Origin: Hyphomicrobiales bacterium
GTDB lineage: Bacteria > Pseudomonadota > Alphaproteobacteria > Rhizobiales > Beijerinckiaceae
Assembly: GCA_930633525.1 (NCBI GenBank)
Contig: CAKNFP010000002.1
Span: 1,488,001 to 1,552,000 of the forward strand
DNA: 64,000 nt
Direction: 5' to 3'
The notes under the pieces were generated by a model. It had not been told where the DNA came from. It ran no database searches and saw only the letters and a list, made by a program, of their open reading frames with translations. The position numbers and the translations under genes were made by a program. Of this stretch, positions 1-64,000 are shown piece by piece. Numbering within the stretch: the first letter of the stretch is position 1; each line of letters starts with the position of its first letter.

Positions 1-386
1 GCCCAGATCTCCCCCAGCAGCCGGTGATAGGGCCAGAAGACGGCGTCCTGCCGGGCTTCCCGCTCGGCTGCCGACAACGCCTCATTGGCCGCGATCGACG
101 TGCCTTCCAGTGCCCGGGGGATCGAACGGGGGTCATCGACCCAGCGGTTCACATCGATGACGAGACGGCTGACGTCGCAGAGCACGATCGGCACATCGAT
201 CCGTGCGGCGAGATCATGGGCGAGCTCCGCCACGCCGAGATCGCAGAAATAATGGCTCTCATGCCAGGCGGTGGCGAGCCCGAGATCGCCGAGCCCCGGT
301 GGAATCGAGCGGCCGGCGTGATCGACCGCGATCAACCCGGGCAAGCGACCTTGCGGGTTCAGCACGATCGGCGAATTGGCATGCAT
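1..386 (-). CDS. N-formylglutamate amidohydrolase-family protein, 3' end cut by window
   Basis: The first 128 codons are visible. The reading begins MHANSPIVLNPQGRLPG and continues with DHAGRSIPPGLGDLGL, then a CDVSRLVIDVNR stretch and a later YHRLLGEIW. The DHAGR, SRLVIDVNR and YH pattern is that of the N-formylglutamate amidohydrolase (FGase, HutG-like) family, zinc-dependent amidases that release formate or another acyl group from N-acylated amino acids. The ATG lies 6 bp after the stop of the RpiR gene at 393, so the two are probably one operon. With the divergent peptide-type receptor gene this suggests uptake and deacylation of an N-acyl amino acid or peptide. The substrate is inference; the family call is fairly safe although only about half the protein is present. 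Confidence 0.75.
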   Translation of the reverse strand, partial: MHANSPIVLNPQGRLPGLIAVDHAGRSIPPGLGDLGLATAWHESHYFCDLGVAELAHDLAARIDVPIVLCDVSRLVIDVNRWVDDPRSIPRALEGTSIAANEALSAAEREARQDAVFWPYHRLLGEIW

Positions 387-392
387 GGAAGG

Positions 393-1259
393 TCAGCTTT
401 CCTTGGCGGGCTGCTCGGCCGCGCCGAGGTTGCGCAGCTCCTCGATGCGGGCGAGCCGGTCGCGGCTCCAGTCGCGGCAGCGCTGGCTGACCGCCGCGAC
501 GATCGCCTCGATCTGGGCGGTGGCGACGACGCGGGAGCCGAAGGGCGAGGTCGAAGCGTCGGGTGAGGTCAGCACGGCGTCGGCATATTCCGCGATGGGC
601 GAACGCCAGATGTCAGTGAACAGGCAAATACGGGCGCCGCTTCGTCGCGCGCCACGCGCGAAGGTCAGAAGCTCGCTCTGGTAGCGGCGGTAGTCGAAGA
701 TGACGAAGACGTCCTGCGGGCCGGCGTCGACCAGCGTGTCATAGACGAAGCCCAGCATGAGCGGGGTGAAGGACACGCCTGGCCGCAGCTGGCCAAGCTG
801 GATCGCCAGGCGCTGCGCGAGGTTCTGGCTGTAGCGCCCGCCCAGCAGCTTGATCGTCGCCCGTGGAGACACCAGCAGGTCGACGATCGCGTCGAATTCC
901 GCCGGCATCGCCTGCGCGGCCGCGACCTGCAGCGCCTCGGCCTGCATCAGCAGGGTGCGCTGGTAGACATGCTCGGGCGGTTCTGCTGACGCTTCGGACC
1001 GGATGTTGTTCAGCGGCGAACCGAGCTGGCGCTCGACATCGGCGATCGCGGCAGCCTGGAAATCGGCGAAGCGCGAGAAGCCGATCTTGGCGAGGAAGCG
1101 CAGCACGGTCGGCGCACTGACCGAGGCCTGTTTCGCCAGCACCTCGACCGTCGCGAGGGCGCGTGTCGGATAGCCTTCGAGCAGGATCGAGGCGACCTTT
1201 CGCTCGGCCGTCGAGCGAGCTTCGCTGCGGATCCTGTCGAAAAGGGGCGGCGCGGACAT
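393..1259 (-). CDS. RpiR-family transcriptional regulator (HTH plus SIS domain)
   Basis: The 288-residue protein has an N-terminal RpiR helix-turn-helix, with VLAKQASVSAPTVLRFLAKI at about residues 39-58, and a C-terminal sugar isomerase (SIS) fold typical of effector sensing (ILLGGRYSQNLAQRL-like segment, then DVFVIFDYRRY). An upstream extension is open to 1352, but family proteins begin close to the HTH, and MSAPPLFDRIRSEARS is a normal RpiR start, so the ATG at 1259 was chosen. It is divergent from the ABC receptor gene at 1385 and co-directional with the amidohydrolase. It probably controls both directions from the intervening 125 bp, which contain matching inverted half-sites. The effector is unknown; the SIS domain suggests a phosphorylated sugar or amino sugar, but many RpiR members sense other ligands. 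Confidence 0.88.
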   Translation of the reverse strand: MSAPPLFDRIRSEARSTAERKVASILLEGYPTRALATVEVLAKQASVSAPTVLRFLAKIGFSRFADFQAAAIADVERQLGSPLNNIRSEASAEPPEHVYQRTLLMQAEALQVAAAQAMPAEFDAIVDLLVSPRATIKLLGGRYSQNLAQRLAIQLGQLRPGVSFTPLMLGFVYDTLVDAGPQDVFVIFDYRRYQSELLTFARGARRSGARICLFTDIWRSPIAEYADAVLTSPDASTSPFGSRVVATAQIEAIVAAVSQRCRDWSRDRLARIEELRNLGAAEQPAKES

Positions 1260-1270
1260 TCCTGTATTCT

Positions 1271-1317
1271 TTGTTACATATTGACTCAATCCAAGTATCT
1301 TGCACAGTATGTTACAA
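1271..1317. promoter_or_regulatory. Paired inverted half-sites, candidate RpiR operator
   Basis: TTGTTACATA at 1271-1280 and TATGTTACAA at 1308-1317 are inverted copies of each other with one mismatch, with centres 37 bp apart. Each half is also nearly palindromic around GTTAC. They lie between the divergent RpiR and receptor starts. Operator function is inferred from position and symmetry. Confidence 0.5.
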
Positions 1318-1384
1318 CAATCAATGCATCCTCCACCCGGTAGCTCAGCCAAGCGAACCGGGGGCTGCGACAGGAGATGACGGA

Positions 1385-3082
1385 ATGAGCATGGCCAAGT
1401 TCCTGACCACGGCCGCGCTTGCGCTGCTGCCCTTCGCCGCGCATGCCGAGCGGGGCTCGGATGGGGATCTCAAGATCCTCTACTGGCAGGCCGCTTCCAC
1501 GCTGAACCCCTACCTGTCCGGGATCGGCAAGGAGGTCGATGCGGCGGCGCTCATCGTCGAGCCGCTCGCGCGGTTCGATCCGCAGGGCACGCTGGTGCCG
1601 CTGCTGGCGGCGGAGATCCCGACGAGGGAGAATAACGGCATCTCGGCCGACACGACGATGATCACCTGGAAGCTGCGCCCGGGTGTCAAATGGGCCGATG
1701 GCAGCGCCTTCACGGCGAAGGATGTGGTCTTCACCTGGAAATATTGCACCGCGCCGGGCGCGGGCTGCGCCGCCTCGAATTCCTTCGACGGCATCAAGGA
1801 CATCCTGGCCAAGGATGACCTGACAATCGAGATCCGGTTCGCGCAGCCGACGCCCTACCCCTATGTGCCTTTCGTCAGCTCGACCACACCGGTGCTGCAG
1901 GAAGCGCAGTTCAAGGACTGCGTGGGCGCCAAGATCGCCTCCTGCACCGCGCAGAACTTCGCGCCGATCGGCACCGGTCCCTACAAGGTCAAGGAGTTCA
2001 AGCCGAACGACGTCGTTATCTACACGATGAACACCGCCTATCGCGAGGCCGGCAAGCCGCATTTCTCCGGCGTAACGATCAAGGGGGGCGGCGACCCGAT
2101 GTCCGCCGCTCGGGCCGTCTTCGAGACGGGCGAAACCGATTATGCCTGGAATCTGATGCTGGCGCCCGACGTCATGGCGAAGCTGACCTCGACGGGCAAG
2201 GCACAACCGGTCACGGCTTTCGGCTCGATGGTCGAATACCTGTTCCTGAACCTGACTGATCCGTCCTCGGATCTGGGCGACAAGCGTTCGACCGTGGCGG
2301 GCGGCCCGAACAAGATCCTGAGCGACATCCGCGTGCGCAAGGCGCTCTCCCTCGCCATCGATCGGGCCGAGATCGCGGAAGTCCTATATGGCGATCAGGG
2401 CAAGTCGACCTGCAATGTCGTGCCGGCGCCCGCCCAATATGTCTCGACGGCCAATGACGGCTGTCTGAAGCCGAATATTGCGGCGGCCAAGGCCTTGCTG
2501 GACGAGGCGGGCTGGAAGCCCGGCGCCGACGGCATCCGCGAGAAAGGCGGGCAGAAGCTGAGGCTCTCCTTCCTGACGTCGACCAGCGGGGTCCGGCAGG
2601 ATACTCAGGCCATGCTGAAGGAATACTGGAAGGTGCTTGGCGTCAGCGTTGATCTTCGCAATGTCAGCGGCTCGGTCTTTTTCGGCGGCGATCCCGGTAA
2701 TCCGGACACGCGACAGAAATTCTACGCCGATATCGAGATGTACACGGACAATTCGAAAGGTCTCGACCAGGAATCCTACCTGAATAAGTGGACCTGCGCG
2801 GCGATCCCGTCCCCGGCCACGCAATGGCAGGGCAGCAACATGCCGCGCTACTGCTCGCAGGATTACGACGCCTTGTCGCAGACCTTGCGCAAAACCGACG
2901 GGATCGCGGCGCGAGCCGAACTCGCCCGCAAGATGAACGACATGCTGGTGCAATCCTACACTGTCATCCCGCTCGTGCATCGTGGCAATATCTCAGGAGC
3001 GGCAAAGTCGCTTGCCGGAGTTTCGATGAACCCCTGGGACAGCGAGCTCTGGGACGTAGGCAATTGGTCGCGAGCCAAATAA
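1385..3082 (+). CDS. Peptide/nickel-type ABC transporter substrate-binding protein
   Basis: The 565-residue extracytoplasmic solute receptor belongs to the SBP_bac_5 (DppA/OppA-like) family. The start MSMAKFLTTAALALLPFAAHA is a signal peptide with an AHA cleavage site. The mature part has the family pattern TLNPY...IVEPLARFDPQGTLVPLLA, then LRPGVKWADGSAFTAKDV and GTGPYKVKEF. The start was set at 1385 because the open frame upstream runs over the promoter and RpiR gene. It should bind a peptide or similar polar solute in the periplasm and hand it to permeases, but none follows. A G-rich stretch AAGGGGGGAG lies directly after the stop at 3082, and 15 bp further on an IS6-type element begins. 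The rest of the operon seems to have been lost through that insertion. Confidence 0.88.
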   Translation: MSMAKFLTTAALALLPFAAHAERGSDGDLKILYWQAASTLNPYLSGIGKEVDAAALIVEPLARFDPQGTLVPLLAAEIPTRENNGISADTTMITWKLRPGVKWADGSAFTAKDVVFTWKYCTAPGAGCAASNSFDGIKDILAKDDLTIEIRFAQPTPYPYVPFVSSTTPVLQEAQFKDCVGAKIASCTAQNFAPIGTGPYKVKEFKPNDVVIYTMNTAYREAGKPHFSGVTIKGGGDPMSAARAVFETGETDYAWNLMLAPDVMAKLTSTGKAQPVTAFGSMVEYLFLNLTDPSSDLGDKRSTVAGGPNKILSDIRVRKALSLAIDRAEIAEVLYGDQGKSTCNVVPAPAQYVSTANDGCLKPNIAAAKALLDEAGWKPGADGIREKGGQKLRLSFLTSTSGVRQDTQAMLKEYWKVLGVSVDLRNVSGSVFFGGDPGNPDTRQKFYADIEMYTDNSKGLDQESYLNKWTCAAIPSPATQWQGSNMPRYCSQDYDALSQTLRKTDGIAARAELARKMNDMLVQSYTVIPLVHRGNISGAAKSLAGVSMNPWDSELWDVGNWSRAK

Positions 3083-3097
3083 GGGGGGAGCCACTCA

Positions 3098-3915
3098 GGC
3101 TCTGCCGCAAGTTTTATTTTGGGCCAGACCGAAGCCTGGTGATGACGGTCTTCAGGCGGCGATCGCCTCGAACTGTTCTTTCAGCGTCGGAGCCGGATTG
3201 AAGGCGAAGCGGTCTTGTCGTTTGCGCATCATCTGAACCATCGCGAGGCCGGCCAGCGTGATCGCGGCTGAGCCAAACGATTTGAACCCCATCATCGGCC
3301 TGATGCGGCGCTTGATCCGCCGGTGATCCTGTTCGATCCGGTTGGCGAGGTATCGGCTCTGCCGGATGCGGATCCGTTTCAGCGGTCGTCGGGACAGATC
3401 CCGCAGCCGGTGTTCGGTGTCGCGGGCGATGATCGTTTCCCGGTTGGTCTGGCCGCCGTCAATCCCAATGCGATCCGGCCGGCCATGGCGCGCGAGCGCC
3501 TTCCGCAGAAAGTGTTTGGCCGCCGGCAGGTCGCGATGTTCGCTCAACCCGAACGCGACTGTGTCGCTGGTGCCGGCGCGATCCAGATACAGCCATTGGC
3601 CGCGGACCTTGATGGAGGTCTCATCCATAGGCCACTTGCCCGTGACAGGGGGCTTGGGTCGGTCGAAGCGCTCCTCGAGCACGGGCGTGAAACGCACGAT
3701 CCAGCGATGGATCGTCGAATGATCGACCATGCCCCCGCGCCCGGCCAGCATCTCTTCCAGATCGCGCGGGCCGCGGGCTGCAGGCCAGCTACCATCTTAC
3801 GCAAAGCAAGATGACGGACCGATCGAAATGGCGGCCTTTGAACACCCAATCCCTCCGTCCGGACAGCAACTCATCATGCCGCTCCGCCCGGTCCTGAAGC
3901 GTTTGCGACAGAACC
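3098..3915 (-). mobile_element. IS6-family insertion sequence, left copy
   Basis: This 818-bp element has short terminal inverted repeats: GGCTCTGCCGCAAG at the outer end (3098-3111) and the complement of GGTTCTGTCGCAAA at the inner end (3902-3915). It contains one transposase reading frame of IS6 type on the minus strand. The element is a mirror of the right copy at 7857-8674, and the 199-residue translations are identical. The outer terminus differs at two positions from that of the right copy. No 8-bp duplication flanks it (gccactca outside, tttcgcaa inside). Confidence 0.85.
3152..3845 (-). pseudogene. IS6-family transposase, N-terminally disrupted (left copy)
   Basis: From GTG at 3845 the frame reads VFKGRHFDRSVILLCVRW and then meets TAG (3789-3791) where the family has Tyr of RWYLAY. 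The catalytic part continues in another frame as RDLEEMLAGRGGMVDHSTIH, so there is also one extra base. The remaining open frame (3152-3751, 199 residues) keeps the DDE residues: Asp in KWPMDETSIKVRG, Asp in IGIDGGQTN and Glu in NRIEQDHRRIKRR. The family is cut-out-less replicative transposase of about 230-260 residues. The lesions remove the N-terminal DNA-binding region, so self-mobility is doubtful unless the downstream ATG product is active. Confidence 0.8.
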
Positions 3916-4020
3916 TTTCGCAACCGTCCGGATCATGCCTGACGACAGCCAGCTCATCGATGGGGTGAACCGGCTTGCCAGTGGGGCAATCTGCAGCTGC
4001 CGCTCAGGAGGAAGAGCCGC

Positions 4021-5418
4021 TCAATCCAGGCGTTTCACAGGCGGCGGCGCCCAGGCGCCGTTCGTGGCCTCCGCCTTGGGCCAGTAGAGCCGAAGGTTCA
4101 TTGTGAACGATCCACTCTTGGGAGCGGGCAGCCAATTGGCCTCCTTGTCCTTGCCCGGAGATTCGCTCTGTATGTAGAGGTCGAGCGAGCCGTCGGTATT
4201 GAAGGTGAGCTTGTCACGGTCGCCGATTGCATAACGATTGATCGGGTTTTCTGTGAAAAGCTGGCGCTCGTCATACATGGTCAGCGACCAGAAGGCGCGG
4301 ACCGGCGGGATCTGGCCTTTGGCGAAATGCAGGACATAGCGCCTATCGCTACTGAAGGGCTGGCCGTCGGCGTCGGCGAAGGCCGTCGGATAGAGCGCAT
4401 CCTCGATGACGTTCGCGCCATAACCTCCATAGGCGACGCCGGCTCGGTGTAGATAATCGGTCCCATAGGTACCAATGGCGGTCATGTTGGTCCGCCAGCC
4501 ATTCGCCAACGTGCCAGCCTTGCTCCATGCGCTTTTGATCTGCGGAAGCGCCTCCGCCGGGGCGGCGTTCAACGCGTCCTGCACCTCTTTTGGAGCAGAG
4601 GCGAGAGTGAAGCTCTTGCCGGGTTCGATGCCGATCCGCTTCATCTGGTCGACGATTGGATAGTCGTTGGCATGAGGTGGGTTCGCCTTCATCGCTTCCG
4701 CGAAGAAGCCAAAGAAGGTAGTCGCGCTCATTTTATCGATCTGATCGGCCGGCGCGCTCATATCCTGGTTCGGGTTCACCGTACCTTTCGGCGGCGTATA
4801 GGGCTTGCCATAGGCGCTCAAGGGCACGGCTTTCATGCCGTTCTGGAATTCGCGTACGGCCTCGTAGTCGGCCTTGCCGTTGGTCTGCGTGCGCCCGATC
4901 AGGAGGCCTCGTCCGGTCGGACTTCGATATTCCGTGATACCCGCCGGGAGCTGGCCTTGCCAGTTTGGACCAACGATGGCGAAGGTCTGCGCGCCGTTCC
5001 CGGACGTCCGGGTGCCGGGGACGGTGAATATGTCCGACCACATGTCGAGCCAGGGCAGCAGATAGTAGCGGCCATCCGAGGCGGGAACGCTGATGACCAG
5101 TGGCTCTTTGGAAACGTCGTAGCCGAGCGACGAGTACAATGTGTCGGCATTGGGCCGAACCACGATGGTGAACGAAGGATCGGGAAACTCGCGCATATGG
5201 CCGAACTGATTGATGGGCGCGCTGGTGCCAGTTGGCTCCAGAACGTTTTTCCCAACCAGTTGCGTGATTTCCGACAGAACCAGTGGATAAGCATAGATGA
5301 AGGTCTCGCGTGCGATTGCGCGAGCTTCCTCTGCTGATGCCGCCTGCTGGGCGTGAGCGGCTGCTCCCCCCAGCAATAGAGCTCCGGCGCATATCGCCGC
5401 CATGAATGAAGTCTTCAT
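4021..5418 (-). CDS. Secreted DUF1254/DUF1214 domain protein (cargo gene 1)
   Basis: The 465-residue protein starts with a signal peptide, MKTSFMAAICAGALLLGGAA followed by AHAQ, so it is probably periplasmic. The N-terminal half has the DUF1254 pattern (ARETFIYAYPLVLSEITQ, then PNADTLYSSLGYDVSKEPLV and DGRYYLLPWLDMWSDIF). The C-terminal half is DUF1214 (FWSLTMYDERQLFTENPINR, then SPGKDKEANWLPAP). The molecular function of the family is not established; members are often annotated as uncharacterised exported proteins. It lies 79 bp downstream of a paralogue of the same architecture and is probably co-transcribed with it. The start was set at the ATG giving a clean signal peptide. The pair sits inside the IS6-bounded unit. 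Confidence 0.85.
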   Translation of the reverse strand: MKTSFMAAICAGALLLGGAAAHAQQAASAEEARAIARETFIYAYPLVLSEITQLVGKNVLEPTGTSAPINQFGHMREFPDPSFTIVVRPNADTLYSSLGYDVSKEPLVISVPASDGRYYLLPWLDMWSDIFTVPGTRTSGNGAQTFAIVGPNWQGQLPAGITEYRSPTGRGLLIGRTQTNGKADYEAVREFQNGMKAVPLSAYGKPYTPPKGTVNPNQDMSAPADQIDKMSATTFFGFFAEAMKANPPHANDYPIVDQMKRIGIEPGKSFTLASAPKEVQDALNAAPAEALPQIKSAWSKAGTLANGWRTNMTAIGTYGTDYLHRAGVAYGGYGANVIEDALYPTAFADADGQPFSSDRRYVLHFAKGQIPPVRAFWSLTMYDERQLFTENPINRYAIGDRDKLTFNTDGSLDLYIQSESPGKDKEANWLPAPKSGSFTMNLRLYWPKAEATNGAWAPPPVKRLD

Positions 5419-5497
5419 CGTTCGCTCTCTTGTAAACAGCCTGCTGAAGGGTATCCTTGACGAGACACCGGCATTTGCTTCCTTCGTGTTGGTTTCG

Positions 5498-6937
5498 TCA
5501 GTTCATTTTCCTGAAAGGTGGTGGAGCCCAGGAGCTGTCGAGAACTTCGGCGCGTGGCGAGTAGATCCGCATGGTTGGTTGGAACTGCGCTTTCGGTGCA
5601 GGCAGCCAATTGGCTTCCTTGTCCTTGCCCGGAGAGGTCGCCTGAACATAGACATCCAGCGATCCGTCGGCATTCATGGTCAGCTTGTCGTGGCTGCTGA
5701 TCGCGAAGCGGCTGATGGGATTCGGCACCTGGAAACCGTCCATATCGTACATGGTGATCGACCAGAACGCATCGGCGGGCGGCAGTTTGCCTTTCTCGAA
5801 ATGCAGGATGTAGCTGCTGTCGCCGGACAGCGCTTTGCCGTCTCCGTCAAAGGCAGCGGTTGGGTACACGGCGTCCTCAGGCAGATTGGCGCCGAGGCCG
5901 CCCTTCGCAACGAGGGCTCGCTTCAGGTAGGACGTGCCGTACGTCCCGATATTGTCGTTCTGCAGGGTCCAGCCGTTGACCACCTTACCGCTTCTCTCCC
6001 AGGCAGCCTGTAGGCCCTCGAAGGTTTCCTTAGCCGCCTTGTTGATGACAGACACGGTTTGCGGGTCAAGCCTTGATGTATCAAACGGCTTGCCGGGCTC
6101 GATACCGAGAGCACGTAGTCGGAACAGAATCGGGTAATCGTTGGGGTGGGGAGGATATTTGCTCAGGAGAGCGGCTAGCCTAGTCAGCATGGTGGTGCCA
6201 TCGAGACGGTCGACTTGGATGAGCGGCGGCGTCGTGCTGTCGATCGAAGCGTCCGTCGCCACGCCGTTCGGTGGCGTATAGGCCTTGCCCCACTGCGACA
6301 GTGGCGTCAGCTTATAGCGGTCTTGCACCTTGTGGACATTGGCATAATCGGCCGGACCATCGGTCTTGGTACGGCCGAGGATCCAGATCGTCGAGGTGGG
6401 CGCGACGATCTGGACGATACCATCCGGCAGGGTCCCGCTCCAGCCAGGAGGAACAATGGCGTAGTTGCCAGCGTTCGTGCCGGTCGTGCGGCTGCCGACG
6501 ACGGAGAACACGTCCGTCCACATGTCCAGCATCGGCAGAAGGTAATAGCGGCCCTCGGTATCCGGCACTGACAGGATCACTGGCTCGCGGGCAAGATCGA
6601 GCCAGGCAAAGGAATAAAGCGTGTCGAAGTTGAACCGTACCACGTCCTTTTCGTCGGCCCTGGGATAGGCTCGCGCGTGGGCGAATTGATTGGCCGGCGC
6701 GCGCATGGTGATGGTGGCTGAGTCCGGCACATTCGTTGCTTGTTGCATGGTCGCATCCATGCTGACGATCGGATACGCGTAAAGATAGGCTTCGCGTGCG
6801 AGGGCATAGGTCTGTTCGACAGTCAGAGAAGTGGGCTGCACATTCTGAGCCTTGGCAAATCCCTGAAGACCCAAGATGGGCCCAAACACGATCAGCGCGC
6901 TCTGGCAAGCCGTTTTTATGGCGGACTGCATTATCAT
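5498..6937 (-). CDS. Secreted DUF1254/DUF1214 domain protein (cargo gene 2)
   Basis: The 479-residue paralogue of the downstream gene starts MIMQSAIKTACQSALIVFGP and has a signal peptide ending near GFAKAQ. DUF1254 motifs are AREAYLYAYPIVSMDATMQQ, then FNFDTLYSFAWLDLAREPVI and GRYYLLPMLDMWTDVFSVVG. The DUF1214 part has FWSITMYDMDGFQVPNPISR and TSPGKDKEANWLPAP, almost identical locally to the neighbour. The two proteins share most conserved blocks but differ along their length, so the duplication is old rather than recent. It is divergent from the Crp/Fnr-type gene, with a perfect palindrome between them, and is probably the first gene of a two-gene operon under that regulator. No enzymatic role can be assigned from sequence. 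Confidence 0.85.
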   Translation of the reverse strand: MIMQSAIKTACQSALIVFGPILGLQGFAKAQNVQPTSLTVEQTYALAREAYLYAYPIVSMDATMQQATNVPDSATITMRAPANQFAHARAYPRADEKDVVRFNFDTLYSFAWLDLAREPVILSVPDTEGRYYLLPMLDMWTDVFSVVGSRTTGTNAGNYAIVPPGWSGTLPDGIVQIVAPTSTIWILGRTKTDGPADYANVHKVQDRYKLTPLSQWGKAYTPPNGVATDASIDSTTPPLIQVDRLDGTTMLTRLAALLSKYPPHPNDYPILFRLRALGIEPGKPFDTSRLDPQTVSVINKAAKETFEGLQAAWERSGKVVNGWTLQNDNIGTYGTSYLKRALVAKGGLGANLPEDAVYPTAAFDGDGKALSGDSSYILHFEKGKLPPADAFWSITMYDMDGFQVPNPISRFAISSHDKLTMNADGSLDVYVQATSPGKDKEANWLPAPKAQFQPTMRIYSPRAEVLDSSWAPPPFRKMN

Positions 6938-7085
6938 TGTTCCTCCAAAAGCCGCAGATTACTTATCCGCACTTGATCATTACCCCGCCGCGCGCCAGAT
7001 GCCGAACACCGTTTGCCTTGGATGAGGCTCAGAACAACGGTGTCGAAATACTGTGGTCACTAGCATAGCCCCTTCAGAGAGCGTA

Positions 7086-7105
7086 TTTGTCCGAAATCGG
7101 ACAAA
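7086..7105. promoter_or_regulatory. Perfect 20-bp palindrome, candidate operator of the adjacent Crp/Fnr-type regulator
   Basis: Arms TTTGTCCGA (7086-7094) and TCGGACAAA (7097-7105) are exact inverted copies separated by AA. The site lies 13 bp before the chosen ATG of the regulator (7119) and about 150 bp upstream of the divergent DUF1254 gene. Symmetric two-arm sites of this spacing are normal for dimeric Crp/Fnr proteins, but the arms are unlike the classical TGTGA or TTGAT half-sites. The position also favours the start at 7119 over the upstream one at 7053, which would place the palindrome inside the coding region. Confidence 0.65.
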
Positions 7106-7118
7106 GTTAGGTTTTTTC

Positions 7119-7808
7119 ATGAGGCAGATCAGTAGGGCTGAAGCCGAGCAGATCATGAGCGGGTGCGGTTGGCTGCCGCTATTGCCGGAGGCGTTCCGCT
7201 CGGAAGTCCTGCGGCGCTCAACCCTGATGCATTTTGGTCCCGGCGAGTCGGTGTTTCGCCTCGACGACCCTGCGGGCGGGATCTATGGGCTTGTGACGGG
7301 CACTGTCAGCGTGAGTCTTGCTCCGGCCGGCGCTACACCTCGCCTGATCCTGCTGGGGGTTCCGGGTCATTGGACCGGTGAAGGCTGCTTTCTCACTCGA
7401 AAGCCGCGGCGCGGCGAGCTCAGGGCCGTCGTGGAAACGACGATGCTGCACCTTCCTCTCGATGCCATGGACCAGATGGCGTCACGGAATCCGGAAGTGG
7501 TGCACCATGTTGCGCTCATGCTGATGATGAGCGTCGAGTTCCTGTTCCGCGTGATTCATGATCTGCAAAAACCCGAAGCGGACCGACGGATCGCCTCGGT
7601 GCTTCAGCGCACAACGTGGATCGGGGAGGTGCCAATCCCGCTGACGCAGAATGAGGTGGGCATCATGGCTAACGCCTCACGCAAACAGGTGAACGCCGCC
7701 ATAAGGCGCTTCGCCGAGGCCGGATGGGTGACGAATACCTACCGCTCGATCACCATCACCGACCCGGGAGCGCTCCGCCGCTTCGCAGAGGAAGACGGAA
7801 CGGATTGA
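7119..7808 (+). CDS. Crp/Fnr-family transcriptional regulator (cargo gene 3)
   Basis: The 229-residue protein has an N-terminal cyclic nucleotide-binding-like beta roll (RRSTLMHFGPGESVFRLDD, GGIYGLVTGTVSVSLAPAG, then LGVPGHWTGEGCFLTRKPRR). A long dimer helix and a C-terminal winged helix follow (IPLTQNEVGIMANASRKQVN, then RFAEAGWVTNTYRSITI). It lacks the N-terminal cysteine cluster of oxygen-sensing Fnr, and the effector cannot be read from sequence. A frame is open from 7053, but the ATG at 7119 starts just before the fold and leaves the 20-bp palindrome outside the gene. The gene is divergent from the two DUF1254 genes and is probably their regulator, perhaps also repressing itself because the palindrome sits so near its start. 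It ends 49 bp before the right IS copy. Confidence 0.85.
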   Translation: MRQISRAEAEQIMSGCGWLPLLPEAFRSEVLRRSTLMHFGPGESVFRLDDPAGGIYGLVTGTVSVSLAPAGATPRLILLGVPGHWTGEGCFLTRKPRRGELRAVVETTMLHLPLDAMDQMASRNPEVVHHVALMLMMSVEFLFRVIHDLQKPEADRRIASVLQRTTWIGEVPIPLTQNEVGIMANASRKQVNAAIRRFAEAGWVTNTYRSITITDPGALRRFAEEDGTD

Positions 7809-7856
7809 TCGCGAACGTGCATTGCCCGACGCCGGGCACCGGGGCGAGACATTTGC

Positions 7857-8674
7857 GGTTCTGTCGCAAACGCTTCAGGACCGGGCGGAGCGGCATGATG
7901 AGTTGCTGTCCGGACGGAGGGATTGGGTGTTCAAAGGCCGCCATTTCGATCGGTCCGTCATCTTGCTTTGCGTAAGATGGTAGCTGGCCTGCAGCCCGCG
8001 GCCCGCGCGATCTGGAAGAGATGCTGGCCGGGCGCGGGGGCATGGTCGATCATTCGACGATCCATCGCTGGATCGTGCGTTTCACGCCCGTGCTCGAGGA
8101 GCGCTTCGACCGACCCAAGCCCCCTGTCACGGGCAAGTGGCCTATGGATGAGACCTCCATCAAGGTCCGCGGCCAATGGCTGTATCTGGATCGCGCCGGC
8201 ACCAGCGACACAGTCGCGTTCGGGTTGAGCGAACATCGCGACCTGCCGGCGGCCAAACACTTTCTGCGGAAGGCGCTCGCGCGCCATGGCCGGCCGGATC
8301 GCATTGGGATTGACGGCGGCCAGACCAACCGGGAAACGATCATCGCCCGCGACACCGAACACCGGCTGCGGGATCTGTCCCGACGACCGCTGAAACGGAT
8401 CCGCATCCGGCAGAGCCGATACCTCGCCAACCGGATCGAACAGGATCACCGGCGGATCAAGCGCCGCATCAGGCCGATGATGGGGTTCAAATCGTTTGGC
8501 TCAGCCGCGATCACGCTGGCCGGCCTCGCGATGGTTCAGATGATGCGCAAACGACAAGACCGCTTCGCCTTCAATCCGGCTCCGACGCTGAAAGAACAGT
8601 TCGAGGCGATCGCCGCCTGAAGACCGTCATCACCAGGCTTCGGTCTGGCCCAAAATAAAACTTGCGACAGAACC
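7857..8674 (+). mobile_element. IS6-family insertion sequence, right copy
   Basis: This 818-bp element has termini GGTTCTGTCGCAAA (7857-7870) and the complement of GGTTCTGTCGCAAG (8661-8674), giving inverted repeats of 13 identical bases. The single transposase frame runs on the plus strand. It is the inverted counterpart of 3098-3915. Its outer end abuts a 28-bp hairpin (8676-8703) that appears to belong to the neighbouring gene. Flanks are acatttgc inside and cggcgtgc outside, so no 8-bp duplication is visible. Confidence 0.85.
7927..8620 (+). pseudogene. IS6-family transposase, N-terminally disrupted (right copy)
   Basis: GTG at 7927 opens VFKGRHFDRSVILLCVRW, followed by an in-frame TAG at 7981-7983. 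The family continuation RDLEEMLAGRGGMVDH is in another frame, showing one extra base between the two segments. The residual frame 8021-8620 gives 199 residues that end FNPAPTLKEQFEAIAA, a normal IS6 C-terminus, and retains the DDE triad. These are exactly the lesions of the left copy. The shared defects mean that one copy was made from the other, or both from an already damaged parent, or that the pair has been homogenised by recombination. Confidence 0.8.
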
Positions 8675-8675
8675 C

Positions 8676-8703
8676 GGCGTGCTCGTATCGATTCGAGCAC
8701 GCC
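8676..8703 (-). terminator. Hairpin at the 3' end of the baeRF-type gene, abutted by the IS
   Basis: GGCGTGCTCG (8676-8685) and CGAGCACGCC (8694-8703) form a perfect 10-bp stem with an 8-base loop, 7 bp beyond the stop codon at 8711-8713. Read on the minus strand it would be a terminator, but the expected T-run is missing: the IS6 terminus starts one base after the stem. The IS6 end seems to have replaced the tail of the terminator. Confidence 0.6.
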
Positions 8704-8710
8704 GCCCTGA

Positions 8711-9832
8711 TCACACGGGATAGCGAAGCAACGCGGCCAGTTCGCCTCCCCCCGGCACGTCCGCACGTCGCGCCGCGACCACGCGCCCGCCCGCTTGAAG
8801 AACGCGTCGCGTGATCTCGTCCACCACGCCATAATTAATGGCGTTGGCATGTTCATCGAACGTTACCGTTCCATCTTCATCCGATACCGTGCCCGAAACC
8901 ACTGAATGCATGTCCACTATCAGCGTGTCGACTGCGCCGAAGGTTGCGGCTCGCGCTGCTTGTGCGACATCGGTCGTGGCGCGGCCATGGGCCTCGCGCG
9001 CGGAATAGAGTTCGCTTAGAGCCTGAATTTGCTCCACATATACCTGATCCAGAACACCGCGGGCGGCGCTGGCGAGCACATGGTCGGTCGCGTCATCTGC
9101 ACTGCCCGCTATTACCTGATGGGGAATATGCGGGTAGCTACTCACCGCCCGGAATATCGTAGCCAATGGTTCCGACGCCGCGATAATCAGCGGCCGGTCA
9201 TGTCCCGCAAGGACGGGGCGAAGCGCTTGATCGACCGCGCGCGAATAGCGCGTCAGCATTGCATGTTCGCTGGTCGCTTCGCCGCTGCGCATGTCACCAT
9301 CACGCTCTATGTGGCTGCGCTTTCCGAGTGCATGTCCAAAGTCGCGGGGAAGGCCCGGCACCGAGACGACATGAGGAGGCAGGTCGGCGGAGACCTCGAC
9401 AAGTCGGACGGCTCCGATGCCGATTGCCAGGACATAAGCATGGTGGGGAAACGTCACTGAGCGCAAAAGCGGCTTAAGGTGGAAACGGTCGGAGACCTCC
9501 GCAACATTGGTGAGTTTGTTTGGAAGGCGGAAGGTCTGGATGCCCGCCGCGGACACGAAGATAGCCAGGCTATTAGCCTGTTCGGCCCAAAAATCGTCGT
9601 CTTCGATCAGCGCCTCGACACTCTCTTGGATCGGCCAGATGTTGCGCTTGGGCGTCTCAGCCTCTTCCAACTCCCCTACCGCGGCTTTGAGAAGGTTCTT
9701 AAGCTCGATGCGGTCCGCTTTCGCATCTTGTGTCAACGGTGTGGTTCGCAAATAGATGGAAACGGCGGGGCTGCCGCGATAACCCGCAAGTTTGTCGATC
9801 TGTGCTCGGGTTGGAAGATCCACATGTAGCAT
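8711..9832 (-). CDS. baeRF-family protein (bacterial relative of release factor eRF1)
   Basis: The 373-residue protein starts MLHVDLPTRAQIDKLAGYRG. Conserved blocks VSIYLRTTPLTQDAKADRI, VSDRFHLKPLLRSVTFPHHA, GRATTDVAQAARAATFGAVD and YGVVDEITRRVLQAGGRVVA are those of widespread alphaproteobacterial proteins assigned to the bacterial archaeo-eukaryotic release factor (baeRF) families, probably baeRF11. These share the eRF1/Pelota-like fold and are proposed, not shown, to act on ribosomes or in stress or conflict responses. The C-terminal block with VDTLIVDMHSVVSGTV and ADVPGGGELAALLRY resembles the L7Ae-like part. There is no operon partner: the downstream side meets the IS element and the upstream side a 214-bp spacer. 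Confidence 0.7.
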   Translation of the reverse strand: MLHVDLPTRAQIDKLAGYRGSPAVSIYLRTTPLTQDAKADRIELKNLLKAAVGELEEAETPKRNIWPIQESVEALIEDDDFWAEQANSLAIFVSAAGIQTFRLPNKLTNVAEVSDRFHLKPLLRSVTFPHHAYVLAIGIGAVRLVEVSADLPPHVVSVPGLPRDFGHALGKRSHIERDGDMRSGEATSEHAMLTRYSRAVDQALRPVLAGHDRPLIIAASEPLATIFRAVSSYPHIPHQVIAGSADDATDHVLASAARGVLDQVYVEQIQALSELYSAREAHGRATTDVAQAARAATFGAVDTLIVDMHSVVSGTVSDEDGTVTFDEHANAINYGVVDEITRRVLQAGGRVVAARRADVPGGGELAALLRYPV

Positions 9833-10046
9833 CGCTAATTTTCTCCGATAGTGACTAGGATTTACGAGGCAGAATGTTCACCGGGCCTCGGTGCAGATTG
9901 TCCTGGCCAATCAGGCCTGCGATGCGTGACGGTGATTGCAATTGTCCGCCCTTCCTATGTGAAGGGTGATGTGGCCGTATCAGCGCAATGGCATCCCCTT
10001 GGGCGGGCGCGTTCTGTCGATGTCCGGTATTGTCCGTGTCGAGGCT

Positions 10047-11690
10047 TTATTCGTCCCGCCGCCGCGGGGCCGGATTGGGGATTTCGCCCGGGACATAGTT
10101 GGGCAGGCGGCTTGCCGGGATGATCGCCAGCATGGCGACGCCGGCCATGATGATGAGGCCGATCTTCAGGGCGCGCAGCCGCGCCTCGGTGTTGACGCGC
10201 AGCGCCTCCACCTTCTGCTCCGGGGTGGCGGTGGTCGCTTGCAGCGCCGTCTGCAGCCGGTCGTTGCTGACGAAGTTGATGCTGTCGAGATCGACCTGCG
10301 CCTGCAGTTCCGGCGGCAGCTTCGGGTTTGTGGCAACGCCGCCGATGATGATGGCGCTCAACAGGCCGACGAGCAGCGCGCCGGCAACGGCCGTGCCGAC
10401 GGCGGCGGCGAGGTTGTTGGTCGTGCCGCGCAGCGAACCGACGTCGCCCGCCAGTTCCTTGGGCGAGGCGGTGACCAGTACGTTGAACAGCAAGGTCACC
10501 AGCGAGCCCTGGCCGAGACCGAAGAGCACGAGGCCGATCAGCACCGGGCCGGCGCTCCAGTCGTTGCGGACCACGAAAGCCAGCCACAGCAGCGCCAGCG
10601 TGCACAGCGCGAAGCCGTAGCGGCCGATCTTGCGCGGCGTCAGCCGATCGTAGAATTTCACGATCAGCAGGGCCGAGAAGAACACCGTGAGGTTGAACGG
10701 CATCATGGCGATCGCTGTGGCCAGTGCCGAACGTCCCTGCACGATCTGGATGTAGAGCGGTACCGAGAAGTTCAACATGGCTTCGAGCGCCACCACGCAG
10801 AACATGGCGTAGACGGCGGCGCGCTCCTGCGGCGAGGCAATCACGGCCAGCGCCAGCAATGGCGTTTGGCCGCTTTCTTCCCGCTTGTAGGTCCAGCGAA
10901 TGAAGGCGTAGCCGAGCATGATGCCGATGACGATCAGCACCGGGGCCGGCGAAAAACCTGCGAGGTCGAAGGGCGCATTGGGGGTGGCGACCGCCAGGCC
11001 CCAGCGGTTCAGGTTATTGAAGCCGAAGCTGATGGAGACAATGGCTGCGGCCGCCAGCACCACACCGACGAGGTCGATCTTTACCTCCGGGCGCGGCGCA
11101 TCGGGCTTCAGGCGGAAGCTCAGCATGAAGACGATGGCGGAGAGCACGATCAGGATGCCGAAGGCCGGACGCCAGCCGATGGAGGCGCCGAGAACGCCGC
11201 CGATGAGGAAGGCGGCGACGCCCGCGCCGGCGCGGGCCGAACCCAGCGCGCCGAGCGCCGTGGACTGCTGGGCGCCGCGGTAGTTCTCGGCGATCAGCGC
11301 CACCAGCGACGGCACCAGGGCGGCACCGGCGGCGCCGGAGAGGCCTTGCGCCGTTATCATGATGGTGGCGTTGGGACTGAAGGTCATCAGTACTTGGGCC
11401 GCGCCGAACAACAGCACGACCGCGCGAAACACGCGCACAGCACCGAACCGCTGGTTGAGCTTGGCGCCGAGCATGACGAAGCCGGCGACCAGCATCGAAT
11501 ACATGACGATGCCGGTGGCGATGGTCGTCGGCGGAACATTGAAGCTCTCCACCATGCCGCCCAGGGCGACAGGCAGCGACGCCACGTTGAACGACATCAG
11601 GACCTGGCCGAGGGCGATGGCGATCATCGGCACCCAGGATTCTTTGGCCTCGCTCTCTGCGGGATGGGTGGTGAGGGGCGCTGTTGTCAT
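10047..11690 (-). CDS. MFS transporter, DHA2-type (about 14 membrane segments)
   Basis: The 547-residue integral membrane protein has closely spaced hydrophobic segments from WVPMIAIALGQVLMSFNVAS to IGLIIMAGVAMLAIIPASR. A region that fits MFS motif A is MLGAKLNQRFGAVRVFRAVV. Length and segment number fit the DHA2 drug:proton antiporter family rather than 12-segment MFS. The start is the ATG at 11690; a longer frame upstream runs through the glutaminase gene on a different frame and is spurious. It lies 80 bp downstream of the glutaminase gene on the same strand, so an operon is likely. A role in exporting glutamate, ammonia-related metabolites or an antibiotic is possible but cannot be chosen from sequence. 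Confidence 0.85.
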   Translation of the reverse strand: MTTAPLTTHPAESEAKESWVPMIAIALGQVLMSFNVASLPVALGGMVESFNVPPTTIATGIVMYSMLVAGFVMLGAKLNQRFGAVRVFRAVVLLFGAAQVLMTFSPNATIMITAQGLSGAAGAALVPSLVALIAENYRGAQQSTALGALGSARAGAGVAAFLIGGVLGASIGWRPAFGILIVLSAIVFMLSFRLKPDAPRPEVKIDLVGVVLAAAAIVSISFGFNNLNRWGLAVATPNAPFDLAGFSPAPVLIVIGIMLGYAFIRWTYKREESGQTPLLALAVIASPQERAAVYAMFCVVALEAMLNFSVPLYIQIVQGRSALATAIAMMPFNLTVFFSALLIVKFYDRLTPRKIGRYGFALCTLALLWLAFVVRNDWSAGPVLIGLVLFGLGQGSLVTLLFNVLVTASPKELAGDVGSLRGTTNNLAAAVGTAVAGALLVGLLSAIIIGGVATNPKLPPELQAQVDLDSINFVSNDRLQTALQATTATPEQKVEALRVNTEARLRALKIGLIIMAGVAMLAIIPASRLPNYVPGEIPNPAPRRRDE

Positions 11691-11770
11691 GTTCAAGTCC
11701 TCGACCCTGTGGCGAGATCCAAAAGAAGTGTTGTTGTCGGTTCGTCGTGAGCGGGCACGGACGGGAGCGC

Positions 11771-12772
11771 TCAGGCTTCCGGCTTGGAGACGAACAGGTC
11801 CATTCCCAGGCGCTGGGACAGATATTTGGCGACGAGCTGGCCCTTGACGCTGTTGCCGGCCGCATCCAGCGGCGGTGCGAACGTACCGAGGCCGCCCTTG
11901 CCCGGCGACACGGTGACGATGCCGCCGCCGATGCCGCTCTTGCCCGGCAGGCCGATGTCGTAGAGCCAGTCGCCCGAGGTCTCGTAGAGGCCGGCGGTGG
12001 TCATCACGGCGAGCGCGTAGTGGCAGACCTCGGCCGAGACCACCCGCTCGCGGGTGATGGGGTTGACGCCGCCGTCGGCGAGGGTCGCCCCCATCACGGC
12101 CAAGTCGCGCGCGCTGACATTCAGCGAGCACTGGCGCGTGTAGAGGTCGGTGGCCTCCATGGGGTCGCAGTAGATCCGGCCCAGGCTCTGCAGCAGCCGG
12201 GCGATGCTGCGGTTGCGGAAATTGGTGTCCGAGGCGGACTGGTAGACTTCCTCATTGAGCGGCAGCCGGCGCCCGGCGAACTTCGACAGGCCATCGTGGA
12301 TGAAGGTCCATTTGTCATCCTTGGTCTGTCCGGGCACCAGGCTCGTCGTGGCGATCGCGCCGGCGTTGACCATCGGATTGGTGAGGCCGTCGGGGCTGAG
12401 CTCGACAGCCGCCAGCGAGTTGAAAGGCCGGCCGGTGCTGTTGGCGCCGAGCTTCGCCCGCGCCTCGGCCGGGCCGATGAGTTCGCAGACCAGCGCGAAG
12501 ATGAACGGCTTTGAGACGCTCATGATCGAGAATTCGTGGTCCGTCTCGCCAACGGAATACACGTTGCCGCTGGTACCGACCACGCATATGCCGAACAGGT
12601 CGCGCGCAACCCGCGCCAGTGCCGGGTAGACTTGGGAGTTTTCACCGTCTGTATTGGATTTGTACCGCTGGTGCGCCTCCATGAGGATACGCTGCACGGT
12701 TTCGCCAGACGGTAGATGCCCGGTGGAGATATAGTCGGGCTCGTCCAGTTCGTCATTCGGCAGCATGGGCAT
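11771..12772 (-). CDS. glsA: Glutaminase A, first copy
   Basis: The 333-residue cytoplasmic enzyme hydrolyses L-glutamine to L-glutamate and ammonia. It belongs to the serine-dependent glutaminase (beta-lactamase-like) family: the S-x-x-K pair is Ser85 and Lys88 in FSIMSVSKPF. Other family blocks are NPMVNAGAIATTSLVPG, LYTRQCSLNVSARDLAVMGA and LPGKSGIGGGIVTVSPGKGG. The N-terminus is about 20 residues longer than in the second copy (45680-46624), with an acidic start MPMLPNDELDEPDYISTGHL. It is the leading gene of a probable two-gene operon with an MFS transporter. Two glutaminases in one window suggest different roles: this one linked to transport, the other to acid resistance. Confidence 0.93.
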   Translation of the reverse strand: MPMLPNDELDEPDYISTGHLPSGETVQRILMEAHQRYKSNTDGENSQVYPALARVARDLFGICVVGTSGNVYSVGETDHEFSIMSVSKPFIFALVCELIGPAEARAKLGANSTGRPFNSLAAVELSPDGLTNPMVNAGAIATTSLVPGQTKDDKWTFIHDGLSKFAGRRLPLNEEVYQSASDTNFRNRSIARLLQSLGRIYCDPMEATDLYTRQCSLNVSARDLAVMGATLADGGVNPITRERVVSAEVCHYALAVMTTAGLYETSGDWLYDIGLPGKSGIGGGIVTVSPGKGGLGTFAPPLDAAGNSVKGQLVAKYLSQRLGMDLFVSKPEA

Positions 12773-13706
12773 GGTTTACTCCCGATTGTCTGAGCGGCTT
12801 CTTTACAGCTTGAGATGCCGAGGCTAACGTTTGACTGGACGGGACCATAGACTAGGATTACTCGGCGCGGATGAGCTAGGTGTCCCATATCTATGCGAAG
12901 CGTCTCGAAGCTCGCGCTTTGGTGCGCAACGTCGGTCGTTCAGGACTGCAATGTGAATCCTTTGGAACCGCCGGGCGAGGAGGGCAGGGCTGTCGCGCAG
13001 GTGTGGCGGTGAAACTCACGCAAGCGCGACACGCGCTTCCCGAGGCTATCCGTAGCGTCTAAGTTGCGCCGGGAGCGTTTGGCGGGACACCTCCGCGGGC
13101 GTTGCATCACGCCAACGTTCGCGCAGCTCCCGATCATGTCCGTTCGACAGTCAGCACACTGGTATCGTTCCTGGCTGATGAAAAGCGAAGGCCGCTCCAG
13201 CCGAAGCCGCCCGGCAATCTGCCCGATGACCAACCATGGATCAGCCATTCAATCACCGCTTGGCGCAGGACCACAAACCGCGCCAGCTTGCGCCGCCGGG
13301 CGCGAGGGGAGGGCTGACGAGCAAGAAGGGCCCGGTTTTCTTCATCTCACAGCATTGCGCGATAGGAGTGATAGTTCTTGATTGTCTCGTGGGTGCAATG
13401 GCTGGCCATTGCCGCGCCATCATAAGTAGTGGTCGCCGGGATCGATCCCAAAGACTGCTCTCGGCATCGCACGAAACGATCGCCTCGTGTTGGTCGGCTT
13501 GCGACGGTGCTACGGAGGCGCCATGCCTGTGAGTCAAGGCGCAATTTGCCCCGTCGCAGACGTGTATCGTTGATGCCAGATCGATTACTTGCTCTTGTTG
13601 GACGGGGGTGAATATCGAATTTCTATATAAATAATAGCCCCATTCTTATTGCGAAAGACGTATGTTGGGCAGTCAGTAAATATAAGAAATATAGGGAGCG
13701 ACTGCG
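12773..13706. other. Gene-free 0.93-kb stretch
   Basis: No reading frame here has a recognisable product or a convincing start, and the small frames on both strands overlap each other. It should hold the promoter of the glutaminase operon near 12773-12860. An exact 8-bp inverted repeat GCAATGGC/GCCATTGC with a 2-bp spacer lies at 13395-13412. The last 90 bp (13610-13700) are A+T-rich next to the IclR gene end. It may be decayed coding DNA, but no family could be named. Confidence 0.5.
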
Positions 13707-14531
13707 TTATAGGAGAAAGGGCAAGAGTTCCTTTTCCAGGCGGGTCGCCTCAGTCTTCAGTCTTGCAACAATTGCGCTCCGTCGCTCGCCCTGAAGCCGG
13801 GGTGATACAGCCGCTACGCTAAGCGCCGCAACGGGCTTGCCGTGCTTACCATATATCGGGACGCCGATGCCGCTCATGCCCGGCATGACTTGGCCATCGA
13901 TCGCGGAATAGCCGCTTGCCTGTGCTGTCAGCATCAGTTCGCGGAGCGACTCCCCATCAATTTGAAGAGTGGAAAACCTGGCACGATGCGTCGTGATGAT
14001 CCGGTCGATTTCATCGTCCCCCAAGAAGGCCAAAATGGCTATCCCGCCGGTGTTCGTCCCCAGCAGCCTGCGTTCGCCGACGCTCAGCGTAAGCGTCTTG
14101 ATAGGGTAGCTCCCTTCAGCGCGCGCAAAGCACACCGCCTCATCTCCTCGGCGAACCATGAAATAGACCGTATCTTCGGTTTCGTCAGCGACTCGCTGCG
14201 CATAGGGCTTCACGCGTTGGGCGAGTTCGAAGCGCGCGCTCGCTGCAGTCGACCACGCGAGGATGCGGTCGCCCAGAAAAAAGCGCGCTGAATCGCCATC
14301 GAACGCAGCGAGCCCCTGTGCCGTCAGGCCTGCGAGGCAGCGATGTGTAACCGTCTTGCTGAGGCCTGTGCGCCGTACGACGTCGACAAGACGGGCCCCT
14401 TCGGCAGCCGCCTCCGCGAGCACGTCCAGCACCAGAGTCATTCGCTCGATGTTCTGATGGTGCTTCGGGTCTCCCGAGGCAGCCTTCTCGTCGGCGTCGA
14501 AAGGTCCCGAGGCTGGGCGAGTTCGTTTCAT
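13707..14531 (-). CDS. IclR-family transcriptional regulator
   Basis: The 274-residue protein has an N-terminal winged helix (IERMTLVLDVLAEAAAEGAR, then RRTGLSKTVTHRCLAGLTAQ) and an IclR effector domain (YAQRVADETEDTVYFMVRRG, VGERRLLGTNTGGIAILAFL, GYSAIDGQVMPGMSGIGVPI). The frame is open to 14612, but IclR proteins begin close to the HTH; ATG 14531 is preceded at a suitable distance by AAGGA. It is divergent from the catabolic gene cluster at 14687-22129, and a symmetric site GTTCCG/CGGAAC sits directly before the first gene of that cluster. It probably controls the cluster in response to a pathway substrate, as IclR regulators of aromatic and small-acid catabolism do. The effector is unknown. 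Confidence 0.85.
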   Translation of the reverse strand: MKRTRPASGPFDADEKAASGDPKHHQNIERMTLVLDVLAEAAAEGARLVDVVRRTGLSKTVTHRCLAGLTAQGLAAFDGDSARFFLGDRILAWSTAASARFELAQRVKPYAQRVADETEDTVYFMVRRGDEAVCFARAEGSYPIKTLTLSVGERRLLGTNTGGIAILAFLGDDEIDRIITTHRARFSTLQIDGESLRELMLTAQASGYSAIDGQVMPGMSGIGVPIYGKHGKPVAALSVAAVSPRLQGERRSAIVARLKTEATRLEKELLPFLL

Positions 14532-14652
14532 CGTCACCGCGTCCTTGGCAACCATGCCGATCGTCTTGGCCATCTTGGATGCCTTTGCAGTCTGCCGGCG
14601 AAAGCTTGACATCGCCGAGCAAGCTCTGCAATGTTCCGATTAACATAACATT

Positions 14653-14671
14653 AGTTCCGTTTATCGGAACT
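14653..14671. promoter_or_regulatory. Palindrome AGTTCCG-n5-CGGAACT, candidate IclR operator
   Basis: Arms AGTTCCG (14653-14659) and CGGAACT (14665-14671) are exact inverted copies around TTTAT. A further single half-site GTTCCGATTA begins at 14633. The palindrome ends 2 bp before the GGAGG ribosome-binding site of the gene starting at 14687, so a bound protein would block that gene directly. The adjacent divergent IclR gene is the obvious candidate. Function is inferred from symmetry and location. Confidence 0.65.
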
Positions 14672-14686
14672 TTATGGAGGAGTCAA

Positions 14687-15511
14687 GTGGGCGTGCCTGG
14701 TATCGTCATTGCCGACACCGTGACCAAGCTCGGAGCGGATGCTGCCGGGCAGGTCGCAATAGCAGCGTCTCATGCCGGGATCTATGCCGCGCATGTCGCG
14801 CTCGAGGCTAAGGTGGCTGGCGTGGTGCTCAACGACGCCGGCATCGGCCTCGACGAGGCGGGTATCGCCGGTCTCGGCTACCTGGACACCTTCAGCGTGC
14901 CGGCCGCGGCGATCGACTTTCGCAGCGCGCGCATTGGTGACGGAGATGACAGCGCAGCGCGCGGCATCATCTCCAGGCACAATGCGGCGGCAGCCGAGCT
15001 CGGTGTGCGCGTCGGCATGACCGCGAGGCAAGCTGCGGAGCATATGCGCGCCGCGCCGCGTCGATCCCGCGTGTTGTCGGCCCATCCGGAGGAGGCTCGG
15101 CTCGCGCTGACTGTGGCCGGTGCACAGCGCCCCGTGTGGCTTCTCGATTCAGCCTCTTTGATCGCCGAGGGCGATGTCGGCGCTGTCGTCGTCACGGGCT
15201 CCCACGGCGGCCTGCTTGGCGGCAAAGCGGCCACGGCCGCAAAAGTGGACGTTTTTGCCGCCGTGTACAACGATGCCGGCATTGGGGCAGACCGAGCTGG
15301 TGTATCGCGCCTGCCCGCCCTCGATGCTCGCGGCATTGCCGCCGCCACGGTCGCGGCCAGCTCGGCCCGCATCGGCGATGCCCGCTCGGCCTACGAGACC
15401 GGGCGTCTCTCCTTAGTCAACGCAACTGCCGCAAGGCTCGGCGCGCAATCCGGAATGACCACGCGCGCTTTCGTCGAACTCGTCTCCCGTATCCCGTCAC
15501 AAGAGGCCTGA
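14687..15511 (+). CDS. Unrecognised protein with two repeated halves, first gene of the ThDP/TRAP cluster
   Basis: The 274-residue protein begins at GTG 14687, 7 bp after a strong GGAGGAG ribosome-binding site. No family could be named. It contains two copies of a domain of roughly 115-130 residues. Half one carries AASHAGIYAAHVALEAK, VVLNDAGIGLDEAGIAGLGY, SARIGDGDD and AAAELGVRVGMTARQAAEHM. Half two carries VTGSHGGLLGGKAATAAK, AVYNDAGIGADRAGVSRLPA, SARIGDARSAYETG and AARLGAQSGMTTRAFVELV. The repeated signature is SHxG, NDAGIG(L/A)DxAG, SARIGD and GM(T)xR. No signal peptide or membrane segment is seen, so it should be cytoplasmic. The gene ends 2 bp before the ThDP enzyme gene, implying close functional linkage. 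It could be a hydrolase or a partner subunit; neither can be shown here. Confidence 0.8.
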   Translation: MGVPGIVIADTVTKLGADAAGQVAIAASHAGIYAAHVALEAKVAGVVLNDAGIGLDEAGIAGLGYLDTFSVPAAAIDFRSARIGDGDDSAARGIISRHNAAAAELGVRVGMTARQAAEHMRAAPRRSRVLSAHPEEARLALTVAGAQRPVWLLDSASLIAEGDVGAVVVTGSHGGLLGGKAATAAKVDVFAAVYNDAGIGADRAGVSRLPALDARGIAAATVAASSARIGDARSAYETGRLSLVNATAARLGAQSGMTTRAFVELVSRIPSQEA

Positions 15512-15513
15512 CC

Positions 15514-17274
15514 ATGTCCGAGAACGCCGGCGCCGCGCCGTCGAACACCAAGATCGAGATGTCCGGGGGCGAAGCTATCGCCCGTATCTTTCAGGCTTTC
15601 AAAGCCGGTCCGATCTTCGGCATGGGCGGATTCCAGACACTGCCGTTCTACGATGCCACCCGCCGTCTCGGCATGCCGCACCACCTGATCAACGACGAGC
15701 GCGCTGCGGTTTTCGTCGCGGACGCCTATTCCAAGGCCTCCGGTGGGCGTGTCGGCCTCGCCGACGCGACCCTCGGCCCGGGTGCGACCAACCTGGTGAC
15801 GGGCCTTGTCGAGGCGCTCAACGCCGGCACGCCTATGGTTGTCATCGTCGGCGACACCAACCGCGACCATTCCTGGAAGAACATGACCCAGGAAAGCCGC
15901 CAGATCGATATCCTGCGCCCGGCCTGCAAGGAGATCATCCGTGTCGAGCGCATTCACCGCATTCCGGAACTGCTGCGCCGCGCCTTCGCGGTGGCGACCA
16001 CAGGGCGACCGGGGCCGGTCGTGGTGGACGTGCCGGAAGACATCACCCACGACACCTACGCGTTCGATGCCGCGGACTTCGTGGTCAATCCGGCGCATGA
16101 GAGCGCCCCGGCCCTGCGCTGCCGCCCCGATGCGGACGATCTCGCCAAGGCAGCTGCGCTACTCGCCGGCGCCCGCCGTCCTCTGATCCTGGCCGGCGGC
16201 GGCGTCCACCTGTCCGGCGCCAACGCGGCGCTCGCCGCCTTCGCCCAGGCCTTCAACATCCCCGTCGCGCATACCTTGACCGGCAAGGGCGCCATCGCCT
16301 GCACCGATCCGTTGAGCGCCGGCCTCTTCGGCCGCTATGACCGCATTGCCAACACCTTGATCGACGAGGCCGACGTGCTTCTCGTCGTCGGCTGCAAGCT
16401 CGGCGAAATCGCGACCAAGCGCTACACCGTGCCTGGCCCTGGCAAGGTTATCATCCACCTCGATAACGTCGCCGAGGAATTCGGCCGTACGCTGTCGCCG
16501 GACCTGGCCCTGTGGGGCGACGCGCGCGCCGGCATCCTCGATCTGCACGCGGCGCTGGCCGCGCAGGCGGCCGACATACACGACCGCCTCGCGGCCTACG
16601 CGGCCGAAGTTCCCGCGCGCATGGCCCGCTGGCGCGAGGAGGTGAAGGAACGGCTCTATTCGCAGGAGACGCCGATCAACATGGCGCGGCTCCTGACTGA
16701 GATCAACGCCGTCCTGCCCGCCGACGGCTTCCTGATGGCCGACGGTGGCTTCGCGGCCCACTGGGGCGGCCTTCTGTTCGACACCAAGCAGCCGGGGCGC
16801 AGCTTCGTGCCGGACCGCGGCTTTGCCTCGATCGGCTACGGGCTGCCCGGCGCCATGGGCGCGGCCCTCGCGGCTCCCGGCCGCGCGGTCCTCAGCCTCA
16901 CCGGTGACGGTGGCTTCAACATGATGCTGGGCGAACTCGAAACAGCCCGACGCCTCAACCTCAAGTTCACGGTCATTATCGTGAACAACGCCGCGTCCGG
17001 CTACATCAAGGCCCTGCAGCATCTCGTCTACGGCCCCGGGGGCTATCAGGCGTCCGATCTGGCCGAGACCAACTACGCTAAAGTGGCCGAGGCCATGGGC
17101 TGCAACGGAATTCGTGTGGAGCAGCCCGACGACATGGCGGCAGCTCTGAAACAGGCTCTCGCCAACGATGGCCCGACGGTGCTCGACGTCGTCGTTACGC
17201 GCGATCCAGCCAAGATGCTGCCCGGCGTCGACAACCGCGCCGCCAAGTTCAAAAAGGGCGACCGCGTCGCCTGA
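15514..17274 (+). CDS. ThDP-dependent enzyme, acetolactate synthase-like superfamily
   Basis: The 586-residue cytoplasmic protein has the three-domain layout of acetohydroxyacid synthases and related carboligases or decarboxylases. The N-terminal PYR domain includes the cofactor-activating Glu62 in LINDERAAVFVADAYSKASG. The central domain covers about residues 205-340, with GARRPLILAGGGVHLSGANA. The C-terminal PP domain has the ThDP/Mg motif GDGGFN at 464-469 followed about 27 residues later by IVNNAASGY. It does not look like sulfoacetaldehyde acetyltransferase or benzoylformate decarboxylase in its N-terminal motif FGMGGFQTLPFYDATRRLG, so the substrate is open. It is translated just after the repeated-half protein and before a TRAP transporter, which suggests catabolism of an imported 2-oxo acid or a compound yielding one. 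Confidence 0.87.
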   Translation: MSENAGAAPSNTKIEMSGGEAIARIFQAFKAGPIFGMGGFQTLPFYDATRRLGMPHHLINDERAAVFVADAYSKASGGRVGLADATLGPGATNLVTGLVEALNAGTPMVVIVGDTNRDHSWKNMTQESRQIDILRPACKEIIRVERIHRIPELLRRAFAVATTGRPGPVVVDVPEDITHDTYAFDAADFVVNPAHESAPALRCRPDADDLAKAAALLAGARRPLILAGGGVHLSGANAALAAFAQAFNIPVAHTLTGKGAIACTDPLSAGLFGRYDRIANTLIDEADVLLVVGCKLGEIATKRYTVPGPGKVIIHLDNVAEEFGRTLSPDLALWGDARAGILDLHAALAAQAADIHDRLAAYAAEVPARMARWREEVKERLYSQETPINMARLLTEINAVLPADGFLMADGGFAAHWGGLLFDTKQPGRSFVPDRGFASIGYGLPGAMGAALAAPGRAVLSLTGDGGFNMMLGELETARRLNLKFTVIIVNNAASGYIKALQHLVYGPGGYQASDLAETNYAKVAEAMGCNGIRVEQPDDMAAALKQALANDGPTVLDVVVTRDPAKMLPGVDNRAAKFKKGDRVA

Positions 17275-17363
17275 CAGATTGTTGAGCCGGCTGTCCCTCC
17301 GCACCGTGGCGGGGGACAGCTGAATGGCAAGTAACAGAAAAATCTCAGGGAGTATCCAACGCC

Positions 17364-18431
17364 ATGTCCAGCAAGTTTATCGGTCCCATCCTCCACCGCC
17401 GTGCGATTCTCGGCGGCGCTCTGGCGGGGGCTGCCGGCCTCATCGCGATGCCTCACGTCGCCCGCGCCCAGAGCTACAAGGCTGAATACAAGATGTCCGT
17501 GGTTGGCAATCGTCCGCTCGGCACATCGGAAGCAGCCTTCCGCTGGGCCGAACTCGTCGGCGAGCGCACGCAGGGCCGCGTCAATATCAAGGTCTATCCG
17601 GGATCCCAGCTCGTCGGCGGCGACCAGACGCGCGAACTCATCGCCATGCGCCAGGGCATCATCGACTGCACGGTGTCCTCGACCATCAATGTCGCAGCGC
17701 AGATCAAGGAGATGAATCTCTTCTCGCTGCCGTTCCTGATGCCGGATTCGGCCGCGTTCGACGCCCTCACTCAGTCCGGTGATGTGCGCACAGCCCTCGA
17801 TGCGGTCTTTCTGCGGCGCGATTCCGTGGCTCTCGCGTGGAGCGAGAACGGCTTCCGGCAGTTGTCCAACGCCCGTCGTGACGTGCGCAAGCCCGCCGAC
17901 ATGCACGGCCTCAAGATCCGCTACGCAGCGGGGCCGATCTTCGCCGACATCTTCACGGCGCTGGGCGCCAACCCCCTGCAGATGAGCTGGGCAGACCTTC
18001 AGCCGGCGCTCGCGACGGGCGCGGTCGACGGGCAGGAGACGCCCATCAACGTCTTCCTCCAGAGCAAGCTCGACGCCCTCGCGCAACGTCACCTCAGCGT
18101 TTGGAACTATGTGGCGGATGCCAATGTGTTCCAGTTCGGCAAGGCCGCCTTCGAGGGCTTCACGCCGGCCGATCGCGAGATCATTCGTGCGGCTGCCGCG
18201 CAGGCGGCCAGCGAGCACACCGCGTCGAGCCGTGCCGGTCTTGGCAATAACGGCGATCGCGCGTCGTTCGACGAGCTGGCCAAGCGCAACGTGACGGTTG
18301 CCGAACTGACCGAGAGCGAGAAGGCCGCGTTCCAGACAGCGACGCGTGCCGTGTTCGAGAAATGGTCGCCGCAAGTCGGCACGGATCTTGTTGCCAAGGC
18401 GGAAGCCGCGGTGGCGAAGCGGAACGGGTGA
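17364..18431 (+). CDS. TRAP transporter substrate-binding protein (DctP family)
   Basis: The 355-residue periplasmic receptor begins with a probable twin-arginine signal (HRRAILGGALAGAAGLIAMP, cleavage near ARAQ at residue 35). The DctP fold is shown by GTSEAAFRWAELVGERTQGR, VNIKVYPGSQLVGGDQTREL, ADMHGLKIRYAAGPIFADIF and ATGAVDGQETPINVFLQSKL. The conserved Arg that usually salt-bridges the carboxylate of the ligand is probably in KIRYAAG, so an organic acid ligand is likely. The membrane components follow directly (stop at 18431, next start 18436). Together with the ThDP enzyme, cyclase and SDR this receptor should supply the pathway's substrate. Confidence 0.9.
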   Translation: MSSKFIGPILHRRAILGGALAGAAGLIAMPHVARAQSYKAEYKMSVVGNRPLGTSEAAFRWAELVGERTQGRVNIKVYPGSQLVGGDQTRELIAMRQGIIDCTVSSTINVAAQIKEMNLFSLPFLMPDSAAFDALTQSGDVRTALDAVFLRRDSVALAWSENGFRQLSNARRDVRKPADMHGLKIRYAAGPIFADIFTALGANPLQMSWADLQPALATGAVDGQETPINVFLQSKLDALAQRHLSVWNYVADANVFQFGKAAFEGFTPADREIIRAAAAQAASEHTASSRAGLGNNGDRASFDELAKRNVTVAELTESEKAAFQTATRAVFEKWSPQVGTDLVAKAEAAVAKRNG

Positions 18432-18435
18432 TCCT

Positions 18436-18945
18436 GTGGCGGTGGATGTCGATCCCACGGAAGAGCGGACCTTGCCCAAGGCCCGCATTCCACTGAAGCT
18501 GGAAGAGATGGCGATGGCGGCGGGAATGGCGGCGATCGCCATGATCACCGGCATGAACGTGCTGACGCGCTACCTCACCGACATATCGCTCGCCTTTACC
18601 GAGGAATATTCCGTCCTGCTCATGGTGGTCGTCACCCTGATCGGCGCCGGCTACGCCGCGGCCAGAGGCAGCCATATCAGGATCACCTTCGTAACCGATC
18701 GGCTATCCGAGAACGGCCGGCGCATGGCCGAGATCGTCTCGACCAGCCTCCTCCTGGTCGTGTTCGTGCTGCTCGTCGTATATGGCGCGCAGCTCGCCTG
18801 GGATGACTACATCTTCGAAATCGAGACTCCGGGCCTCGGCCATCCGCAGTGGATCTACACCGCCTGCCTGCCGCTCTTCTCACTTGGCGTTGTGGCGCGG
18901 GCGGCCGGCCGGATCATCCGCCTGTACCGGGGAGAGAGCGCATGA
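18436..18945 (+). CDS. TRAP transporter small permease (DctQ family)
   Basis: The 169-residue membrane protein has four hydrophobic segments: AMAAGMAAIAMITGMNVLTR, SVLLMVVVTLIGAGYAAARG, TSLLLVVFVLLVVYGAQLAW and WIYTACLPLFSLGVVARAAG. The block YAAARGSHIRITFVTDRLSE is typical of DctQ. The GTG at 18436, four bases after the receptor stop, was chosen; an upstream in-frame ATG lies inside the receptor gene. The stop overlaps the next start (ATGA), showing translational coupling with the large permease. DctQ and DctM together form the sodium-driven membrane unit. Confidence 0.85.
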   Translation: MAVDVDPTEERTLPKARIPLKLEEMAMAAGMAAIAMITGMNVLTRYLTDISLAFTEEYSVLLMVVVTLIGAGYAAARGSHIRITFVTDRLSENGRRMAEIVSTSLLLVVFVLLVVYGAQLAWDDYIFEIETPGLGHPQWIYTACLPLFSLGVVARAAGRIIRLYRGESA

Positions 18946-20225
18946 CAGCGAGCATCCTGTTCACGACGTTCATCGTCATGCTGCTCGCCTCCGTGCCGAT
19001 TGGCGTGGCGCTCGGCCTCGCCGGCACGATCGCCGTACTGTTCGCAGGGCAGGGCCTCTTATCCCTGCCCACGAACGTCTATACTGGTATCGCCAAATAT
19101 CCGCTGATCGCCTTGCCTATGTTCGTGCTCGTTGGCTCGGTCTTCGACCGGACGGGCGTTGCGCTGCGGCTCGTCAACTTCGCCACGGCGCTTGTCGGTG
19201 CCGGGCGGGGCGCGCTCGCCTCGGTCTCGGTGCTGGTCGCCATGGTTATGGGCGGCATTTCGGGATCGAGCGCGGCGACTTCGGCGGCAGTCGGCCAGGT
19301 CGTGACCAAAAGCATGGTGCGCGATGGCTATCCGCGTCCCTTCATCGCCTCGACGGTGGCCGCCGCTGCGGCGACGGACATCCTCATCCCGCCATCGATC
19401 GCCTTCATCGTTTATGCCGTGCTTGTCCCGGGAGTTTCGGTTCCCGCGATCTTTGCGGCAGGCATGTTTCCCGGCATCCTTGCCGGACTTGCGATCATCG
19501 TGCCGATCGTGGCCATTTCCTTCATCCGCAACTACGGCGGCAAATCGCGAGGCGATGCGCGTCCAAGCGTCTGGCAGACCTTCAAGGAAGCGTTCTGGGG
19601 ACTGATGGCGCCGGTTGTCATCCTCGGCGGCATGCGCGTCGGGGCCTTCACGCCAACGGAGGCGGCCGTCGTCGCGGTATTCTATGGTCTGTTCATCGGC
19701 TTCTTCATCCATCGCACGCTGACCCTGAGGGATGTGTACGAGATGCTGGTGGAAGCCGGCGAACTCTCGGCGATCATCATGATCGTCGTCGCACTGGCGT
19801 CGATGTTCGCCTGGTCGACGGCGACGCTCGGGATCGTCGAGCCGATCGCGCAGGGCATCGTCAATTTCGGCCTCGGCGAACATGGCACGCTGGCACTGCT
19901 GATCGTTGCGATGATCATCATCGGGATGTTCATCGACGGTGTCTCGATCTACCTCATCCTGGTGCCGATCCTCATCCCCATCGCCAATGCGTTCGGCTGG
20001 GACCTGGTGTGGTTCGGCGTCATCATGACGATGAAGGTGGCTATCGGGCAGTTCACGCCGCCCCTGGCCGTCAACCTGATGGTCTCGTCGAAGATCGCCG
20101 GCGTACGCATGGAAGACACGATCCCGCATGTGGTGTGGATGATCCTCGCGATGTTCGTGTCGCTGTGCTGCGTCGTCGCATTCCCCGACATCGCTTTGTG
20201 GCTGCCGCGCGTGCTCGGCTACTGA
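18942..20225 (+). CDS. TRAP transporter large permease (DctM family)
   Basis: The 427-residue membrane protein has about 12 hydrophobic stretches. Family motifs include VPIGVALGLAGTIAVLFAGQ, MFVLVGSVFDRTGVALRLVN, GGISGSSAATSAAVGQVVTK, ILIPPSIAFIVYAVLVPGVS and IGQFTPPLAVNLMVSSKIAG. The start ATG (18942) overlaps the stop of the small permease. It is the transport subunit that moves the receptor-bound acid together with sodium. The complete receptor-small-large set in order makes this a functional-looking TRAP system. Confidence 0.92.
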   Translation: MTASILFTTFIVMLLASVPIGVALGLAGTIAVLFAGQGLLSLPTNVYTGIAKYPLIALPMFVLVGSVFDRTGVALRLVNFATALVGAGRGALASVSVLVAMVMGGISGSSAATSAAVGQVVTKSMVRDGYPRPFIASTVAAAAATDILIPPSIAFIVYAVLVPGVSVPAIFAAGMFPGILAGLAIIVPIVAISFIRNYGGKSRGDARPSVWQTFKEAFWGLMAPVVILGGMRVGAFTPTEAAVVAVFYGLFIGFFIHRTLTLRDVYEMLVEAGELSAIIMIVVALASMFAWSTATLGIVEPIAQGIVNFGLGEHGTLALLIVAMIIIGMFIDGVSIYLILVPILIPIANAFGWDLVWFGVIMTMKVAIGQFTPPLAVNLMVSSKIAGVRMEDTIPHVVWMILAMFVSLCCVVAFPDIALWLPRVLGY

Positions 20226-20238
20226 GGTATCTGTTGCG

Positions 20239-21249
20239 ATGAAACGCTGGAAGAACCGGCCCGAAGGGTCGAACTGGGGTGATTTCGGTGAGGATGACCA
20301 ACGCGGCCGCCTCAATCTGATCACCGCCGAGAAGGTGAGACAGGGTGCGGCGGAGGTGCGCGAGGGTCGCACCTTCTGTCTCAGCCTTCCGCTGGACTAT
20401 CCCGGCGGCAATGCTTTGGCGCCGCACCGCCAGCCGCCGCGAATCCAGCCCACCCAACGCCAAGACAGGCGCTTCTTCAACTACAGCTTCGCCAATGAAG
20501 GGCCCTATTGCGACTGCGGCAGCGATGACGCGGTGCTGATCTACACGCAATATTCCACGCAATGGGACAGCCTTGCTCATATCGGCCAGCATTTCGACGC
20601 CGATGGCGATGGCGTCGCGGAAGCGGTCTATTACAATGGCTTCCGGGCCGGAGAAGACGTGGTCGATCCCGACGCACGCGACACCGGCAGAACCTCGGCC
20701 CTTGGCGTCGATGCCATGGCGGCGGCCTGTGTCCAGGGGCGCGGCGTGCTGGTCGATCTCCGGCGGCATTTCGGTGACCAGCGCATCCTCGTTGGCTACG
20801 ACACGCTGATGCGCGTGCTCGACATCGATGGTGTGACCGTCGAGACGGGTGACATGCTATGCCTGCACACAGGACTTGCCGCGCTCGTTCTCGCCATGAA
20901 TCGCCAGCCCGACCCGGGGGTCCTGCACAACGCCTGCGCGGCGCTGGACGGCAGCGACCAGCGGCTTCTGCGCTGGATCACCGACAGCGGCATCGCGGCG
21001 CTCGTTGCCGACAACTATGCGGTAGAGGCTCTGCCCAAGCGTGTCTGCGACGATGGTGTGCGGCCGTTCGTGCCGCTGCACAATCATTGCCTTTTCAAGC
21101 TCGGCTTACCGCTGGGCGAGCTCTGGTACCTCAGCGAACTCGCTGCCTGGCTCGCTGCGAACGGACGCTCGCGCTTTCTCCTCACGGCCCCGCCATTGCG
21201 TCTGCCCGGCGCGGTAGGCTCGCCCGTCACGCCCATCGCGACGGTCTGA
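20239..21249 (+). CDS. Cyclase-family metal-dependent hydrolase (kynurenine formamidase/isatin hydrolase-like)
   Basis: The 336-residue protein of the PF04199 cyclase family carries the metal motif H-x-x-x-H-x-D as His114, His118 and Asp120 in SLAHIGQHFD. The N-terminal NWGDFGEDDQRGRLNLITAE resembles the larger subgroup that includes isatin hydrolase. Such enzymes open cyclic amides or hydrolyse formamides using Mn or Zn. There is no signal peptide, so it acts in the cytoplasm. The gene begins 13 bp after the large TRAP permease and ends 13 bp before the SDR gene. In context it may hydrolyse a ring amide or ester in the imported compound. Exact substrate unknown. Confidence 0.85.
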   Translation: MKRWKNRPEGSNWGDFGEDDQRGRLNLITAEKVRQGAAEVREGRTFCLSLPLDYPGGNALAPHRQPPRIQPTQRQDRRFFNYSFANEGPYCDCGSDDAVLIYTQYSTQWDSLAHIGQHFDADGDGVAEAVYYNGFRAGEDVVDPDARDTGRTSALGVDAMAAACVQGRGVLVDLRRHFGDQRILVGYDTLMRVLDIDGVTVETGDMLCLHTGLAALVLAMNRQPDPGVLHNACAALDGSDQRLLRWITDSGIAALVADNYAVEALPKRVCDDGVRPFVPLHNHCLFKLGLPLGELWYLSELAAWLAANGRSRFLLTAPPLRLPGAVGSPVTPIATV

Positions 21250-21262
21250 TCATCGGAGAAAC

Positions 21263-22129
21263 ATGACTATGACAGGTTCAACGTCGCAGGACGGCGACAA
21301 AGCTGCCGCGGCCGCCATTCCAGAGGGACCGGCAGGCCGCGGGCGACTGAAAGACAAGGTGGCGCTGGTCTTCGGCGCCGGATCGTCCGGCCCGGGCTGG
21401 GGCAACGGCAAGGCGGCTGCGGCGCTCTACGCGCGCGAAGGTGCCGTGGTCGTGGCCGTGGATATCAACGGCGACGCCGCTCGAGAAACAGCCGATATCA
21501 TCATCGCCGAAGGTGGCCGTTGCGAGGCTATGACAGCTGACGTGCGTCAGGCAGACAGCGTCGAGGCCGCAGTAGCACGCACCCAGGAGATATTCGGCCG
21601 GATCGATGTCCTGCACAATAATGTCGGCATCACGGAGATGAGCGATCTCGCGGAGACGACCGAGGAAAGCTGGCGCCGTGTCATCGATATCAATCTCACC
21701 GGCATATTTCTAACATGCCGCGCGGTCATACCGGCAATGGCCGCGCAGAAGTCCGGCGCTATCATCAATATTTCCTCGCTCGCGTCGATACAGGTGAACC
21801 AGTATCCGTATTTCTCCTATATGGCCGCGAAGTCCGGTGTGAACCAGTTCACACGTGGTCTTGCCGTCCAATACGCGTCGCAGGGCATCCGGGCCAATGC
21901 CATTCTGCCCGGTGTGATGGATACTCCGCTGATCTACAAGCAGATCGCCGGGAATTTTGCCGACCGTGAGGAGATGTTGCGCCGCCGGAACGCCGCCAGT
22001 CCGATGGGTCGTATGGGTGACGCATGGGATGTGGCGCAAGCGGCCGTGTTCCTTGCCTCGGACGAGGCAGACTACATTACGGGCGTATGTCTGCCCGTCG
22101 ATGGTGGGAAAAGCTGTGCTGGCCGTTGA
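21263..22129 (+). CDS. Short-chain dehydrogenase/reductase (SDR)
   Basis: The 288-residue Rossmann-fold oxidoreductase has the nucleotide-binding loop VALVFGAGSSGPGWGNGKAA, in which the usual TGxxxGxG reads GAGSSGPGWG. The NNVG motif is in VLHNNVGITEM. Catalytic Ser is in AIINISSLAS and Tyr-Lys in YFSYMAAKSG. Asp in VVAVDINGD at the end of strand 2 suggests NAD(H) rather than NADP(H). The unusually long loop between the first strand and helix (GSSGPGWGNG) occurs in a subset of alpha- and betaproteobacterial SDRs. It is the last gene of the cluster, probably oxidising a hydroxy intermediate. An IS6 transposase fragment follows 20 bp later. Confidence 0.9.
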   Translation: MTMTGSTSQDGDKAAAAAIPEGPAGRGRLKDKVALVFGAGSSGPGWGNGKAAAALYAREGAVVVAVDINGDAARETADIIIAEGGRCEAMTADVRQADSVEAAVARTQEIFGRIDVLHNNVGITEMSDLAETTEESWRRVIDINLTGIFLTCRAVIPAMAAQKSGAIINISSLASIQVNQYPYFSYMAAKSGVNQFTRGLAVQYASQGIRANAILPGVMDTPLIYKQIAGNFADREEMLRRRNAASPMGRMGDAWDVAQAAVFLASDEADYITGVCLPVDGGKSCAGR

Positions 22130-22148
22130 TGATGCGCGGCGTGCTCAG

Positions 22149-22208
22149 TTCAAAGGGTGCCATTTCGATCGCTCGGTCATCCTTCCGTGTATGCGGTGGT
22201 ATCCGAGC
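22149..22208 (+). pseudogene. IS6-family transposase N-terminal fragment
   Basis: Twenty codons read FKGCHFDRSVILPCMRWYPS, closely matching the N-terminus of IS6 transposases and of the two copies in this window (VFKGRHFDRSVILLCVRW). Unlike those copies, this fragment keeps the Tyr codon after RW. After that the similarity stops, so the rest of the element is deleted. The remainder of the 243-bp gap shows nothing else recognisable. Confidence 0.75.
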
Positions 22209-22372
22209 CGTTCGAGGTTCACGCCGCAGAACAATTGTCGGGTAGGGGCTCATCAGTCTCCAGGGCGAATTTGAGATACAATCGCGCCGCGATATGATGA
22301 AGCCCATGCTCCCTATGATGGTGTAGCGCCCTTTCGCGCGCCGGTGTCTTGGGGCCGGTCGCGCTTCCGCCG

Positions 22373-22987
22373 TCAGCCCGGCAGGGGGAGCAACGCGGCA
22401 ACGGGCCCGGTCGCTTGAATGCCGTGCGCCCACCGTGCGAGCGTCGGATAGGCAGCGCCGATGTCGGCGGCCTTCCAGTGGCTCACGATGACGGGGTAGA
22501 GGGCGATGTCGGCGATGCTCAGCTCGTCCGCCAGATAGGAGCTGGTGGCGAGCCGTGCCTCGCATACCGCGAGGAAGCGCGCCAGCCGCTCACGGAAAAA
22601 GCCACGTCCGGCGTCGTCGAGACCCGGCACGATGCCCTGGCGCGCCATGAAGCCGAGAGAGGCGGCGGCATTCACATCGGTCATCACCTGCATCAGCCAG
22701 TGCAGCGTCTCGTAGCGCTGCGGCCCCGCCTCGGGCAGGAAGCGCCCGGATTTCTCCGCCAAATAAAGCAGGATCGCGCCGGATTGGGCCAGCACCATTG
22801 GTGGCGATGCGCCGTGGTCGATGATGGCCGGAACGGCCGCGGCCGGGTTGATCGCCAGAAAGGCTGCAGATTTCTGCTCGCCGGCAGCCCGGTCGACGGG
22901 ATGTACGCGGTAGGGCAATTCCATCAATGCAGCCGCCAGCAGCACGCGCTGGCAATTGGCGGTGGGAGAGAAAAAAATCTCGATCAT
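22373..22987 (-). CDS. Glutathione S-transferase-like protein
   Basis: The 204-residue protein has an N-terminal thioredoxin-like domain (MIEIFFSPTANCQRVLLAAA; LAINPAAAVPAIIDHG with the cis-Pro; then VLAQSGAILLYLAEKSGRFL with the glutathione-binding Gln-Ser). An all-helical C-terminal domain contains SYLADELSIADIALYPVIVS. The NPAAAVPAI and SIADIALYP motifs are diagnostic of the bacterial beta/nu-type GST group (YfcG/YghU-like). It is divergent from the DUF2817 gene and has no operon partner. Likely function is glutathione conjugation or disulfide chemistry. Confidence 0.88.
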   Translation of the reverse strand: MIEIFFSPTANCQRVLLAAALMELPYRVHPVDRAAGEQKSAAFLAINPAAAVPAIIDHGASPPMVLAQSGAILLYLAEKSGRFLPEAGPQRYETLHWLMQVMTDVNAAASLGFMARQGIVPGLDDAGRGFFRERLARFLAVCEARLATSSYLADELSIADIALYPVIVSHWKAADIGAAYPTLARWAHGIQATGPVAALLPLPG

Positions 22988-23047
22988 GCTTCAATTGCCC
23001 CGAGGTCCGGCCTATAGATATTGTAGACAGAACACGAGCAAAATTCC

Positions 23048-24130
23048 ATGCAAAATGCGTTTCAGACCGAGTACACAAGTGCTGAGGCCGTGTTTGTCAC
23101 GGCAGCAGCGGCGGCCGGCGCAGCGATCGATCGCACCAGCCACACACTTCAAGGGCCACGGGGCGAGCGACTGGGCACGTTATGCGCATGGATCGGCCCC
23201 CGTGACGCCGCGCGGGTGTTCGTCACCATCAGTGGTGCGCATGGCGCGGAAGGCTATGCGGGCTCAGGCATGCAGGTGTCGTGGCTGCGCCAGATGGGCG
23301 AGCCGGCTCTGCCGCAGGACACGGCCGCGCTGTTCATCCACGGTATCAACCCGTTCGGCTTCGCCTGGCTTCGCCGCACCACCGAAGAAGGTGTGGACCT
23401 GAACCGGAATTTCGTCGATTTCAGCCAGAGCTTGCCGGACAACCCCGGATATCGCGAACTGGCCGATGCCTTTGTAACGCAAGCGATCGATGAGGCGAGC
23501 CTCGCCGCCGCCGAAGCGCGCTTCGCCGATTACAGAGCCCGCCATGGCGAGGCCGCCTATCTCGCCGCCCGCGGCGCCGGCCAATACTCCAATCCCGAGG
23601 GACTGTTCTATGGCGGCAACGGCCCGACCTGGGCACGGCGCACAAGCGAGTCGATCATCGACGCCTACGCGCTTGCCGGGCGCAAGGTCGCTGTGGTCGA
23701 TCTGCACACCGGCCTCGGCCCTTATGGCTACGGCGAATTGATCGCCGGCGCCGACCCGATGACGGAGACGGCGCAGCGGCTGGTGGACTGGTATGGGCCT
23801 ACCTTGACGCAGCCGGCACTGGGCGGGTCGGTGATCGTGCCGCAGCTCGGCATGGCCCATCTCGGCTGGCGTGCCCGGATTGGTGATGGCCTCACCTTTG
23901 CCTATCTGGAATTCGGCACACGCGTTCCCTTCTTCATGCAGCGCGCCCTGTGCCGCGACCACTGGCTACATGCCCAGGGCACGCCGGATTGGGACGATCC
24001 GCTGACGCGTGGGATCAAGGCCGACATGCTGCACGCCTATATGCCGGCCCGGCCCGACTGGCACGAGATGGTCGCCTTCCGCGCCTCGCAGGTGTTCGAC
24101 CAGGCGCTTGCCGGTCTCGCTGCCCAGTGA
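23048..24130 (+). CDS. DUF2817 family, zinc carboxypeptidase-like (M14-fold) hydrolase
   Basis: The 360-residue protein has the M14-type metal ligands His65 and Glu68 in SGAHGAEGYAG and His220 in VVDLHTGLGPYGY. The substrate-binding block VDLNRNFVDF (about 117-126) and a late acidic residue, Glu288 in AYLEFGT, are also present. These are the hallmarks of DUF2817, a family related to carboxypeptidases and to N-acyl amino acid or succinylglutamate deacylases. No signal peptide is visible. It lies between a divergent GST and a convergent maleate isomerase-like gene, so it is probably monocistronic. Likely activity is hydrolysis of a peptide or acyl amide; substrate unknown. Confidence 0.85.
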   Translation: MQNAFQTEYTSAEAVFVTAAAAAGAAIDRTSHTLQGPRGERLGTLCAWIGPRDAARVFVTISGAHGAEGYAGSGMQVSWLRQMGEPALPQDTAALFIHGINPFGFAWLRRTTEEGVDLNRNFVDFSQSLPDNPGYRELADAFVTQAIDEASLAAAEARFADYRARHGEAAYLAARGAGQYSNPEGLFYGGNGPTWARRTSESIIDAYALAGRKVAVVDLHTGLGPYGYGELIAGADPMTETAQRLVDWYGPTLTQPALGGSVIVPQLGMAHLGWRARIGDGLTFAYLEFGTRVPFFMQRALCRDHWLHAQGTPDWDDPLTRGIKADMLHAYMPARPDWHEMVAFRASQVFDQALAGLAAQ

Positions 24131-24153
24131 TGGGGTGAGGGGCGCGGCCTTGA

Positions 24154-24900
24154 TCAGACCCGGGCGAAGACGCTGCCGAAACCTTCGAGCGGCGTCTCGA
24201 TGCCGCAAAGCCTGAGTGCTCGCCAATAGAGCGCGGCATTGATCGACAGGCAGGGCTTGCCGAGCCAGCGCTCGCCTTCGTCCATCAGCTGCGCGGTGGC
24301 GAGATTCGTGCCGACTTGCAGCACGGCATCGCAATGGCTTGCTGCAACATTTTTGATCGCGGCGATGATGCCGTCCTCAGGCAGGTCGGCGATGCTGAGG
24401 CCTGACTCGGCGTTCGTCGAATGGACCATGTCGACCGTGAAGCCCGCTTCGGTGAAGAAGCCGCGAATGCGCTCGTTCGCCGCTGGCTGAAACGGGGTGA
24501 TCAGGCCGAGGCGGCGGACATCGGGAAGATGGCTGAGCGCCGCCAGCATGGCATCGTCGGCGGTGACGAAGGGTACGCTGCATTGCTGCTGTAGCTCTTC
24601 GCGCAGTGCCCGCCCGCCCGCGACGCCCCGCCAGAAGCTCCCGATGGAAATGCCGAGGATGATGGCATTTGGGGCGACCGCCGACAGCCGCCGGATGGCA
24701 GCCGGCAGATCCGGCCCGATCTGTGCCACCACCTCGGCCTGGTTGGCATCGGAGGTCAGCGGTGTGTTCGGCATGTCGATCCGCGCGACATGATTGCTGA
24801 CCCCCCGTACGCGCATTGCCTCCATTTCGGGCTGTGCGCTCGAATTAAAGGCAGGAACCAGAATGCCGATGCGCGCAGCAGCGGCGGGGAAACGAGCCAT
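24154..24900 (-). CDS. Maleate isomerase/Asp-Glu racemase-superfamily protein, apparently without the catalytic cysteines
   Basis: The 248-residue protein starts MARFPAAAARIGILVPAFNS and has the two-domain layout of the maleate cis-trans isomerase/arylmalonate decarboxylase group (IGILVPAFNSSAQPEMEAMR, then RRLGLITPFQPAANERIRGF). In active members the first Cys lies in a YxCTSGS-like turn; here the segment reads ILGISIGSFW (about 81-90). The second Cys normally lies in SCTNL; here it is LQVGTNL (194-200). Both sites therefore seem to lack Cys. It is divergent from the branched-chain type ABC receptor, with shared putative GntR sites between, and so is probably co-regulated with that transporter. 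It may use other chemistry, bind rather than convert its ligand, or be misaligned here. Confidence 0.75.
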   Translation of the reverse strand: MARFPAAAARIGILVPAFNSSAQPEMEAMRVRGVSNHVARIDMPNTPLTSDANQAEVVAQIGPDLPAAIRRLSAVAPNAIILGISIGSFWRGVAGGRALREELQQQCSVPFVTADDAMLAALSHLPDVRRLGLITPFQPAANERIRGFFTEAGFTVDMVHSTNAESGLSIADLPEDGIIAAIKNVAASHCDAVLQVGTNLATAQLMDEGERWLGKPCLSINAALYWRALRLCGIETPLEGFGSVFARV

Positions 24901-24968
24901 CGGAGACCTCTCTGCGGATTGTTTTATCTATGCGCATGAAAAACAACGACAAATTTTGTATCGTATTT

Positions 24969-25007
24969 TTGTATGCGAATTGGCACGGGAAATGTATCGT
25001 ATTCGCG
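24969..25007. promoter_or_regulatory. Repeated TCGTAT(G/T)CG-type boxes, candidate FadR-family sites
   Basis: The divergent promoter contains TTGTATGCGAAT at 24969-24980 and ATCGTATTCGCG at 24996-25007, plus a further TATCGTATT at 24959-24967. The same word as an inverted repeat, AATCG-TATG-CGATT, occurs at 30459-30472 just before the FadR-type regulator gene that closes this cluster. Shared boxes at both promoters suggest that the regulator controls itself and the transporter operon. Confidence 0.55.
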
Positions 25008-25057
25008 GCAGGAGGCCAGCCCAAAGGCTAGGCGAATGAGCTGATCCAGGGGAACCG

Positions 25058-26209
25058 ATGATGAAAAGCCTTATCGCAGTCGCTTTCGCAGCCGCGCTGT
25101 CCAGTGTGCTGCCATTGCAAGCCGCCCGTGCGCAGGACAATGCTCCAATCCTGATCGCGTCGACCCTGCCTCTCAGCGGCAATGTCGCAAGTTTCGGCGA
25201 AATGGCGCGCTGGGGAGCGGAGCTTGCGGTCGCGCAGGCGAATGCCGCCGGTGGTATCCGTGGCCGCAAAGTGCAGTTCGATGTGCAGGACAATCGCTGC
25301 AACCCTGCCGAGGCCGTCAAGGTAACCACGCAGATGCTGTCGAACCCGGCCTATGTCGCGCTGTTCGATGGCCTGTGCAGTTCCGTAGTCCTGTCGGTCA
25401 TGCCGGTAGTCGAGCGTGAGCGTATTCCGCTCGTGGTCGCAACAGCCTCAGCCACATCGATCTCCGACAAGTCCGGCGTCGGGGGCAACCCCTGGACCTT
25501 CAAGTTCAACCCGAGCGACGCCACTTTGGCGGTCGCCATGGTCGATTGGCTGAAGAAGCAGGGCCTTGCCGACAAGATCGCTTTTCTGGGCGAGGATACC
25601 GACTTCGGGCGTTCGGGCGCGGGCGGCTTCGAAACTGCTTTGAAGACGAGCGGCGGCAAACTCGCGGCTTCCGATTTCTACCAGCAGGGCACGGCTGATT
25701 TCTCGGCAGTCCTCACCAAGTTGCGCAGCTTGCAGCCCAGTGTTCTCGCGCTTTACGCACTGGCGGGCGACCAGCGCAACATCGTCAGCCAGTTCATGAC
25801 ATCGGGCCTGAAGATGCCGCTGACCGGCCGCCTGATCACCGACGTCATCCCGGCTGAAATCATCAAGTCCGGTGTGATCGACGGCTCGACCTCCGTTCAG
25901 CCCTATTCTTTCGAGATCGACACGCCGGAGAACAAGGCATTCGTCGCGGCGTTCAAAGCCGCCCATGGCCGTGAGCCGAACGCCATCGCCTATTCGGCCT
26001 ACGACGCCATGCGCACCCTGCTGGATGCGATCGCCCGCGCTCCGTCGGTCGATCGCACAGCTATCCGCGATGCCTTGAAAGCCACCCGCATGCAGTCGCT
26101 GATCGGTGGCGAGATCGTCTTCGACGAGAACAATCTCGCCCACAACTATGCCGTCATCCTGCAGATCAAGGACGGCAAGGTGTCGATCGTCGGTCTCAGC
26201 AAGACCTGA
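25058..26209 (+). CDS. Branched-chain amino acid-type ABC transporter substrate-binding protein
   Basis: The 383-residue periplasmic receptor of the Peripla_BP_6 (LivJ-like) family has a signal peptide MMKSLIAVAFAAALSSVLPL with cleavage near ARAQ. Core motifs are LPLSGNVASFGEMARWGAEL, NAAGGIRGRKVQFDVQDNRC, IAFLGEDTDFGRSGAGGFET and AYSAYDAMRTLLDAIARAPS. An AGGGGA ribosome-binding site precedes two adjacent ATG codons; the first was used. It is the first gene of a five-gene transporter operon followed by a flavin reductase-like protein. The divergent maleate isomerase-like gene hints at a dicarboxylate or aromatic acid rather than leucine as ligand, but that is inference. Confidence 0.9.
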   Translation: MMKSLIAVAFAAALSSVLPLQAARAQDNAPILIASTLPLSGNVASFGEMARWGAELAVAQANAAGGIRGRKVQFDVQDNRCNPAEAVKVTTQMLSNPAYVALFDGLCSSVVLSVMPVVERERIPLVVATASATSISDKSGVGGNPWTFKFNPSDATLAVAMVDWLKKQGLADKIAFLGEDTDFGRSGAGGFETALKTSGGKLAASDFYQQGTADFSAVLTKLRSLQPSVLALYALAGDQRNIVSQFMTSGLKMPLTGRLITDVIPAEIIKSGVIDGSTSVQPYSFEIDTPENKAFVAAFKAAHGREPNAIAYSAYDAMRTLLDAIARAPSVDRTAIRDALKATRMQSLIGGEIVFDENNLAHNYAVILQIKDGKVSIVGLSKT

Positions 26210-26238
26210 CCACTCAAAGCGAATAATCGGATACCGCG

Positions 26239-27114
26239 ATGGATACTGCTTTCGCGCTGCAACTGCTGGTCAACGGCCTGATGATCGGGGCGGTCTACGC
26301 CCTGATCGCTTCCGGCCTGTCGCTGACATTCGGCGTGATCGGCATCGTCAACTTCGCCCATGGCGAGCTTTACATGGTCTTCGCCATGCTCGCCTATTTC
26401 GTCGCCGGCTATCTGGAGACACCGTTCAGCCTGTCCATCGCGCTCGTCGTGCTGACCGCGCTCTGCGTCGGCGCCGTGCTCTACGAGGTGCTTCTGCGCC
26501 GCCTCGCGGGCAAGGATTTCGAGCGCAGCGTGCTCGGCACCATGGGTCTTGCCATGGTACTGCAGAACGGGGCGATCTTTCTGTTCACCACGACGCCGCG
26601 CATGGTGCCCCATACGCTATCCTATAGCGCCTATACGCTCGGTAGTGTGGCGGTGCCAGTGCTCAAGCTGGTTGCCGCCTCCCTCGCCACCGTGGCGCTC
26701 GGCCTCGTCTGGTGGATGTTGCATCACACCCAGCTCGGGCGTGCCATGCGCGGGCTTTCGCAAAGCCATGATGCGGCGATGATGGTCGGGATCGATGTGC
26801 GCGCCGTCAGCCGGCTTGCCGTCGCTGTTGGCGTCGGCCTTGCGGGTCTTGCCGGCGCCGCGCTGGCGCCGGTCTATTCCATCCATCCCACCATGGGATT
26901 CGCGTTCATCTTCAAAGCCTTCGCTATCGTCACCATCGGTGGGCTCGGCAATTTCGGCGGCACGATCGTGGCCGCGCTCATGATCGGCATGCTTGAGAGT
27001 TTCGCCGGAACGCTCGGCTCGCTCGTCATGGCCGACACGCTGAGCTTCGCCTTCATGATCCTCATTCTCCTGTTCAAGCCGGAAGGCCTGTTCGGGCGGG
27101 GAGTACGCATATGA
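26239..27114 (+). CDS. ABC transporter permease, LivH type
   Basis: The 291-residue integral membrane protein has the LivH pattern: LLVNGLMIGAVYALIASGLS at the start, FGVIGIVNFAHGELYMVFAM, and the cytoplasmic coupling loop GRAMRGLSQSHDAAMMVGID. IGGLGNFGGTIVAALMIGML lies near the C-terminus. About eight hydrophobic segments are visible. The stop overlaps the next start (ATGA), so the two permeases are translationally coupled. It forms the translocation pore with the LivM-type partner. Confidence 0.92.
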   Translation: MDTAFALQLLVNGLMIGAVYALIASGLSLTFGVIGIVNFAHGELYMVFAMLAYFVAGYLETPFSLSIALVVLTALCVGAVLYEVLLRRLAGKDFERSVLGTMGLAMVLQNGAIFLFTTTPRMVPHTLSYSAYTLGSVAVPVLKLVAASLATVALGLVWWMLHHTQLGRAMRGLSQSHDAAMMVGIDVRAVSRLAVAVGVGLAGLAGAALAPVYSIHPTMGFAFIFKAFAIVTIGGLGNFGGTIVAALMIGMLESFAGTLGSLVMADTLSFAFMILILLFKPEGLFGRGVRI

Positions 27115-28103
27115 ACGGGCGCCTTCTTGCCGCCGTCCTGATTGTGGCCGGCGTGGCTGTCGGCCTCTTCGGGAGCACCTATGTGCTCACTGTGGGCATC
27201 TCGGCAGCGATCTTCGCCACGGTCGCCACCGCCTTCAACATGGTCTACGGCTACACTGGCCTGTTGTGCCTCGGGCAGGTCGCCTTTCTCGGCATCGGCG
27301 CTTATGGTTCGGCGGTGCTGTCGAAGGACTACGGCTGGTCATTCTGGCTGTCGGCGCCTGCGGGCGCTGCCCTTGCCAGCCTGTTTGGGCTCGCCATCGG
27401 CTACTCGTCATTGCGCCTGTCCCGCCACTCCTTCGGCATCGCCACGCTCACCGCCTCGCTGTTGTGCGTCATCCTGGCGCGCAACTGGGTGGAGGTGACC
27501 CGTGGCTCGATGGGACTGCCCGGCTTGCCGGCGCCGCATCTCGGCAGCCTGAGCATCGAGCATCCGCGCGATTTCTTCTGGCTGGCCTTCGCCTTCGCCG
27601 TGATCTCGATCGCCATCATGGCGGCCATTCTGTCGAGCCGGATAGGCCGCGGCTTTCTGGCGGTGAAGGGCAACGAGGCGCTTGCGCGCACCCAGGGGCT
27701 CAATACCTTGGGCTACAAGCTGCTATCGCTGGCGATCTCGGCGTTCTTCACCGGACTTGGTGGAGCGCTCCTCGTGACGCATCTCACCATCGTTGATCCA
27801 TCGATATTTGACTTTTACTACACCGAGACTCTGCTCATCATGGTCGTCATCGGTGGGCTCGGCCATTTCTGGGCGGTTATCCTGTCGGCCATCGCCTTCA
27901 CCGTCATTCCGGATCTGCTCTTGTTCTCCAAGGACCTGCGCATGATCCTCTACGGCTTCGTGCTCATCGCCGCGGTGTTGAGCTTCCCCAAGGGGATCGC
28001 CGGGCTGGCGCGCCAGCGGGCGGTCGACGGATGGCGCAAGCGCCTTGCCGCCCAGGCACGCCAGGCCGCGCCGGTCACGTCAGGAGGCCCCAGCCATGGC
28101 TGA
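27111..28103 (+). CDS. ABC transporter permease, LivM type
   Basis: The 330-residue integral membrane protein has hydrophobic segments throughout and the LivM signature FNMVYGYTGLLCLGQVAFLG followed by IGAYGSAVLSKDYGWSFWLS. The coupling loop is SRIGRGFLAVKGNEALARTQ, then LGYKLLSLAISAFFTGLGGA and a late VVIGGLGHFWAVILSAIAFT. It overlaps the LivH gene by 4 bp, and its own 3' end overlaps the ATPase gene by 8 bp. The charged C-terminal tail (RAVDGWRKRLAAQARQ) is cytoplasmic. Clear member of the five-component importer. Confidence 0.92.
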   Translation: MNGRLLAAVLIVAGVAVGLFGSTYVLTVGISAAIFATVATAFNMVYGYTGLLCLGQVAFLGIGAYGSAVLSKDYGWSFWLSAPAGAALASLFGLAIGYSSLRLSRHSFGIATLTASLLCVILARNWVEVTRGSMGLPGLPAPHLGSLSIEHPRDFFWLAFAFAVISIAIMAAILSSRIGRGFLAVKGNEALARTQGLNTLGYKLLSLAISAFFTGLGGALLVTHLTIVDPSIFDFYYTETLLIMVVIGGLGHFWAVILSAIAFTVIPDLLLFSKDLRMILYGFVLIAAVLSFPKGIAGLARQRAVDGWRKRLAAQARQAAPVTSGGPSHG

Positions 28104-28878
28104 GCCACTGCTGCGAGTCGAGGGTCTCGTCAAAAGCTACTACGGCACCAAGGCGGTGGACGGCCTCAGCTTCACCGTTGCCGGCGGGACCATCACCGGT
28201 GTCATCGGGCCCAACGGTTCGGGCAAGAGCACGACCATCGACTGCATATCGGGGGTGCAGAAGGCCAATGGCGGCAACTGGTTTCTGGCCGGCGCGCGCC
28301 TGACGGGGCTTTCTCCGGAAGCGCATTCCCGGGCCGGGCTGGTTCGTACATTCCAGATGGTTCGTTGCTATGACGATCTCACCGTGCTCGACAATCTGCT
28401 GGTGGCCATTCAGGAGCATCAGAACGTCGGTTGGTTCGCCGCGCTGATGCGCACCGGACGGTTCAGGACGGCGGAACGCGAGGCCCGGGAGGCGGCGCTC
28501 GCGGCGCTTGGCAAGGTCAATCTCTCCGCCTATGCCGAAGCGCCCGCGCAGGTGTTGTCCTACGGTCAGCGCAAGCTTCTCGCCATCGCGGCGCTGATCG
28601 TCGCCCGACCCAAGCTCGCTATTCTCGATGAGCCCGTGTCCGGCATCAATCCCACCATGATCGCCGAGGTTGAGAAAGCCCTGCGCGAGTTGCGGGCGCT
28701 CGGAACGACCCTGCTGGTCGTCGAGCACAACATGGATTTCCTGATGGGGCTCAGCGATCACGTCATTGTTCTCGTCGGCGGCCAATTGCTGACGCAAGGG
28801 CGGCCAGACGACGTGCAATCCGATCCGCGCGTGCTTGATGCCTATCTCGGAACGGCCATTCCGGAGATCGCGGCATGA
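28096..28878 (+). CDS. ABC transporter ATP-binding protein, LivG type
   Basis: The 260-residue ATPase has Walker A GPNGSGKST, a signature helix of the atypical form VLSYGQRKLLAIAAL (LSYGQ instead of LSGGQ, frequent in LivG-like proteins) and Walker B LAILDEPVSGINP. The H-loop His is in LLVVEHNMDFLMGL. The ATG at 28096 (MAEPLLRVEGLVKSYYG) was chosen; a longer frame starting at 28045 lies within the permease gene. It overlaps the following ATPase gene by 4 bp. It energises the importer together with the LivF-type partner. Confidence 0.92.
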   Translation: MAEPLLRVEGLVKSYYGTKAVDGLSFTVAGGTITGVIGPNGSGKSTTIDCISGVQKANGGNWFLAGARLTGLSPEAHSRAGLVRTFQMVRCYDDLTVLDNLLVAIQEHQNVGWFAALMRTGRFRTAEREAREAALAALGKVNLSAYAEAPAQVLSYGQRKLLAIAALIVARPKLAILDEPVSGINPTMIAEVEKALRELRALGTTLLVVEHNMDFLMGLSDHVIVLVGGQLLTQGRPDDVQSDPRVLDAYLGTAIPEIAA

Positions 28879-29624
28879 GCGGGCCTATCATGAACGGGCC
28901 TATCCTGTCCCTGCGCAATCTCTCGGCAGGCTACGGTGACGAGCCGATTGTCGAGAATGTTTCCCTCGATATCGAGGCGCGAACGGTCACCACCATCGTC
29001 GGCTCGAACGGTGCCGGCAAGTCGACGCTCCTCAAAGCACTGTACGGCCTTAATCGCCGGTTCACCGGCACCATCGCGCTTGAAGGCCAGGCCATCGAGG
29101 ATCTGTCGCCGATCCGCCGCCTTGAGCAGGGCCTCGCCTTCGTCCCGCAGGGGCGCTGCAATTTCCCGCTGATGAGCGTGCGCGAGAACTTGTCGCTCGG
29201 CGCCTACGGGCTGGCGCGTGAGGTGGCCGCACAGAGGCTGGATGGAATCTTCGCGCTATTCCCGGTGCTGGCAGCCAAGCCCCATGTGGCCGCCGGCAAT
29301 CTCAGCGGTGGCGAGCAGCAGATCCTCGAGATGGCCATGGTGCTGGTCAAGGAGCCGCGGGTCCTGCTTCTCGACGAGCCATCGATCGGGCTGTCGCCCA
29401 AGAATCTCGGCATCGTGCTGCAGGTCGTCCGCGACATCCAGAACGCCGGTACCACCATCATCATGGTGGAGCAGAACGTAAAGGGCGCGCTCTCGATCTC
29501 CGACACCGCCGTGGTGATGGAACTCGGCCGGGTCATCGCCGTCGACACGCCGGCCCGGATCATCGGCGATCCGACCATTTCCCGCGCCTATCTCGGCCGC
29601 CGCGCCACGGCGTCCGATGCGTGA
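28875..29624 (+). CDS. ABC transporter ATP-binding protein, LivF type
   Basis: The 249-residue ATPase has Walker A GSNGAGKST, signature LSGGEQQILEMAMVLVKEPR and Walker B VLLLDEPSIGLSPKN. The LivF-type block AFVPQGRCNFPLMSVRENLS and the H-loop VEQNVKGALSISD are also present. Its ATG overlaps the stop of the LivG-type gene; a second ATG six codons later (MNGPILSL) is an alternative start. Last component of the importer; a flavin reductase-like gene follows immediately. Confidence 0.92.
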   Translation: MSGPIMNGPILSLRNLSAGYGDEPIVENVSLDIEARTVTTIVGSNGAGKSTLLKALYGLNRRFTGTIALEGQAIEDLSPIRRLEQGLAFVPQGRCNFPLMSVRENLSLGAYGLAREVAAQRLDGIFALFPVLAAKPHVAAGNLSGGEQQILEMAMVLVKEPRVLLLDEPSIGLSPKNLGIVLQVVRDIQNAGTTIIMVEQNVKGALSISDTAVVMELGRVIAVDTPARIIGDPTISRAYLGRRATASDA

Positions 29625-29653
29625 CCCCAAGCCAAGCTCATCGAGTGTGCGAT

Positions 29654-30349
29654 ATGACCGCTGAATCCCTTTCCGGCGATCTCGCCGATCTGGCGCAGGC
29701 CCCGACGGCGGCGTTCGATTTCGCGACCCTCAGCGGGCGCGACAAGTACAAGCTGCTGATCGGCGCCGTCGTGCCGCGCCCCATCGCGTGGGTCACGACG
29801 ATCGATGGCGAGGGGCGGGTCAATGCCGCGCCTTTCAGCTTCTTCAATTGCCTGTCCGCGGATCCCGCCATCCTGGCGATCGGTGTCGAGTATCGCCCCA
29901 GCGGCGCGCAGAAGGACACCGGGCGCAACATCAAGGATACGCAGGTATTCACGGTCAACATCGCCTCCAGCCGGCTGCTCGAGGCGATGAATGTCACGGC
30001 CGTTCCCTTCGACGCCGGCATCGATGAACTGGAGCGCGCCGGCCTCCACGCGCGGCCTGGCGTGAAGGTGGCGTGCCCGGCCATAGCCGAGGCGCCGGTC
30101 GCCTTCGAGTGCCGCCACCATGTCACGCTGTCGATCGGCAATTCGCGCGAAATTGTCCTCGGAGAGGTCGTCTACGCGCATCTGCATGCCGACATTGTCA
30201 ACGAGCGCCTGCATGTCGATCCGCAGGCTTTGGATGCAGTCGGCCGCATGGGCGGGCAGGGTTATGCATCGACACGCGATTATTTCGACCTCGCGACCAT
30301 GAGCGAGGCCGAATGGGCGAACGGTCTCATCCCGACACGCATCCGCTGA
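29654..30349 (+). CDS. Flavin reductase-like domain protein (FMN-binding split barrel)
   Basis: The 231-residue protein has the flavin reductase-like fold of PF01613: the block LIGAVVPRPIAWVTTIDGEG, then NAAPFSFFNCLSADPAILAI and KDTGRNIKDTQVFTVNIASS. Such proteins bind FMN and either reduce it for a two-component monooxygenase or act as stand-alone oxidoreductases; no oxygenase component is nearby. The ATG at 29654 was chosen. A GTG at 29621 overlapping the LivF stop (GTGA) would add 11 residues and give tight coupling like the other genes, so it is a real alternative. The gene is the last of the transporter operon. Confidence 0.82.
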   Translation: MTAESLSGDLADLAQAPTAAFDFATLSGRDKYKLLIGAVVPRPIAWVTTIDGEGRVNAAPFSFFNCLSADPAILAIGVEYRPSGAQKDTGRNIKDTQVFTVNIASSRLLEAMNVTAVPFDAGIDELERAGLHARPGVKVACPAIAEAPVAFECRHHVTLSIGNSREIVLGEVVYAHLHADIVNERLHVDPQALDAVGRMGGQGYASTRDYFDLATMSEAEWANGLIPTRIR

Positions 30350-30458
30350 GAAGGCCGGCCGTCAATCTGTGGTCGCCTGTGACGCTTCACGCGCCAACTG
30401 ACTTGCAGTGGCTGGCGCGGGCGATTAGCCTTCGGCATGCCGTACAAATCGCTGCACG

Positions 30459-30472
30459 AATCGTATGCGATT
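30459..30472. promoter_or_regulatory. Inverted repeat AATCG-TATG-CGATT before the FadR-type gene
   Basis: Five-base arms AATCG and CGATT flank TATG, 27 bp upstream of the regulator start at 30500. The same TCGTAT core recurs in the divergent promoter at 24959-25007. It is a candidate autoregulatory operator. Function is inferred. Confidence 0.55.
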
Positions 30473-30499
30473 TTCGGCGTTGCAAGGCCAGGACCAGAC

Positions 30500-31201
30500 A
30501 TGACGAAAGACAAGGCGGCGGCGGGGGGGCGCTCCCCCGCGGTACATAGGGCGCTCAAGCGGGCGATCCTCGACCAGGCGCTGCCGCCCGGTACCAAGCT
30601 GCCGGAGGATTCCATCGGCGAGCGGCTCGGTGTGAGCCGTACACTGGTGCGCGAGGCCCTGCTGCGGCTCAGCGAGGAAGGGCTCGTCGAGCTCAGGCCC
30701 AATCGCGGTGCCGCCGTGGCGCGCCCCAGCCTCGAGGAAGGCTACGATCTGTTCGTCACGCGTTTTGCGCTTGAGAAGCTCGTCGTCGAATTACTGGCCG
30801 GCAAGCTGACCAAGGCCCAGCAGGATGCTCTGTCGCAGCACATCGACAGCGAGGACGAGGCGCGCCGCCATGGCGACGCGCGATCCATTCGCCTCGCGGG
30901 CGAATTCCATACGCTGCTCGCCTCAATGACCGGCAACGCAACGCTCGTCCGTTACGTCAACGAGCTGGTGGCCCGAAGCTCCCTCATCCTGGCCCTCTAT
31001 GGCCGGCCGCATTCGTCCGAATGCGCGATTTCGGAGCACCGGCAGTTACTGGAAGCATTGAAGGCGGGTGATGCCGCCACGGCCACGCAGCTGATGACCC
31101 ACCACCTCGAATCGGTGACGACCCGGGCCTTGCTGACCCGTGACAAGGTCGAGGACATCCGTGACGTCCTCGCGAGCTACGCCGCCGCGGAAGGCCTCTG
31201 A
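30500..31201 (+). CDS. GntR-family transcriptional regulator, FadR/FCD subfamily
   Basis: The 233-residue protein has an N-terminal GntR winged helix (RALKRAILDQALPPGTKLPE, then GVSRTLVREALLRLSEEGLV) and an all-helical FCD effector domain. Likely metal ligands in FCD are spread over the segments RLAGEFHTLLASMTGN and SEHRQLLEALKAGD. The start MTKDKAAAGGRSPAVHRALK (30500) fits the family; the frame is open upstream to 30437 but that part includes the palindrome. It follows the transporter operon with a 150-bp spacer and its own promoter region. It probably controls the importer and the divergent maleate isomerase-like gene in response to a small carboxylic acid. Confidence 0.87.
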   Translation: MTKDKAAAGGRSPAVHRALKRAILDQALPPGTKLPEDSIGERLGVSRTLVREALLRLSEEGLVELRPNRGAAVARPSLEEGYDLFVTRFALEKLVVELLAGKLTKAQQDALSQHIDSEDEARRHGDARSIRLAGEFHTLLASMTGNATLVRYVNELVARSSLILALYGRPHSSECAISEHRQLLEALKAGDAATATQLMTHHLESVTTRALLTRDKVEDIRDVLASYAAAEGL

Positions 31202-31475
31202 CCGCCGCGATCGGCGGTCCAGCCACCGACGGTCGTGTGCATCTGGTCGCCCTGCAAGGGCGATTTCTCGTCGATGCGCCGGTTGCCTTGGCCGGCACTG
31301 TCGAGACGCTTCTTGTTGCAAACTTCCCGGTAAGTTTGCAGGTCTTCGAGAAATACCACCGTGTTGTGATAGACGTCGATCAAACCCCGGGTCAGCTTTG
31401 CCCACGCGATTGATCGATACGTTCTCTCGGGACAAGGCGGGAACCGCCGCTACGTCGCGAGTATGCCATCGATTT
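31202..31475. other. Spacer with hairpin and coding-like remnant
   Basis: A perfect 8-bp stem GACCGCCG/CGGCGGTC with loop CGAT (31200-31219) overlaps the FadR stop and may end transcription, although no T-run follows. On the minus strand, 31177-31440 reads in one frame as ...TYRSIAWAKLTRGLIDVYHN and continues LEDLQTYREVCNKKRL. It has protein-like composition but no good start or family match. It may be the remainder of a gene interrupted by the adjacent IS481-type relic. Confidence 0.4.
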
Positions 31476-31623
31476 CTAGCTGTTTAGTCCCGGCATGTGA
31501 TGGATCGGGCAGAGCCTGAAGCGTTCGGGTTCGGTTGTCCATGATTTGCAGACGAACTCATAGAGCTGTGAGGCCGCGCAGCCTCTTCAGCCGGCGGCCG
31601 AAGTTGCAGGCCGCGTCGTGCGG
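31476..31623 (-). pseudogene. IS481-family transposase C-terminal relic (frameshifted)
   Basis: The minus strand reads HDAACNFGRRLKRLRGLTAL and then stops; one frame over it continues LYEFVCKSWTTEPERFRLCP followed by IHHMPGLNS and a stop at 31476. NFxRRLKxLxGLTxYEyxCKxWTxEPxRFxLxPIHxxPGLN is the conserved end of IS481-type transposases. A frameshift joins the two parts and the N-terminal catalytic region could not be found up to the sulfatase gene. Dead remnant. Confidence 0.8.
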
Positions 31624-31801
31624 CTTAAATCGTGTCGTGCAGGGGGCGCCACATAACGGGGCGCGCTCAACGGGTCGGTCCAGATATGGACGGGCAACGA
31701 TCCCGAGGACCTGAGTTAAGAGCGTCATTCTCGCTCGTGAACGGAAGCAAGTCTCACCCCGGTAGATGCTACCTGTCCAGAGGTTGCTTCGTTGTTCAGA
31801 G

Positions 31802-33391
31802 CTAATTCTTGGGTGCCATCTTACGCATGACGTCATCCAAATTGAAGCTTGCCGGTTTCTGCCGGATCGGGAACTCCTTGAAGCTCTCAAGCCATTTTCC
31901 AACTACGGCTTGCGTTGGCACTACAATGAACGAGCGATCGAAGAACCATTTCTCGTATTCCATGGAGCTATCCCCACGCTCGAATGGGTCAGCCCGGAGG
32001 TTGAAGAGCTTGGGCGCGCGAAGGTTGGTAAACTCCCTCCGCCAGACGTCGATGCCCTCGTGCTCCTGGGCTTTGAACACAACCTTCCAATCCGCAATGC
32101 GGACGGCCACCAGCTCGCCGTCATCATTCCAATACAGAAAATCGCGACGGGGCGATTCCTTTGCGCTTCCGGTGAGGAATGGCATGAGATTGTAGCCGTC
32201 GAGATGAACTTTGAAATTCTTGCCGTTGGCTTGATGCCCTCGAAGGCATTTAGCGACTATGTCAGGATCGCCGGCGGCGGCGCACAACGTCGGAATAAGA
32301 TCATAGTGCGAAAATACCTCGTTGTAGATCGTGCCAGGCTTGATGACGCCAGGCCACCGCATGCATGTGGGGACGCGGTATCCACCCTCCCAGTTCGTTG
32401 CCTTCTCGCCGCGGAAGGGGGTTGAACCACCGTCTGGCCAGGTCATGACTTCGGCGCCATTGTCGGTCGTGTAGACGACGATGGTGTTCTGCGTGATCCC
32501 AAGATCGTCCAGCTTCTTCAGCAGCAGGCCAACATGACCGTCGTGCTCGACCATTCCGTCCGGATAGACACCTTTGCCGGTCTTGCCGTCCGATTCTGGC
32601 TTGAGATGGGTGTTGACGTGCATGCGTGTCGAGTTGAAGTAGCAGAACCACGGCTTCTGGGCTTTATTCTGCCGGTCGATGAAATCGATCGCGGCTGCTG
32701 CGGTTTCGTCGTCGATCGTTTCCATCCGCTTTCGGGTCAGTGGGCCGGTATCCTCGATCTTTCCATCCGCTGATGAGCGGATAACGCCCCGTGGTCCAAA
32801 GCGCTTCCTGAAATCCGGATCCTTCGGATAGTCGGGATTTTCCGGCTCCTCCTCGGCATTGAGGTGATAGAGGTTGCCGAAGAACTCATCAAAGCCGTGG
32901 TTGGTGGGCAGAAACTCGTCTTTGTCGCCGAGATGGTTTTTGCCGAACTGTCCACTGACATAGCCGAGAGGCTTCAACAGTTCCGCGATGGAAGGATCCT
33001 CTGGCTGGAGGCCGACATCCGCTCCCGGCAAGCCGACTTTCGTGAGACCGGTGCGAATGGGAGATTGCCCGGTAATGAATGCGGCCCGACCTGCCGTACA
33101 GCTTTGCTCACCGTACCAGTCAGTGAACATAGCCCCCTCATTGCCGATCCGATCGATATTGGGAGTGCGATAGCCCATCATACCGCGGTTATAAATGCTG
33201 GGGTTGAACCAGCCGATATCGTCACCCATGATCACGAGGATGTTCGGCTGGCGATCAGTCCTCGGGGATGCCGCTGTCTGTTGGGCCTGAGCAGTCTTCA
33301 CCAGCGAGGCGGGGGTCATGCTCACGGCTGCGATAGCCGAGGTCCCGAGAAGAATGCTCCTACGATTCGGATAGGATCGATCGGTTGCCAT
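31802..33391 (-). CDS. Sulfatase (arylsulfatase family), twin-arginine exported
   Basis: The 529-residue enzyme is likely periplasmic: the N-terminus NRRSILLGTSAIAAVS is a twin-arginine signal ending near AQAQ. The sulfatase core is visible: ILVIMGDDIGWFNPSIYN with metal-binding Asp-Asp, and the formylglycine motif C-x-A-x-R as Cys98-T-A-G-Arg102 in EQSCTAGRAAFITG. FGKNHLGDKDEFLPTNHGFD follows, and DNGAEVMTWPDGG holds the second metal site. Cys98 needs conversion to formylglycine by a separate enzyme not in this window. The C-terminal part, with NLRADPFERGDSSMEYEKWF, resembles choline-sulfatase-distant arylsulfatases of proteobacteria. It is isolated between IS relics, suggesting acquisition. 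Substrate not predictable. Confidence 0.92.
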   Translation of the reverse strand: MATDRSYPNRRSILLGTSAIAAVSMTPASLVKTAQAQQTAASPRTDRQPNILVIMGDDIGWFNPSIYNRGMMGYRTPNIDRIGNEGAMFTDWYGEQSCTAGRAAFITGQSPIRTGLTKVGLPGADVGLQPEDPSIAELLKPLGYVSGQFGKNHLGDKDEFLPTNHGFDEFFGNLYHLNAEEEPENPDYPKDPDFRKRFGPRGVIRSSADGKIEDTGPLTRKRMETIDDETAAAAIDFIDRQNKAQKPWFCYFNSTRMHVNTHLKPESDGKTGKGVYPDGMVEHDGHVGLLLKKLDDLGITQNTIVVYTTDNGAEVMTWPDGGSTPFRGEKATNWEGGYRVPTCMRWPGVIKPGTIYNEVFSHYDLIPTLCAAAGDPDIVAKCLRGHQANGKNFKVHLDGYNLMPFLTGSAKESPRRDFLYWNDDGELVAVRIADWKVVFKAQEHEGIDVWRREFTNLRAPKLFNLRADPFERGDSSMEYEKWFFDRSFIVVPTQAVVGKWLESFKEFPIRQKPASFNLDDVMRKMAPKN

Positions 33392-34766
33392 GAAATCCCT
33401 CCCTAGGCTATTTAGCTACCAGGTTAGATCCGCATCAGGGCGAAAGCCAAGGCGTTTTCATAAGCTACTTCATGCGGAACTCGTAGGCCAAATCAGGGAC
33501 CTCGTTTTGTTCTCCGGCTAATTCATGGACGCGCTTGGGTTTCGGCCGATAAGGCGTCGTATGAGGCTCGCCGAATGTCTGGCGCGGCCCCATGCGCGGA
33601 CGCGATCAGATGATGCCGAGCCGATCACACGGCTTGCGGTCCGATCCTCGCTATCGAGGCACCCTCCCTTCCGTGCGACGAGCCTAGACACTGGTCTGGG
33701 CTTGACGATGGTATCCCTGTGCCCGGCGAAAGTGCGTCTTTCACCACAGTCGCAGCATCAACGGCGATCTGGATGGTTGTGGTGCGGTGGCTTTCATCTG
33801 GTCCCAGCCGATATCCAACTGGGCGACTGGCACGAATTGGGTTGGTGTCCATAGCGACGAGACCTGTGTCCGAGGCACGGGCCACGGCTTTTTGGCCTGG
33901 GCTCCAGCGACCATGCTCGTGGTTCCAGTCCTTGGGTCTGTGTACACCTCGGGAGGCAACACTTACAGGCTAGCAGAGAGATCATCGTCATGATAGTTTT
34001 TTGTTGGAGGCAATTAATATATACAGATTCTATAATGTATATAGACCTATCGGGCGATTTGATATTGTGATATAATACGAGTCAACCAAAACAATACATC
34101 TAAATATAGATAAATTATTATTCAATTTTGGATTTTTGCTGTCGGATGATTGCGCGTAGGCCGGGCGCCGTGTCCGTTTAACCTGCTTGAGCGTTGCGCG
34201 CTCTGTGCCGGGGGTGCTGGATGCAGCATCATGAATTTAGCGCAAAATCCAGCAGTTGAACCTCGCCAAGTATATCTGGTAAGTTTGAATGGCGCCAGCA
34301 TGCGGTAATTTTATTCTATAACAATTGATCTGAAGACCATCGTCGCAGATTTGCCTGCGCGCTTGGTTATTTCTGCAGGGAATGCTTGCTCTTAGCGATC
34401 CTGCGCTCAAGGTTACGGTTGGCCGGTGCGGTCTGGATGGCGGGACGGCTGCTATCAGCTTCTTGGCTTCCCCTCCGAGGCACAGTCGCCAGCATCATCC
34501 CGCACTGAATGAGGGGGCCATCGTGGATATAGGTCCGCAACCAACCGGCCTTCGTTCTGCCCTGGCCGGGTTGCAGCGTCGGAACTGGCGTGTCATCGCC
34601 ACGCAGACGGCAGTCCGCCCGCAAACACATGCTCGCGCAATTTGATGAACGGCTCAAGCAACCCGCTCGTTTTGCCCCTCGCATTGGCCGGGGCTAAATC
34701 AGCAGGATTGATGTCCAGAATTTTTTGTGTAATTGTGTTTTTAACAGAATTCTTTTGTAAAAGAGT
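33392..34766. other. 1.4-kb gene-free region with an A+T-rich island and IS66 relic
   Basis: No intact gene is seen. The stretch at about 33985-34140 and again near 34240-34340 is far richer in A+T than the surrounding DNA, pointing to foreign origin or promoter-rich DNA. It includes the inverted repeat TATATACA/TGTATATA (34018-34043, 10-bp spacer). The part 33500-33980 has short frames on both strands that match no family I know. The IS66 fragment at about 34438-34597 is listed separately. The A+T-rich final 60 bp likely hold the promoter of the receptor gene at 34767. Confidence 0.5.
34438..34597 (-). pseudogene. IS66-family transposase (TnpC) relic
   Basis: The minus strand reads DDTPVPTLQPGQGRTKAGWL followed by RTYIHDG. 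This corresponds to the IS66 TnpC block D(D)TPVPVLxPGxGxTKTGRLWxYVRDD, which carries a catalytic Asp. Downstream residues (MMLATVPRRGSQEADSSRPA) fit the region after it only loosely. No start, IS termini or accessory tnpA/tnpB genes were found, so it is a remnant. Confidence 0.65.
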
Positions 34767-36380
34767 ATGGATATGCCCCAAGGTTTAATCGTGCCACCCA
34801 ATAGGTCGGCTGTCAAAACTGTCCTCACCCTCGGTAGGGCCGCGCTTGTATTCCTTTTTCTTGGGTCGGCGGGATGGGCTCAATCGCAGGGCGGGCGGGT
34901 GACTTGGGCGCTCATCAACGAGGATGCTACTCTTAACCCCATCAATAGTACCGCCACCGGACCTGCCATCATAGGTCCCAAGATTTTTGAGGGCTTGGTC
35001 CGCTACGACGAAAAGCTGGATCCTCAGCCCGAGCTGGCAACCCAATGGTCTGTCAGCGAGGACGGGCTGACCTACACATTCACGCTCCGGCCCAATGTGA
35101 AGTGGCACGACGGCCAGCCATTCACGGCCGAGGACGTGAAGTTCAGCCTCGAGCGCCTCAAAGCCGCCCACCCGCGCGGGCGTGTGACGTTTTCATCCGT
35201 TTCTGCGATTGAAACGCCGGATCCCCAAACCGTTGTCGTCAAGCTTTCCAGGCCGGCGCCCTTTCTCCTGACAGCGCTTGCAGCTTCAGAGTCGCCTATC
35301 GTTCCCGCACATATCTACAAGGATGTGGACGCGTCGGCCCCGGCGCCAGATAGGGCCATCATTGGCACCGGCCCGTTCATCTTCAAGGAATGGAAGCGGG
35401 GAAACAGCGTATTGCTGGCCCGAAATCCCAATTATTGGGATCAGGGAAAGCCCTATCTGGATGAAATTCTCTTCCGCTTCGTGCCTGACGCGGCAGCACG
35501 CGCCGCCGCTTTCGAGGCCAAGGAAATCGACATCGGCGGCGACGGCGTGATTGCAGCTGCGGAAATAGCGCGGATCAAGCAGGTGCCGCATCTCTTGATC
35601 GACGAGAAGCGCTCCACCTATGAGGGCACTCATCGCATGCTGATTTTTAACTTCGACACGCCGGTCCTGCAGGATAGAAAAGTCCGGCAAGCGTTGTCCC
35701 ATGCGATTGATCGCAAGGCCGTGAACAATCTCATCTGGTTTGGTCAGGCCGTCGATTCGCCCACCCCGATCAGCCCTTCACTGGCAAAGTTTCATAATCC
35801 CAACATTAAGGGCTATGCGTTCGATCCGGCGCTCGCCAACAAACTGCTGGATGAGGCCGGGTATCCTAAAAAGAACGACGGCTACCGCTTCAAACTCAGG
35901 ATATCCGCCAACAATTCGATCGATCCGCGCATTTCATTCCTGTTCCAGCAGCAGCTTAAGGCGGTCGGCGTGGATTCGGAAATTCAGCGTGGCGATCGGG
36001 CCGCCTACCTCAAGCGCATCTACACCGATCGGGATTTCGACCTGACGACGGAGGCCCTCGCCAACGCATTCGACCCCACAATCGGTGTCCAGCGCGTCTA
36101 TTGGTCAAAGGCTTTCAAGGTCGGTGTGCCCTTTGCCAATCCCGGCCACTATTCCAACCCTGAGGTTGACACGCTGCTGGAGGCGGCAGCGGTCGAGCTG
36201 AACGCTGATAAGCGCCGCGAATTGTTCTTGAAGTTCCAGGAGGTCGTTCACAACGACGCGGCTTCGGTCGATCTCGTCGATCCCCCGTCCGCGACAGTCG
36301 TCAACCGGCGCGTCAAGAACTACTTTGTGGGTGGCAACGGGCTGTCGCATAACTTCGCTTCCACCTATATTGATAAATGA
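34767..36380 (+). CDS. Peptide/nickel-type ABC transporter substrate-binding protein
   Basis: The 537-residue SBP_bac_5 receptor has a signal segment TLGRAALVFLFLGSAGWAQS. Family motifs are TLNPINSTATGPAIIGPKIF, EGLVRYDEKLDPQPELATQW, LRPNVKWHDGQPFTAEDVKF and GTGPFIFKEWKRGNSVLLAR with NPNYWDQGKPY. It opens an operon with an FAD oxidoreductase, two permeases and a dehydroquinase-like protein. No ATP-binding subunit (DppD/F) occurs in this cluster, so ATPases must be supplied from elsewhere. A strong intrinsic terminator lies between this gene and the next, likely making the receptor more abundant than the membrane parts. Confidence 0.9.
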   Translation: MDMPQGLIVPPNRSAVKTVLTLGRAALVFLFLGSAGWAQSQGGRVTWALINEDATLNPINSTATGPAIIGPKIFEGLVRYDEKLDPQPELATQWSVSEDGLTYTFTLRPNVKWHDGQPFTAEDVKFSLERLKAAHPRGRVTFSSVSAIETPDPQTVVVKLSRPAPFLLTALAASESPIVPAHIYKDVDASAPAPDRAIIGTGPFIFKEWKRGNSVLLARNPNYWDQGKPYLDEILFRFVPDAAARAAAFEAKEIDIGGDGVIAAAEIARIKQVPHLLIDEKRSTYEGTHRMLIFNFDTPVLQDRKVRQALSHAIDRKAVNNLIWFGQAVDSPTPISPSLAKFHNPNIKGYAFDPALANKLLDEAGYPKKNDGYRFKLRISANNSIDPRISFLFQQQLKAVGVDSEIQRGDRAAYLKRIYTDRDFDLTTEALANAFDPTIGVQRVYWSKAFKVGVPFANPGHYSNPEVDTLLEAAAVELNADKRRELFLKFQEVVHNDAASVDLVDPPSATVVNRRVKNYFVGGNGLSHNFASTYIDK

Positions 36381-36447
36381 AGTAAGTATCGTTTCCCTGA
36401 CAACTGAGCTCGTCGGCCGCACATGATGTCGTGTCATACGGCATCGA

Positions 36448-36479
36448 AGTCCCCGCGATCGCGCGGGGACTAAATTTTT
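36448..36479 (+). terminator. Intrinsic terminator between receptor and downstream transport genes
   Basis: Arms AGTCCCCGCG (36448-36457) and CGCGGGGACT (36462-36471) around ATCG form a perfect 10-bp G+C-rich stem, followed by AAATTTTTG. It lies 68 bp after the receptor stop and partly overlaps the putative start region of the next gene. It would act as a partial terminator giving more receptor than permease mRNA. Confidence 0.8.
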
Positions 36480-37857
36480 GGGCGAACCTCCTTTTCTTGG
36501 CGGAATAGAAAGCTTGCTTCCTCAGCCTGACTTCACCGGCGATCCGATCCCCGCATATCTTGCCTCCCTGGCAGGACCAGCGCCACTAACCGGTCCACTC
36601 GCCGATGATCTTGACACGGATATAGCCATCGTCGGTGCGGGCTTCGCAGGCCTCTCAGCGGCCCTCCATCTCGCAGAAGCGGGAATTCGTGCCACGCTCA
36701 TTGATGCGCGCGCGATTGGTTGGGGTGCGTCGGGGCGCGCCTTCGGCCAGATGGCGCCGGCGACGAAGCTGTCCCTGCAGGAACTCGAAGGGCTGCTCGG
36801 AACGGAGCGCGCGGCGCGCCTTGATGCCGCGGCGGCGCAAGGACCAAGCTTGGTCTTTGATCTTGTGCACCGATATCACATGGCTGCGGCGCCCACGACG
36901 AGCGGCACCCTCGTTGCAGCCCATGCGCCCCGCAAGGTTGCCGCCCTTCGTCGCAGTGGCCAGGCCCTGCAGAAACGCGGCTTTCCCGTGCATATCCTGG
37001 AAGGCCCGGAGGCGCAGGCGCTCATCGGCAGCGAGGCTTATGAACTGGCGATTCTTGATGAGCGTGGTGGCTCGGTCAACCCCCTCGGCTTCGCGTGGGG
37101 GCTGGCGCGGGCGGCCATCGAACACGGCGTCGTAATTCATACCGACACGCCCATTCACGCTCTGCGCCGCAATTCCACGCGCTGGTTGTTGGAGACGCGG
37201 CAGGGGCCTATCGTGAGAGCGCGGATGGTGATCGTCACAGCCAACGCATTCGCAGGGCGTCTCCTTCCCGAATTACGGCGAACGATCATTCCGATGCGCG
37301 CCTGGCAGGCTGTCAGTGCACCCCTTCCCGCGCGGCTTGCGGCCAGTATCTTGCCGAGCCGGCAGACGCTCAACGATACCCAGCGGATGCCCTCGGGCAT
37401 CCGTGTGCATGCAGACGGATGCTTGCAGGTCGGCGTCGACGGTCCGCTGTTCTCCCGCGACGGTGCGGTGCATCTGGCAAAACTCAATAAGCGGCTCGCG
37501 CGGCTGTTTCCATCGATCGCTCCCCATCTCCAGTGGCGGGAGACCTGGGGCGGTTGGGCCGATATGACAGCTGACAACGTACCCCATCTCCACAAACTGG
37601 CGCCTGATTTGTTCGTTGGCGTCGGCTTTGGCGGCAGGGGCGTTGCGATGGCCACATCGATGGGGCGAGATCTGGCTCTTTTGGCGCAAGCGGTCCCGGA
37701 GACGGCGCTCGGCTATCCGTTGTCCGAGCCGAAGGCGTTATGGTACCACGCCATCGCGCGGCCTCTGGTGACGGCGCTTGCGATGCGCTACCGGATCGAG
37801 GATCAGTGGGATGCGTGGCGCTTCGACCGTCGGCGCGGGAGTATGAGCCATGCCTGA
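36478..37857 (+). CDS. FAD-dependent amino acid/amine oxidoreductase (DAO family)
   Basis: The 459-residue protein has an N-terminal FAD dinucleotide fold, DTDIAIVGAGFAGLSAALHL then AEAGIRATLIDAR (about 46-80), and the DAO block RAIGWGASGRAFGQMAP. A C-terminal FAD-contacting GVGFGGRGVAMATSMGRDLA is also present. It resembles gamma-glutamylputrescine oxidase/OrdL-type enzymes that oxidise amines or secondary amino acids with oxygen or an acceptor. The start is uncertain: TTG at 36478 lies in the T-run of the terminator, and TTG at 36514 is another option, but the family needs the DPIPAYLASLAG segment. It overlaps the permease gene by 8 bp, so it is operonic. It probably oxidises the imported compound. 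Confidence 0.85.
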   Translation: MGEPPFLGGIESLLPQPDFTGDPIPAYLASLAGPAPLTGPLADDLDTDIAIVGAGFAGLSAALHLAEAGIRATLIDARAIGWGASGRAFGQMAPATKLSLQELEGLLGTERAARLDAAAAQGPSLVFDLVHRYHMAAAPTTSGTLVAAHAPRKVAALRRSGQALQKRGFPVHILEGPEAQALIGSEAYELAILDERGGSVNPLGFAWGLARAAIEHGVVIHTDTPIHALRRNSTRWLLETRQGPIVRARMVIVTANAFAGRLLPELRRTIIPMRAWQAVSAPLPARLAASILPSRQTLNDTQRMPSGIRVHADGCLQVGVDGPLFSRDGAVHLAKLNKRLARLFPSIAPHLQWRETWGGWADMTADNVPHLHKLAPDLFVGVGFGGRGVAMATSMGRDLALLAQAVPETALGYPLSEPKALWYHAIARPLVTALAMRYRIEDQWDAWRFDRRRGSMSHA

Positions 37858-38830
37858 CAGGGGGCGGATAGCCCGATACATCATTCTGCGGTTGTTGCAG
37901 GCGGTGCCGACGCTCGCGGGGATCGTGGTCCTCAACTTCTTCATACTGAAGCTGGCACCCGGGGACGCGGTGGACGCACTCGCCGCGGATATGGGCGCGG
38001 CGACCGCGGAAACCATGGCGGCGATGCGCGCGCGGTTCGGTCTCGACCAAACCGTGCTGCATCAGTTCTGGGTCTATCTTCAGAATCTCATGCATCTGAG
38101 CCTTGGCATATCGCCCCGATACGATATTCCAGTATCCACCCTTATAGGTGGGCGGATCACGGCCACGCTCGTCCTGATGCTGAGCGCTCTTATATGGGCG
38201 CTCGGCCTTGGCGTTCTATGCGGCGCCCTTATGGCGGCGCGCGTCGGGCGCTGGCAGGATCGGCTGCTCTGGTTCTTCATCCAGATCCTCTATTCCGTCC
38301 CATTCTTCTGGGTTGGGTTGCTGCTGATCGTGCTCTTCTCTGTGAAGCTCAACATCCTGCCGAGCGGTGGCATCGGCGGTGAGGGCACCGGATTGCTCGC
38401 GCTTCTTGACGATCTGCGTTACCTGATACTGCCCACTGTCACGCTATCCTTGTTCTATATAGCGGTCTATTCGCGCCTGGTCCGCTCAGCGATGCTGGAG
38501 GTCAGTGGTCAGGACTACGTACGGACGGCCTATGCGAAGGGCCTCTCACAGCGCGAGGTGTATTGGCGGCATGTCTTGCGCAACGCGCTCATGCCATTGA
38601 CCACGATCTCCGGGATGCACTTTGGCGGTATTCTCGGCGGTGCGGTCGTCGTGGAGACCGTGTTCAACTGGCCCGGGCTCGGGCGGCTCGCCTATGACGC
38701 CATCATGGGGCGGGATTACAATGTTCTGCTCGGCATCCTCCTGATCTCATCGCTCTTGGTTCTCGCGACGAACGTTCTTGTCGATGTAATCCAGGCGTGG
38801 CTTGACCCACGGATAGAGCTCGGCAGATGA
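37850..38830 (+). CDS. Dipeptide-type ABC transporter permease, DppB family
   Basis: The 326-residue membrane protein shows the DppB/OppB pattern: N-terminal RYIILRLLQAVPTLAGIVVL, the periplasmic region GLDQTVLHQFWVYLQNLMHL, and the EAA-type coupling loop RTAYAKGLSQREVYWRHVLR. The final segments VETVFNWPGLGRLAYDAIMG and LVDVIQAWLDPRIELGR are also typical. Six hydrophobic segments are visible. It overlaps the FAD oxidoreductase gene upstream and the DppC-type gene downstream (ATGA), so all are translated together. Confidence 0.92.
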   Translation: MPDRGRIARYIILRLLQAVPTLAGIVVLNFFILKLAPGDAVDALAADMGAATAETMAAMRARFGLDQTVLHQFWVYLQNLMHLSLGISPRYDIPVSTLIGGRITATLVLMLSALIWALGLGVLCGALMAARVGRWQDRLLWFFIQILYSVPFFWVGLLLIVLFSVKLNILPSGGIGGEGTGLLALLDDLRYLILPTVTLSLFYIAVYSRLVRSAMLEVSGQDYVRTAYAKGLSQREVYWRHVLRNALMPLTTISGMHFGGILGGAVVVETVFNWPGLGRLAYDAIMGRDYNVLLGILLISSLLVLATNVLVDVIQAWLDPRIELGR

Positions 38831-39717
38831 GCGCTTCCAATGACGTCGCACCATCTTCGGGGATTTCTTCCACAGGCGGCGAGGGACGCGTCTTGCGCGC
38901 TTTTCTGCGCAACCCGACGGCGATGGGAGGCCTCATCGTCCTTGTCTTCTTTTGTTTCGCGGCTGCGACGGCTCCGTACCTCTATCCTGAAGACCCCCTC
39001 AGCATGGTGGCGACACCATTCCTATGGCCGGGGCAGGATATTGCGTTTCCGCTTGGAACCGACTCACTCGGCAGGGATGTCGCGGCGCAACTCGTACACG
39101 GCGCCCGGATATCGCTGCTCATCGGGGCCATCGCCACCAGCATCGGGCTCGCGCTCGGCGTCGTCGTGGGCGGCATTGCGGGTTACTGCGGCGGCCGCGT
39201 CGAGACTATGATGCTGAGGCTCATCGAAATTTTTCAAACACTGCCGAGCTTTGTGCTGCTCATCGTTCTTGTCGCGGTTCTGAAGCCATCACTCGTAACC
39301 GTTACACTCGCAATCGGGCTCATCAACTGGCCCACGATCGCGCGCCTCACGCGTGCAGAATTCAGATCCCTGCGCGAGCACGACTATGTCCACGCCGCGC
39401 GCGCCCTTGGTCTCAGCCATTGGCGCATCATCTTGCGGGTCATGATGCCGAACGCCTTGCCTCCCGTTATCGTCACGGCATCAATGATGGTCGCGTCGGC
39501 GATTCTCATGGAGGCTGCACTCTCCTTCATGGGGCTGGGCGATCCTTCCATCGTGAGTTGGGGAAGCATGATCGGGGATGCCCGTGAATTTCTGCGGTCA
39601 GCATGGTACCTCGCTGCTTGGCCGGGTCTTGCCGTGTTCCTTGCCATTCTGTCGATCAACCTGGTCGGGGACGGCCTGAACGACGCGTTCAACCCACGGC
39701 TGAATCGTACCCGCTGA
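38827..39717 (+). CDS. Dipeptide-type ABC transporter permease, DppC family
   Basis: The 296-residue membrane protein begins with a cytoplasmic tail and AFLRNPTAMGGLIVLVFFCF. The DppC signature LGTDSLGRDVAAQLVHGARI is followed by SLLIGAIATSIGLALGVVVG. The coupling loop is HAARALGLSHWRIILRVMMP, and the end ILSINLVGDGLNDAFNPRLN is typical of DppC/OppC. It forms the heterodimeric pore with the DppB-type protein. No DppD/DppF ATPase genes follow; a dehydroquinase-like gene starts 24 bp later. Confidence 0.92.
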   Translation: MSASNDVAPSSGISSTGGEGRVLRAFLRNPTAMGGLIVLVFFCFAAATAPYLYPEDPLSMVATPFLWPGQDIAFPLGTDSLGRDVAAQLVHGARISLLIGAIATSIGLALGVVVGGIAGYCGGRVETMMLRLIEIFQTLPSFVLLIVLVAVLKPSLVTVTLAIGLINWPTIARLTRAEFRSLREHDYVHAARALGLSHWRIILRVMMPNALPPVIVTASMMVASAILMEAALSFMGLGDPSIVSWGSMIGDAREFLRSAWYLAAWPGLAVFLAILSINLVGDGLNDAFNPRLNRTR

Positions 39718-39741
39718 TAAACACCCTTCGAGAGTTCAAGT

Positions 39742-40179
39742 ATGATTGAAATTGCAGTGATCGTGGGCCCGAACATGAATTTGCTCGGCAAGCGCGAACC
39801 TGAGAAATACGGCAGTGTCACGCTCGCTGAGATCGAAGCGAACCTTCACCGTCGCGCTGAAGGGCGAGCTACGGTGCTCTTTCGCCAGTCCAATGCAGAA
39901 GCTGATCTCATCGACTGGATTCAAGAGGCGGGATTGAAGAGGCAACCGATAATCCTGCATGCTGGCGCCTATACACATACCTCGGTCGCCCTGCGCGACG
40001 CGATCCTCGGCAGCGACGCGCAGGTCGTCGAAGTTGGGCTGACCAATGTGCATGGTCGCGAAGCGTTCCGGCAGCAGACCTTCATCAAGGGCGTCTGTGT
40101 GGGCTCGATCGGCGGTTTCGGGGCCTTTTCCTACGAACTGGCCCTCGAGGCCGCGATCTGGCTAGCCCATAGAACCTAG
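39742..40179 (+). CDS. Type II 3-dehydroquinate dehydratase-like protein lacking the catalytic His
   Basis: The 145-residue protein matches AroQ in length and most motifs: GPNMNLLGKREPEKYGS with Arg18 and Tyr23, RQSNAEADLIDWIQ, AGAYTHTSVALRDAI with His79, and Arg106 in HGREAF. In AroQ the segment EVHxSN carries the catalytic His; here it reads VVEVGLTNVHGRE, with Gly99 in its place. QSNHEG has also become QSNAEA, and the usual NPGAYTH is HAGAYTH. The protein may be inactive for dehydroquinate or act on another ligand. It is the last gene of the peptide-type transporter operon, not of an aromatic-biosynthesis operon, which supports a changed role. Confidence 0.82.
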   Translation: MIEIAVIVGPNMNLLGKREPEKYGSVTLAEIEANLHRRAEGRATVLFRQSNAEADLIDWIQEAGLKRQPIILHAGAYTHTSVALRDAILGSDAQVVEVGLTNVHGREAFRQQTFIKGVCVGSIGGFGAFSYELALEAAIWLAHRT

Positions 40180-40299
40180 CAAGCTTCGCGCGCGCCTTAA
40201 TCCTGAGAATAAGTAGCTTTGCGCCGGGTGCACGGTACGTTGCTTGCAGCATGACGGCTCGTCGACCTCAGTGAACTGGTCGATGATCGGTGGCGTCTC

Positions 40300-40443
40300 T
40301 TCGACCATCCGGTCATCCTCCGTGTGTGCGCTGGCGCCTGGCCTACGATCCGAGCTGTCGTGATCTTGAAGAGATGATGGCCGGACGCGACATCTACGTT
40401 GGCCATTCCGCAATCCACCGTCGGGTCGTTCGGTTCTCGGCGC
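40300..40443 (+). pseudogene. IS6-family transposase N-terminal relic (frameshifted)
   Basis: The plus strand reads FDHPVILRVC, then after a frameshift WRLAYDPSCRDLEEMMAGRD and IYVGHSAIHRRVVRFSA. This matches the IS6 N-terminus (FDxSVILLCVRWYLAY, RDLEEMMAERG, VDHSTIHRWVVRF). It is more diverged than the copies at 3098 and 7857 and stops before the DDE domain. It marks a separate, older IS6 insertion. Confidence 0.78.
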
Positions 40444-40901
40444 TTCAGCGCGAGCACGTCACTCACCGAAAACAATTTGCCACAAGCAAAATGTCATGCC
40501 GGGGAAAGCCTTGTGAAGGTCGCGCGCGACCGATCCCGGCGCGGTATGCGCGCCTTGTCGTGGATGGGGTGTGAGCATTACCCGTATTAGCCGCCTGTCG
40601 GATGGGACGGCAAGGCCGCTTCTGTCCTAGGTCGCGGCTCGTGTGCGGCCTGGCAAAGGGTGGGGTCTCGGTATTAACCTTGTTACGTAGTTTATGATCG
40701 CCGCACCGCATGTGCGGCGTCCGAGCGTCGCCCTCGGCGTGCCCTGTTGCACGCGGCGATGGACCCGTCGGCCCCGCCGTCGCAATGACGCGGAATGCTT
40801 GGTTCTCCAAGCTTTCGGAGCTTTCCATTCATAGGCGCCGTGCGGACGCAGGCCGGCGTCACCCGAAGCCGTCGGCGCACGAAGCCGCAAACTAGCGAAA
40901 A

Positions 40902-40923
40902 ATATCTATCAAATGATAGATAT
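40902..40923. promoter_or_regulatory. Perfect 22-bp palindrome, candidate operator
   Basis: Arms ATATCTATC (40902-40910) and GATAGATAT (40915-40923) are exact inverted copies around AAAT. The central TATCAAATGATA form is like MarR- or TetR-type sites. The nearest downstream gene is the LuxR-type regulator, whose start is 314 bp away; no MarR or TetR gene is adjacent. Role unproven. Confidence 0.5.
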
Positions 40924-41236
40924 ACAGCTTAGAGTGCATGACTATAATACCACCTGGGCAGCGGAAAACTATAGTCTGCTAGCTCCTGTAGCGTCGCGAG
41001 GAGTGCACCAAGTGTCGAAGGTCGATTTGAAGCAGCCTGTTGTTGGTAGGATTGGCACCGACAATCCCAGCTCGCCCATCGTCCTCACCGGAACCGTGCC
41101 CGCGTGGAATGCGATAGCCCGTGACCTGTCGCTTGTCTCTCGCTTGTCTCTCGTTTGTGCTGGAGTACGGGGTAATCCTTGATCAGGGAGAGCGGATCGC
41201 TGATAAGCGAGGCCCCCGGCGATTTGAGGTACAGAA

Positions 41237-42385
41237 TTGTCTTCCGGAAGTTTAAATGATGTCATCAAGTGTATCTATGAAGCGACTCTGGACGAGGGTC
41301 AGTGGAGTTCTGCACTTGATGCTACCGCGCGGCTCTCCGGATCCACAGGGGCTGTCCTGTATGCGAAGGGAAAAGCTGGTTGGACTTTCCCCGCGTATTC
41401 GGCGTGCGTCGGCGAGGCATTGCAAGCCTATGTGACAGAAGGTTGGTCGCATCAAAATCCCTGGCTTGAAGGCCATCTCGAGGCTGGCTTTCGCGTGGGC
41501 GACGTCTATCGCGATCTTGATATCGTGACATCGCGGGAGATGAGGACTAGTCCGTTCTATACAGAGTTCCTGCACAGATTTGACCTCGGCCGGCAGATGG
41601 TCGCCATCATCTATTCGGATCTTGGAAGCCCGACCTGCCTCGTTTCGCATAGGGAAATGAGGAAGGGTCCGTTCAAGAAGAACGAGTTGAAGAACCATCT
41701 TCTGATCGCGCGGCACGTTGAACAAGCTCTTCGCATCACTTCGAAATTAGTCCGGAAGGAAGCCGAAAGCCGAACTTATTCAGAGATCTTCAACGCCGTC
41801 GATTCCGCCATGATCGTCCTTGATCGTGATCAACGGCCCGTGAAGCTGAACCACGCGGCGGAAGCCCTGATCGGGAATTTTTTCGAGTACGAGAAGGGGC
41901 ATTTGACGCCAGTGATGGATGAAGATGCCCGTGCCTTTGTATCTATTTTCAAGGCAGCGCAGAAGATCAAGCCCTTAGCAAATGATGCGCCTCACCCCAT
42001 AGCGATTGGTGACAGGAGTGGGAAGGAACGCATTGTGGTTTGGACATCTCCCCTCGTCGGGGCCGCGGCCGACAAGCTGGGATTTGTAGACGCGATGGAC
42101 ATTGTGCTGATGCTGGCCCAACCGCTCCGCCGGAACCGCGTGATCGATCCGACCGTCATTCGGAGTATCTACGGCCTCTCGACCGGGGAGGCTCGGCTGG
42201 CGTCGCTGTTGGTGAGCGGCCTCACCGTGAAGGAGGCCGCGAAGGAACTGGATTTGACCGAGGGCACAGCCCGTTTCGTCCTAAACCGCGTCTTTGCAAA
42301 GGTGGGGGTGCACCGCCAGTCGGAGCTCGTAGCCCATATGCAGGAATTAGGACGACCTATCCGTGCGCGCGAAAATAAAGCATGA
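41237..42385 (+). CDS. LuxR-type helix-turn-helix transcriptional regulator
   Basis: The 382-residue protein has a C-terminal LuxR-type HTH (IYGLSTGEARLASLLVSGLT, then KEAAKELDLTEGTARFVLNR and VFAKVGVHRQSELVAHM). A long N-terminal part includes a segment like a PAS/GAF sensor (FNAVDSAMIVLDRDQRPVKL, then NHAAEALIGNF). It has no receiver domain. The frame opens at a TTG; the first clear ATG would be far inside, so the exact start is uncertain. The gene is 195 bp upstream of gadB in the same direction, separated by a terminator-like hairpin. It is a plausible activator of the acid-resistance operon but this is inferred from proximity. Confidence 0.8.
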   Translation: MSSGSLNDVIKCIYEATLDEGQWSSALDATARLSGSTGAVLYAKGKAGWTFPAYSACVGEALQAYVTEGWSHQNPWLEGHLEAGFRVGDVYRDLDIVTSREMRTSPFYTEFLHRFDLGRQMVAIIYSDLGSPTCLVSHREMRKGPFKKNELKNHLLIARHVEQALRITSKLVRKEAESRTYSEIFNAVDSAMIVLDRDQRPVKLNHAAEALIGNFFEYEKGHLTPVMDEDARAFVSIFKAAQKIKPLANDAPHPIAIGDRSGKERIVVWTSPLVGAAADKLGFVDAMDIVLMLAQPLRRNRVIDPTVIRSIYGLSTGEARLASLLVSGLTVKEAAKELDLTEGTARFVLNRVFAKVGVHRQSELVAHMQELGRPIRARENKA

Positions 42386-42404
42386 GGTTAAATCGATGGG
42401 AAAT

Positions 42405-42437
42405 CCTATATTTTCACTAATCTGAAATATAGGTTTT
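42405..42437 (+). terminator. Hairpin with T-run after the LuxR-type gene
   Basis: Arms CCTATATTT (42405-42413) and AAATATAGG (42425-42433) with an 11-base loop are followed directly by TTTT. It lies 20 bp after the regulator stop and isolates it from gadB. The stem is A+T-rich, so termination may be weak. Confidence 0.6.
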
Positions 42438-42579
42438 ATATGCCATAGCATGGCGAGCCCAAACAGCTTCCACGGTGCCTTCGCCCGCTGGACGCGCGCG
42501 GATAGACGAGCTCGTGTCGAATAATAACAAAATATTCGCAATTCTCGACTGTTAACCGATCCACGAAATATGGGGCAGA

Positions 42580-43989
42580 ATGGTGGCACAAGACAATTCA
42601 ACCGTAGAGGTCCGCGGCGAACTTCTCGACGATATCTACTCGTCAGAGGATTTGTCCTCGGGTCTTCCTAAATCGGGCTTCCCGGCGGTCGAGCGCGAGC
42701 CTCACCACGTCTTCGCTGCGGTGCGCGATGAGTTGATGCTCGACGGCAATTCCCGTCAGAATCTCGCCACGTTCTGCCAGACCTGGGTCGACGACGAGAT
42801 TCGCGATCTGATGGCGCTGTCGATCGACAAGAACATGATCGACAAGGACGAGTATCCCCAGACGGCGGAGATTGAGCGGCGCTGCGTCGCCATGGTCGCG
42901 GATCTGTGGAATGCGCCCGATCCCACAGGCACTCTGGGATGTTCCACTGTCGGTTCGTCTGAAGCGGCGATGCTCGGCGGCCTCGCTCTCAAGTGGCGGT
43001 GGCGGAAGAAGCAGCTTGCGGCTGGCAAGCCCGCCGACAAACCGAACCTCATCTGTGGCCCCGTGCAGATCTGCTGGCACAAGTTTGCTCGCTATTTTGA
43101 TGTCGAACTGCGCGAGATCCCGCTTGAGGGCGACCGCCTCATCATGAATACAGAGGAGGTTCTGAAGCGCGTCGACGAGAACACGATCGGCGTGGTGCCG
43201 ACCATGGGCGTCACGTTCACCTGTCAGTTCGAGCCGGTGAAAGCGGTCAGCGACGCGCTCGACAAACTGCAGGCGGATACCGGGCTGGACATTCCGATCC
43301 ATGTCGACGGCGCCTCCGGCGGCTTTCTGGCGCCGTTCTGTGCGCCGGATGTCGTCTGGGACTTCCGCCTGCCGCGCGTGAAGTCGATCAATACCTCCGG
43401 CCACAAGTTCGGTCTCGCGCCCCTGGGCGTGGGTTGGGTTGTCTGGCGCGAGAAAACCGACCTCTCCGAGGAACTGGTCTTCAATGTCAACTATCTCGGC
43501 GGCAACATGCCCGACTTTGCGCTCAACTTTTCCCGTCCCGGCGGACAGGTGATTGCGCAGTACTACAACTTCATCCGTCTTGGCCGTGAAGGCTACACAA
43601 AGATTCAGAACGCTTGCTATGAGACGGCCGAGTACCTCGCCCGCGAAATCGCGGCGATGGGACCGTTCGAGGTCCTCTTCAACGGCGACAAGACCGCCGG
43701 TATTCCAGCGCTTTGCTGGAAACTGAAGGATGCGAACGGCATTGGCGGCTACACGCTTTATGACCTTGCTGACCGTCTCCGCAGTCGCGGGTGGCAGGTG
43801 CCTGCCTATTCGATGCCGGCCAACCGAGAAGATCTCGTGATTCAGCGCATCCTTGTGCGCCATGGTGTCAGCCGTGACCTCGGCTCGCTGCTGCTCGACG
43901 ACATGCGTCGCGCGTTGGACTTCTTCGTCAAGCATCCGGTTGTGAAGCCGCTAACGGAAGAAGAAGCCAGCGGCTTCAATCACAACTAA
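42580..43989 (+). CDS. gadB: Glutamate decarboxylase
   Basis: The 469-residue PLP enzyme converts L-glutamate and a proton to GABA and CO2, consuming cytoplasmic acidity. The family core is clear: [33 protein letters not shown] with Asp243, and the PLP lysine Lys276 in [20 protein letters not shown]. Lys276 is the same number as in E. coli GadB, so the length and register are conserved. The C-terminal tail ends [11 protein letters not shown], containing the His of the pH-sensing tail seen in bacterial GadB (penultimate His). It is first in an operon with the antiporter and a glutaminase, the known layout of acid-resistance loci in Brucella and relatives. Confidence 0.96.
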
Positions 43990-44150
43990 CTAAGCCGCCT
44001 GCTCTTGAAGCTCTCCGTCTTGGCTCCTTTTCACGGGCGAAGCGGAGGGCGACGAAGGCACGAAAGTTGGCAAAAACGGATCGTCCGCCGCCACGAGATA
44101 CTCGTGGCGGAACGCGCGTGTTCGTCTTTGCTGAGTGGTTGGAGGATATA

Positions 44151-45683
44151 TTGGCAACAACTGACGCTATCTCAAAGGCGGGACCCGCTCCTGCGCAATC
44201 CGGGCAAAAGCTCGGGGCCGGCAAGATCACGATCTTCGGCTTGGCCCTCATGAACGTTACAGCCGTCGTGTCGCTCAACGGCCTACCGTCTGAAGCCGAA
44301 TACGGCTTGAGTTCCATCTTCTATTATTTGCTGGCAGCGGTGCTCTTTCTGGTCCCGGTGTCCCTTATCGCCGCCGAGTTGGCGACGGGCTGGCCCGAGA
44401 AGGGCGGCATGTTCAGGTGGGTGGGGGAGGCCTTCGGCGGACGCGTCGCGTTCACGATCATGATGGTCCTTTTCGTCGAGGTCTGTGTGTTCCTCCCGAC
44501 AGCACTGACGTTCGGCGCTGTGTCAATCGCCTATATCGATCCAAACGAGCAGGTCGCTTCGACGCTTGCGGGCAACAAGATGTTCGTGCTCGCGCTCGTC
44601 CTTGCGGTGTACTGGGTCGCGACCTTCATCGGCTTGCGCGGCGCTGCCGCATTTTCTGCCGTGGCAAAATGGGGCGGCGTCATCGGCGTCTTCATCCCTG
44701 CGACCGTTCTGATCGTTTTGGGTTTCCTCTACGTCCTGTTTGGACCGGCGCCGCAGGTCGTAATGGCCTGGGGTGACATCGTCCCCGACTTTACCAACTT
44801 CAGTAATGTCGTCCTGGCGGCCAGTATTTTTCTGATGTACGCCGGCATGGAAATGAACGCCGTTCATGTCAAGGAAGTCAATAATCCCACACGAAACTAC
44901 CCGATCGCGATCATGATCGCTGCGGTGGGCACCGTTCTGATCTTGGTGTTGGCAACGCTCGCCATCGCCTTCGTCGTACCGCGTAAGCAGATCAACCTCA
45001 CCCAGGCGATCCTGACGGCATACCACGACCTCTTCGCTTGGGCCGGCATCCCCTGGGCGTCGTCGATCATCGCCATCATGCTGGCTATCGGTGTCTTTGC
45101 TTGCGTGACGATGTGGGTCGTCGGCCCATCTACGGGCGTTCTCGCTGTGGCGAAAGCTGGTTATCTTCCAAAACTCTGGCAGAAGACCAACAAAAACGGA
45201 CAGGCGACGTTCATCCTGCTGCTGCAGGCGGTGCTGGTCACGCTCCTCTCGATCCTGTTCGTCGTCCTGCCTTCGGTGCAGGCCGCCTATCAGATCCTCA
45301 ACCAGCTCGCGAACATCCTGTATCTGGCTGCCTATCTGTGCATGTTTTCAGCGGCTATCTACCTGCGTTACAGCCAACCGAACCGGCCTCGACCCTACAC
45401 GTTGCCCGGTGGGAATTTCGGTATGTGGATCGTAGGTGGCGTCGGCTTCTTGGCGGCTCTCACCGCGTTCATCTTCAGCTTCATTCCGCCGAGTCAGATC
45501 AGCGTCGGCAGCCCCGAGATGTATGTCGGACTGCTCATCGCGCTTGCAGTGCTGTTCTTCGCCATTCCGAGCCTCATCTACGCCGTGCGGAAGCCGTCGT
45601 GGAAGGGAGCTGACCCGGACTTCGCTCCCTTCACCTGGGAGGCGCAGGCCATCACGCAGGTTCAAGGGAAGAAAAAGATATGA
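44151..45683 (+). CDS. gadC: Glutamate/GABA antiporter
   Basis: The 510-residue membrane protein of the APC superfamily exchanges extracellular glutamate for GABA. About 12 hydrophobic segments run from ITIFGLALMNVTAVVSLNGL to MYVGLLIALAVLFFAIPSLI. GadC-type blocks are EYGLSSIFYYLLAAVLFLVP, WPEKGGMFRWVGEAFG, and YAGMEMNAVHVKEVNNPTRN. The TTG at 44151 was chosen as start because GGAGG sits 6 bp upstream, whereas the longer frame from 44067 has no ribosome-binding site and an implausible N-terminus. The C-terminal tail resembles the plug of GadC that opens at low pH. The stop overlaps the glutaminase start (ATGA). Confidence 0.92.
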   Translation: MATTDAISKAGPAPAQSGQKLGAGKITIFGLALMNVTAVVSLNGLPSEAEYGLSSIFYYLLAAVLFLVPVSLIAAELATGWPEKGGMFRWVGEAFGGRVAFTIMMVLFVEVCVFLPTALTFGAVSIAYIDPNEQVASTLAGNKMFVLALVLAVYWVATFIGLRGAAAFSAVAKWGGVIGVFIPATVLIVLGFLYVLFGPAPQVVMAWGDIVPDFTNFSNVVLAASIFLMYAGMEMNAVHVKEVNNPTRNYPIAIMIAAVGTVLILVLATLAIAFVVPRKQINLTQAILTAYHDLFAWAGIPWASSIIAIMLAIGVFACVTMWVVGPSTGVLAVAKAGYLPKLWQKTNKNGQATFILLLQAVLVTLLSILFVVLPSVQAAYQILNQLANILYLAAYLCMFSAAIYLRYSQPNRPRPYTLPGGNFGMWIVGGVGFLAALTAFIFSFIPPSQISVGSPEMYVGLLIALAVLFFAIPSLIYAVRKPSWKGADPDFAPFTWEAQAITQVQGKKKI

Positions 45684-46624
45684 CGATGACGGTCGACAAG
45701 GGTCTTTTGGAGAAGGCTGTTTCGCAGGCCTATGCAGACAGCAAGGCGGTGTCTGGCGGCGCAAATGCGAGCTACATCCCGTATCTCGCGTCCGTCCCGT
45801 CGGATCTGTTCGGGCTGGCTTTGGTCACCACCAGCGGTGAGGTCTTCACCGCTGGCGACGCGAAATTCGAGTTCGCGATCGAGTCCATCTCGAAGGTCTT
45901 CAGCATGGCGTTGGCCATGGAGGAAGTCGGTACCAAGGTCTTTCGGGAAAAGATTGGCGCCGATCCCACAGGTGAAGCGTTCAATTCGGTGATCGCCCTC
46001 GAACTGCATGGGGACCGGCCATTAAGCCCCCTCGTCAATGCGGGGGCGATCGCGACGACGAGCCTGGTGACTGCAAAGGATAAGGAGGATCGTTACCAGA
46101 AGATCCTTGGCATCCAGAGCGCCTTCGCGGGACGTTCGCTGTCGATGAGCACGGAAGTCAATGACTCCGAGCAGTCAACCAATTTTCACAACCGCGCCCT
46201 GGCGTGGCTCATGCAGAACGCCGGGGCCATGTATTCGGAGCCGATGGACGCTGTCGAGGTCTACACGCGGCAGTGCTCCACCCTTATCACAACGGTAGAC
46301 CTCGCTGTGATGGGCGCAACATTGGCCTCCGGCGGCATCAACCCGCTGAGCGGCGAACGGGTCATCAAGGGCGCGAATGTGGCGCCGATCCTCGCCGAGA
46401 TGACGATGGAGGGCCTCTATACCGCCTCCGGTGACTGGGCCTATACGGTTGGCCTTCCAGGCAAGAGCGGTGTGGGCGGGGGCATCCTGGCCGTTATGCC
46501 CGGCAAGTTCGGGATCGCCGCGTTCTCTCCTCCGCTTGATGCAGTCGGCAACAGTGTCCGCGGTCAAGTCGCGGTGGCAAAGGTCGCGGCGCAGCTCGGA
46601 CTCAACCTCTTCAAATCTGCCTAA
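45680..46624 (+). CDS. glsA: Glutaminase A, second copy, in the gad operon
   Basis: The 314-residue serine-type glutaminase releases ammonia and glutamate from glutamine. The S-x-x-K pair is Ser69 and Lys72 in AIESISKVFSM. Other blocks are SPLVNAGAIATTSLVTA, VYTRQCSTLITTVDLAVMGA and LPGKSGVGGGILAVMPGKFG. It is translationally coupled to gadC. In acid it works twice: ammonia neutralises protons, and glutamate feeds GadB. It differs clearly from the first copy (11771-12772), so the two are not a recent duplication. Confidence 0.95.
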   Translation: MTMTVDKGLLEKAVSQAYADSKAVSGGANASYIPYLASVPSDLFGLALVTTSGEVFTAGDAKFEFAIESISKVFSMALAMEEVGTKVFREKIGADPTGEAFNSVIALELHGDRPLSPLVNAGAIATTSLVTAKDKEDRYQKILGIQSAFAGRSLSMSTEVNDSEQSTNFHNRALAWLMQNAGAMYSEPMDAVEVYTRQCSTLITTVDLAVMGATLASGGINPLSGERVIKGANVAPILAEMTMEGLYTASGDWAYTVGLPGKSGVGGGILAVMPGKFGIAAFSPPLDAVGNSVRGQVAVAKVAAQLGLNLFKSA

Positions 46625-46663
46625 ATCGGACGGCGCAATTTTCGCCTTTGATGTGCCCTTGGC

Positions 46664-46688
46664 GTCCGTTGATCGTGTATCAACGGAC
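46664..46688 (+). terminator. Hairpin downstream of the gad operon
   Basis: Arms GTCCGTTGAT (46664-46673) and ATCAACGGAC (46679-46688) with loop CGTGT form a perfect 10-bp stem 40 bp after the glutaminase stop. The following GTCTCTGTTCTT is only moderately T-rich, so it is a probable but not certain terminator. Confidence 0.55.
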
Positions 46689-46740
46689 GTCTCTGTTCTT
46701 GACCCGCACATTCTTTGTTCTTCCACCCTTCTGATCCGAG

Positions 46741-46780
46741 ATGCTCTGGTGGGCAGGCCGACGCCTGCCCACCAGAGCAT
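46741..46780. other. Perfect 40-bp hairpin (18-bp stem)
   Basis: An 18-bp arm at 46741-46758 (starting ATGCTCTGGTGGGCAGG) is exactly complementary to 46763-46780, with the tetraloop CGAC. No T-run follows either side, so it is unlike a standard terminator. It lies between the gad operon and the amidase gene. Confidence 0.75.
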
Positions 46781-46910
46781 GTCCGCCAGCATGGCGCGCA
46801 CATCACCAACGACTCTCGCGGTTCGTTCATGCAATGACCATCGGTCTCGTCGCTCCGAAAACGATGCTTTGAATCATCATGGGTATTCGGGCTAACTAAG
46901 GGGAGACGCC

Positions 46911-46994
46911 ATGCGTCTGCGAGTTGTCAGGGCGATCGGGTCGGCCCCTATAGGGAAAGAAGAGACGAATGTGCACATCGCTGAGTTACCGTGA
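46911..46994 (+). CDS. Possible 27-codon leader ORF overlapping the amidase start
   Basis: An ATG at 46911 is preceded by AAGGGGAGACGCC, a better ribosome-binding site than that of the amidase gene itself. The frame encodes MRLRVVRAIGSAPIGKEETN followed by VHIAELP and ends at TGA 46992-46994, 26 bp inside the amidase gene in another frame. It could couple or attenuate translation of the amidase. No peptide function is claimed; conservation would decide. Confidence 0.35.
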   Translation: MRLRVVRAIGSAPIGKEETNVHIAELP

Positions 46995-48078
46995 CGTTTC
47001 CGGGAAGGTCTATTTCGGTCGGACGTTGGAGCTGACCATGGAGCTGCCGTACGAAGTCGTCTGGTTCCCAGTGGGATTTCCCACCATCTCGCAGGTTGAG
47101 AGCGCAGCGCCGATCAGCTTCAACGCGCGCCATGGCGTGCTCGCCGTCACCATGCCATGCCGCGTGCCGACCGCGGACAAGCCGATCGACATCGCCGACC
47201 TGAAGGTGCTGGAAGGCATGAACGACGTCGGCCTTACCTTCAGCTTGCTCTCCTACCCGGCGGCCGGCGGCGGTCATCGCTCAGTCGCCGTGACACAGAG
47301 CGTGCTCGGCGCCTCCGATCTTGGCGCCTGGGTGCTCGGTCAGTTCGCCAGCGTGGCCGATGTGAAGGCGGCCCTCGCCGAACAGCCCGTCATGGTGGAG
47401 CCGCTCGCCATTCTTGGAGGGGTAGAATCCCCGTTTCACTATGTGGTGCACGATACGACCGGCGCAGCTCTCGTCATCGAGTTCAACCGCGGCGAGATGT
47501 CGGTCTATGACAATCCGGTGGGGGTGATGACCAATGGACCCGATTTTCCCTGGCATCTCACCAACCTCAACAACTACACATTCCTCAGCAATGTCGACAC
47601 GTCGGTGGCGAAGTTCGGCAGTTACAAGGCCGTACAACCGGACTCCGGCATCGCCACTGCCGGCTTGCCAGCCTCCAACACCTCGGTTGGACGCTTTGTG
47701 CGTGCCGCCTACTACGCGCATTACACCGAAAAGGCCGCAACGCCCGATGCCGCGGTGGGAACGCTCGCACATATCCTCAACGCATTCGACCGACCCCGCG
47801 GCGTCACTATCGACTATCCAGACGAGGGTGGCAGCCATCTTGAGGTCGAGGGGCTGAAGGAGGAGGCGGCGGCTTCCTATGCGACCGAGTTCACCTCCTG
47901 GACCAGCCTGTCGGATCTCGACAGGAAGCTGTTTTTCATCCGCGGTTATGCTGGGCTGAATTTCACGCGCTTCGACCTCACCACCCTCGCCGGACTCGAC
48001 AAGCCGCGGGTGATCCCGCTCAAGGCGTTGGGTGCCGCGGCGCCGGACGCCACCGCTGATCTGGCTCGGCCTGTTTGA
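46969..48078 (+). CDS. Choloylglycine hydrolase-family amidase (linear amide C-N hydrolase)
   Basis: The 369-residue Ntn-hydrolase has Cys2 as the nucleophile (MCTSLSYRDVSGKVYFGRTL), which becomes N-terminal after Met removal. Other family residues are in FGRTLELTMELPYEVV (Arg near 18), EGMNDVGLTFSLLSYPAAGG, HYVVHDTTGAALVIEF and VMTNGPDFPWHLTNLNNY with the conserved Asn. The group includes bile salt hydrolase, penicillin V acylase and N-acyl homoserine lactone acylases; Gram-negative members often prefer acyl homoserine lactones or penicillin V. No signal peptide is seen. It follows the gad operon, with its own ribosome-binding site AAAGAAGAG. Substrate unknown. Confidence 0.9.
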   Translation: MCTSLSYRDVSGKVYFGRTLELTMELPYEVVWFPVGFPTISQVESAAPISFNARHGVLAVTMPCRVPTADKPIDIADLKVLEGMNDVGLTFSLLSYPAAGGGHRSVAVTQSVLGASDLGAWVLGQFASVADVKAALAEQPVMVEPLAILGGVESPFHYVVHDTTGAALVIEFNRGEMSVYDNPVGVMTNGPDFPWHLTNLNNYTFLSNVDTSVAKFGSYKAVQPDSGIATAGLPASNTSVGRFVRAAYYAHYTEKAATPDAAVGTLAHILNAFDRPRGVTIDYPDEGGSHLEVEGLKEEAAASYATEFTSWTSLSDLDRKLFFIRGYAGLNFTRFDLTTLAGLDKPRVIPLKALGAAAPDATADLARPV

Positions 48079-48223
48079 CGCGCTTGGGTCTTTTGCTAAG
48101 TGCGTCTGGCAACGCCAGTTATCAACGATGTGGCGTTGAGCTTTGGGCGTGGCCAACAAGCCTGTGCCCAAAGCCTTGTGGGGCTGGATCACTCGATTGT
48201 CGCCAGCCGACAGGCCTCGCTCG

Positions 48224-48430
48224 AAGGGTGGGCGACCTTCGCGTCAGGAGCCGTGAGGAAGCGATCGGGATGCTCCTTGCTTTGTGCAGGGCATCCCGTG
48301 GGATAGGCTGCCCTTCGAGGTCGCGAGCTGTTCCGGCATGACGTGCTGGCGCAGGCTGCGAACCTGGCGGGACACTGGCCTGTGGGACAGGATCCACGCG
48401 CATATGCTTGAACTTCGCGGGCGAGATCGA
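48224..48430 (+). pseudogene. IS5-family transposase N-terminal relic
   Basis: Starting with KGGRPSRQEP, frameshifting to EEAIGMLLALCR, then reading GIPWDRLPFEVASCSGMTCW followed by RRLRTWRDTGLWDRIHAHML. GIPWxxLPxExxCxSGMTCWRRLRxWxxxGVWxRLH is the conserved orfA part of IS5-type elements (IS427 group). The frame is broken and no DDE domain or termini are found. The rest of the 48079-48676 gap shows nothing else. Confidence 0.8.
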
Positions 48431-48676
48431 CCCGCCGCGAGCCTCAGTGGGCGCCCCGTCTCTGCCCTCAGGAAGGGGGCGACCCGGCAGGCCGAACCTG
48501 ATCGAACGCCGCAGTCATGGGCTCCGCAAGCGGCGGCTCTGGATTGAGGTGATATGCCCAATGAGGCTGCTTCCCTGTGCGTTCGTCCCGGTCGAAAGGG
48601 CCGCGTCGGATACGATTGAGCTTCCCGCGCCCAGCTTGTATGAATGAGTGATGTTTAGGCCGGTTCACGTGGGGGC

Positions 48677-49987
48677 ATGGCCGTGATGAATTACACGATC
48701 GACGTGATTAATGCCGCCGGAGCCGAGCAAGGTCTGCTAGACCTCGTCTTGGCTGATTTTGCAAAAGCTTTTAACACCTGGTCGTCAGTCTTGACGGCGA
48801 ACGTCACGCTCAGTGTCCGGTTTGAGATATTAGACAAGACAATAAGTGGACGATTTCAGGGTGGCCCGGCGTCTACAGTGAATATTGGAGAAAGAGGTGG
48901 AATCCCAGTTTGGGAAAGTGCCGCTTCATTCGAACTGAGAACCGGTCTCAGTTCGGGTATGAAGTATGATCTTCTGGTCCAGGCTGACATCAACCATCTG
49001 CGTGATGCACTTTATTTCGCAAACAACGTAGAGCCGAATAAGGTGAGCGCTGTATCCACCATTATCCATGAGCTAGGGCACGGCATCGGCTTCGTCGGTT
49101 GGCGCGACTATACGACCGGCGTCCTTCCGGGTGACTACCAATCCCCGTTTGACTCGCATGTCGTGATGAAGGACGGCCTTCCGTACTTTGAGGGCATGAA
49201 TGCCGCGGGGGTCTACGGAGGCCTCGTTCCACTGACCTATGGGAACATTTTTCATCTTGGGAATTCCGCGCCGAATCCGGGGGCGGACTTAGTGGACGAC
49301 CTGATGAATGGTGTAGTCTTCAAGTTTGCGACCGACTACGCGATAAGTGACCTTGATCTAGCGATCCTGGCGGACCTCGGAATTGGGACACGCCGCTCCG
49401 ACATTCTCGATGCTCCTGCGGCCGGACAGACGCTCAACGCGGGAGCAGGGTTTGATACGGTTATCTATGACACGGGTAGCGCCGCTTACACTACCTCTCA
49501 CAATGCGGGCATCCTCACGGTTAGCCAGGCTAGCACCTCCTATAGCGCAACCATCATTGATGCTGAGAGAATTGCTTTTACCGATCGTACTCTGGCGCTC
49601 GATATCGACGGGAATGCCGGCCAAACCTATCGGATATACAAAGCCGCATTAGACCGCGCGCCTGATACGGCTGGCCTGACATACTGGACGATTGCGAGGG
49701 ACGGTGGGATGAGCCTGACGGACCTCGCTTATTCATTTATTTCATCGCCCGAGTTCGCTGGCCGCTACGGCCAGAATCCCGATAACCACAATTATATTCA
49801 ACTTCTCTATGAGAACCTCCTAGGCCGCCAGCCAGATCAAGCAGGGTACGATTTTTGGACTGAGGCCATGGACGATGGGCTGACGAGGGAAGATCTTCTC
49901 CTTAGCTTCTCCGAGAGTTCAGAAAACAAGGCCAATGTCATTGACGCGATCTCCAACGGCATCTGGCTGGACGTTCAAATGGCTTGA
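48677..49987 (+). CDS. HExxH-containing protein with C-terminal DUF4214 domain
   Basis: The 436-residue protein has a metalloprotease-like first half with the zinc motif HELGHGIGFVGW (His131, Glu132, His135). The C-terminal part has repeated DUF4214-type motifs (YRIYKAALDRAPDTAGLTYW, SLTDLAYSFISSPEFAGRYG, LYENLLGRQPDQAGYDFWTE, REDLLLSFSESSENKANVID). DUF4214 is common in large exported alphaproteobacterial proteins. The segment before it, IYDTGSAAYTTSHNAGILTV, resembles beta-rich linkers of type I secreted proteins. There is no classical signal peptide, which fits type I export. In the strict metzincin motif (HExxHxxGxxH) the third ligand is His; here that position is Gly, so the third ligand must lie elsewhere. 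Confidence 0.8.
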   Translation: MAVMNYTIDVINAAGAEQGLLDLVLADFAKAFNTWSSVLTANVTLSVRFEILDKTISGRFQGGPASTVNIGERGGIPVWESAASFELRTGLSSGMKYDLLVQADINHLRDALYFANNVEPNKVSAVSTIIHELGHGIGFVGWRDYTTGVLPGDYQSPFDSHVVMKDGLPYFEGMNAAGVYGGLVPLTYGNIFHLGNSAPNPGADLVDDLMNGVVFKFATDYAISDLDLAILADLGIGTRRSDILDAPAAGQTLNAGAGFDTVIYDTGSAAYTTSHNAGILTVSQASTSYSATIIDAERIAFTDRTLALDIDGNAGQTYRIYKAALDRAPDTAGLTYWTIARDGGMSLTDLAYSFISSPEFAGRYGQNPDNHNYIQLLYENLLGRQPDQAGYDFWTEAMDDGLTREDLLLSFSESSENKANVIDAISNGIWLDVQMA

Positions 49988-50556
49988 TCTCATCCAAAAC
50001 GGTGCCCTCTCGCTCTGGTTTGCTGACGTAGACTTGTCCCAAAGCTCAAGAACGGAACGACACGGCCTCGCGGTTCTCGGGTTCTCTCATTAGGCCAAGT
50101 CCGTTTTTTCCAAGCTGTTCAGATATTCTCCGCCATCGACGCCTGTATCGTTCAGAGCGACGATTCCGAGATGGGATACGTGGCGGATGTCATTGGCCAT
50201 CACCAGACAATCTTTGCAGAACTGGCGCGGTTGATGCGCCAAACCTTGCCGGCCTCGCGCTGCGACGCTTTTCTGGGCCGAGAATTGCCGGCCCTGGTGC
50301 CGGAAAGCGCTCAGGACACTGGATCCGACGCAAACGCGCTTGGCTGACCGGCTGAAGCAAGCCTCCAAGGTTCCAGATGTCGGAAGCGGCCCCGCGCTTC
50401 CAGGAGCCACTTCAATGACCGCGAAGGAAGCAATTGGCCGGTGATTTCAACCGGTCACCGCAACACCTTCTGTAGACCATCGGCCATTCACAGCCAATTT
50501 GCCAGGAGGCATTCTGCAATGCCGGGTGTGTATTCGCGGCTGACCGTTCGGCCAGG
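49988..50556. other. 569-bp gap with a coding-like remnant
   Basis: On the plus strand about 50095-50348 reads without stop as VRFFQAVQIFSAIDACIVQS and later MGYVADVIGHHQTIFAELAR, ending at TGA. The composition is protein-like but there is no start codon or ribosome-binding site and no family was recognised. It may be the C-terminus of a lost gene. Nothing else was seen. Confidence 0.35.
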
Positions 50557-52368
50557 TCAGCCTTGCCGCTTTGCCTTGCCCTTGTGCTTGCGGGCTGGGT
50601 CACGATCCGCGGGCGCGGTCTTGCCTCGGTGAGCCGGCTTTGTTGCCGGCTTTCCGCCCTTGCCGAACTTTGGCTTCGCCTGCCGCGCGATTTCCTGCGC
50701 CCCTCCGGCCGGCAAGATGACGACCCCTTTCTCGACGGCGCCAGGCCGCTCGATCTGCTTAGCGAAGCTGGCCGCCTTTTCGGAAGAGATCTCGAAGCGG
50801 GTTTCCATGTCGTCGATCCTGATTGAGCCGACATCGCGCTTCGTCACGCCGCCTGCTCGGCAGATCATTGGCAGCAGCCACTTGGGGTCGGCCCGCTGCT
50901 TGCGGCCGACCGAAAGGGTGAACCAGACGCCACCCTGCATGTCCGGTCCGCGCGGCTCGCGCGCCGGCACCGGGCCGCGCTTGTCCTCGGTCTCTCTGTC
51001 GCGCCTGGGCTTTCTGGCCTGCATATCGGCGACCGGCAGCGGAGAAAGATCCTCCGGCACGGGGCGGGCCGCGAGTTGCTGGCGCAGGAAGGCGGCAGCG
51101 ATGCGCTCCGGAGTTGCCTTCGCCAGCAATTCCATCACGAACGCCGCTTCGGCTTCATCAGGCTCGGCGGCGGAGAGCGCCGTGTCGAGGATCTGCCTGC
51201 GATAGCGTGTCTCGATCTCGGCAATACCGGGCGCGGCGCGCGTGATGGCCGTCAGCCTGGCCAGCGTCAGCACGCGCTGCGCTGCGCCGCGCCTGTTCTC
51301 GGGAACGATGAGTACGCAGACACCCTTGCGCCCGGCGCGACCCGTCCTGCCGGAGCGGTGGAGCAAGGTCGCGGGGTTGCTCGGCACATCCGCATGGATC
51401 ACAAGGTCGAGGTTCGGCAGATCGATGCCGCGCGCCGCGACGTCGGTCGCCACGCAGACATGGGCGCGCCCGTCACGCATCGACTGCAGGGCGCTCGAAC
51501 GCTCCGACTGCGCCATTTCGCCCGAGAGCGAGACGACCGAAAAGCCGCGGTTGGCCAGCCGTGCGGTCAGGTGGCGCACAGCCTCGCGCGTGTGGCAGAA
51601 CACCAGCGCGCTTGCGCTGTCGGACTCGAGCAGCGTGTTGATGACAGCATGCTCGCGCTCGTCGCGCCGCACCAGCACCAACTGGTATTCAATGTCGGTG
51701 TGCTGCTCGGTGGAGGCGGTCGCCGCGATGCGCACCGCGTCCTTCTGGAAGGTCTTGGCCAGTTCCGCGATGCCGCGTGGTACCGTCGCCGAGAACAGCA
51801 GTGTCCGGCGCTGCTCCGGCGCCGCGCCAAGGATGAATTCGAGGTCGTCGCGGAAACCGAGGTCCAGCATTTCATCGGCCTCGTCAAGCACGACCACGCG
51901 TAGCGCGCTGAGGTCCAGCACGCCCTTTGTGATGTGGTCGCGCAGGCGTCCCGGCGTGCCGACGACAAGATGCGCGCCGCGCTCCAGTGCACGGCGTTCC
52001 ATGCGCATGTCCATGCCGCCAACGCACGTCGCGGTCCTGATCCGCGTCGACCCGTAGAGCCAGTCGAGTTCACGCTGTACCTGGATCGCGAGTTCGCGCG
52101 TCGGTGCGATGATCAGGCCGAGAGGCTGCCCGGCCGGCTCGAAATGGTCGGCGTTTCCAAGCACTGTCGACGCGATCGCGATGCCGAAGGCGACCGTCTT
52201 TCCGGATCCGGTCTGTGCCGAAACCAAAAGGTCAGCATTGCCGTGGTCTCCGGTCGCCATCACCATCTGGACCGGCGTCAGCCGGCTGTACCCGCGCGCC
52301 TCTAGCGCAGAGGCCAGGGCGGGGTGGATGGTATTGGGCAAGGATGCAGTGTCGTTGGTCGTCGTCAT
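50557..52368 (-). CDS. DEAD-box RNA helicase with DbpA-type RNA-binding domain
   Basis: The 603-residue protein has all helicase motifs: Q-motif GYSRLTPVQMVMA, motif I AQTGSGKT, Ia PTRELAIQ, II DEAD, III SAT, and VI HRSGRTGRAG. A DbpA RNA-binding domain (WFTLSVGRKQRADPKWLLPM, then RDVGSIRIDDMETRFEIS) and a basic tail (KPKFGKGGKPATKPAHRGKT) follow. DbpA domains bind 23S rRNA hairpin 92, pointing to ribosome assembly. The ATG at 52368 (MTTTNDTASLPNTIHPALAS) was chosen; the frame from 52401 has a less likely N-terminus. The gene stands alone. Core-type gene in an otherwise accessory neighbourhood. Confidence 0.92.
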   Translation of the reverse strand: MTTTNDTASLPNTIHPALASALEARGYSRLTPVQMVMATGDHGNADLLVSAQTGSGKTVAFGIAIASTVLGNADHFEPAGQPLGLIIAPTRELAIQVQRELDWLYGSTRIRTATCVGGMDMRMERRALERGAHLVVGTPGRLRDHITKGVLDLSALRVVVLDEADEMLDLGFRDDLEFILGAAPEQRRTLLFSATVPRGIAELAKTFQKDAVRIAATASTEQHTDIEYQLVLVRRDEREHAVINTLLESDSASALVFCHTREAVRHLTARLANRGFSVVSLSGEMAQSERSSALQSMRDGRAHVCVATDVAARGIDLPNLDLVIHADVPSNPATLLHRSGRTGRAGRKGVCVLIVPENRRGAAQRVLTLARLTAITRAAPGIAEIETRYRRQILDTALSAAEPDEAEAAFVMELLAKATPERIAAAFLRQQLAARPVPEDLSPLPVADMQARKPRRDRETEDKRGPVPAREPRGPDMQGGVWFTLSVGRKQRADPKWLLPMICRAGGVTKRDVGSIRIDDMETRFEISSEKAASFAKQIERPGAVEKGVVILPAGGAQEIARQAKPKFGKGGKPATKPAHRGKTAPADRDPARKHKGKAKRQG

Positions 52369-52628
52369 GATGGCGGCCTCTGTGTCGAAGCCGCATACCA
52401 CAGCAACCCGCTGGCACCTAATGACCGCTCGTTGGCGCAGCCACGACCTGCATATAATCGTCCGGCGATGTCACTTGCGCCAGGATATTCGTCCAGACAG
52501 CAGCCGAACGCGAAAATCGACTGAAGAGCTTTCGACATGTCTGCGGGCCTCCATCCGGCAGGCAGCAAGAATCGGCTTCGAGCCGATTTTGGGGCGCCCA
52601 GAACAGTTGAATCCAATAGCAATCCGCT

Positions 52629-53429
52629 TCAGGCGGGCCGTCGCCCGAAGACAACGTAATTGTCGAATTGCTGCCAGGCTGTGCCAACCTCCGCGAAACC
52701 AGCATGGCGCATGGCGGCCAGATGGAAATCCACGGAACAATCCTCGCCGCTGGTGGCGCGCTTGGGCCGCCGCGAAGCATAGAAGGCATCGCGCTTATCC
52801 TTGAGAGCGGCAAGGCGGGGAATAGCGCCGGCACGTGCCCACCAGGTCGCCCAGTCATCCTCACCATTGGCAACCGCCTCGCGCTCGATGCGCTGGCGGA
52901 TTGTCGCCGCCGCCCTGCCGAGGGTGGGCCAGCGGCTATCAAATCGCATATGGTCGCCGTTCATGACAATTCCGCCCGGCGGGAGCAATTCCCCCGCTGC
53001 GCCGTAGAACTCGGCCAGCGCGCCGGGGGATAGCCAATGCAGGGCCGTGGTCGAGACGAGGGCCGCCGGCCGGTCCGCCTTCATCGACTCGGCCGCCTGA
53101 AGGACCCGCTCGCACCAGGCGGGCTCGGCCAGATCCGCCTCGACAACGCGCACTCTGGCACCGTCCGGGGCCAGCGCGACCCTCGCCATTTCAAGTAGCA
53201 TGACGTCCGCATCGACGGCAATCACCCTGGACTTGGGAAAACGGTCGAGCAGCCGTCGGCTCAGCGATCCCGGTCCGCATGCGGCGTCGATGACGGTGAA
53301 GGCGTTACCAAGCGCCGACTGCAGCACCTCGAACATGGCCTCGAAACGCTCTTCGCGCTGCTTGATGTAGCCCTCCTGCTGGCGATCCCACCGCGCTAGC
53401 AGAGCCATGATTTCATCGTCGGCTGACAT
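52629..53429 (-). CDS. Class I SAM-dependent methyltransferase at the end of an iron-type ABC operon
   Basis: The 266-residue protein has the Rossmann SAM-binding motif VIDAACGPGSLSRRLLDRFP, then acidic loop VIAVDADVMLLEMARV and VRVVEADLAEP. It resembles ubiquinone/menaquinone-like methyltransferases but the target is unknown. The ATG at 53429 is preceded by AAGGACGAAGA; a longer frame overlaps the ATPase gene. It is 74 bp downstream of the ATPase and on the same strand, so it is probably part of the siderophore/haem uptake operon. It could modify a chelator or tailor its uptake. Confidence 0.85.
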   Translation of the reverse strand: MSADDEIMALLARWDRQQEGYIKQREERFEAMFEVLQSALGNAFTVIDAACGPGSLSRRLLDRFPKSRVIAVDADVMLLEMARVALAPDGARVRVVEADLAEPAWCERVLQAAESMKADRPAALVSTTALHWLSPGALAEFYGAAGELLPPGGIVMNGDHMRFDSRWPTLGRAAATIRQRIEREAVANGEDDWATWWARAGAIPRLAALKDKRDAFYASRRPKRATSGEDCSVDFHLAAMRHAGFAEVGTAWQQFDNYVVFGRRPA

Positions 53430-53503
53430 TCTTCGTCCTTCCAAGTCGTTCTGATCCGCTGCCTGACAGTTATGGCTTGGACTTTCTGTCTCCGCCGCAT
53501 GTC

Positions 53504-54301
53504 TCAGGAATGCGGCGAAGTCCAACGTGCCAATTCCACATCGAAATGCGGCGGTCCATGGGGTGCTATCTGCACGAACTGTCCCTTCACGCGAAAGACC
53601 TTCTCGATCAGGCCTGTGGCGGCCAGATCCCTTGGGTCCCCGTCGAAGGCCAGTTTGCCGTGCTCCAGAAGAGAGATCCGATCGCAGACGGACATCGCCT
53701 GGTTGAGGTCGTGAATCGCCATGACAATGCTCACGCCCCTTTCCCGGCTCAGACGGTGGACCAGGTCGAGCACCTCGATCTGAAAACCGATATCGAGAAA
53801 TGAGGTCGGCTCGTCGAGCAGCAATGTCTGCGCTTCCTGGGCGAGTGCCGCGGAAATCCAGGCGCGTTGGCGCTCGCCACCGGATAGCTCGTGTAGGCCC
53901 CGGTCGGCGAAATCTGACAGGCCCGTGCTCTCAAGCGCCCAGGCGATCGCAGCCTCGTCCTGCAGCCCATAGCTGCGAAACAGGCCAACATGGGCGAACC
54001 GTCCCTGCCGGACCAGTTGTCCCACGGTCATCTCGTCAGGCGCTGACGGCTGTTGGGGAAGAAACGCCAACCGTCTCGCGATGTCTCGTCGAGACATCGC
54101 GGAGATGGGGACGCCGTCAATGTGCGTGTGTCCCTCGGTCGGCCTGATCAGGCCCGCCAGCGTCTGCAATGCCGTGCTCTTTCCCGAGCCGTTCGGCCCG
54201 ATCAGCGCGCGCACCTCGCCCGGTTCGAGAAACAGATTGAAATTGTTGAGAGCCTTGCGAGAGCCGTAGGTCACGGAAAGACCGGAGCACGAGAGTGACA
54301 T
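53504..54301 (-). CDS. Siderophore/haem-type ABC transporter ATP-binding protein
   Basis: The 265-residue ATPase of the FecE/FepC family has Walker A GPNGSGKST, signature LSGGERQRAWISAALAQEAQ, Walker B LLLDEPTSFLDIGFQ and H-loop MAIHDLNQAMS. The long Q-loop region RLAFLPQQPSAPDEMTVGQL is typical of this group. It lies 9 bp downstream of the second permease and energises uptake across the inner membrane. The metal chelate is not predictable. Confidence 0.92.
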   Translation of the reverse strand: MSLSCSGLSVTYGSRKALNNFNLFLEPGEVRALIGPNGSGKSTALQTLAGLIRPTEGHTHIDGVPISAMSRRDIARRLAFLPQQPSAPDEMTVGQLVRQGRFAHVGLFRSYGLQDEAAIAWALESTGLSDFADRGLHELSGGERQRAWISAALAQEAQTLLLDEPTSFLDIGFQIEVLDLVHRLSRERGVSIVMAIHDLNQAMSVCDRISLLEHGKLAFDGDPRDLAATGLIEKVFRVKGQFVQIAPHGPPHFDVELARWTSPHS

Positions 54302-54310
54302 AGGGGGACC

Positions 54311-55345
54311 TCAGGGAGCCCTGCGAAGAAGCACGATCAGGACAGGAACGCCGAAGATTGCGGTGATGACCCCGATCGGAACTTCTTCCGCCTGACCCAG
54401 CAGCCGCCCGGCCAGATCACCCAGCGTGACGACGACAATGCCCAGCGCGATCGTCAACGGCAGCACCAGGGAGAAATGCCGGCCGGCGAGAAGACGCGCC
54501 AGATGGGGAACGATCAGGCCGACGAAGACGATCGGCCCGACGACGCCGACCGCGCTTGCCGCAAGGCCACAGGAAAGGGCCAGCGCGAGGGAGAAATGGG
54601 ATCGGTAGCCGAGCCCGAAGGAACGCGCGACGGGTGCGTCGAAGCGCAGGAGGTCGAGCGAGCGGCGCAACGGGGGCAGGGCGGCCAAGCCAGCGACAGT
54701 GAAGGGCAGGAGGAATACAGCATGCCGCCAGCTTCGGGCGTAGAGTGAGCCGGAGAGCCATTCGAGCAGGATTTCGATTCGCGCCGATCCCCAGCCGGCG
54801 ATCAGGCCAATCGCGACCGCATGCAGGACCGCTCCCACTGCGATGCCACAGATGGTAATGCGCAGCGGCCCGAGATCCCGGCGGAAGGCCAGCAGATAGA
54901 TGGCCGCACCCGCTGCCAATCCTCCGATGGCCCCGACGGCTGGCAACCATTCGACCGGAAGCTCGGCCAGGGTATTCGAACCGGGATTGTCGATGTAGAC
55001 GGTGAGGAGCAGGAACACCGACACGGCCAGCGTCGCGCCCTGCGACACGCCCATGATCGAAGGATCCGCCAATGGGTTACGCGTGATCGTCTGGAGCATC
55101 AGGCCCGCGACTGCGAAATGGATGCCGGCCAGCATTCCCGTGACGATGCGGGGAAGGCGTATATCCAGGATGATCGACCGCGCCTCGATGGAGCCATGGC
55201 CGCCGAGAGCGGCCAGAATATCCGAAGGCGGTATGTCGACCACGCCGATGAACACCGCCAGGATGACCGACAGGATGGCAAGAAGGACGGATGTCGGCAC
55301 AAACCAGACGGGTGCACGCGAGATGGTCTGCACGATGCCGCTCAT
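54311..55345 (-). CDS. Iron-chelate-type ABC transporter permease (FecCD family), second
   Basis: The 344-residue membrane protein has about ten hydrophobic segments. FecCD motifs are DIRLPRIVTGMLAGIHFAVA, GLMLQTITRNPLADPSIMGV, RSFGLGYRSHFSLALALSCG and VGPIVFVGLIVPHLARLLAG. The ATG at 55345 overlaps the stop of the upstream permease; a longer frame upstream runs through that gene and is spurious. It forms a heterodimeric channel with the neighbouring permease. Confidence 0.92.
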   Translation of the reverse strand: MSGIVQTISRAPVWFVPTSVLLAILSVILAVFIGVVDIPPSDILAALGGHGSIEARSIILDIRLPRIVTGMLAGIHFAVAGLMLQTITRNPLADPSIMGVSQGATLAVSVFLLLTVYIDNPGSNTLAELPVEWLPAVGAIGGLAAGAAIYLLAFRRDLGPLRITICGIAVGAVLHAVAIGLIAGWGSARIEILLEWLSGSLYARSWRHAVFLLPFTVAGLAALPPLRRSLDLLRFDAPVARSFGLGYRSHFSLALALSCGLAASAVGVVGPIVFVGLIVPHLARLLAGRHFSLVLPLTIALGIVVVTLGDLAGRLLGQAEEVPIGVITAIFGVPVLIVLLRRAP

Positions 55346-56379
55346 CGCTTCCCTCCAGATTTCAAGGAGAAGTTGCGGGCCTGCACCAGATAAATGAACA
55401 CGGGACCACCGATGAGGGCCGTGACAATGCTGACCGGGAGTTCTCGCGGCGTTGCAATCGAACGGGCGACGATGTCGGCGGCGGTAACCATCAACCCACC
55501 AAGAGCCGCCGCCAAGGCAACCGTCCAGCCTTGACCATCTGGCTTCAAGAGCCGAGCGATATGCGGCGTCGCCAGTCCTACGAAAGCCACCGGCCCTGCC
55601 ACAGGAACGACCCCTGCGACGGGCAGGACAGCAAGGAACAGGAGGAGCGGCTTCCAAAGCTTGAGCTGCAGGCCCATGCCGGCGGCGGCATCCTCGCTCA
55701 GCGCCAAAAGAGCAAGGACGCGATGCGCCATCAGAGCACCGACGAGGCCAAGAACGACCCACGGTGCCATATAGGCCAGCTGGATCCACGTGCGGCCTTG
55801 AAACCCGCCCGAGAGCCAGAACAGGATCGATTGGACCTGGGAACCGCTCAGAAGGAGGATGTAGGTGGTGACGGCGCCCAGCAGCAGAGACACGCTGATG
55901 CCGCCGAGTGCCAGATGCAGCGGACGACCGGCGCTGCCGCGCGCGATCCAGAAGGTGACCAGCGCGGCCCCGAGACCTCCCGCCATGCCGATCAGCGGGT
56001 AGAAGAGCGATGACAGCCACGGCAGGAAGGCGAAGCAGAATACGATCGCAGCCACCGCGCCGGATGTTACGCCGGTCAATCCCGGTCCAGCGAGCGGATT
56101 CCGCGTCAGGGTCTGCAGCAGATAGCCGGAGACGCTCAAGCCGGCGCCGCCGAGAAAGGCGGCCAGGCTGCGCGGCAAGCGAAGTACCCAGACGATGATG
56201 GAATCGGTTTTCCCATCTGGCCAGAACAGAGCCGAAACGAGCGCCTGCGGCGCGAGTGGCCTTGCTCCCACAAGCAATCCGCCGACAATCATGAATGCGG
56301 CGGTGACGACAACGACGGTTGTCATCACCACAGATCGCAGAGCATGTCCGCGCCGTTCGCAGGACGGGCTTCTGGTCAC
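55342..56379 (-). CDS. Iron-chelate-type ABC transporter permease (FecCD family), first
   Basis: The 345-residue membrane protein has the FecCD pattern LRLPRSLAAFLGGAGLSVSG, LLQTLTRNPLAGPGLTGVTS, LALLALSEDAAAGMGLQLKL and PVAGPVAFVGLATPHIARLL. Its start overlaps the receptor stop by 4 bp, and its stop overlaps the next permease. The whole receptor-permease-permease-ATPase set is thus translated as one unit. Paralogue of the downstream permease. Confidence 0.92.
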   Translation of the reverse strand: MTRSPSCERRGHALRSVVMTTVVVVTAAFMIVGGLLVGARPLAPQALVSALFWPDGKTDSIIVWVLRLPRSLAAFLGGAGLSVSGYLLQTLTRNPLAGPGLTGVTSGAVAAIVFCFAFLPWLSSLFYPLIGMAGGLGAALVTFWIARGSAGRPLHLALGGISVSLLLGAVTTYILLLSGSQVQSILFWLSGGFQGRTWIQLAYMAPWVVLGLVGALMAHRVLALLALSEDAAAGMGLQLKLWKPLLLFLAVLPVAGVVPVAGPVAFVGLATPHIARLLKPDGQGWTVALAAALGGLMVTAADIVARSIATPRELPVSIVTALIGGPVFIYLVQARNFSLKSGGKR

Positions 56380-57338
56380 TTCCGCAAGTCGGCAGGGATC
56401 AGTTTCGCCGCTTCAGCCTTCACGTCGACCGCCGGAAAGACGTCCGGATACAGATAGTGGGCGGCCTCGCGCAGCACGATTTCGCGTGCGATTGGTCCGT
56501 TCGTTTCCGCCCATTGGTCAAAGACATAATGGACACGGCCATTTTTTACGGCGGATAGTTGTTGCCAGATCGGATTCTTTTCGTGGGAGCGGTCCGGGTA
56601 ATAGTCGATGATGAAAATCACCTCGGGATCTTTTTCGAGGATGGTCTCAAGGCTGAGATTGAGGCCAAAGCGTCCGTTCTGCGTCATCGCGCCGGCGACG
56701 TTGTCGCCACCGAGCGCGGCGACGATCGAGGCGGCCGTGTTCTCGGTGTGGAAGGCAAAGGGATCATCGCCACCAAAGGTGATCAGGAAGCGCGGATGCT
56801 TGCCGTTCGGGGCCTTCTGGCTGAATTCCGCAAGATGCTGCTTGAAGCTGTCGTTAAGTTGCTGGCCGCGCTCAGGCTTGCCAAGTATCTTGGCGAGTTC
56901 CGCGACTTCCTTGTAGCTCTCGCCGAGCAGTTCCATGTTGTAAGCAACATAGGGTGCGATGGCCTGGAAGCGGTCGGCATTGCCCACCGTGTAGCGCCGC
57001 ATGGCGACAATGACGTCGGGTTTTGTTTCCGAGAGCAGTTCGAGATTGGGTTTGGCCCTTTGTCCGATCTGCTTCATGTCCTTGGTCAAGCCCAGGAGGA
57101 AGTCCGGCTCGCGCCCGGCCACCATGTAGGTGGTGGCAACGGGTTTGATACCCAGCGCGAGGGCCACATCCGCCGCCAGATAGGAAATACCGGCGACCCG
57201 GGTCGGATTGGCGGGAATCTCCACCTTGACGCCGCGATCATCCACGATCGACTGGGTCTTGGCATCCTGCGCCAGAGCGGCTGCTCCCGCGACAGTAGCG
57301 AACAGTCCGGCAGCAAATGATCTCAAGATGGATTTCAT
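56376..57338 (-). CDS. Iron-chelate/vitamin B12-type periplasmic binding protein
   Basis: The 320-residue receptor of the FepB/FecB-like (Peripla_BP_2) family has a signal peptide MKSILRSFAAGLFATVAGAA with cleavage near ALAQD. Typical blocks are VDDRGVKVEIPANPTRVAGI, PNLELLSETKPDVIVAMRRY, and KDPEVIFIIDYYPD. It is the first gene of the uptake operon. The upstream 120 bp are A+T-rich and contain an inverted repeat AACGA/TCGTT. Ligand is probably a ferric siderophore or haem, but cobalamin or other chelates are possible. Confidence 0.9.
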   Translation of the reverse strand: MKSILRSFAAGLFATVAGAAALAQDAKTQSIVDDRGVKVEIPANPTRVAGISYLAADVALALGIKPVATTYMVAGREPDFLLGLTKDMKQIGQRAKPNLELLSETKPDVIVAMRRYTVGNADRFQAIAPYVAYNMELLGESYKEVAELAKILGKPERGQQLNDSFKQHLAEFSQKAPNGKHPRFLITFGGDDPFAFHTENTAASIVAALGGDNVAGAMTQNGRFGLNLSLETILEKDPEVIFIIDYYPDRSHEKNPIWQQLSAVKNGRVHYVFDQWAETNGPIAREIVLREAAHYLYPDVFPAVDVKAEAAKLIPADLRK

Positions 57339-57959
57339 GATCTGGTCGCTCTCGCGATGATGTATTCGCCAAATCCTTATCCCTAAGGTATGGCATTTTC
57401 AATAACGATTATTCGTTCTCTATTGGGAGAATGGATGTGTAAATTTTAATTAGTAAAATAATACGACGAATGGTGCCGCGATGGCGGCTGGATTCGGGAA
57501 TAAAGTATTTAATTATTCTAATCTAAGGATCTGTCCGTTGATTTTGCGCATTTCCGGGCGTGAAAGTTTTCGCGCTCTACTGGAAAGCTCTGGGTGGCCC
57601 CAGACGGCGGCCCGGCATCGGCGCGGTCGCCGCGCGAGGATAGCCTCTCTTCGTGCCTCGTCCGGACGCCGGCGCAGGGTACGCGGCGCCCCCGGACCGC
57701 TCCATCAGAGTTCCTTGGCTGGGCCGAAAGCAGGTCCGTCTGTTGCGCGGACCTTTTCCACTTCAAAAAGGTGGCTCGCCAAATCAAAGTCGGATTTGCT
57801 CTAGGAAGAAATGCGTCGCGCCGGGAGGGGGCTGCGATCCAAGGGCACCCCCGCCATTGGATTGTAACGGATTTCGATTTTGGTTGACCCGGTTCTGTGG
57901 GTAACCGCGGAGACCGCGAAGCGGTTGGCAAGGACCGCCCCCGCATCGTGCGGGTGGGG
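57339..57959. other. Intergenic region upstream of the iron-type operon
   Basis: The first 150 bp are A+T-rich and should carry the promoter. The inverted repeat AACGA-TTAT-TCGTT lies at 57404-57417 and CCTTA/TAAGG around 57375-57388. From about 57520 to 57960 only mutually overlapping short frames occur, with no recognisable product. Confidence 0.45.
57404..57417. promoter_or_regulatory. Inverted repeat AACGA-n4-TCGTT, possible iron-responsive site
   Basis: It is 66 bp upstream of the receptor start in A+T-rich DNA. It does not match the classical Fur box or the IRO-box of RirA well, so the regulator is not assigned. Position before an iron-type importer makes iron control plausible. Confidence 0.4.
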
Positions 57960-58511
57960 TCAGCGCTTGGTCCGCACTGGAGGCGGCGGGATCTGTCGCC
58001 GGCTGGCCGCGTCACCGACGGCAAATCGCCCGGCTTGGTCGTAGAGCCCGGTCAGAAGGCGCAATATCCTACCAGCATGGTTGATCTCGGCGCGATCCTC
58101 GCGAAGATGGCGCAGGCTGGCCAGCAGGTACTCCTCGCGAATCTTCAGGTAGCCCCGGCATGCGGCTTCGCCGGTCTCCGTCGGCACATAGCCCTGATGA
58201 CGCCCCTCGCGCACGGGCATGACCAGTCCGGCGGCCAGCAGCTTCTTGATCGAATATGTCACGAGATGCATGTCGTCGATGTTCAGCGTCGCGGCGATTT
58301 CGTTCGGGGAGAGGCCACGCGCCCGCGAATGCGTGGCATGCATGACAAGAATGTCCAGCGCCTTCAGGCCGCGCACGTCGGCCGAGTTCATGCACATCTC
58401 CACCCAGCGGGAAAAACCGTAGAAGAATGTGATCATCGTGAACTCAAATTCACTGAGCTCGGTGCTGCTGATGTTGTCGCTCCCGCGATCAGGCCCACTA
58501 CCATCGCTCAT
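57960..58511 (-). CDS. MarR-like winged-helix regulator
   Basis: The 183-residue protein has a winged-helix core: FTMITFFYGFSRWVEMCMNS, then KALDILVMHATHSRARGLSP and NEIAATLNIDDMHLVTYSIK. The wing is VMPVREGRHQGYVPTETGEA. It belongs to a subgroup found next to hydantoinase/TRAP clusters and annotated as MarR-family or winged-helix proteins. The ATG at 58511 was chosen; the longer frame to 58631 has an implausible N-terminus. It is divergent from the TRAP receptor and HyuAB operon and probably controls it. Confidence 0.78.
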   Translation of the reverse strand: MSDGSGPDRGSDNISSTELSEFEFTMITFFYGFSRWVEMCMNSADVRGLKALDILVMHATHSRARGLSPNEIAATLNIDDMHLVTYSIKKLLAAGLVMPVREGRHQGYVPTETGEAACRGYLKIREEYLLASLRHLREDRAEINHAGRILRLLTGLYDQAGRFAVGDAASRRQIPPPPVRTKR

Positions 58512-58745
58512 CAAGTATCCCTTCGGGTCATTCGGTCTAGGCAAGGCGACGCCACCGTGCCCTGACGGCTGGCCGAGCCTCGCGTCCAAGGTCGCGCAAA
58601 GTCGGAACCGCTGTAAAGGGCCGCGATTCACACATGTCGCATAACCGCAAGAGTGAGATCGGTCAGCAAATTATCGGGCAATCTGCATGTTTGCGCGGTC
58701 CTGGGGGCATAGCTAAGCTTTTCCCAATAACGAGGGGAAAACGAC

Positions 58746-59753
58746 ATGAAAAGATTGGCTTTCAGTCTGCTGTGCACAGTGTGCTCGTTCGTTGGCGCAA
58801 GCGCGACGGCGATGGCGCAGGACAAGGTCGAGTGGCGCTACTTCAGCTACTTCCCGGTCAACGACAACGCGGTAAAGCTGACCCGCCAGTTTGCCGAGGA
58901 TGTCGGCGTGGCAACAAATGGCCGCCTGAAAATCAATGTCTTCGGTGCGGGCGAGTTGCCCTACAAGGCTCCCGATGTCCTGAGAGCGGTTGCGACCAAC
59001 CAGGTCCAGATGGGCGACATGGCGGTGGGCTTCGCGTCGGGCGACGTGCCCGAGCTGAACGTGCTGTCGCTGCCTTTCCTTTGCACGTCCTTCGACGCCT
59101 TCAAGAAGGCGATCGTCGATGTCGGCCCGGTTGTCGATCAGGTCATCGGCGACAGATTCAAAGTCGATGTGGCGATGAACTGGACGATGCCGGCGCAGAA
59201 TTTCTGGTTCAACCGTCCGATCACGAAATCTTCGGAGGTCAAGGGCCTCAAGATACGCACATGGAATCCCGAGCAGGTGAACATGGTCCAGCTGCTCGGC
59301 GGGTCTCCGGTGTCGATTTCCTCGGCCGAAGTTATCCCGGCGCTCGAGCGCAAGGTCATCGACGGCGCCATCACCTCGGCGCTCTCGGCTAATGAATGGC
59401 GCGCCTATGAGATCATCGACACCGGTTTCATGGCCAATTTCGCCATGGGCCACCAGGTGACGATGATCAACAAGGCGGAACTGGCGAAGCTGCCCGAAGA
59501 TCTGCGCACCGTCTTGCTGCGCAAGGTTGCCGAGTGGGAGCCGAAATATGTCGAGATGGCTGCCAAGGGCGACGGCGAGGCAAGATCCAACCTGGCCGCG
59601 AACGGCGTCACACTTGTCGATCCGACGACGGAAGACTACGCCCGCGTTCGCGAGGCAATGCTGCCCATGTGGAACGAGTGGGCCCGTAAGCACGGCGAAA
59701 CAGGCAAGAAGCTTTTAGATCTGGCTCGCGCGGGCTGTATCGCTTCCAACTAA
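58746..59753 (+). CDS. TRAP transporter substrate-binding protein (DctP family), without adjacent permeases
   Basis: The 335-residue periplasmic receptor has a signal peptide MKRLAFSLLCTVCSFVGASA with cleavage near AMAQ. DctP motifs are DVGVATNGRLKINVFGAGEL, PLVGFASGDVPELNVLSLPF-like blocks, and SSEVKGLKIRTWNPEQVNMV with the ligand-binding Arg. Unlike the system at 17364-20225, no DctQ or DctM gene is in the neighbourhood up to the right edge. The permeases may lie beyond the window or elsewhere. It is followed by a threonine aldolase-like gene and hyuAB, so the ligand is probably their substrate. Confidence 0.88.
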   Translation: MKRLAFSLLCTVCSFVGASATAMAQDKVEWRYFSYFPVNDNAVKLTRQFAEDVGVATNGRLKINVFGAGELPYKAPDVLRAVATNQVQMGDMAVGFASGDVPELNVLSLPFLCTSFDAFKKAIVDVGPVVDQVIGDRFKVDVAMNWTMPAQNFWFNRPITKSSEVKGLKIRTWNPEQVNMVQLLGGSPVSISSAEVIPALERKVIDGAITSALSANEWRAYEIIDTGFMANFAMGHQVTMINKAELAKLPEDLRTVLLRKVAEWEPKYVEMAAKGDGEARSNLAANGVTLVDPTTEDYARVREAMLPMWNEWARKHGETGKKLLDLARAGCIASN

Positions 59754-59892
59754 TGGCGTCATGACGCGTCCGGCTTTGTTCGGCGCGCGCAAGACCCGTC
59801 CCGGGAACCGTCCGAACCGTAAGACGGGGCCGCCGCATGGATTCCCGTGAGCATGCGCCACGGGGCCTGCCTCGCCATCTGAAGGCCGCTCC

Positions 59893-60954
59893 ATGCCTGA
59901 CACCGGACCCGTTTCGGCAATTATCGACATGCGAAGCGACTTGTTGTCGCCGCCGTCCCCGGTCGTCTCCGAAGCCATGCAGGCTGCGCTTGCCACAGCG
60001 CCGGAGTTCGAGCTTCGCGGCGGCAACTATGAAAGCGCTCTGGAGCGGAAGACTGCTGCACTTCTCGGCAAGGAAGATGCTCTGTTCTTCCCGACTTGCA
60101 CGATGGCAAACCTCTGCGCGGCGGTCCTCGCGGGGCGGTCGGGAGGCTTGTTGCTGGTGCCTGAGGGATGCCATGTGCTGACCTCGGAGGAAGGTGGCGC
60201 TTCGTTGCTGGCGGGCCTGACGCCCGTCGTGCTGCGGGACGGGACGGCGGATCCGATGATATGGGCCGAGGCGCTGGCGCCGGGCGATGTATCGCGTCCT
60301 GTTCCGGCACTGGTCTGGCTCGAGAACACGCACAATCGTCAGGGTGGTTTGCCCCTGCCGGCGGACCGAACCCTGGCGATCGTCGAGATGGCGCGGGACC
60401 GTGGCGTGCGCTCCCACCTCGACGGCGCACGGCTCTTCAACGCGGCCGTCGCCCTCCGCCTGCGCCCTGACGAGATCGCCGCCGGTTTCGACACGGTGTC
60501 GATCAGCCTGAACAAGGGTCTGGGCGCGCCGGTGGGCGCTATGCTCGCAGGCAGCCGCGCGTTGATTGGCCGGGCCGTCGCGGTGCGCCAGCGGCTCGGC
60601 GGCGGCATGCGGCCGAGCGCGACGCTGTGCGCTCCGGCACTGGCCGTGCTGGACGACTGGCCGGCAATCGCCCGCGATCACGCGCTCGCCCGTCTCCTTT
60701 GGCGCGAGATCGGCGGCGGTCCCGAAATCGCCGAGCCGTTGACCAACGTCGTGATGATCCGCCTTGCCGCGGAGGGAGCAGCCGAGATGTTGCGCGGCCA
60801 GCTCGCCGCAAACGGCGTGCTGGCCCTGTGCCTGGAGCCGCAGGTGCTGCGTCTCGTCACCCATCGGGGCTTGACGGAAGCCGGGATACGCCGCGCCGCG
60901 GCGCTGATCCGCTCCATCCTCAATTCCTTTCGAGAAACAGAGACAAGACAGTGA
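59893..60954 (+). CDS. Threonine aldolase-family PLP enzyme (beta-eliminating lyase)
   Basis: The 353-residue fold-type I PLP enzyme has the PLP lysine Lys208 in SISLNKGLGAPVGAMLAG; threonine aldolases typically have SxSKGLGAPVG, so the residue before Lys is Asn here. HLDGARLFNAAVAL with Asp177 and ENTHNRQGG carry the cofactor contacts. It cleaves beta-hydroxy amino acids to glycine and an aldehyde, or a related C-C bond. The GTGA overlap couples it to hyuA. In context it may act on an amino acid released by ring opening. Confidence 0.87.
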   Translation: MPDTGPVSAIIDMRSDLLSPPSPVVSEAMQAALATAPEFELRGGNYESALERKTAALLGKEDALFFPTCTMANLCAAVLAGRSGGLLLVPEGCHVLTSEEGGASLLAGLTPVVLRDGTADPMIWAEALAPGDVSRPVPALVWLENTHNRQGGLPLPADRTLAIVEMARDRGVRSHLDGARLFNAAVALRLRPDEIAAGFDTVSISLNKGLGAPVGAMLAGSRALIGRAVAVRQRLGGGMRPSATLCAPALAVLDDWPAIARDHALARLLWREIGGGPEIAEPLTNVVMIRLAAEGAAEMLRGQLAANGVLALCLEPQVLRLVTHRGLTEAGIRRAAALIRSILNSFRETETRQ

Positions 60955-63038
60955 CCCAGCATTTCCGTATCGGTGTGGATATCGGTGGCACCTTCACCGA
61001 TTTCACGCTGTTCGACGACGGCGAGCGCATCGCCCGGACCCACAAGCGCCTGACAACGCCGGACGATCCATCGCGGGCGGTCATTGACGGGACCGGTTCG
61101 ATTACCGCAGAGGCAGGTCTCTCCCCGGCTGATGTCGGCACCATCGTCCACGGCACGACCCTAGTCACCAATGCGGTGATCGAACGGCGCGGCGTATCGA
61201 CCGCCATGCTGGTCACGAAGGGATTTCGCGACCTGCTCGATATCGGCGCCGAACGGCGCTACGACCTGTTCGACCTGACGATCGCCTTTCCCAAGCCGGT
61301 GGTGCCGCGCGCCCTGCGTATCGAGGTGCCGGGACGCCTCCGCTATGATGGCTCGGAAGTGGAGGCTCTTGACCTGAGCGGGGTCGAGGACGCGCTGAGA
61401 CATCTGGTCGACGAGCATGGCGTCAGGTCGGTCGCGATATGCTTCCTGCACTCGCACGTCGACGTTCGCCACGAAGCAGAGGCGGCCGAATTCGTCGCGG
61501 CTCGATTCCCGCAACTCTCCGTCTCCACCTCGTCGGATATCTTTCCCTTCGTACGTGAGCTGGGCCGTTGGACCACGACAACGCTCAACGCGTATGTCCA
61601 GCCGGTTGTCGACCGCTACCTCGACCGGCTCGAGGGTGGTCTGCGCCAGGCTGGCTTTGCCGGCAAGCTGCTGGTGATGAGCTCGAGTGGCGGCACGCTC
61701 ACACCGGCGATGGCGCGGCGCTATCCCGTCCGCCTCTTGGAATCCGGCCCTGCCGCAGGGGCGCTGATGTCGGCGCGTCACGGTGCCGAGCTCGGGCTCG
61801 ACAGCGTGCTGTCCTTCGACATGGGCGGCACCACGGCCAAGGGCTGCTTCGTGCGCAACGGCCGCCCGCTGAAGCGATACGATCTCGAAGTGGCACGGGT
61901 ACACGAATTCCGCCAGGGCAGTGGACTGACTGTCAAGATTCCAGTGCTCGACATGATCGAGATTGGTGTCGGCGGCGGCAGTATCGCGCAGGTGGACGAG
62001 CGCGGGCTGATCGCCGTCGGACCGGTCAGCGCCGGCGCCGAACCCGGCCCGGCCTGCTACATGCGCGGCGGTGCCAGCGCAACCCTCACCGATGCCAACC
62101 TGTTACTCGGCTACCTGGATGCCGGATCGTTTCTGGGCGGCAGCATGAGGCTGGATCCCGAAGCAGCCCGCGTCGCTATGGAGAAGGACCTCGCCGGCCC
62201 GATGGGCGTCGAGGTCATGCGTGCGGCCTTTGGCGTGCGCGAGGTGGGCTGCGAGAGTGTGGCGCGCGCGTTTCGGACGCACGCCGCAGAACAAGGCGTG
62301 GACATGCGCAAGTCGGTCATGGTGGCGTTCGGCGGGTCCGGCCCGCTGCACGGGGCTCGCGTGGCGCGCAAGCTGGGCGTTCGGCGGCTGGTATGCCCCA
62401 ACGGTTCCGGTGTCATGTCGGCCTTCGGCCTCTTGTCGAGCCCGCTTGCCTATGAGGTTGTGCGTGCCCGCCGGCTGTCCCTGGACGGGGCGGGGCTGGA
62501 CATCCTGCGCGCGGAACTGGCCGCGATGATGGAGGACACGACCGCGGTGCTGGTTGCCGCCGGCGCGCCGGCCGAATCGATCGGCCATGTCTTCCGTCTC
62601 GACATGCGCTATCGCGGACAGGGCTACGAAGTGGAAGTCGAACTGGCCGGCCTCGACGCCTGTGCGCCTGAGACCCTGGAGCAGGCCTTCGCGGTTGTCT
62701 ACGCTCGCACCTTCGGGCTGGCTTTTCCCGGGCAGCCGGCCGAAATCGTCAATTGGAAGGTCGAGGCGATCGGCCCTGCCCCTGGCGATGGCACGCATTA
62801 TCGGCTGTCGGTTCAAGGCGCTTCGGCATCGGCCCTGAAAGGGCATCGACCCGCCTGGTCGGCAGAGGCTGAAGCCATCGTGCCGCACGCTGTCTACGAT
62901 CGGTATGCACTCGCGCCCGGTACGCAGATCGAAGGCCCGGCTCTGATTGAGGAGCGTGAATCGACCTGCGTTCTGGCTTCCGGCGACCGGCTGAGCGTCG
63001 ATCCGAACCTGAATCTCATCATCGACATCGGAGCCTGA
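60951..63038 (+). CDS. hyuA: Hydantoinase/oxoprolinase subunit A
   Basis: The 695-residue protein begins with GTG 60951 (VTQHFRIGVDIGGTFTDFTL) and overlaps the aldolase stop. The N-terminal block IGGTFTDF and the ATP-binding LSFDMGGTTAKGCFVRNGRP show the actin-like ATPase fold of the HyuA/oxoprolinase family. IGVGGGSIAQVDERGLIAVG and FGGSGPLHGARVARKLGVRR are further family marks. These enzymes use ATP to open hydantoins, 5-oxoproline or acetone-like substrates together with HyuB. The longer frame upstream is spurious. Confidence 0.92.
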   Translation: MTQHFRIGVDIGGTFTDFTLFDDGERIARTHKRLTTPDDPSRAVIDGTGSITAEAGLSPADVGTIVHGTTLVTNAVIERRGVSTAMLVTKGFRDLLDIGAERRYDLFDLTIAFPKPVVPRALRIEVPGRLRYDGSEVEALDLSGVEDALRHLVDEHGVRSVAICFLHSHVDVRHEAEAAEFVAARFPQLSVSTSSDIFPFVRELGRWTTTTLNAYVQPVVDRYLDRLEGGLRQAGFAGKLLVMSSSGGTLTPAMARRYPVRLLESGPAAGALMSARHGAELGLDSVLSFDMGGTTAKGCFVRNGRPLKRYDLEVARVHEFRQGSGLTVKIPVLDMIEIGVGGGSIAQVDERGLIAVGPVSAGAEPGPACYMRGGASATLTDANLLLGYLDAGSFLGGSMRLDPEAARVAMEKDLAGPMGVEVMRAAFGVREVGCESVARAFRTHAAEQGVDMRKSVMVAFGGSGPLHGARVARKLGVRRLVCPNGSGVMSAFGLLSSPLAYEVVRARRLSLDGAGLDILRAELAAMMEDTTAVLVAAGAPAESIGHVFRLDMRYRGQGYEVEVELAGLDACAPETLEQAFAVVYARTFGLAFPGQPAEIVNWKVEAIGPAPGDGTHYRLSVQGASASALKGHRPAWSAEAEAIVPHAVYDRYALAPGTQIEGPALIEERESTCVLASGDRLSVDPNLNLIIDIGA

Positions 63039-63041
63039 GCG

Positions 63042-64000
63042 ATGACCTACGACCCGATCACACTCGGCATCTTCTGGGACAGGCTGGTTTCCATCGCAGA
63101 CGAGGTCGTGACCGCCCTGGTGCGCTCGTCCTTCTCGACCAATGTGCGCGAAAGCTATGACCTGTCCTGCGTGATCTTCGACGCCGAGGGCCGCGCCCTG
63201 ACGCAGGGAACCTACAGCGTGCCGTCCTTCACCGGCACCGCTCAGGCCACGCTGGCCCATCTGCTGCGTGTCTTCCCGCCCGAGACGCTGCAGCCTGGCG
63301 ACGTGATCATGACCAATGACCCCTGGATCGGTACGGGGCACATGTTCGACATCAATGTCATGCAGCCCATATTCCGCCATGGCCGGCTGATCGGCTACGT
63401 CATGAGTATATCGCATCTGCCCGATGTCGGCGGCGTCGGCTATTCCGCGGTTGGCCGCGAGATCTACGAGGAAGGACTGCGCCTGCCTCCTGTGCGGTTC
63501 GTGCGCGACGGGGTCGTCGATCCGGTGCTGCGGGCAATCATCGCGTGCAATGTCAGGGTGCCCGAGCAGACGCTCGGCGACATCATGGCCAATGTCGCAA
63601 GCACCACCGTGGGCGGCCGGCGCATCAACGAGCTGATGGACGAATACGGGATCGAGGACATCCAGCCGCTGTCCAACGCCATCATCGATTTTTCCGACCG
63701 CAGCCTGCGCGCCCAGATTGCGCGTCTCCCGGAGGGAACGTGGCGACATTCGATCATGGTCGAGGGAATCGGTGAAGCCCTTCGACTTTCGGCCGAGGTC
63801 ACCATCCGGGGCGGCGAGGTCTACGCCGATTTCTCCGGCACCTCACCCTCGATCAAGGCGGCGATCAACGTTCCGCTCTGCTACACGAGGGCCATGACCT
63901 TCCATGCGATCAAGTGCCTGACGACGCCGCGCATTCCCAACAATGCCGGGTCCACGCTCGCCATTCACGTCTCGGCTCCTGCGGGCTGCCTGCTCAATGC
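63042..64000 (+). CDS. hyuB: Hydantoinase/oxoprolinase subunit B, 3' end cut by window
   Basis: The visible 319 codons begin MTYDPITLGIFWDRLVSIAD 3 bp after hyuA. HyuB blocks include IADEVVTALVRSSFSTNVRE, PGDVIMTNDPWIGTGHMFDI, GYVMSISHLPDVGGVGYS and YADFSGTSPSIKAAINVPL. It is the partner of HyuA in ATP-dependent hydrolysis of a cyclic amide. The protein is normally 520-600 residues, so the final third lies beyond the edge. Confidence 0.93.
   Translation, partial: MTYDPITLGIFWDRLVSIADEVVTALVRSSFSTNVRESYDLSCVIFDAEGRALTQGTYSVPSFTGTAQATLAHLLRVFPPETLQPGDVIMTNDPWIGTGHMFDINVMQPIFRHGRLIGYVMSISHLPDVGGVGYSAVGREIYEEGLRLPPVRFVRDGVVDPVLRAIIACNVRVPEQTLGDIMANVASTTVGGRRINELMDEYGIEDIQPLSNAIIDFSDRSLRAQIARLPEGTWRHSIMVEGIGEALRLSAEVTIRGGEVYADFSGTSPSIKAAINVPLCYTRAMTFHAIKCLTTPRIPNNAGSTLAIHVSAPAGCLLN

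Follow-up and report, generated by a model that had tools for sequence, protein, structure and literature searches.

A conserved locus joining a duplicated-domain protein, a ThDP-dependent enzyme and a TRAP importer, with a tentative role in the use of acetolactate-type acids

Described systems and the layout of the locus

The locus studied here may be compared with acetohydroxy acid (acetolactate) synthase, a TRAP receptor of solved structure, the D-apionate pathway and the DUF1805/YunC family. In the synthase (AHAS), Arg377 and Trp574 are taken here as the substrate positions. The receptor, PDB 4p8b, is presumably H16_A1328 of Ralstonia eutropha with 2-acetolactate bound, and the solved structure for DUF1805/YunC (PF08827) is TA1206 (1qw2). 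The D-apionate pathway includes ApnO, OiaK and OiaX, the last two of which we take to act on hydroxylated acetolactate; to our knowledge, the published pathway does not contain the protein described below as X. PMC5812351 counts 2-acetolactate among TRAP ligands, acetolactate-like acids having turned up unexpectedly in receptor screening.

The window, that is, the whole stretch of 64,000 nucleotides analysed, carries the following features.

13707..14612, minus strand: IclR-family regulator, divergent (Pfam IclR_C 4.9e-21, HTH_IclR 4.5e-9)
14654..14670, no strand: perfect palindrome GTTCCG-TTTAT-CGGAAC, candidate IclR operator, with a 15-bp core kept in relatives
14687..15511, plus strand: protein X, an uncharacterised alpha/beta domain in tandem duplicate (from the ORF, self-alignment and model)
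15514..17274, plus strand: ThDP-dependent enzyme, acetolactate-synthase-like (three TPP_enzyme Pfam domains)
17364..18431, plus strand: TRAP solute receptor DctP (Pfam DctP 8.8e-58; nearest solved relative 4p8b)
18439..18945, plus strand: TRAP small permease DctQ, start codon provisional (Pfam DctQ 4.5e-28)
18939..20225, plus strand: TRAP large permease DctM (Pfam DctM 3.9e-93; TIGR00786 343.9 bits, cut-off 268.45)
20239..21249, plus strand: cyclase-family hydrolase, accessory (Pfam Cyclase 2.3e-9)
21263..22129, plus strand: short-chain dehydrogenase/reductase, SDR (Pfam adh_short_C2 1.1e-63)

The gene order given by the initial annotation is thus reproduced, with seven co-directional genes under a divergent IclR gene and 2 bp between the stop of X at 15511 and the ATG of the ThDP enzyme at 15514. 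The TRAP transporter is complete, its receptor and both its small and large permeases lying in the window. The ThDP enzyme resembles the AHAS large subunit in its overall alignment and in having the N, M and C ThDP-binding domains (Pfam E 4.2e-24, 2.3e-33 and 5.8e-40), while Lys and Leu are aligned with Arg377 and Trp574. It scores 366.9 bits against TIGR00118 (acetolactate synthase), below the equivalog cut-off of 538.35, and stays below cut-off in every NCBIfam match listed (25 of 56); its relatives in the PDB are AHAS, BbmA and glyoxylate carboligase.

The receptor was compared with 4p8b, giving E 8.6e-105 and 171 identical residues among 341 aligned (50%). The initial annotation had the TRAP system carrying an organic acid; this stands, and given the 50% identity it can provisionally be refined to an acetolactate-type acid, a more specific class. 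Of the 75 distinct X loci, counting the window, 13 have a receptor at least 50% identical to 4p8b, one of these genes being partial.

As for the regulator, its best NCBIfam match is PcaR/PcaU/PobR with 103.6 bits, below the cut-off of 284.75. The palindrome is the sole site in the genome at up to 2 mismatches, and its 15-bp core recurs identically at the IclR/X boundary in five relatives (L039, L040, L044, L045 and L046), whose loci were scanned on one strand. This site may be the operator through which the IclR protein would control the operon.

Protein X and its occurrence across genomes

Protein X has 274 amino acids and a GTG start, with GGAGGAG immediately 5' of it. The two-halved architecture proposed for it is borne out: the halves are 37% identical over 121 columns (BLASTP E 1e-15), the blocks NDAGIGxDxAG, SARIGD and GMTxR are present in each, and their Smith-Waterman score of 183 exceeds those of 1000 shuffles (mean 41.3, sd 7.5, maximum 73). 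The domain copies cover about residues 6-124 and 150-268, and the structure is predicted with high confidence (pLDDT 91.8, pTM 0.88). Among 479 aligned domains of the family, which is widespread in bacteria, with at least 6386 relatives of X in the database, S, H, D, R and N are near-invariant.

X reaches no curated family cut-off in the Pfam and NCBIfam profile searches, which agrees with the earlier failure to place it, and these searches gave no confident match to a characterised family. The nearest candidate is DUF1805, which is among the precomputed Pfam domains for part of the 120 homologues listed. X itself scores 26.2 bits against PF08827, below the gathering cut-off of 29.5, and the genome search gives 18.7 bits, also below cut-off. 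Profile-profile comparison by hhalign gave a probability of 51.5 over 26 columns for the N half and 6.9 over 85 columns for the C half, mainly on a terminal motif and not across the domain, the YunC profile being a narrow one of 120 close relatives of a single query. YunC relatives are listed with about 100 residues and one domain, whereas X has two, and the YunC sequence examined lacks the SHGG and NDAG blocks of X. Literature searches found no published function for the family, nor did any activity, ligand or mutant of X come to light.

The link of X with the ThDP enzyme and TRAP importer recurs in other genomes; a complete lack of this gene order in other genomes would have spoken against the initial annotation, and this was not seen. 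In one order, a close ThDP enzyme (E<=1e-150) occurs in 22 genomes, 21 of which also carry X, whereas X is present in 30 of all 297 (Fisher 3.8e-24); five weak matches (G035, G049, G143, G171 and G237; E 2e-4 to 8e-4) were left out, reducing 35 genomes to 30. At the genus level the figures are 9 of 10 and 15 of 123 (Fisher 3.6e-9). The co-occurrence also holds when the genes are distant, for example by about 120 kb in G019. In a second order the ThDP enzyme occurs in 0 of 300 genomes and X in 26, 19 of which match about half of X or less, and X is uncommon in the phylum as a whole, with 6 of 398 genomes carrying it at E<=1e-10.

Near X, the ThDP enzyme is found in 27 of 64 loci, the window included. 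These loci are not independent (Sneathiella contributes 4 and genus g25 contributes 8), and some of the stretches are short (L041, L048, L075). PDH-type E1 alpha and beta genes are as frequent (27 and 24 of the 64); the E1 pair is absent from the window operon, and the E1 beta relatives of this genome are only 45-46% identical. SDR relatives (at least 50%) occur in 7 of the 64, the window included, and are not specific to X, being present in 62 of 297 genomes.

Neighbouring genes and the substrate of X

A different cluster type is seen in the locus L090 and on haloarchaeal plasmids. On all five such plasmids found, X, RLP and kinase genes stand in this order. In the four RLP/kinase pairs tested (L090, L057, L103 and L105), each of the eight proteins has OiaX or OiaK as its best family, with 453.5, 515.6, 504.5 and 500.7 bits for OiaX and 536.4, 441.4, 445.5 and 420.4 bits for OiaK. 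X thus adjoins genes like OiaX and OiaK of the D-apionate pathway, although the scores of 420-536 bits are below the equivalog cut-offs of 700, so the substrate in those clusters may differ. A PGDH_C protein, which we presume to be of the ApnO type, is found in 4 of these 6 stretches (L090 and the five plasmids), and no ThDP enzyme was seen in the six.

We tentatively propose an operon under IclR control by which the cell takes up and degrades an acetolactate-type acid, meaning a 2-hydroxy-2-alkyl-3-oxo acid or one of its close isomers, with X acting before the C-C split. This reading draws on the co-occurrence, the linkage, the 4p8b-like receptors, the X-RLP-kinase order, the palindrome and the near-invariant residues.

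X may instead be a generic accessory enzyme of hydroxy- or oxo-acid catabolism (e.g. an epimerase, tautomerase or lactonase), not bound to acetolactate, for which the ThDP link is one pathway class among many; we regard this as possible, if somewhat doubtful. Neither ThDP nor E1 genes lie within the stretch examined in 28 of the 64 X loci, several of which are clusters for other acids. For example, X has genes for KdgD, an FMN-dependent dehydrogenase and DUF1932 as neighbours in L088, KdgD-like and ABC-transporter-like genes in L089, an enolase-superfamily gene in L091, and acyl-CoA and aromatic genes in the plasmid loci L056, L060 and L061. Against this, X and one ThDP clade co-occur very strongly in one order, and the two unrelated cluster types both indicate acetolactate-like acids.

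It is improbable that X has no catalysis of its own and serves ThDP enzymes as a partner or small-molecule sensor, much as the regulatory subunit serves AHAS. The 2-bp spacing in the window would suit such a role, as would the direct adjacency of X and E1 beta in L113 and L116 and the ThDP or E1 genes found close to X in 36 of the 64 loci; yet the haloarchaeal and Rhodococcus stretches examined carry no annotated ThDP-dependent enzyme, and the conserved polar residues of X look catalytic. Because X is also found where the ThDP enzyme is missing, it is not dedicated to that enzyme as a partner, while the linkage in the earlier suggestion stands; we infer that X is an enzyme. Least probable is the pathway first suggested, in which an imported cyclic amide or lactone is opened by the cyclase and fed to the ThDP enzyme: the cyclase gene of the window is packed closely with its neighbours on the same strand, and 8 loci have an AtzD/TrzD ring-opening amidohydrolase gene in the vicinity of X, but cyclase relatives occur in only 4 of the 64 X loci, the window included, which speaks against ring opening as a core step, and all 8 AtzD loci come from g25, with the gene facing X from the opposite strand.

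A possible pathway for acetolactate-type acids

Under the acetolactate reading, the TRAP system would import an acetolactate-type acid, and the small organic acid taken up probably resembles acetolactate. X, as a tandem-duplicated enzyme, would then act on this acid or on the first intermediate, most likely in an isomerising or decarboxylating reaction. The ThDP enzyme may next cleave the C-C bond adjoining the carbonyl, this direction being the one we infer for the window, and in relatives a PDH-like E1 alpha/beta pair would accompany or replace it. The SDR and cyclase would provide peripheral steps that broaden the substrate range.

A further suggestion, which we consider unlikely, is that X represents a new enzyme class, a cofactor-light acetohydroxy-acid mutase, racemase or decarboxylase made of a duplicated DUF1805-like domain and working without reduction. 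If true, it would serve two routes in bacteria and haloarchaea: a ThDP-based one for acetolactate-like acids, and one resembling OiaK/OiaX for the hydroxylated counterparts of these acids that derive from apiose. The neighbours of X narrow the choice of substrate to a small class of compounds, available by purchase or synthesis, and the function of the family thus becomes directly testable, with perhaps a clue to DUF1805; the acetolactate reading would also throw light on the way in which bacteria use acetolactate-like acids.

X and its family

The two-copy protein of the window (X) is encoded at 14687-15511 on the plus strand, has 274 aa and a GTG start preceded by GGAGGAG. Its stop lies 2 bp upstream of the ATG (15514) of the acetolactate-synthase-like ThDP enzyme, which is followed by the TRAP importer genes DctP, DctQ and DctM, a cyclase and an SDR. 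The two halves of X share 37% identity over 121 aligned columns, with a Smith-Waterman score of 183 against a maximum of 73 among 1000 shuffles, and hhalign matches the N-half profile to the C-half profile with a probability of 99.9. At the points checked (ORF, repeat, spacing and gene order), the initial description of X and its neighbours is borne out. Beyond the operon are found:

22373-22987, minus strand: glutathione S-transferase-like protein, on the opposite strand just beyond the operon
23048-24130, plus strand: DUF2817 protein of unknown function (Pfam E 7.3e-98), downstream of the operon
24154-24900, minus strand: Asp/Glu-racemase-type protein (EutA 75.7 bits, arylmalonate decarboxylase 63.9 bits, both below cut-off)

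X matches no NCBIfam model at E<=0.1, and in Pfam only DUF1805 and IMS below threshold, each match being confined to one short motif. The protein search yields 6386 relatives at E<=0.001 from 7999 candidates scored, and the 120 listed are named 'hypothetical protein' or 'uncharacterized protein YunC (DUF1805 family)' in their sources; the single-domain form as query gives 2703 relatives among 3196 candidates (120 listed). The comparison took in 64 loci with X: 24 contigs of named genomes, 7 plasmid records and 33 other genome stretches, the window (L099) among the latter. The X profile detects 56 two-domain proteins and nine single-copy ORFs in them, two of the nine in locus L098. There (genome G206) two X-domain ORFs adjoin in different frames, representing either a split pair or a draft-genome frameshift. 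Single-domain X is present in a second order (L095, L096), in named betaproteobacterial loci, in L097 of the window's order and perhaps in L098, and the existence of these forms suggests that X of the window is a fused dimer.

Residue conservation was assessed over 479 domains (129 single, 175 N halves and 175 C halves); those drawn from the two protein searches were the relatives listed as best for each query. The equivalents of Ser172 and Asp196 are Ser and Asp in 475 domains each, that of His173 is His in 471, that of Asn245 is Asn in 478 and that of Arg228 is Arg in 449. All 175 C halves keep His and Asp, and 167 of the 175 N halves keep His. The SHGG and NDAG blocks are predicted to fall at strand ends, and together with the conserved residues this points to a putative active site rather than a scaffold.

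ThDP-dependent partners of X

Among 297 genomes of the window's order, 22 have the ThDP enzyme (E<=1e-150) and 30 have X, five weak matches having been dropped first. X is found in 21 of the 22 (Fisher 3.8e-24), the exception being G157, and by genus in 9 of 10 with the ThDP enzyme versus 15 of 123 overall (3.6e-9), although related genomes recur in the set, so that these P values overstate independence. In several genomes of one genus (g25) the X and ThDP genes are distant (about 120 kb in G019) or on separate contigs, showing that the association is more than linkage. The SDR, with relatives (E<=1e-75) in 62 of the 297 genomes, is a less telling companion. X is rare in the phylum as a whole: at E<=1e-10, 6 of 398 genomes carry it.

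The second order sets a limit to this pattern. X (E<=1e-12) occurs there in 26 of 300 genomes, 7 of them matched almost end to end and 19 along roughly half of X or a shorter part, and none of the 300 has the ThDP enzyme at E<=1e-150. Four of the seven long-form loci have relatives (51-57%) of the PDH-type pair E1 alpha and beta near X, E1 beta immediately preceding X in L113 and L116 and lying about 4 kb or less away in L115 and L118; the E1 pair can therefore replace the ThDP enzyme as the ThDP-dependent partner of X. The named betaproteobacterial loci L033 and L035 have the ThDP enzyme.

Of the 64 loci, window included, 27 have a ThDP enzyme relative of at least 45% identity, 27 have E1 alpha and 24 have E1 beta; at least one of the three stands in 36 and none in 28. 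Other neighbours are an IclR relative (16 loci), TctC (11), TRAP subunits (10-11) and the SDR (7). Of the E1 pairs, those of L074/L078 and L039 were tested and are PDH-like, but below the NCBIfam cut-offs. AtzD/TrzD is found in 8 loci of a single genus, g25 (L072, L074-L078, L080, L084), as a ring-opening amidohydrolase-type gene on the opposite strand, facing X; it adjoins X in six of them, the ThDP gene intervenes in L080 and L084, and E1 genes lie on the other flank of X. Besides, in L068 and L070 an aminotransferase-like protein (76% identical between the two) adjoins X, and in L068 its gene directly separates X from the ThDP gene.

A palindrome between IclR and X

The palindrome GTTCCGTTTATCGGAAC at 14654-14670, between the divergent IclR gene and X, is unique in the genome at up to two mismatches. 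Scanning one strand of 73 loci (1.25 Mb, excluding the window's own stretch) gave 6 sites in total at up to two mismatches: five loci (L039, L040, L044, L045 and L046) share the 15-bp core without change, and L086 has it with two mismatches. Four of these loci are Sneathiella, leaving about three independent cases outside the window. Among 20 shuffled palindromes scanned likewise, 13 had no site, five had one, one had 5 and one had 7, so the site count by itself is not decisive. It is the common position which is decisive, for the core lies at the IclR/X boundary in every one of the six loci, with a 12-bp overlap between the L040 copy and the beginning of the IclR match.

Substrate class and role of X

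DctP of the window is 50% identical (171/341) to 4p8b, its nearest solved relative, reportedly a Ralstonia eutropha receptor with 2-acetolactate bound. Receptors at least 50% identical to 4p8b occur in 13 of 75 distinct X loci (window included; the L047 gene is partial), and those of L117 (69%) and L118 (65%) in the second order end about 100 bp or less from X. According to the review PMC5812351, 2-acetolactate came to light as a new TRAP ligand when Vetting et al. (2015) screened receptors.

All five haloarchaeal plasmids found carry X, immediately followed by a RuBisCO-like protein (in L058 annotated only as a piece), then a four-carbon acid sugar kinase. These plasmids (L057, L058, L103, L104, L105) belong to several genera, which suggests transfer between bacteria and archaea; an SDR gene is nearby in 5/5 and TRAP and IclR genes in 4/5. 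L090 has the same RuBisCO-like and kinase genes, with a PGDH_C protein adjoining X. The pairs of L090, L057, L103 and L105 have as best NCBIfam matches OiaX and OiaK of the D-apionate pathway, yet below cut-off. Chemically, 3-oxo-isoapionate is a hydroxylated acetolactate. Its 4-phosphate, 3-oxo-isoapionate-4-phosphate, is described in PMC6302742 as a substrate of RuBisCO-like proteins. The receptor and OiaX/OiaK contexts, mutually unrelated, thus point to one chemical class.

Most likely, the TRAP system would import an acid, X would work on this acid or on the first intermediate, and a ThDP enzyme would then cleave the bond adjacent to the carbonyl. The main idea of the pathway initially proposed is retained here, while its ring-opening part is not, the cyclase being present in 4 of the 64 loci. 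For X itself an isomerase is slightly favoured over a decarboxylase, since the latter would be partly redundant beside OiaX, and racemisation is a further candidate. Nearly as likely as the pathway above is a generic role in hydroxy-acid catabolism, because X is also found in sugar-acid, aromatic and acyl-CoA clusters. Aligned with plant AHAS, the window's ThDP enzyme keeps the aligned Glu but has Lys and Leu at the positions aligned with Arg377 and Trp574, which makes an ordinary biosynthetic AHAS unlikely. X represents a real, conserved protein family in a recurrent module, and its members are probably enzymes.
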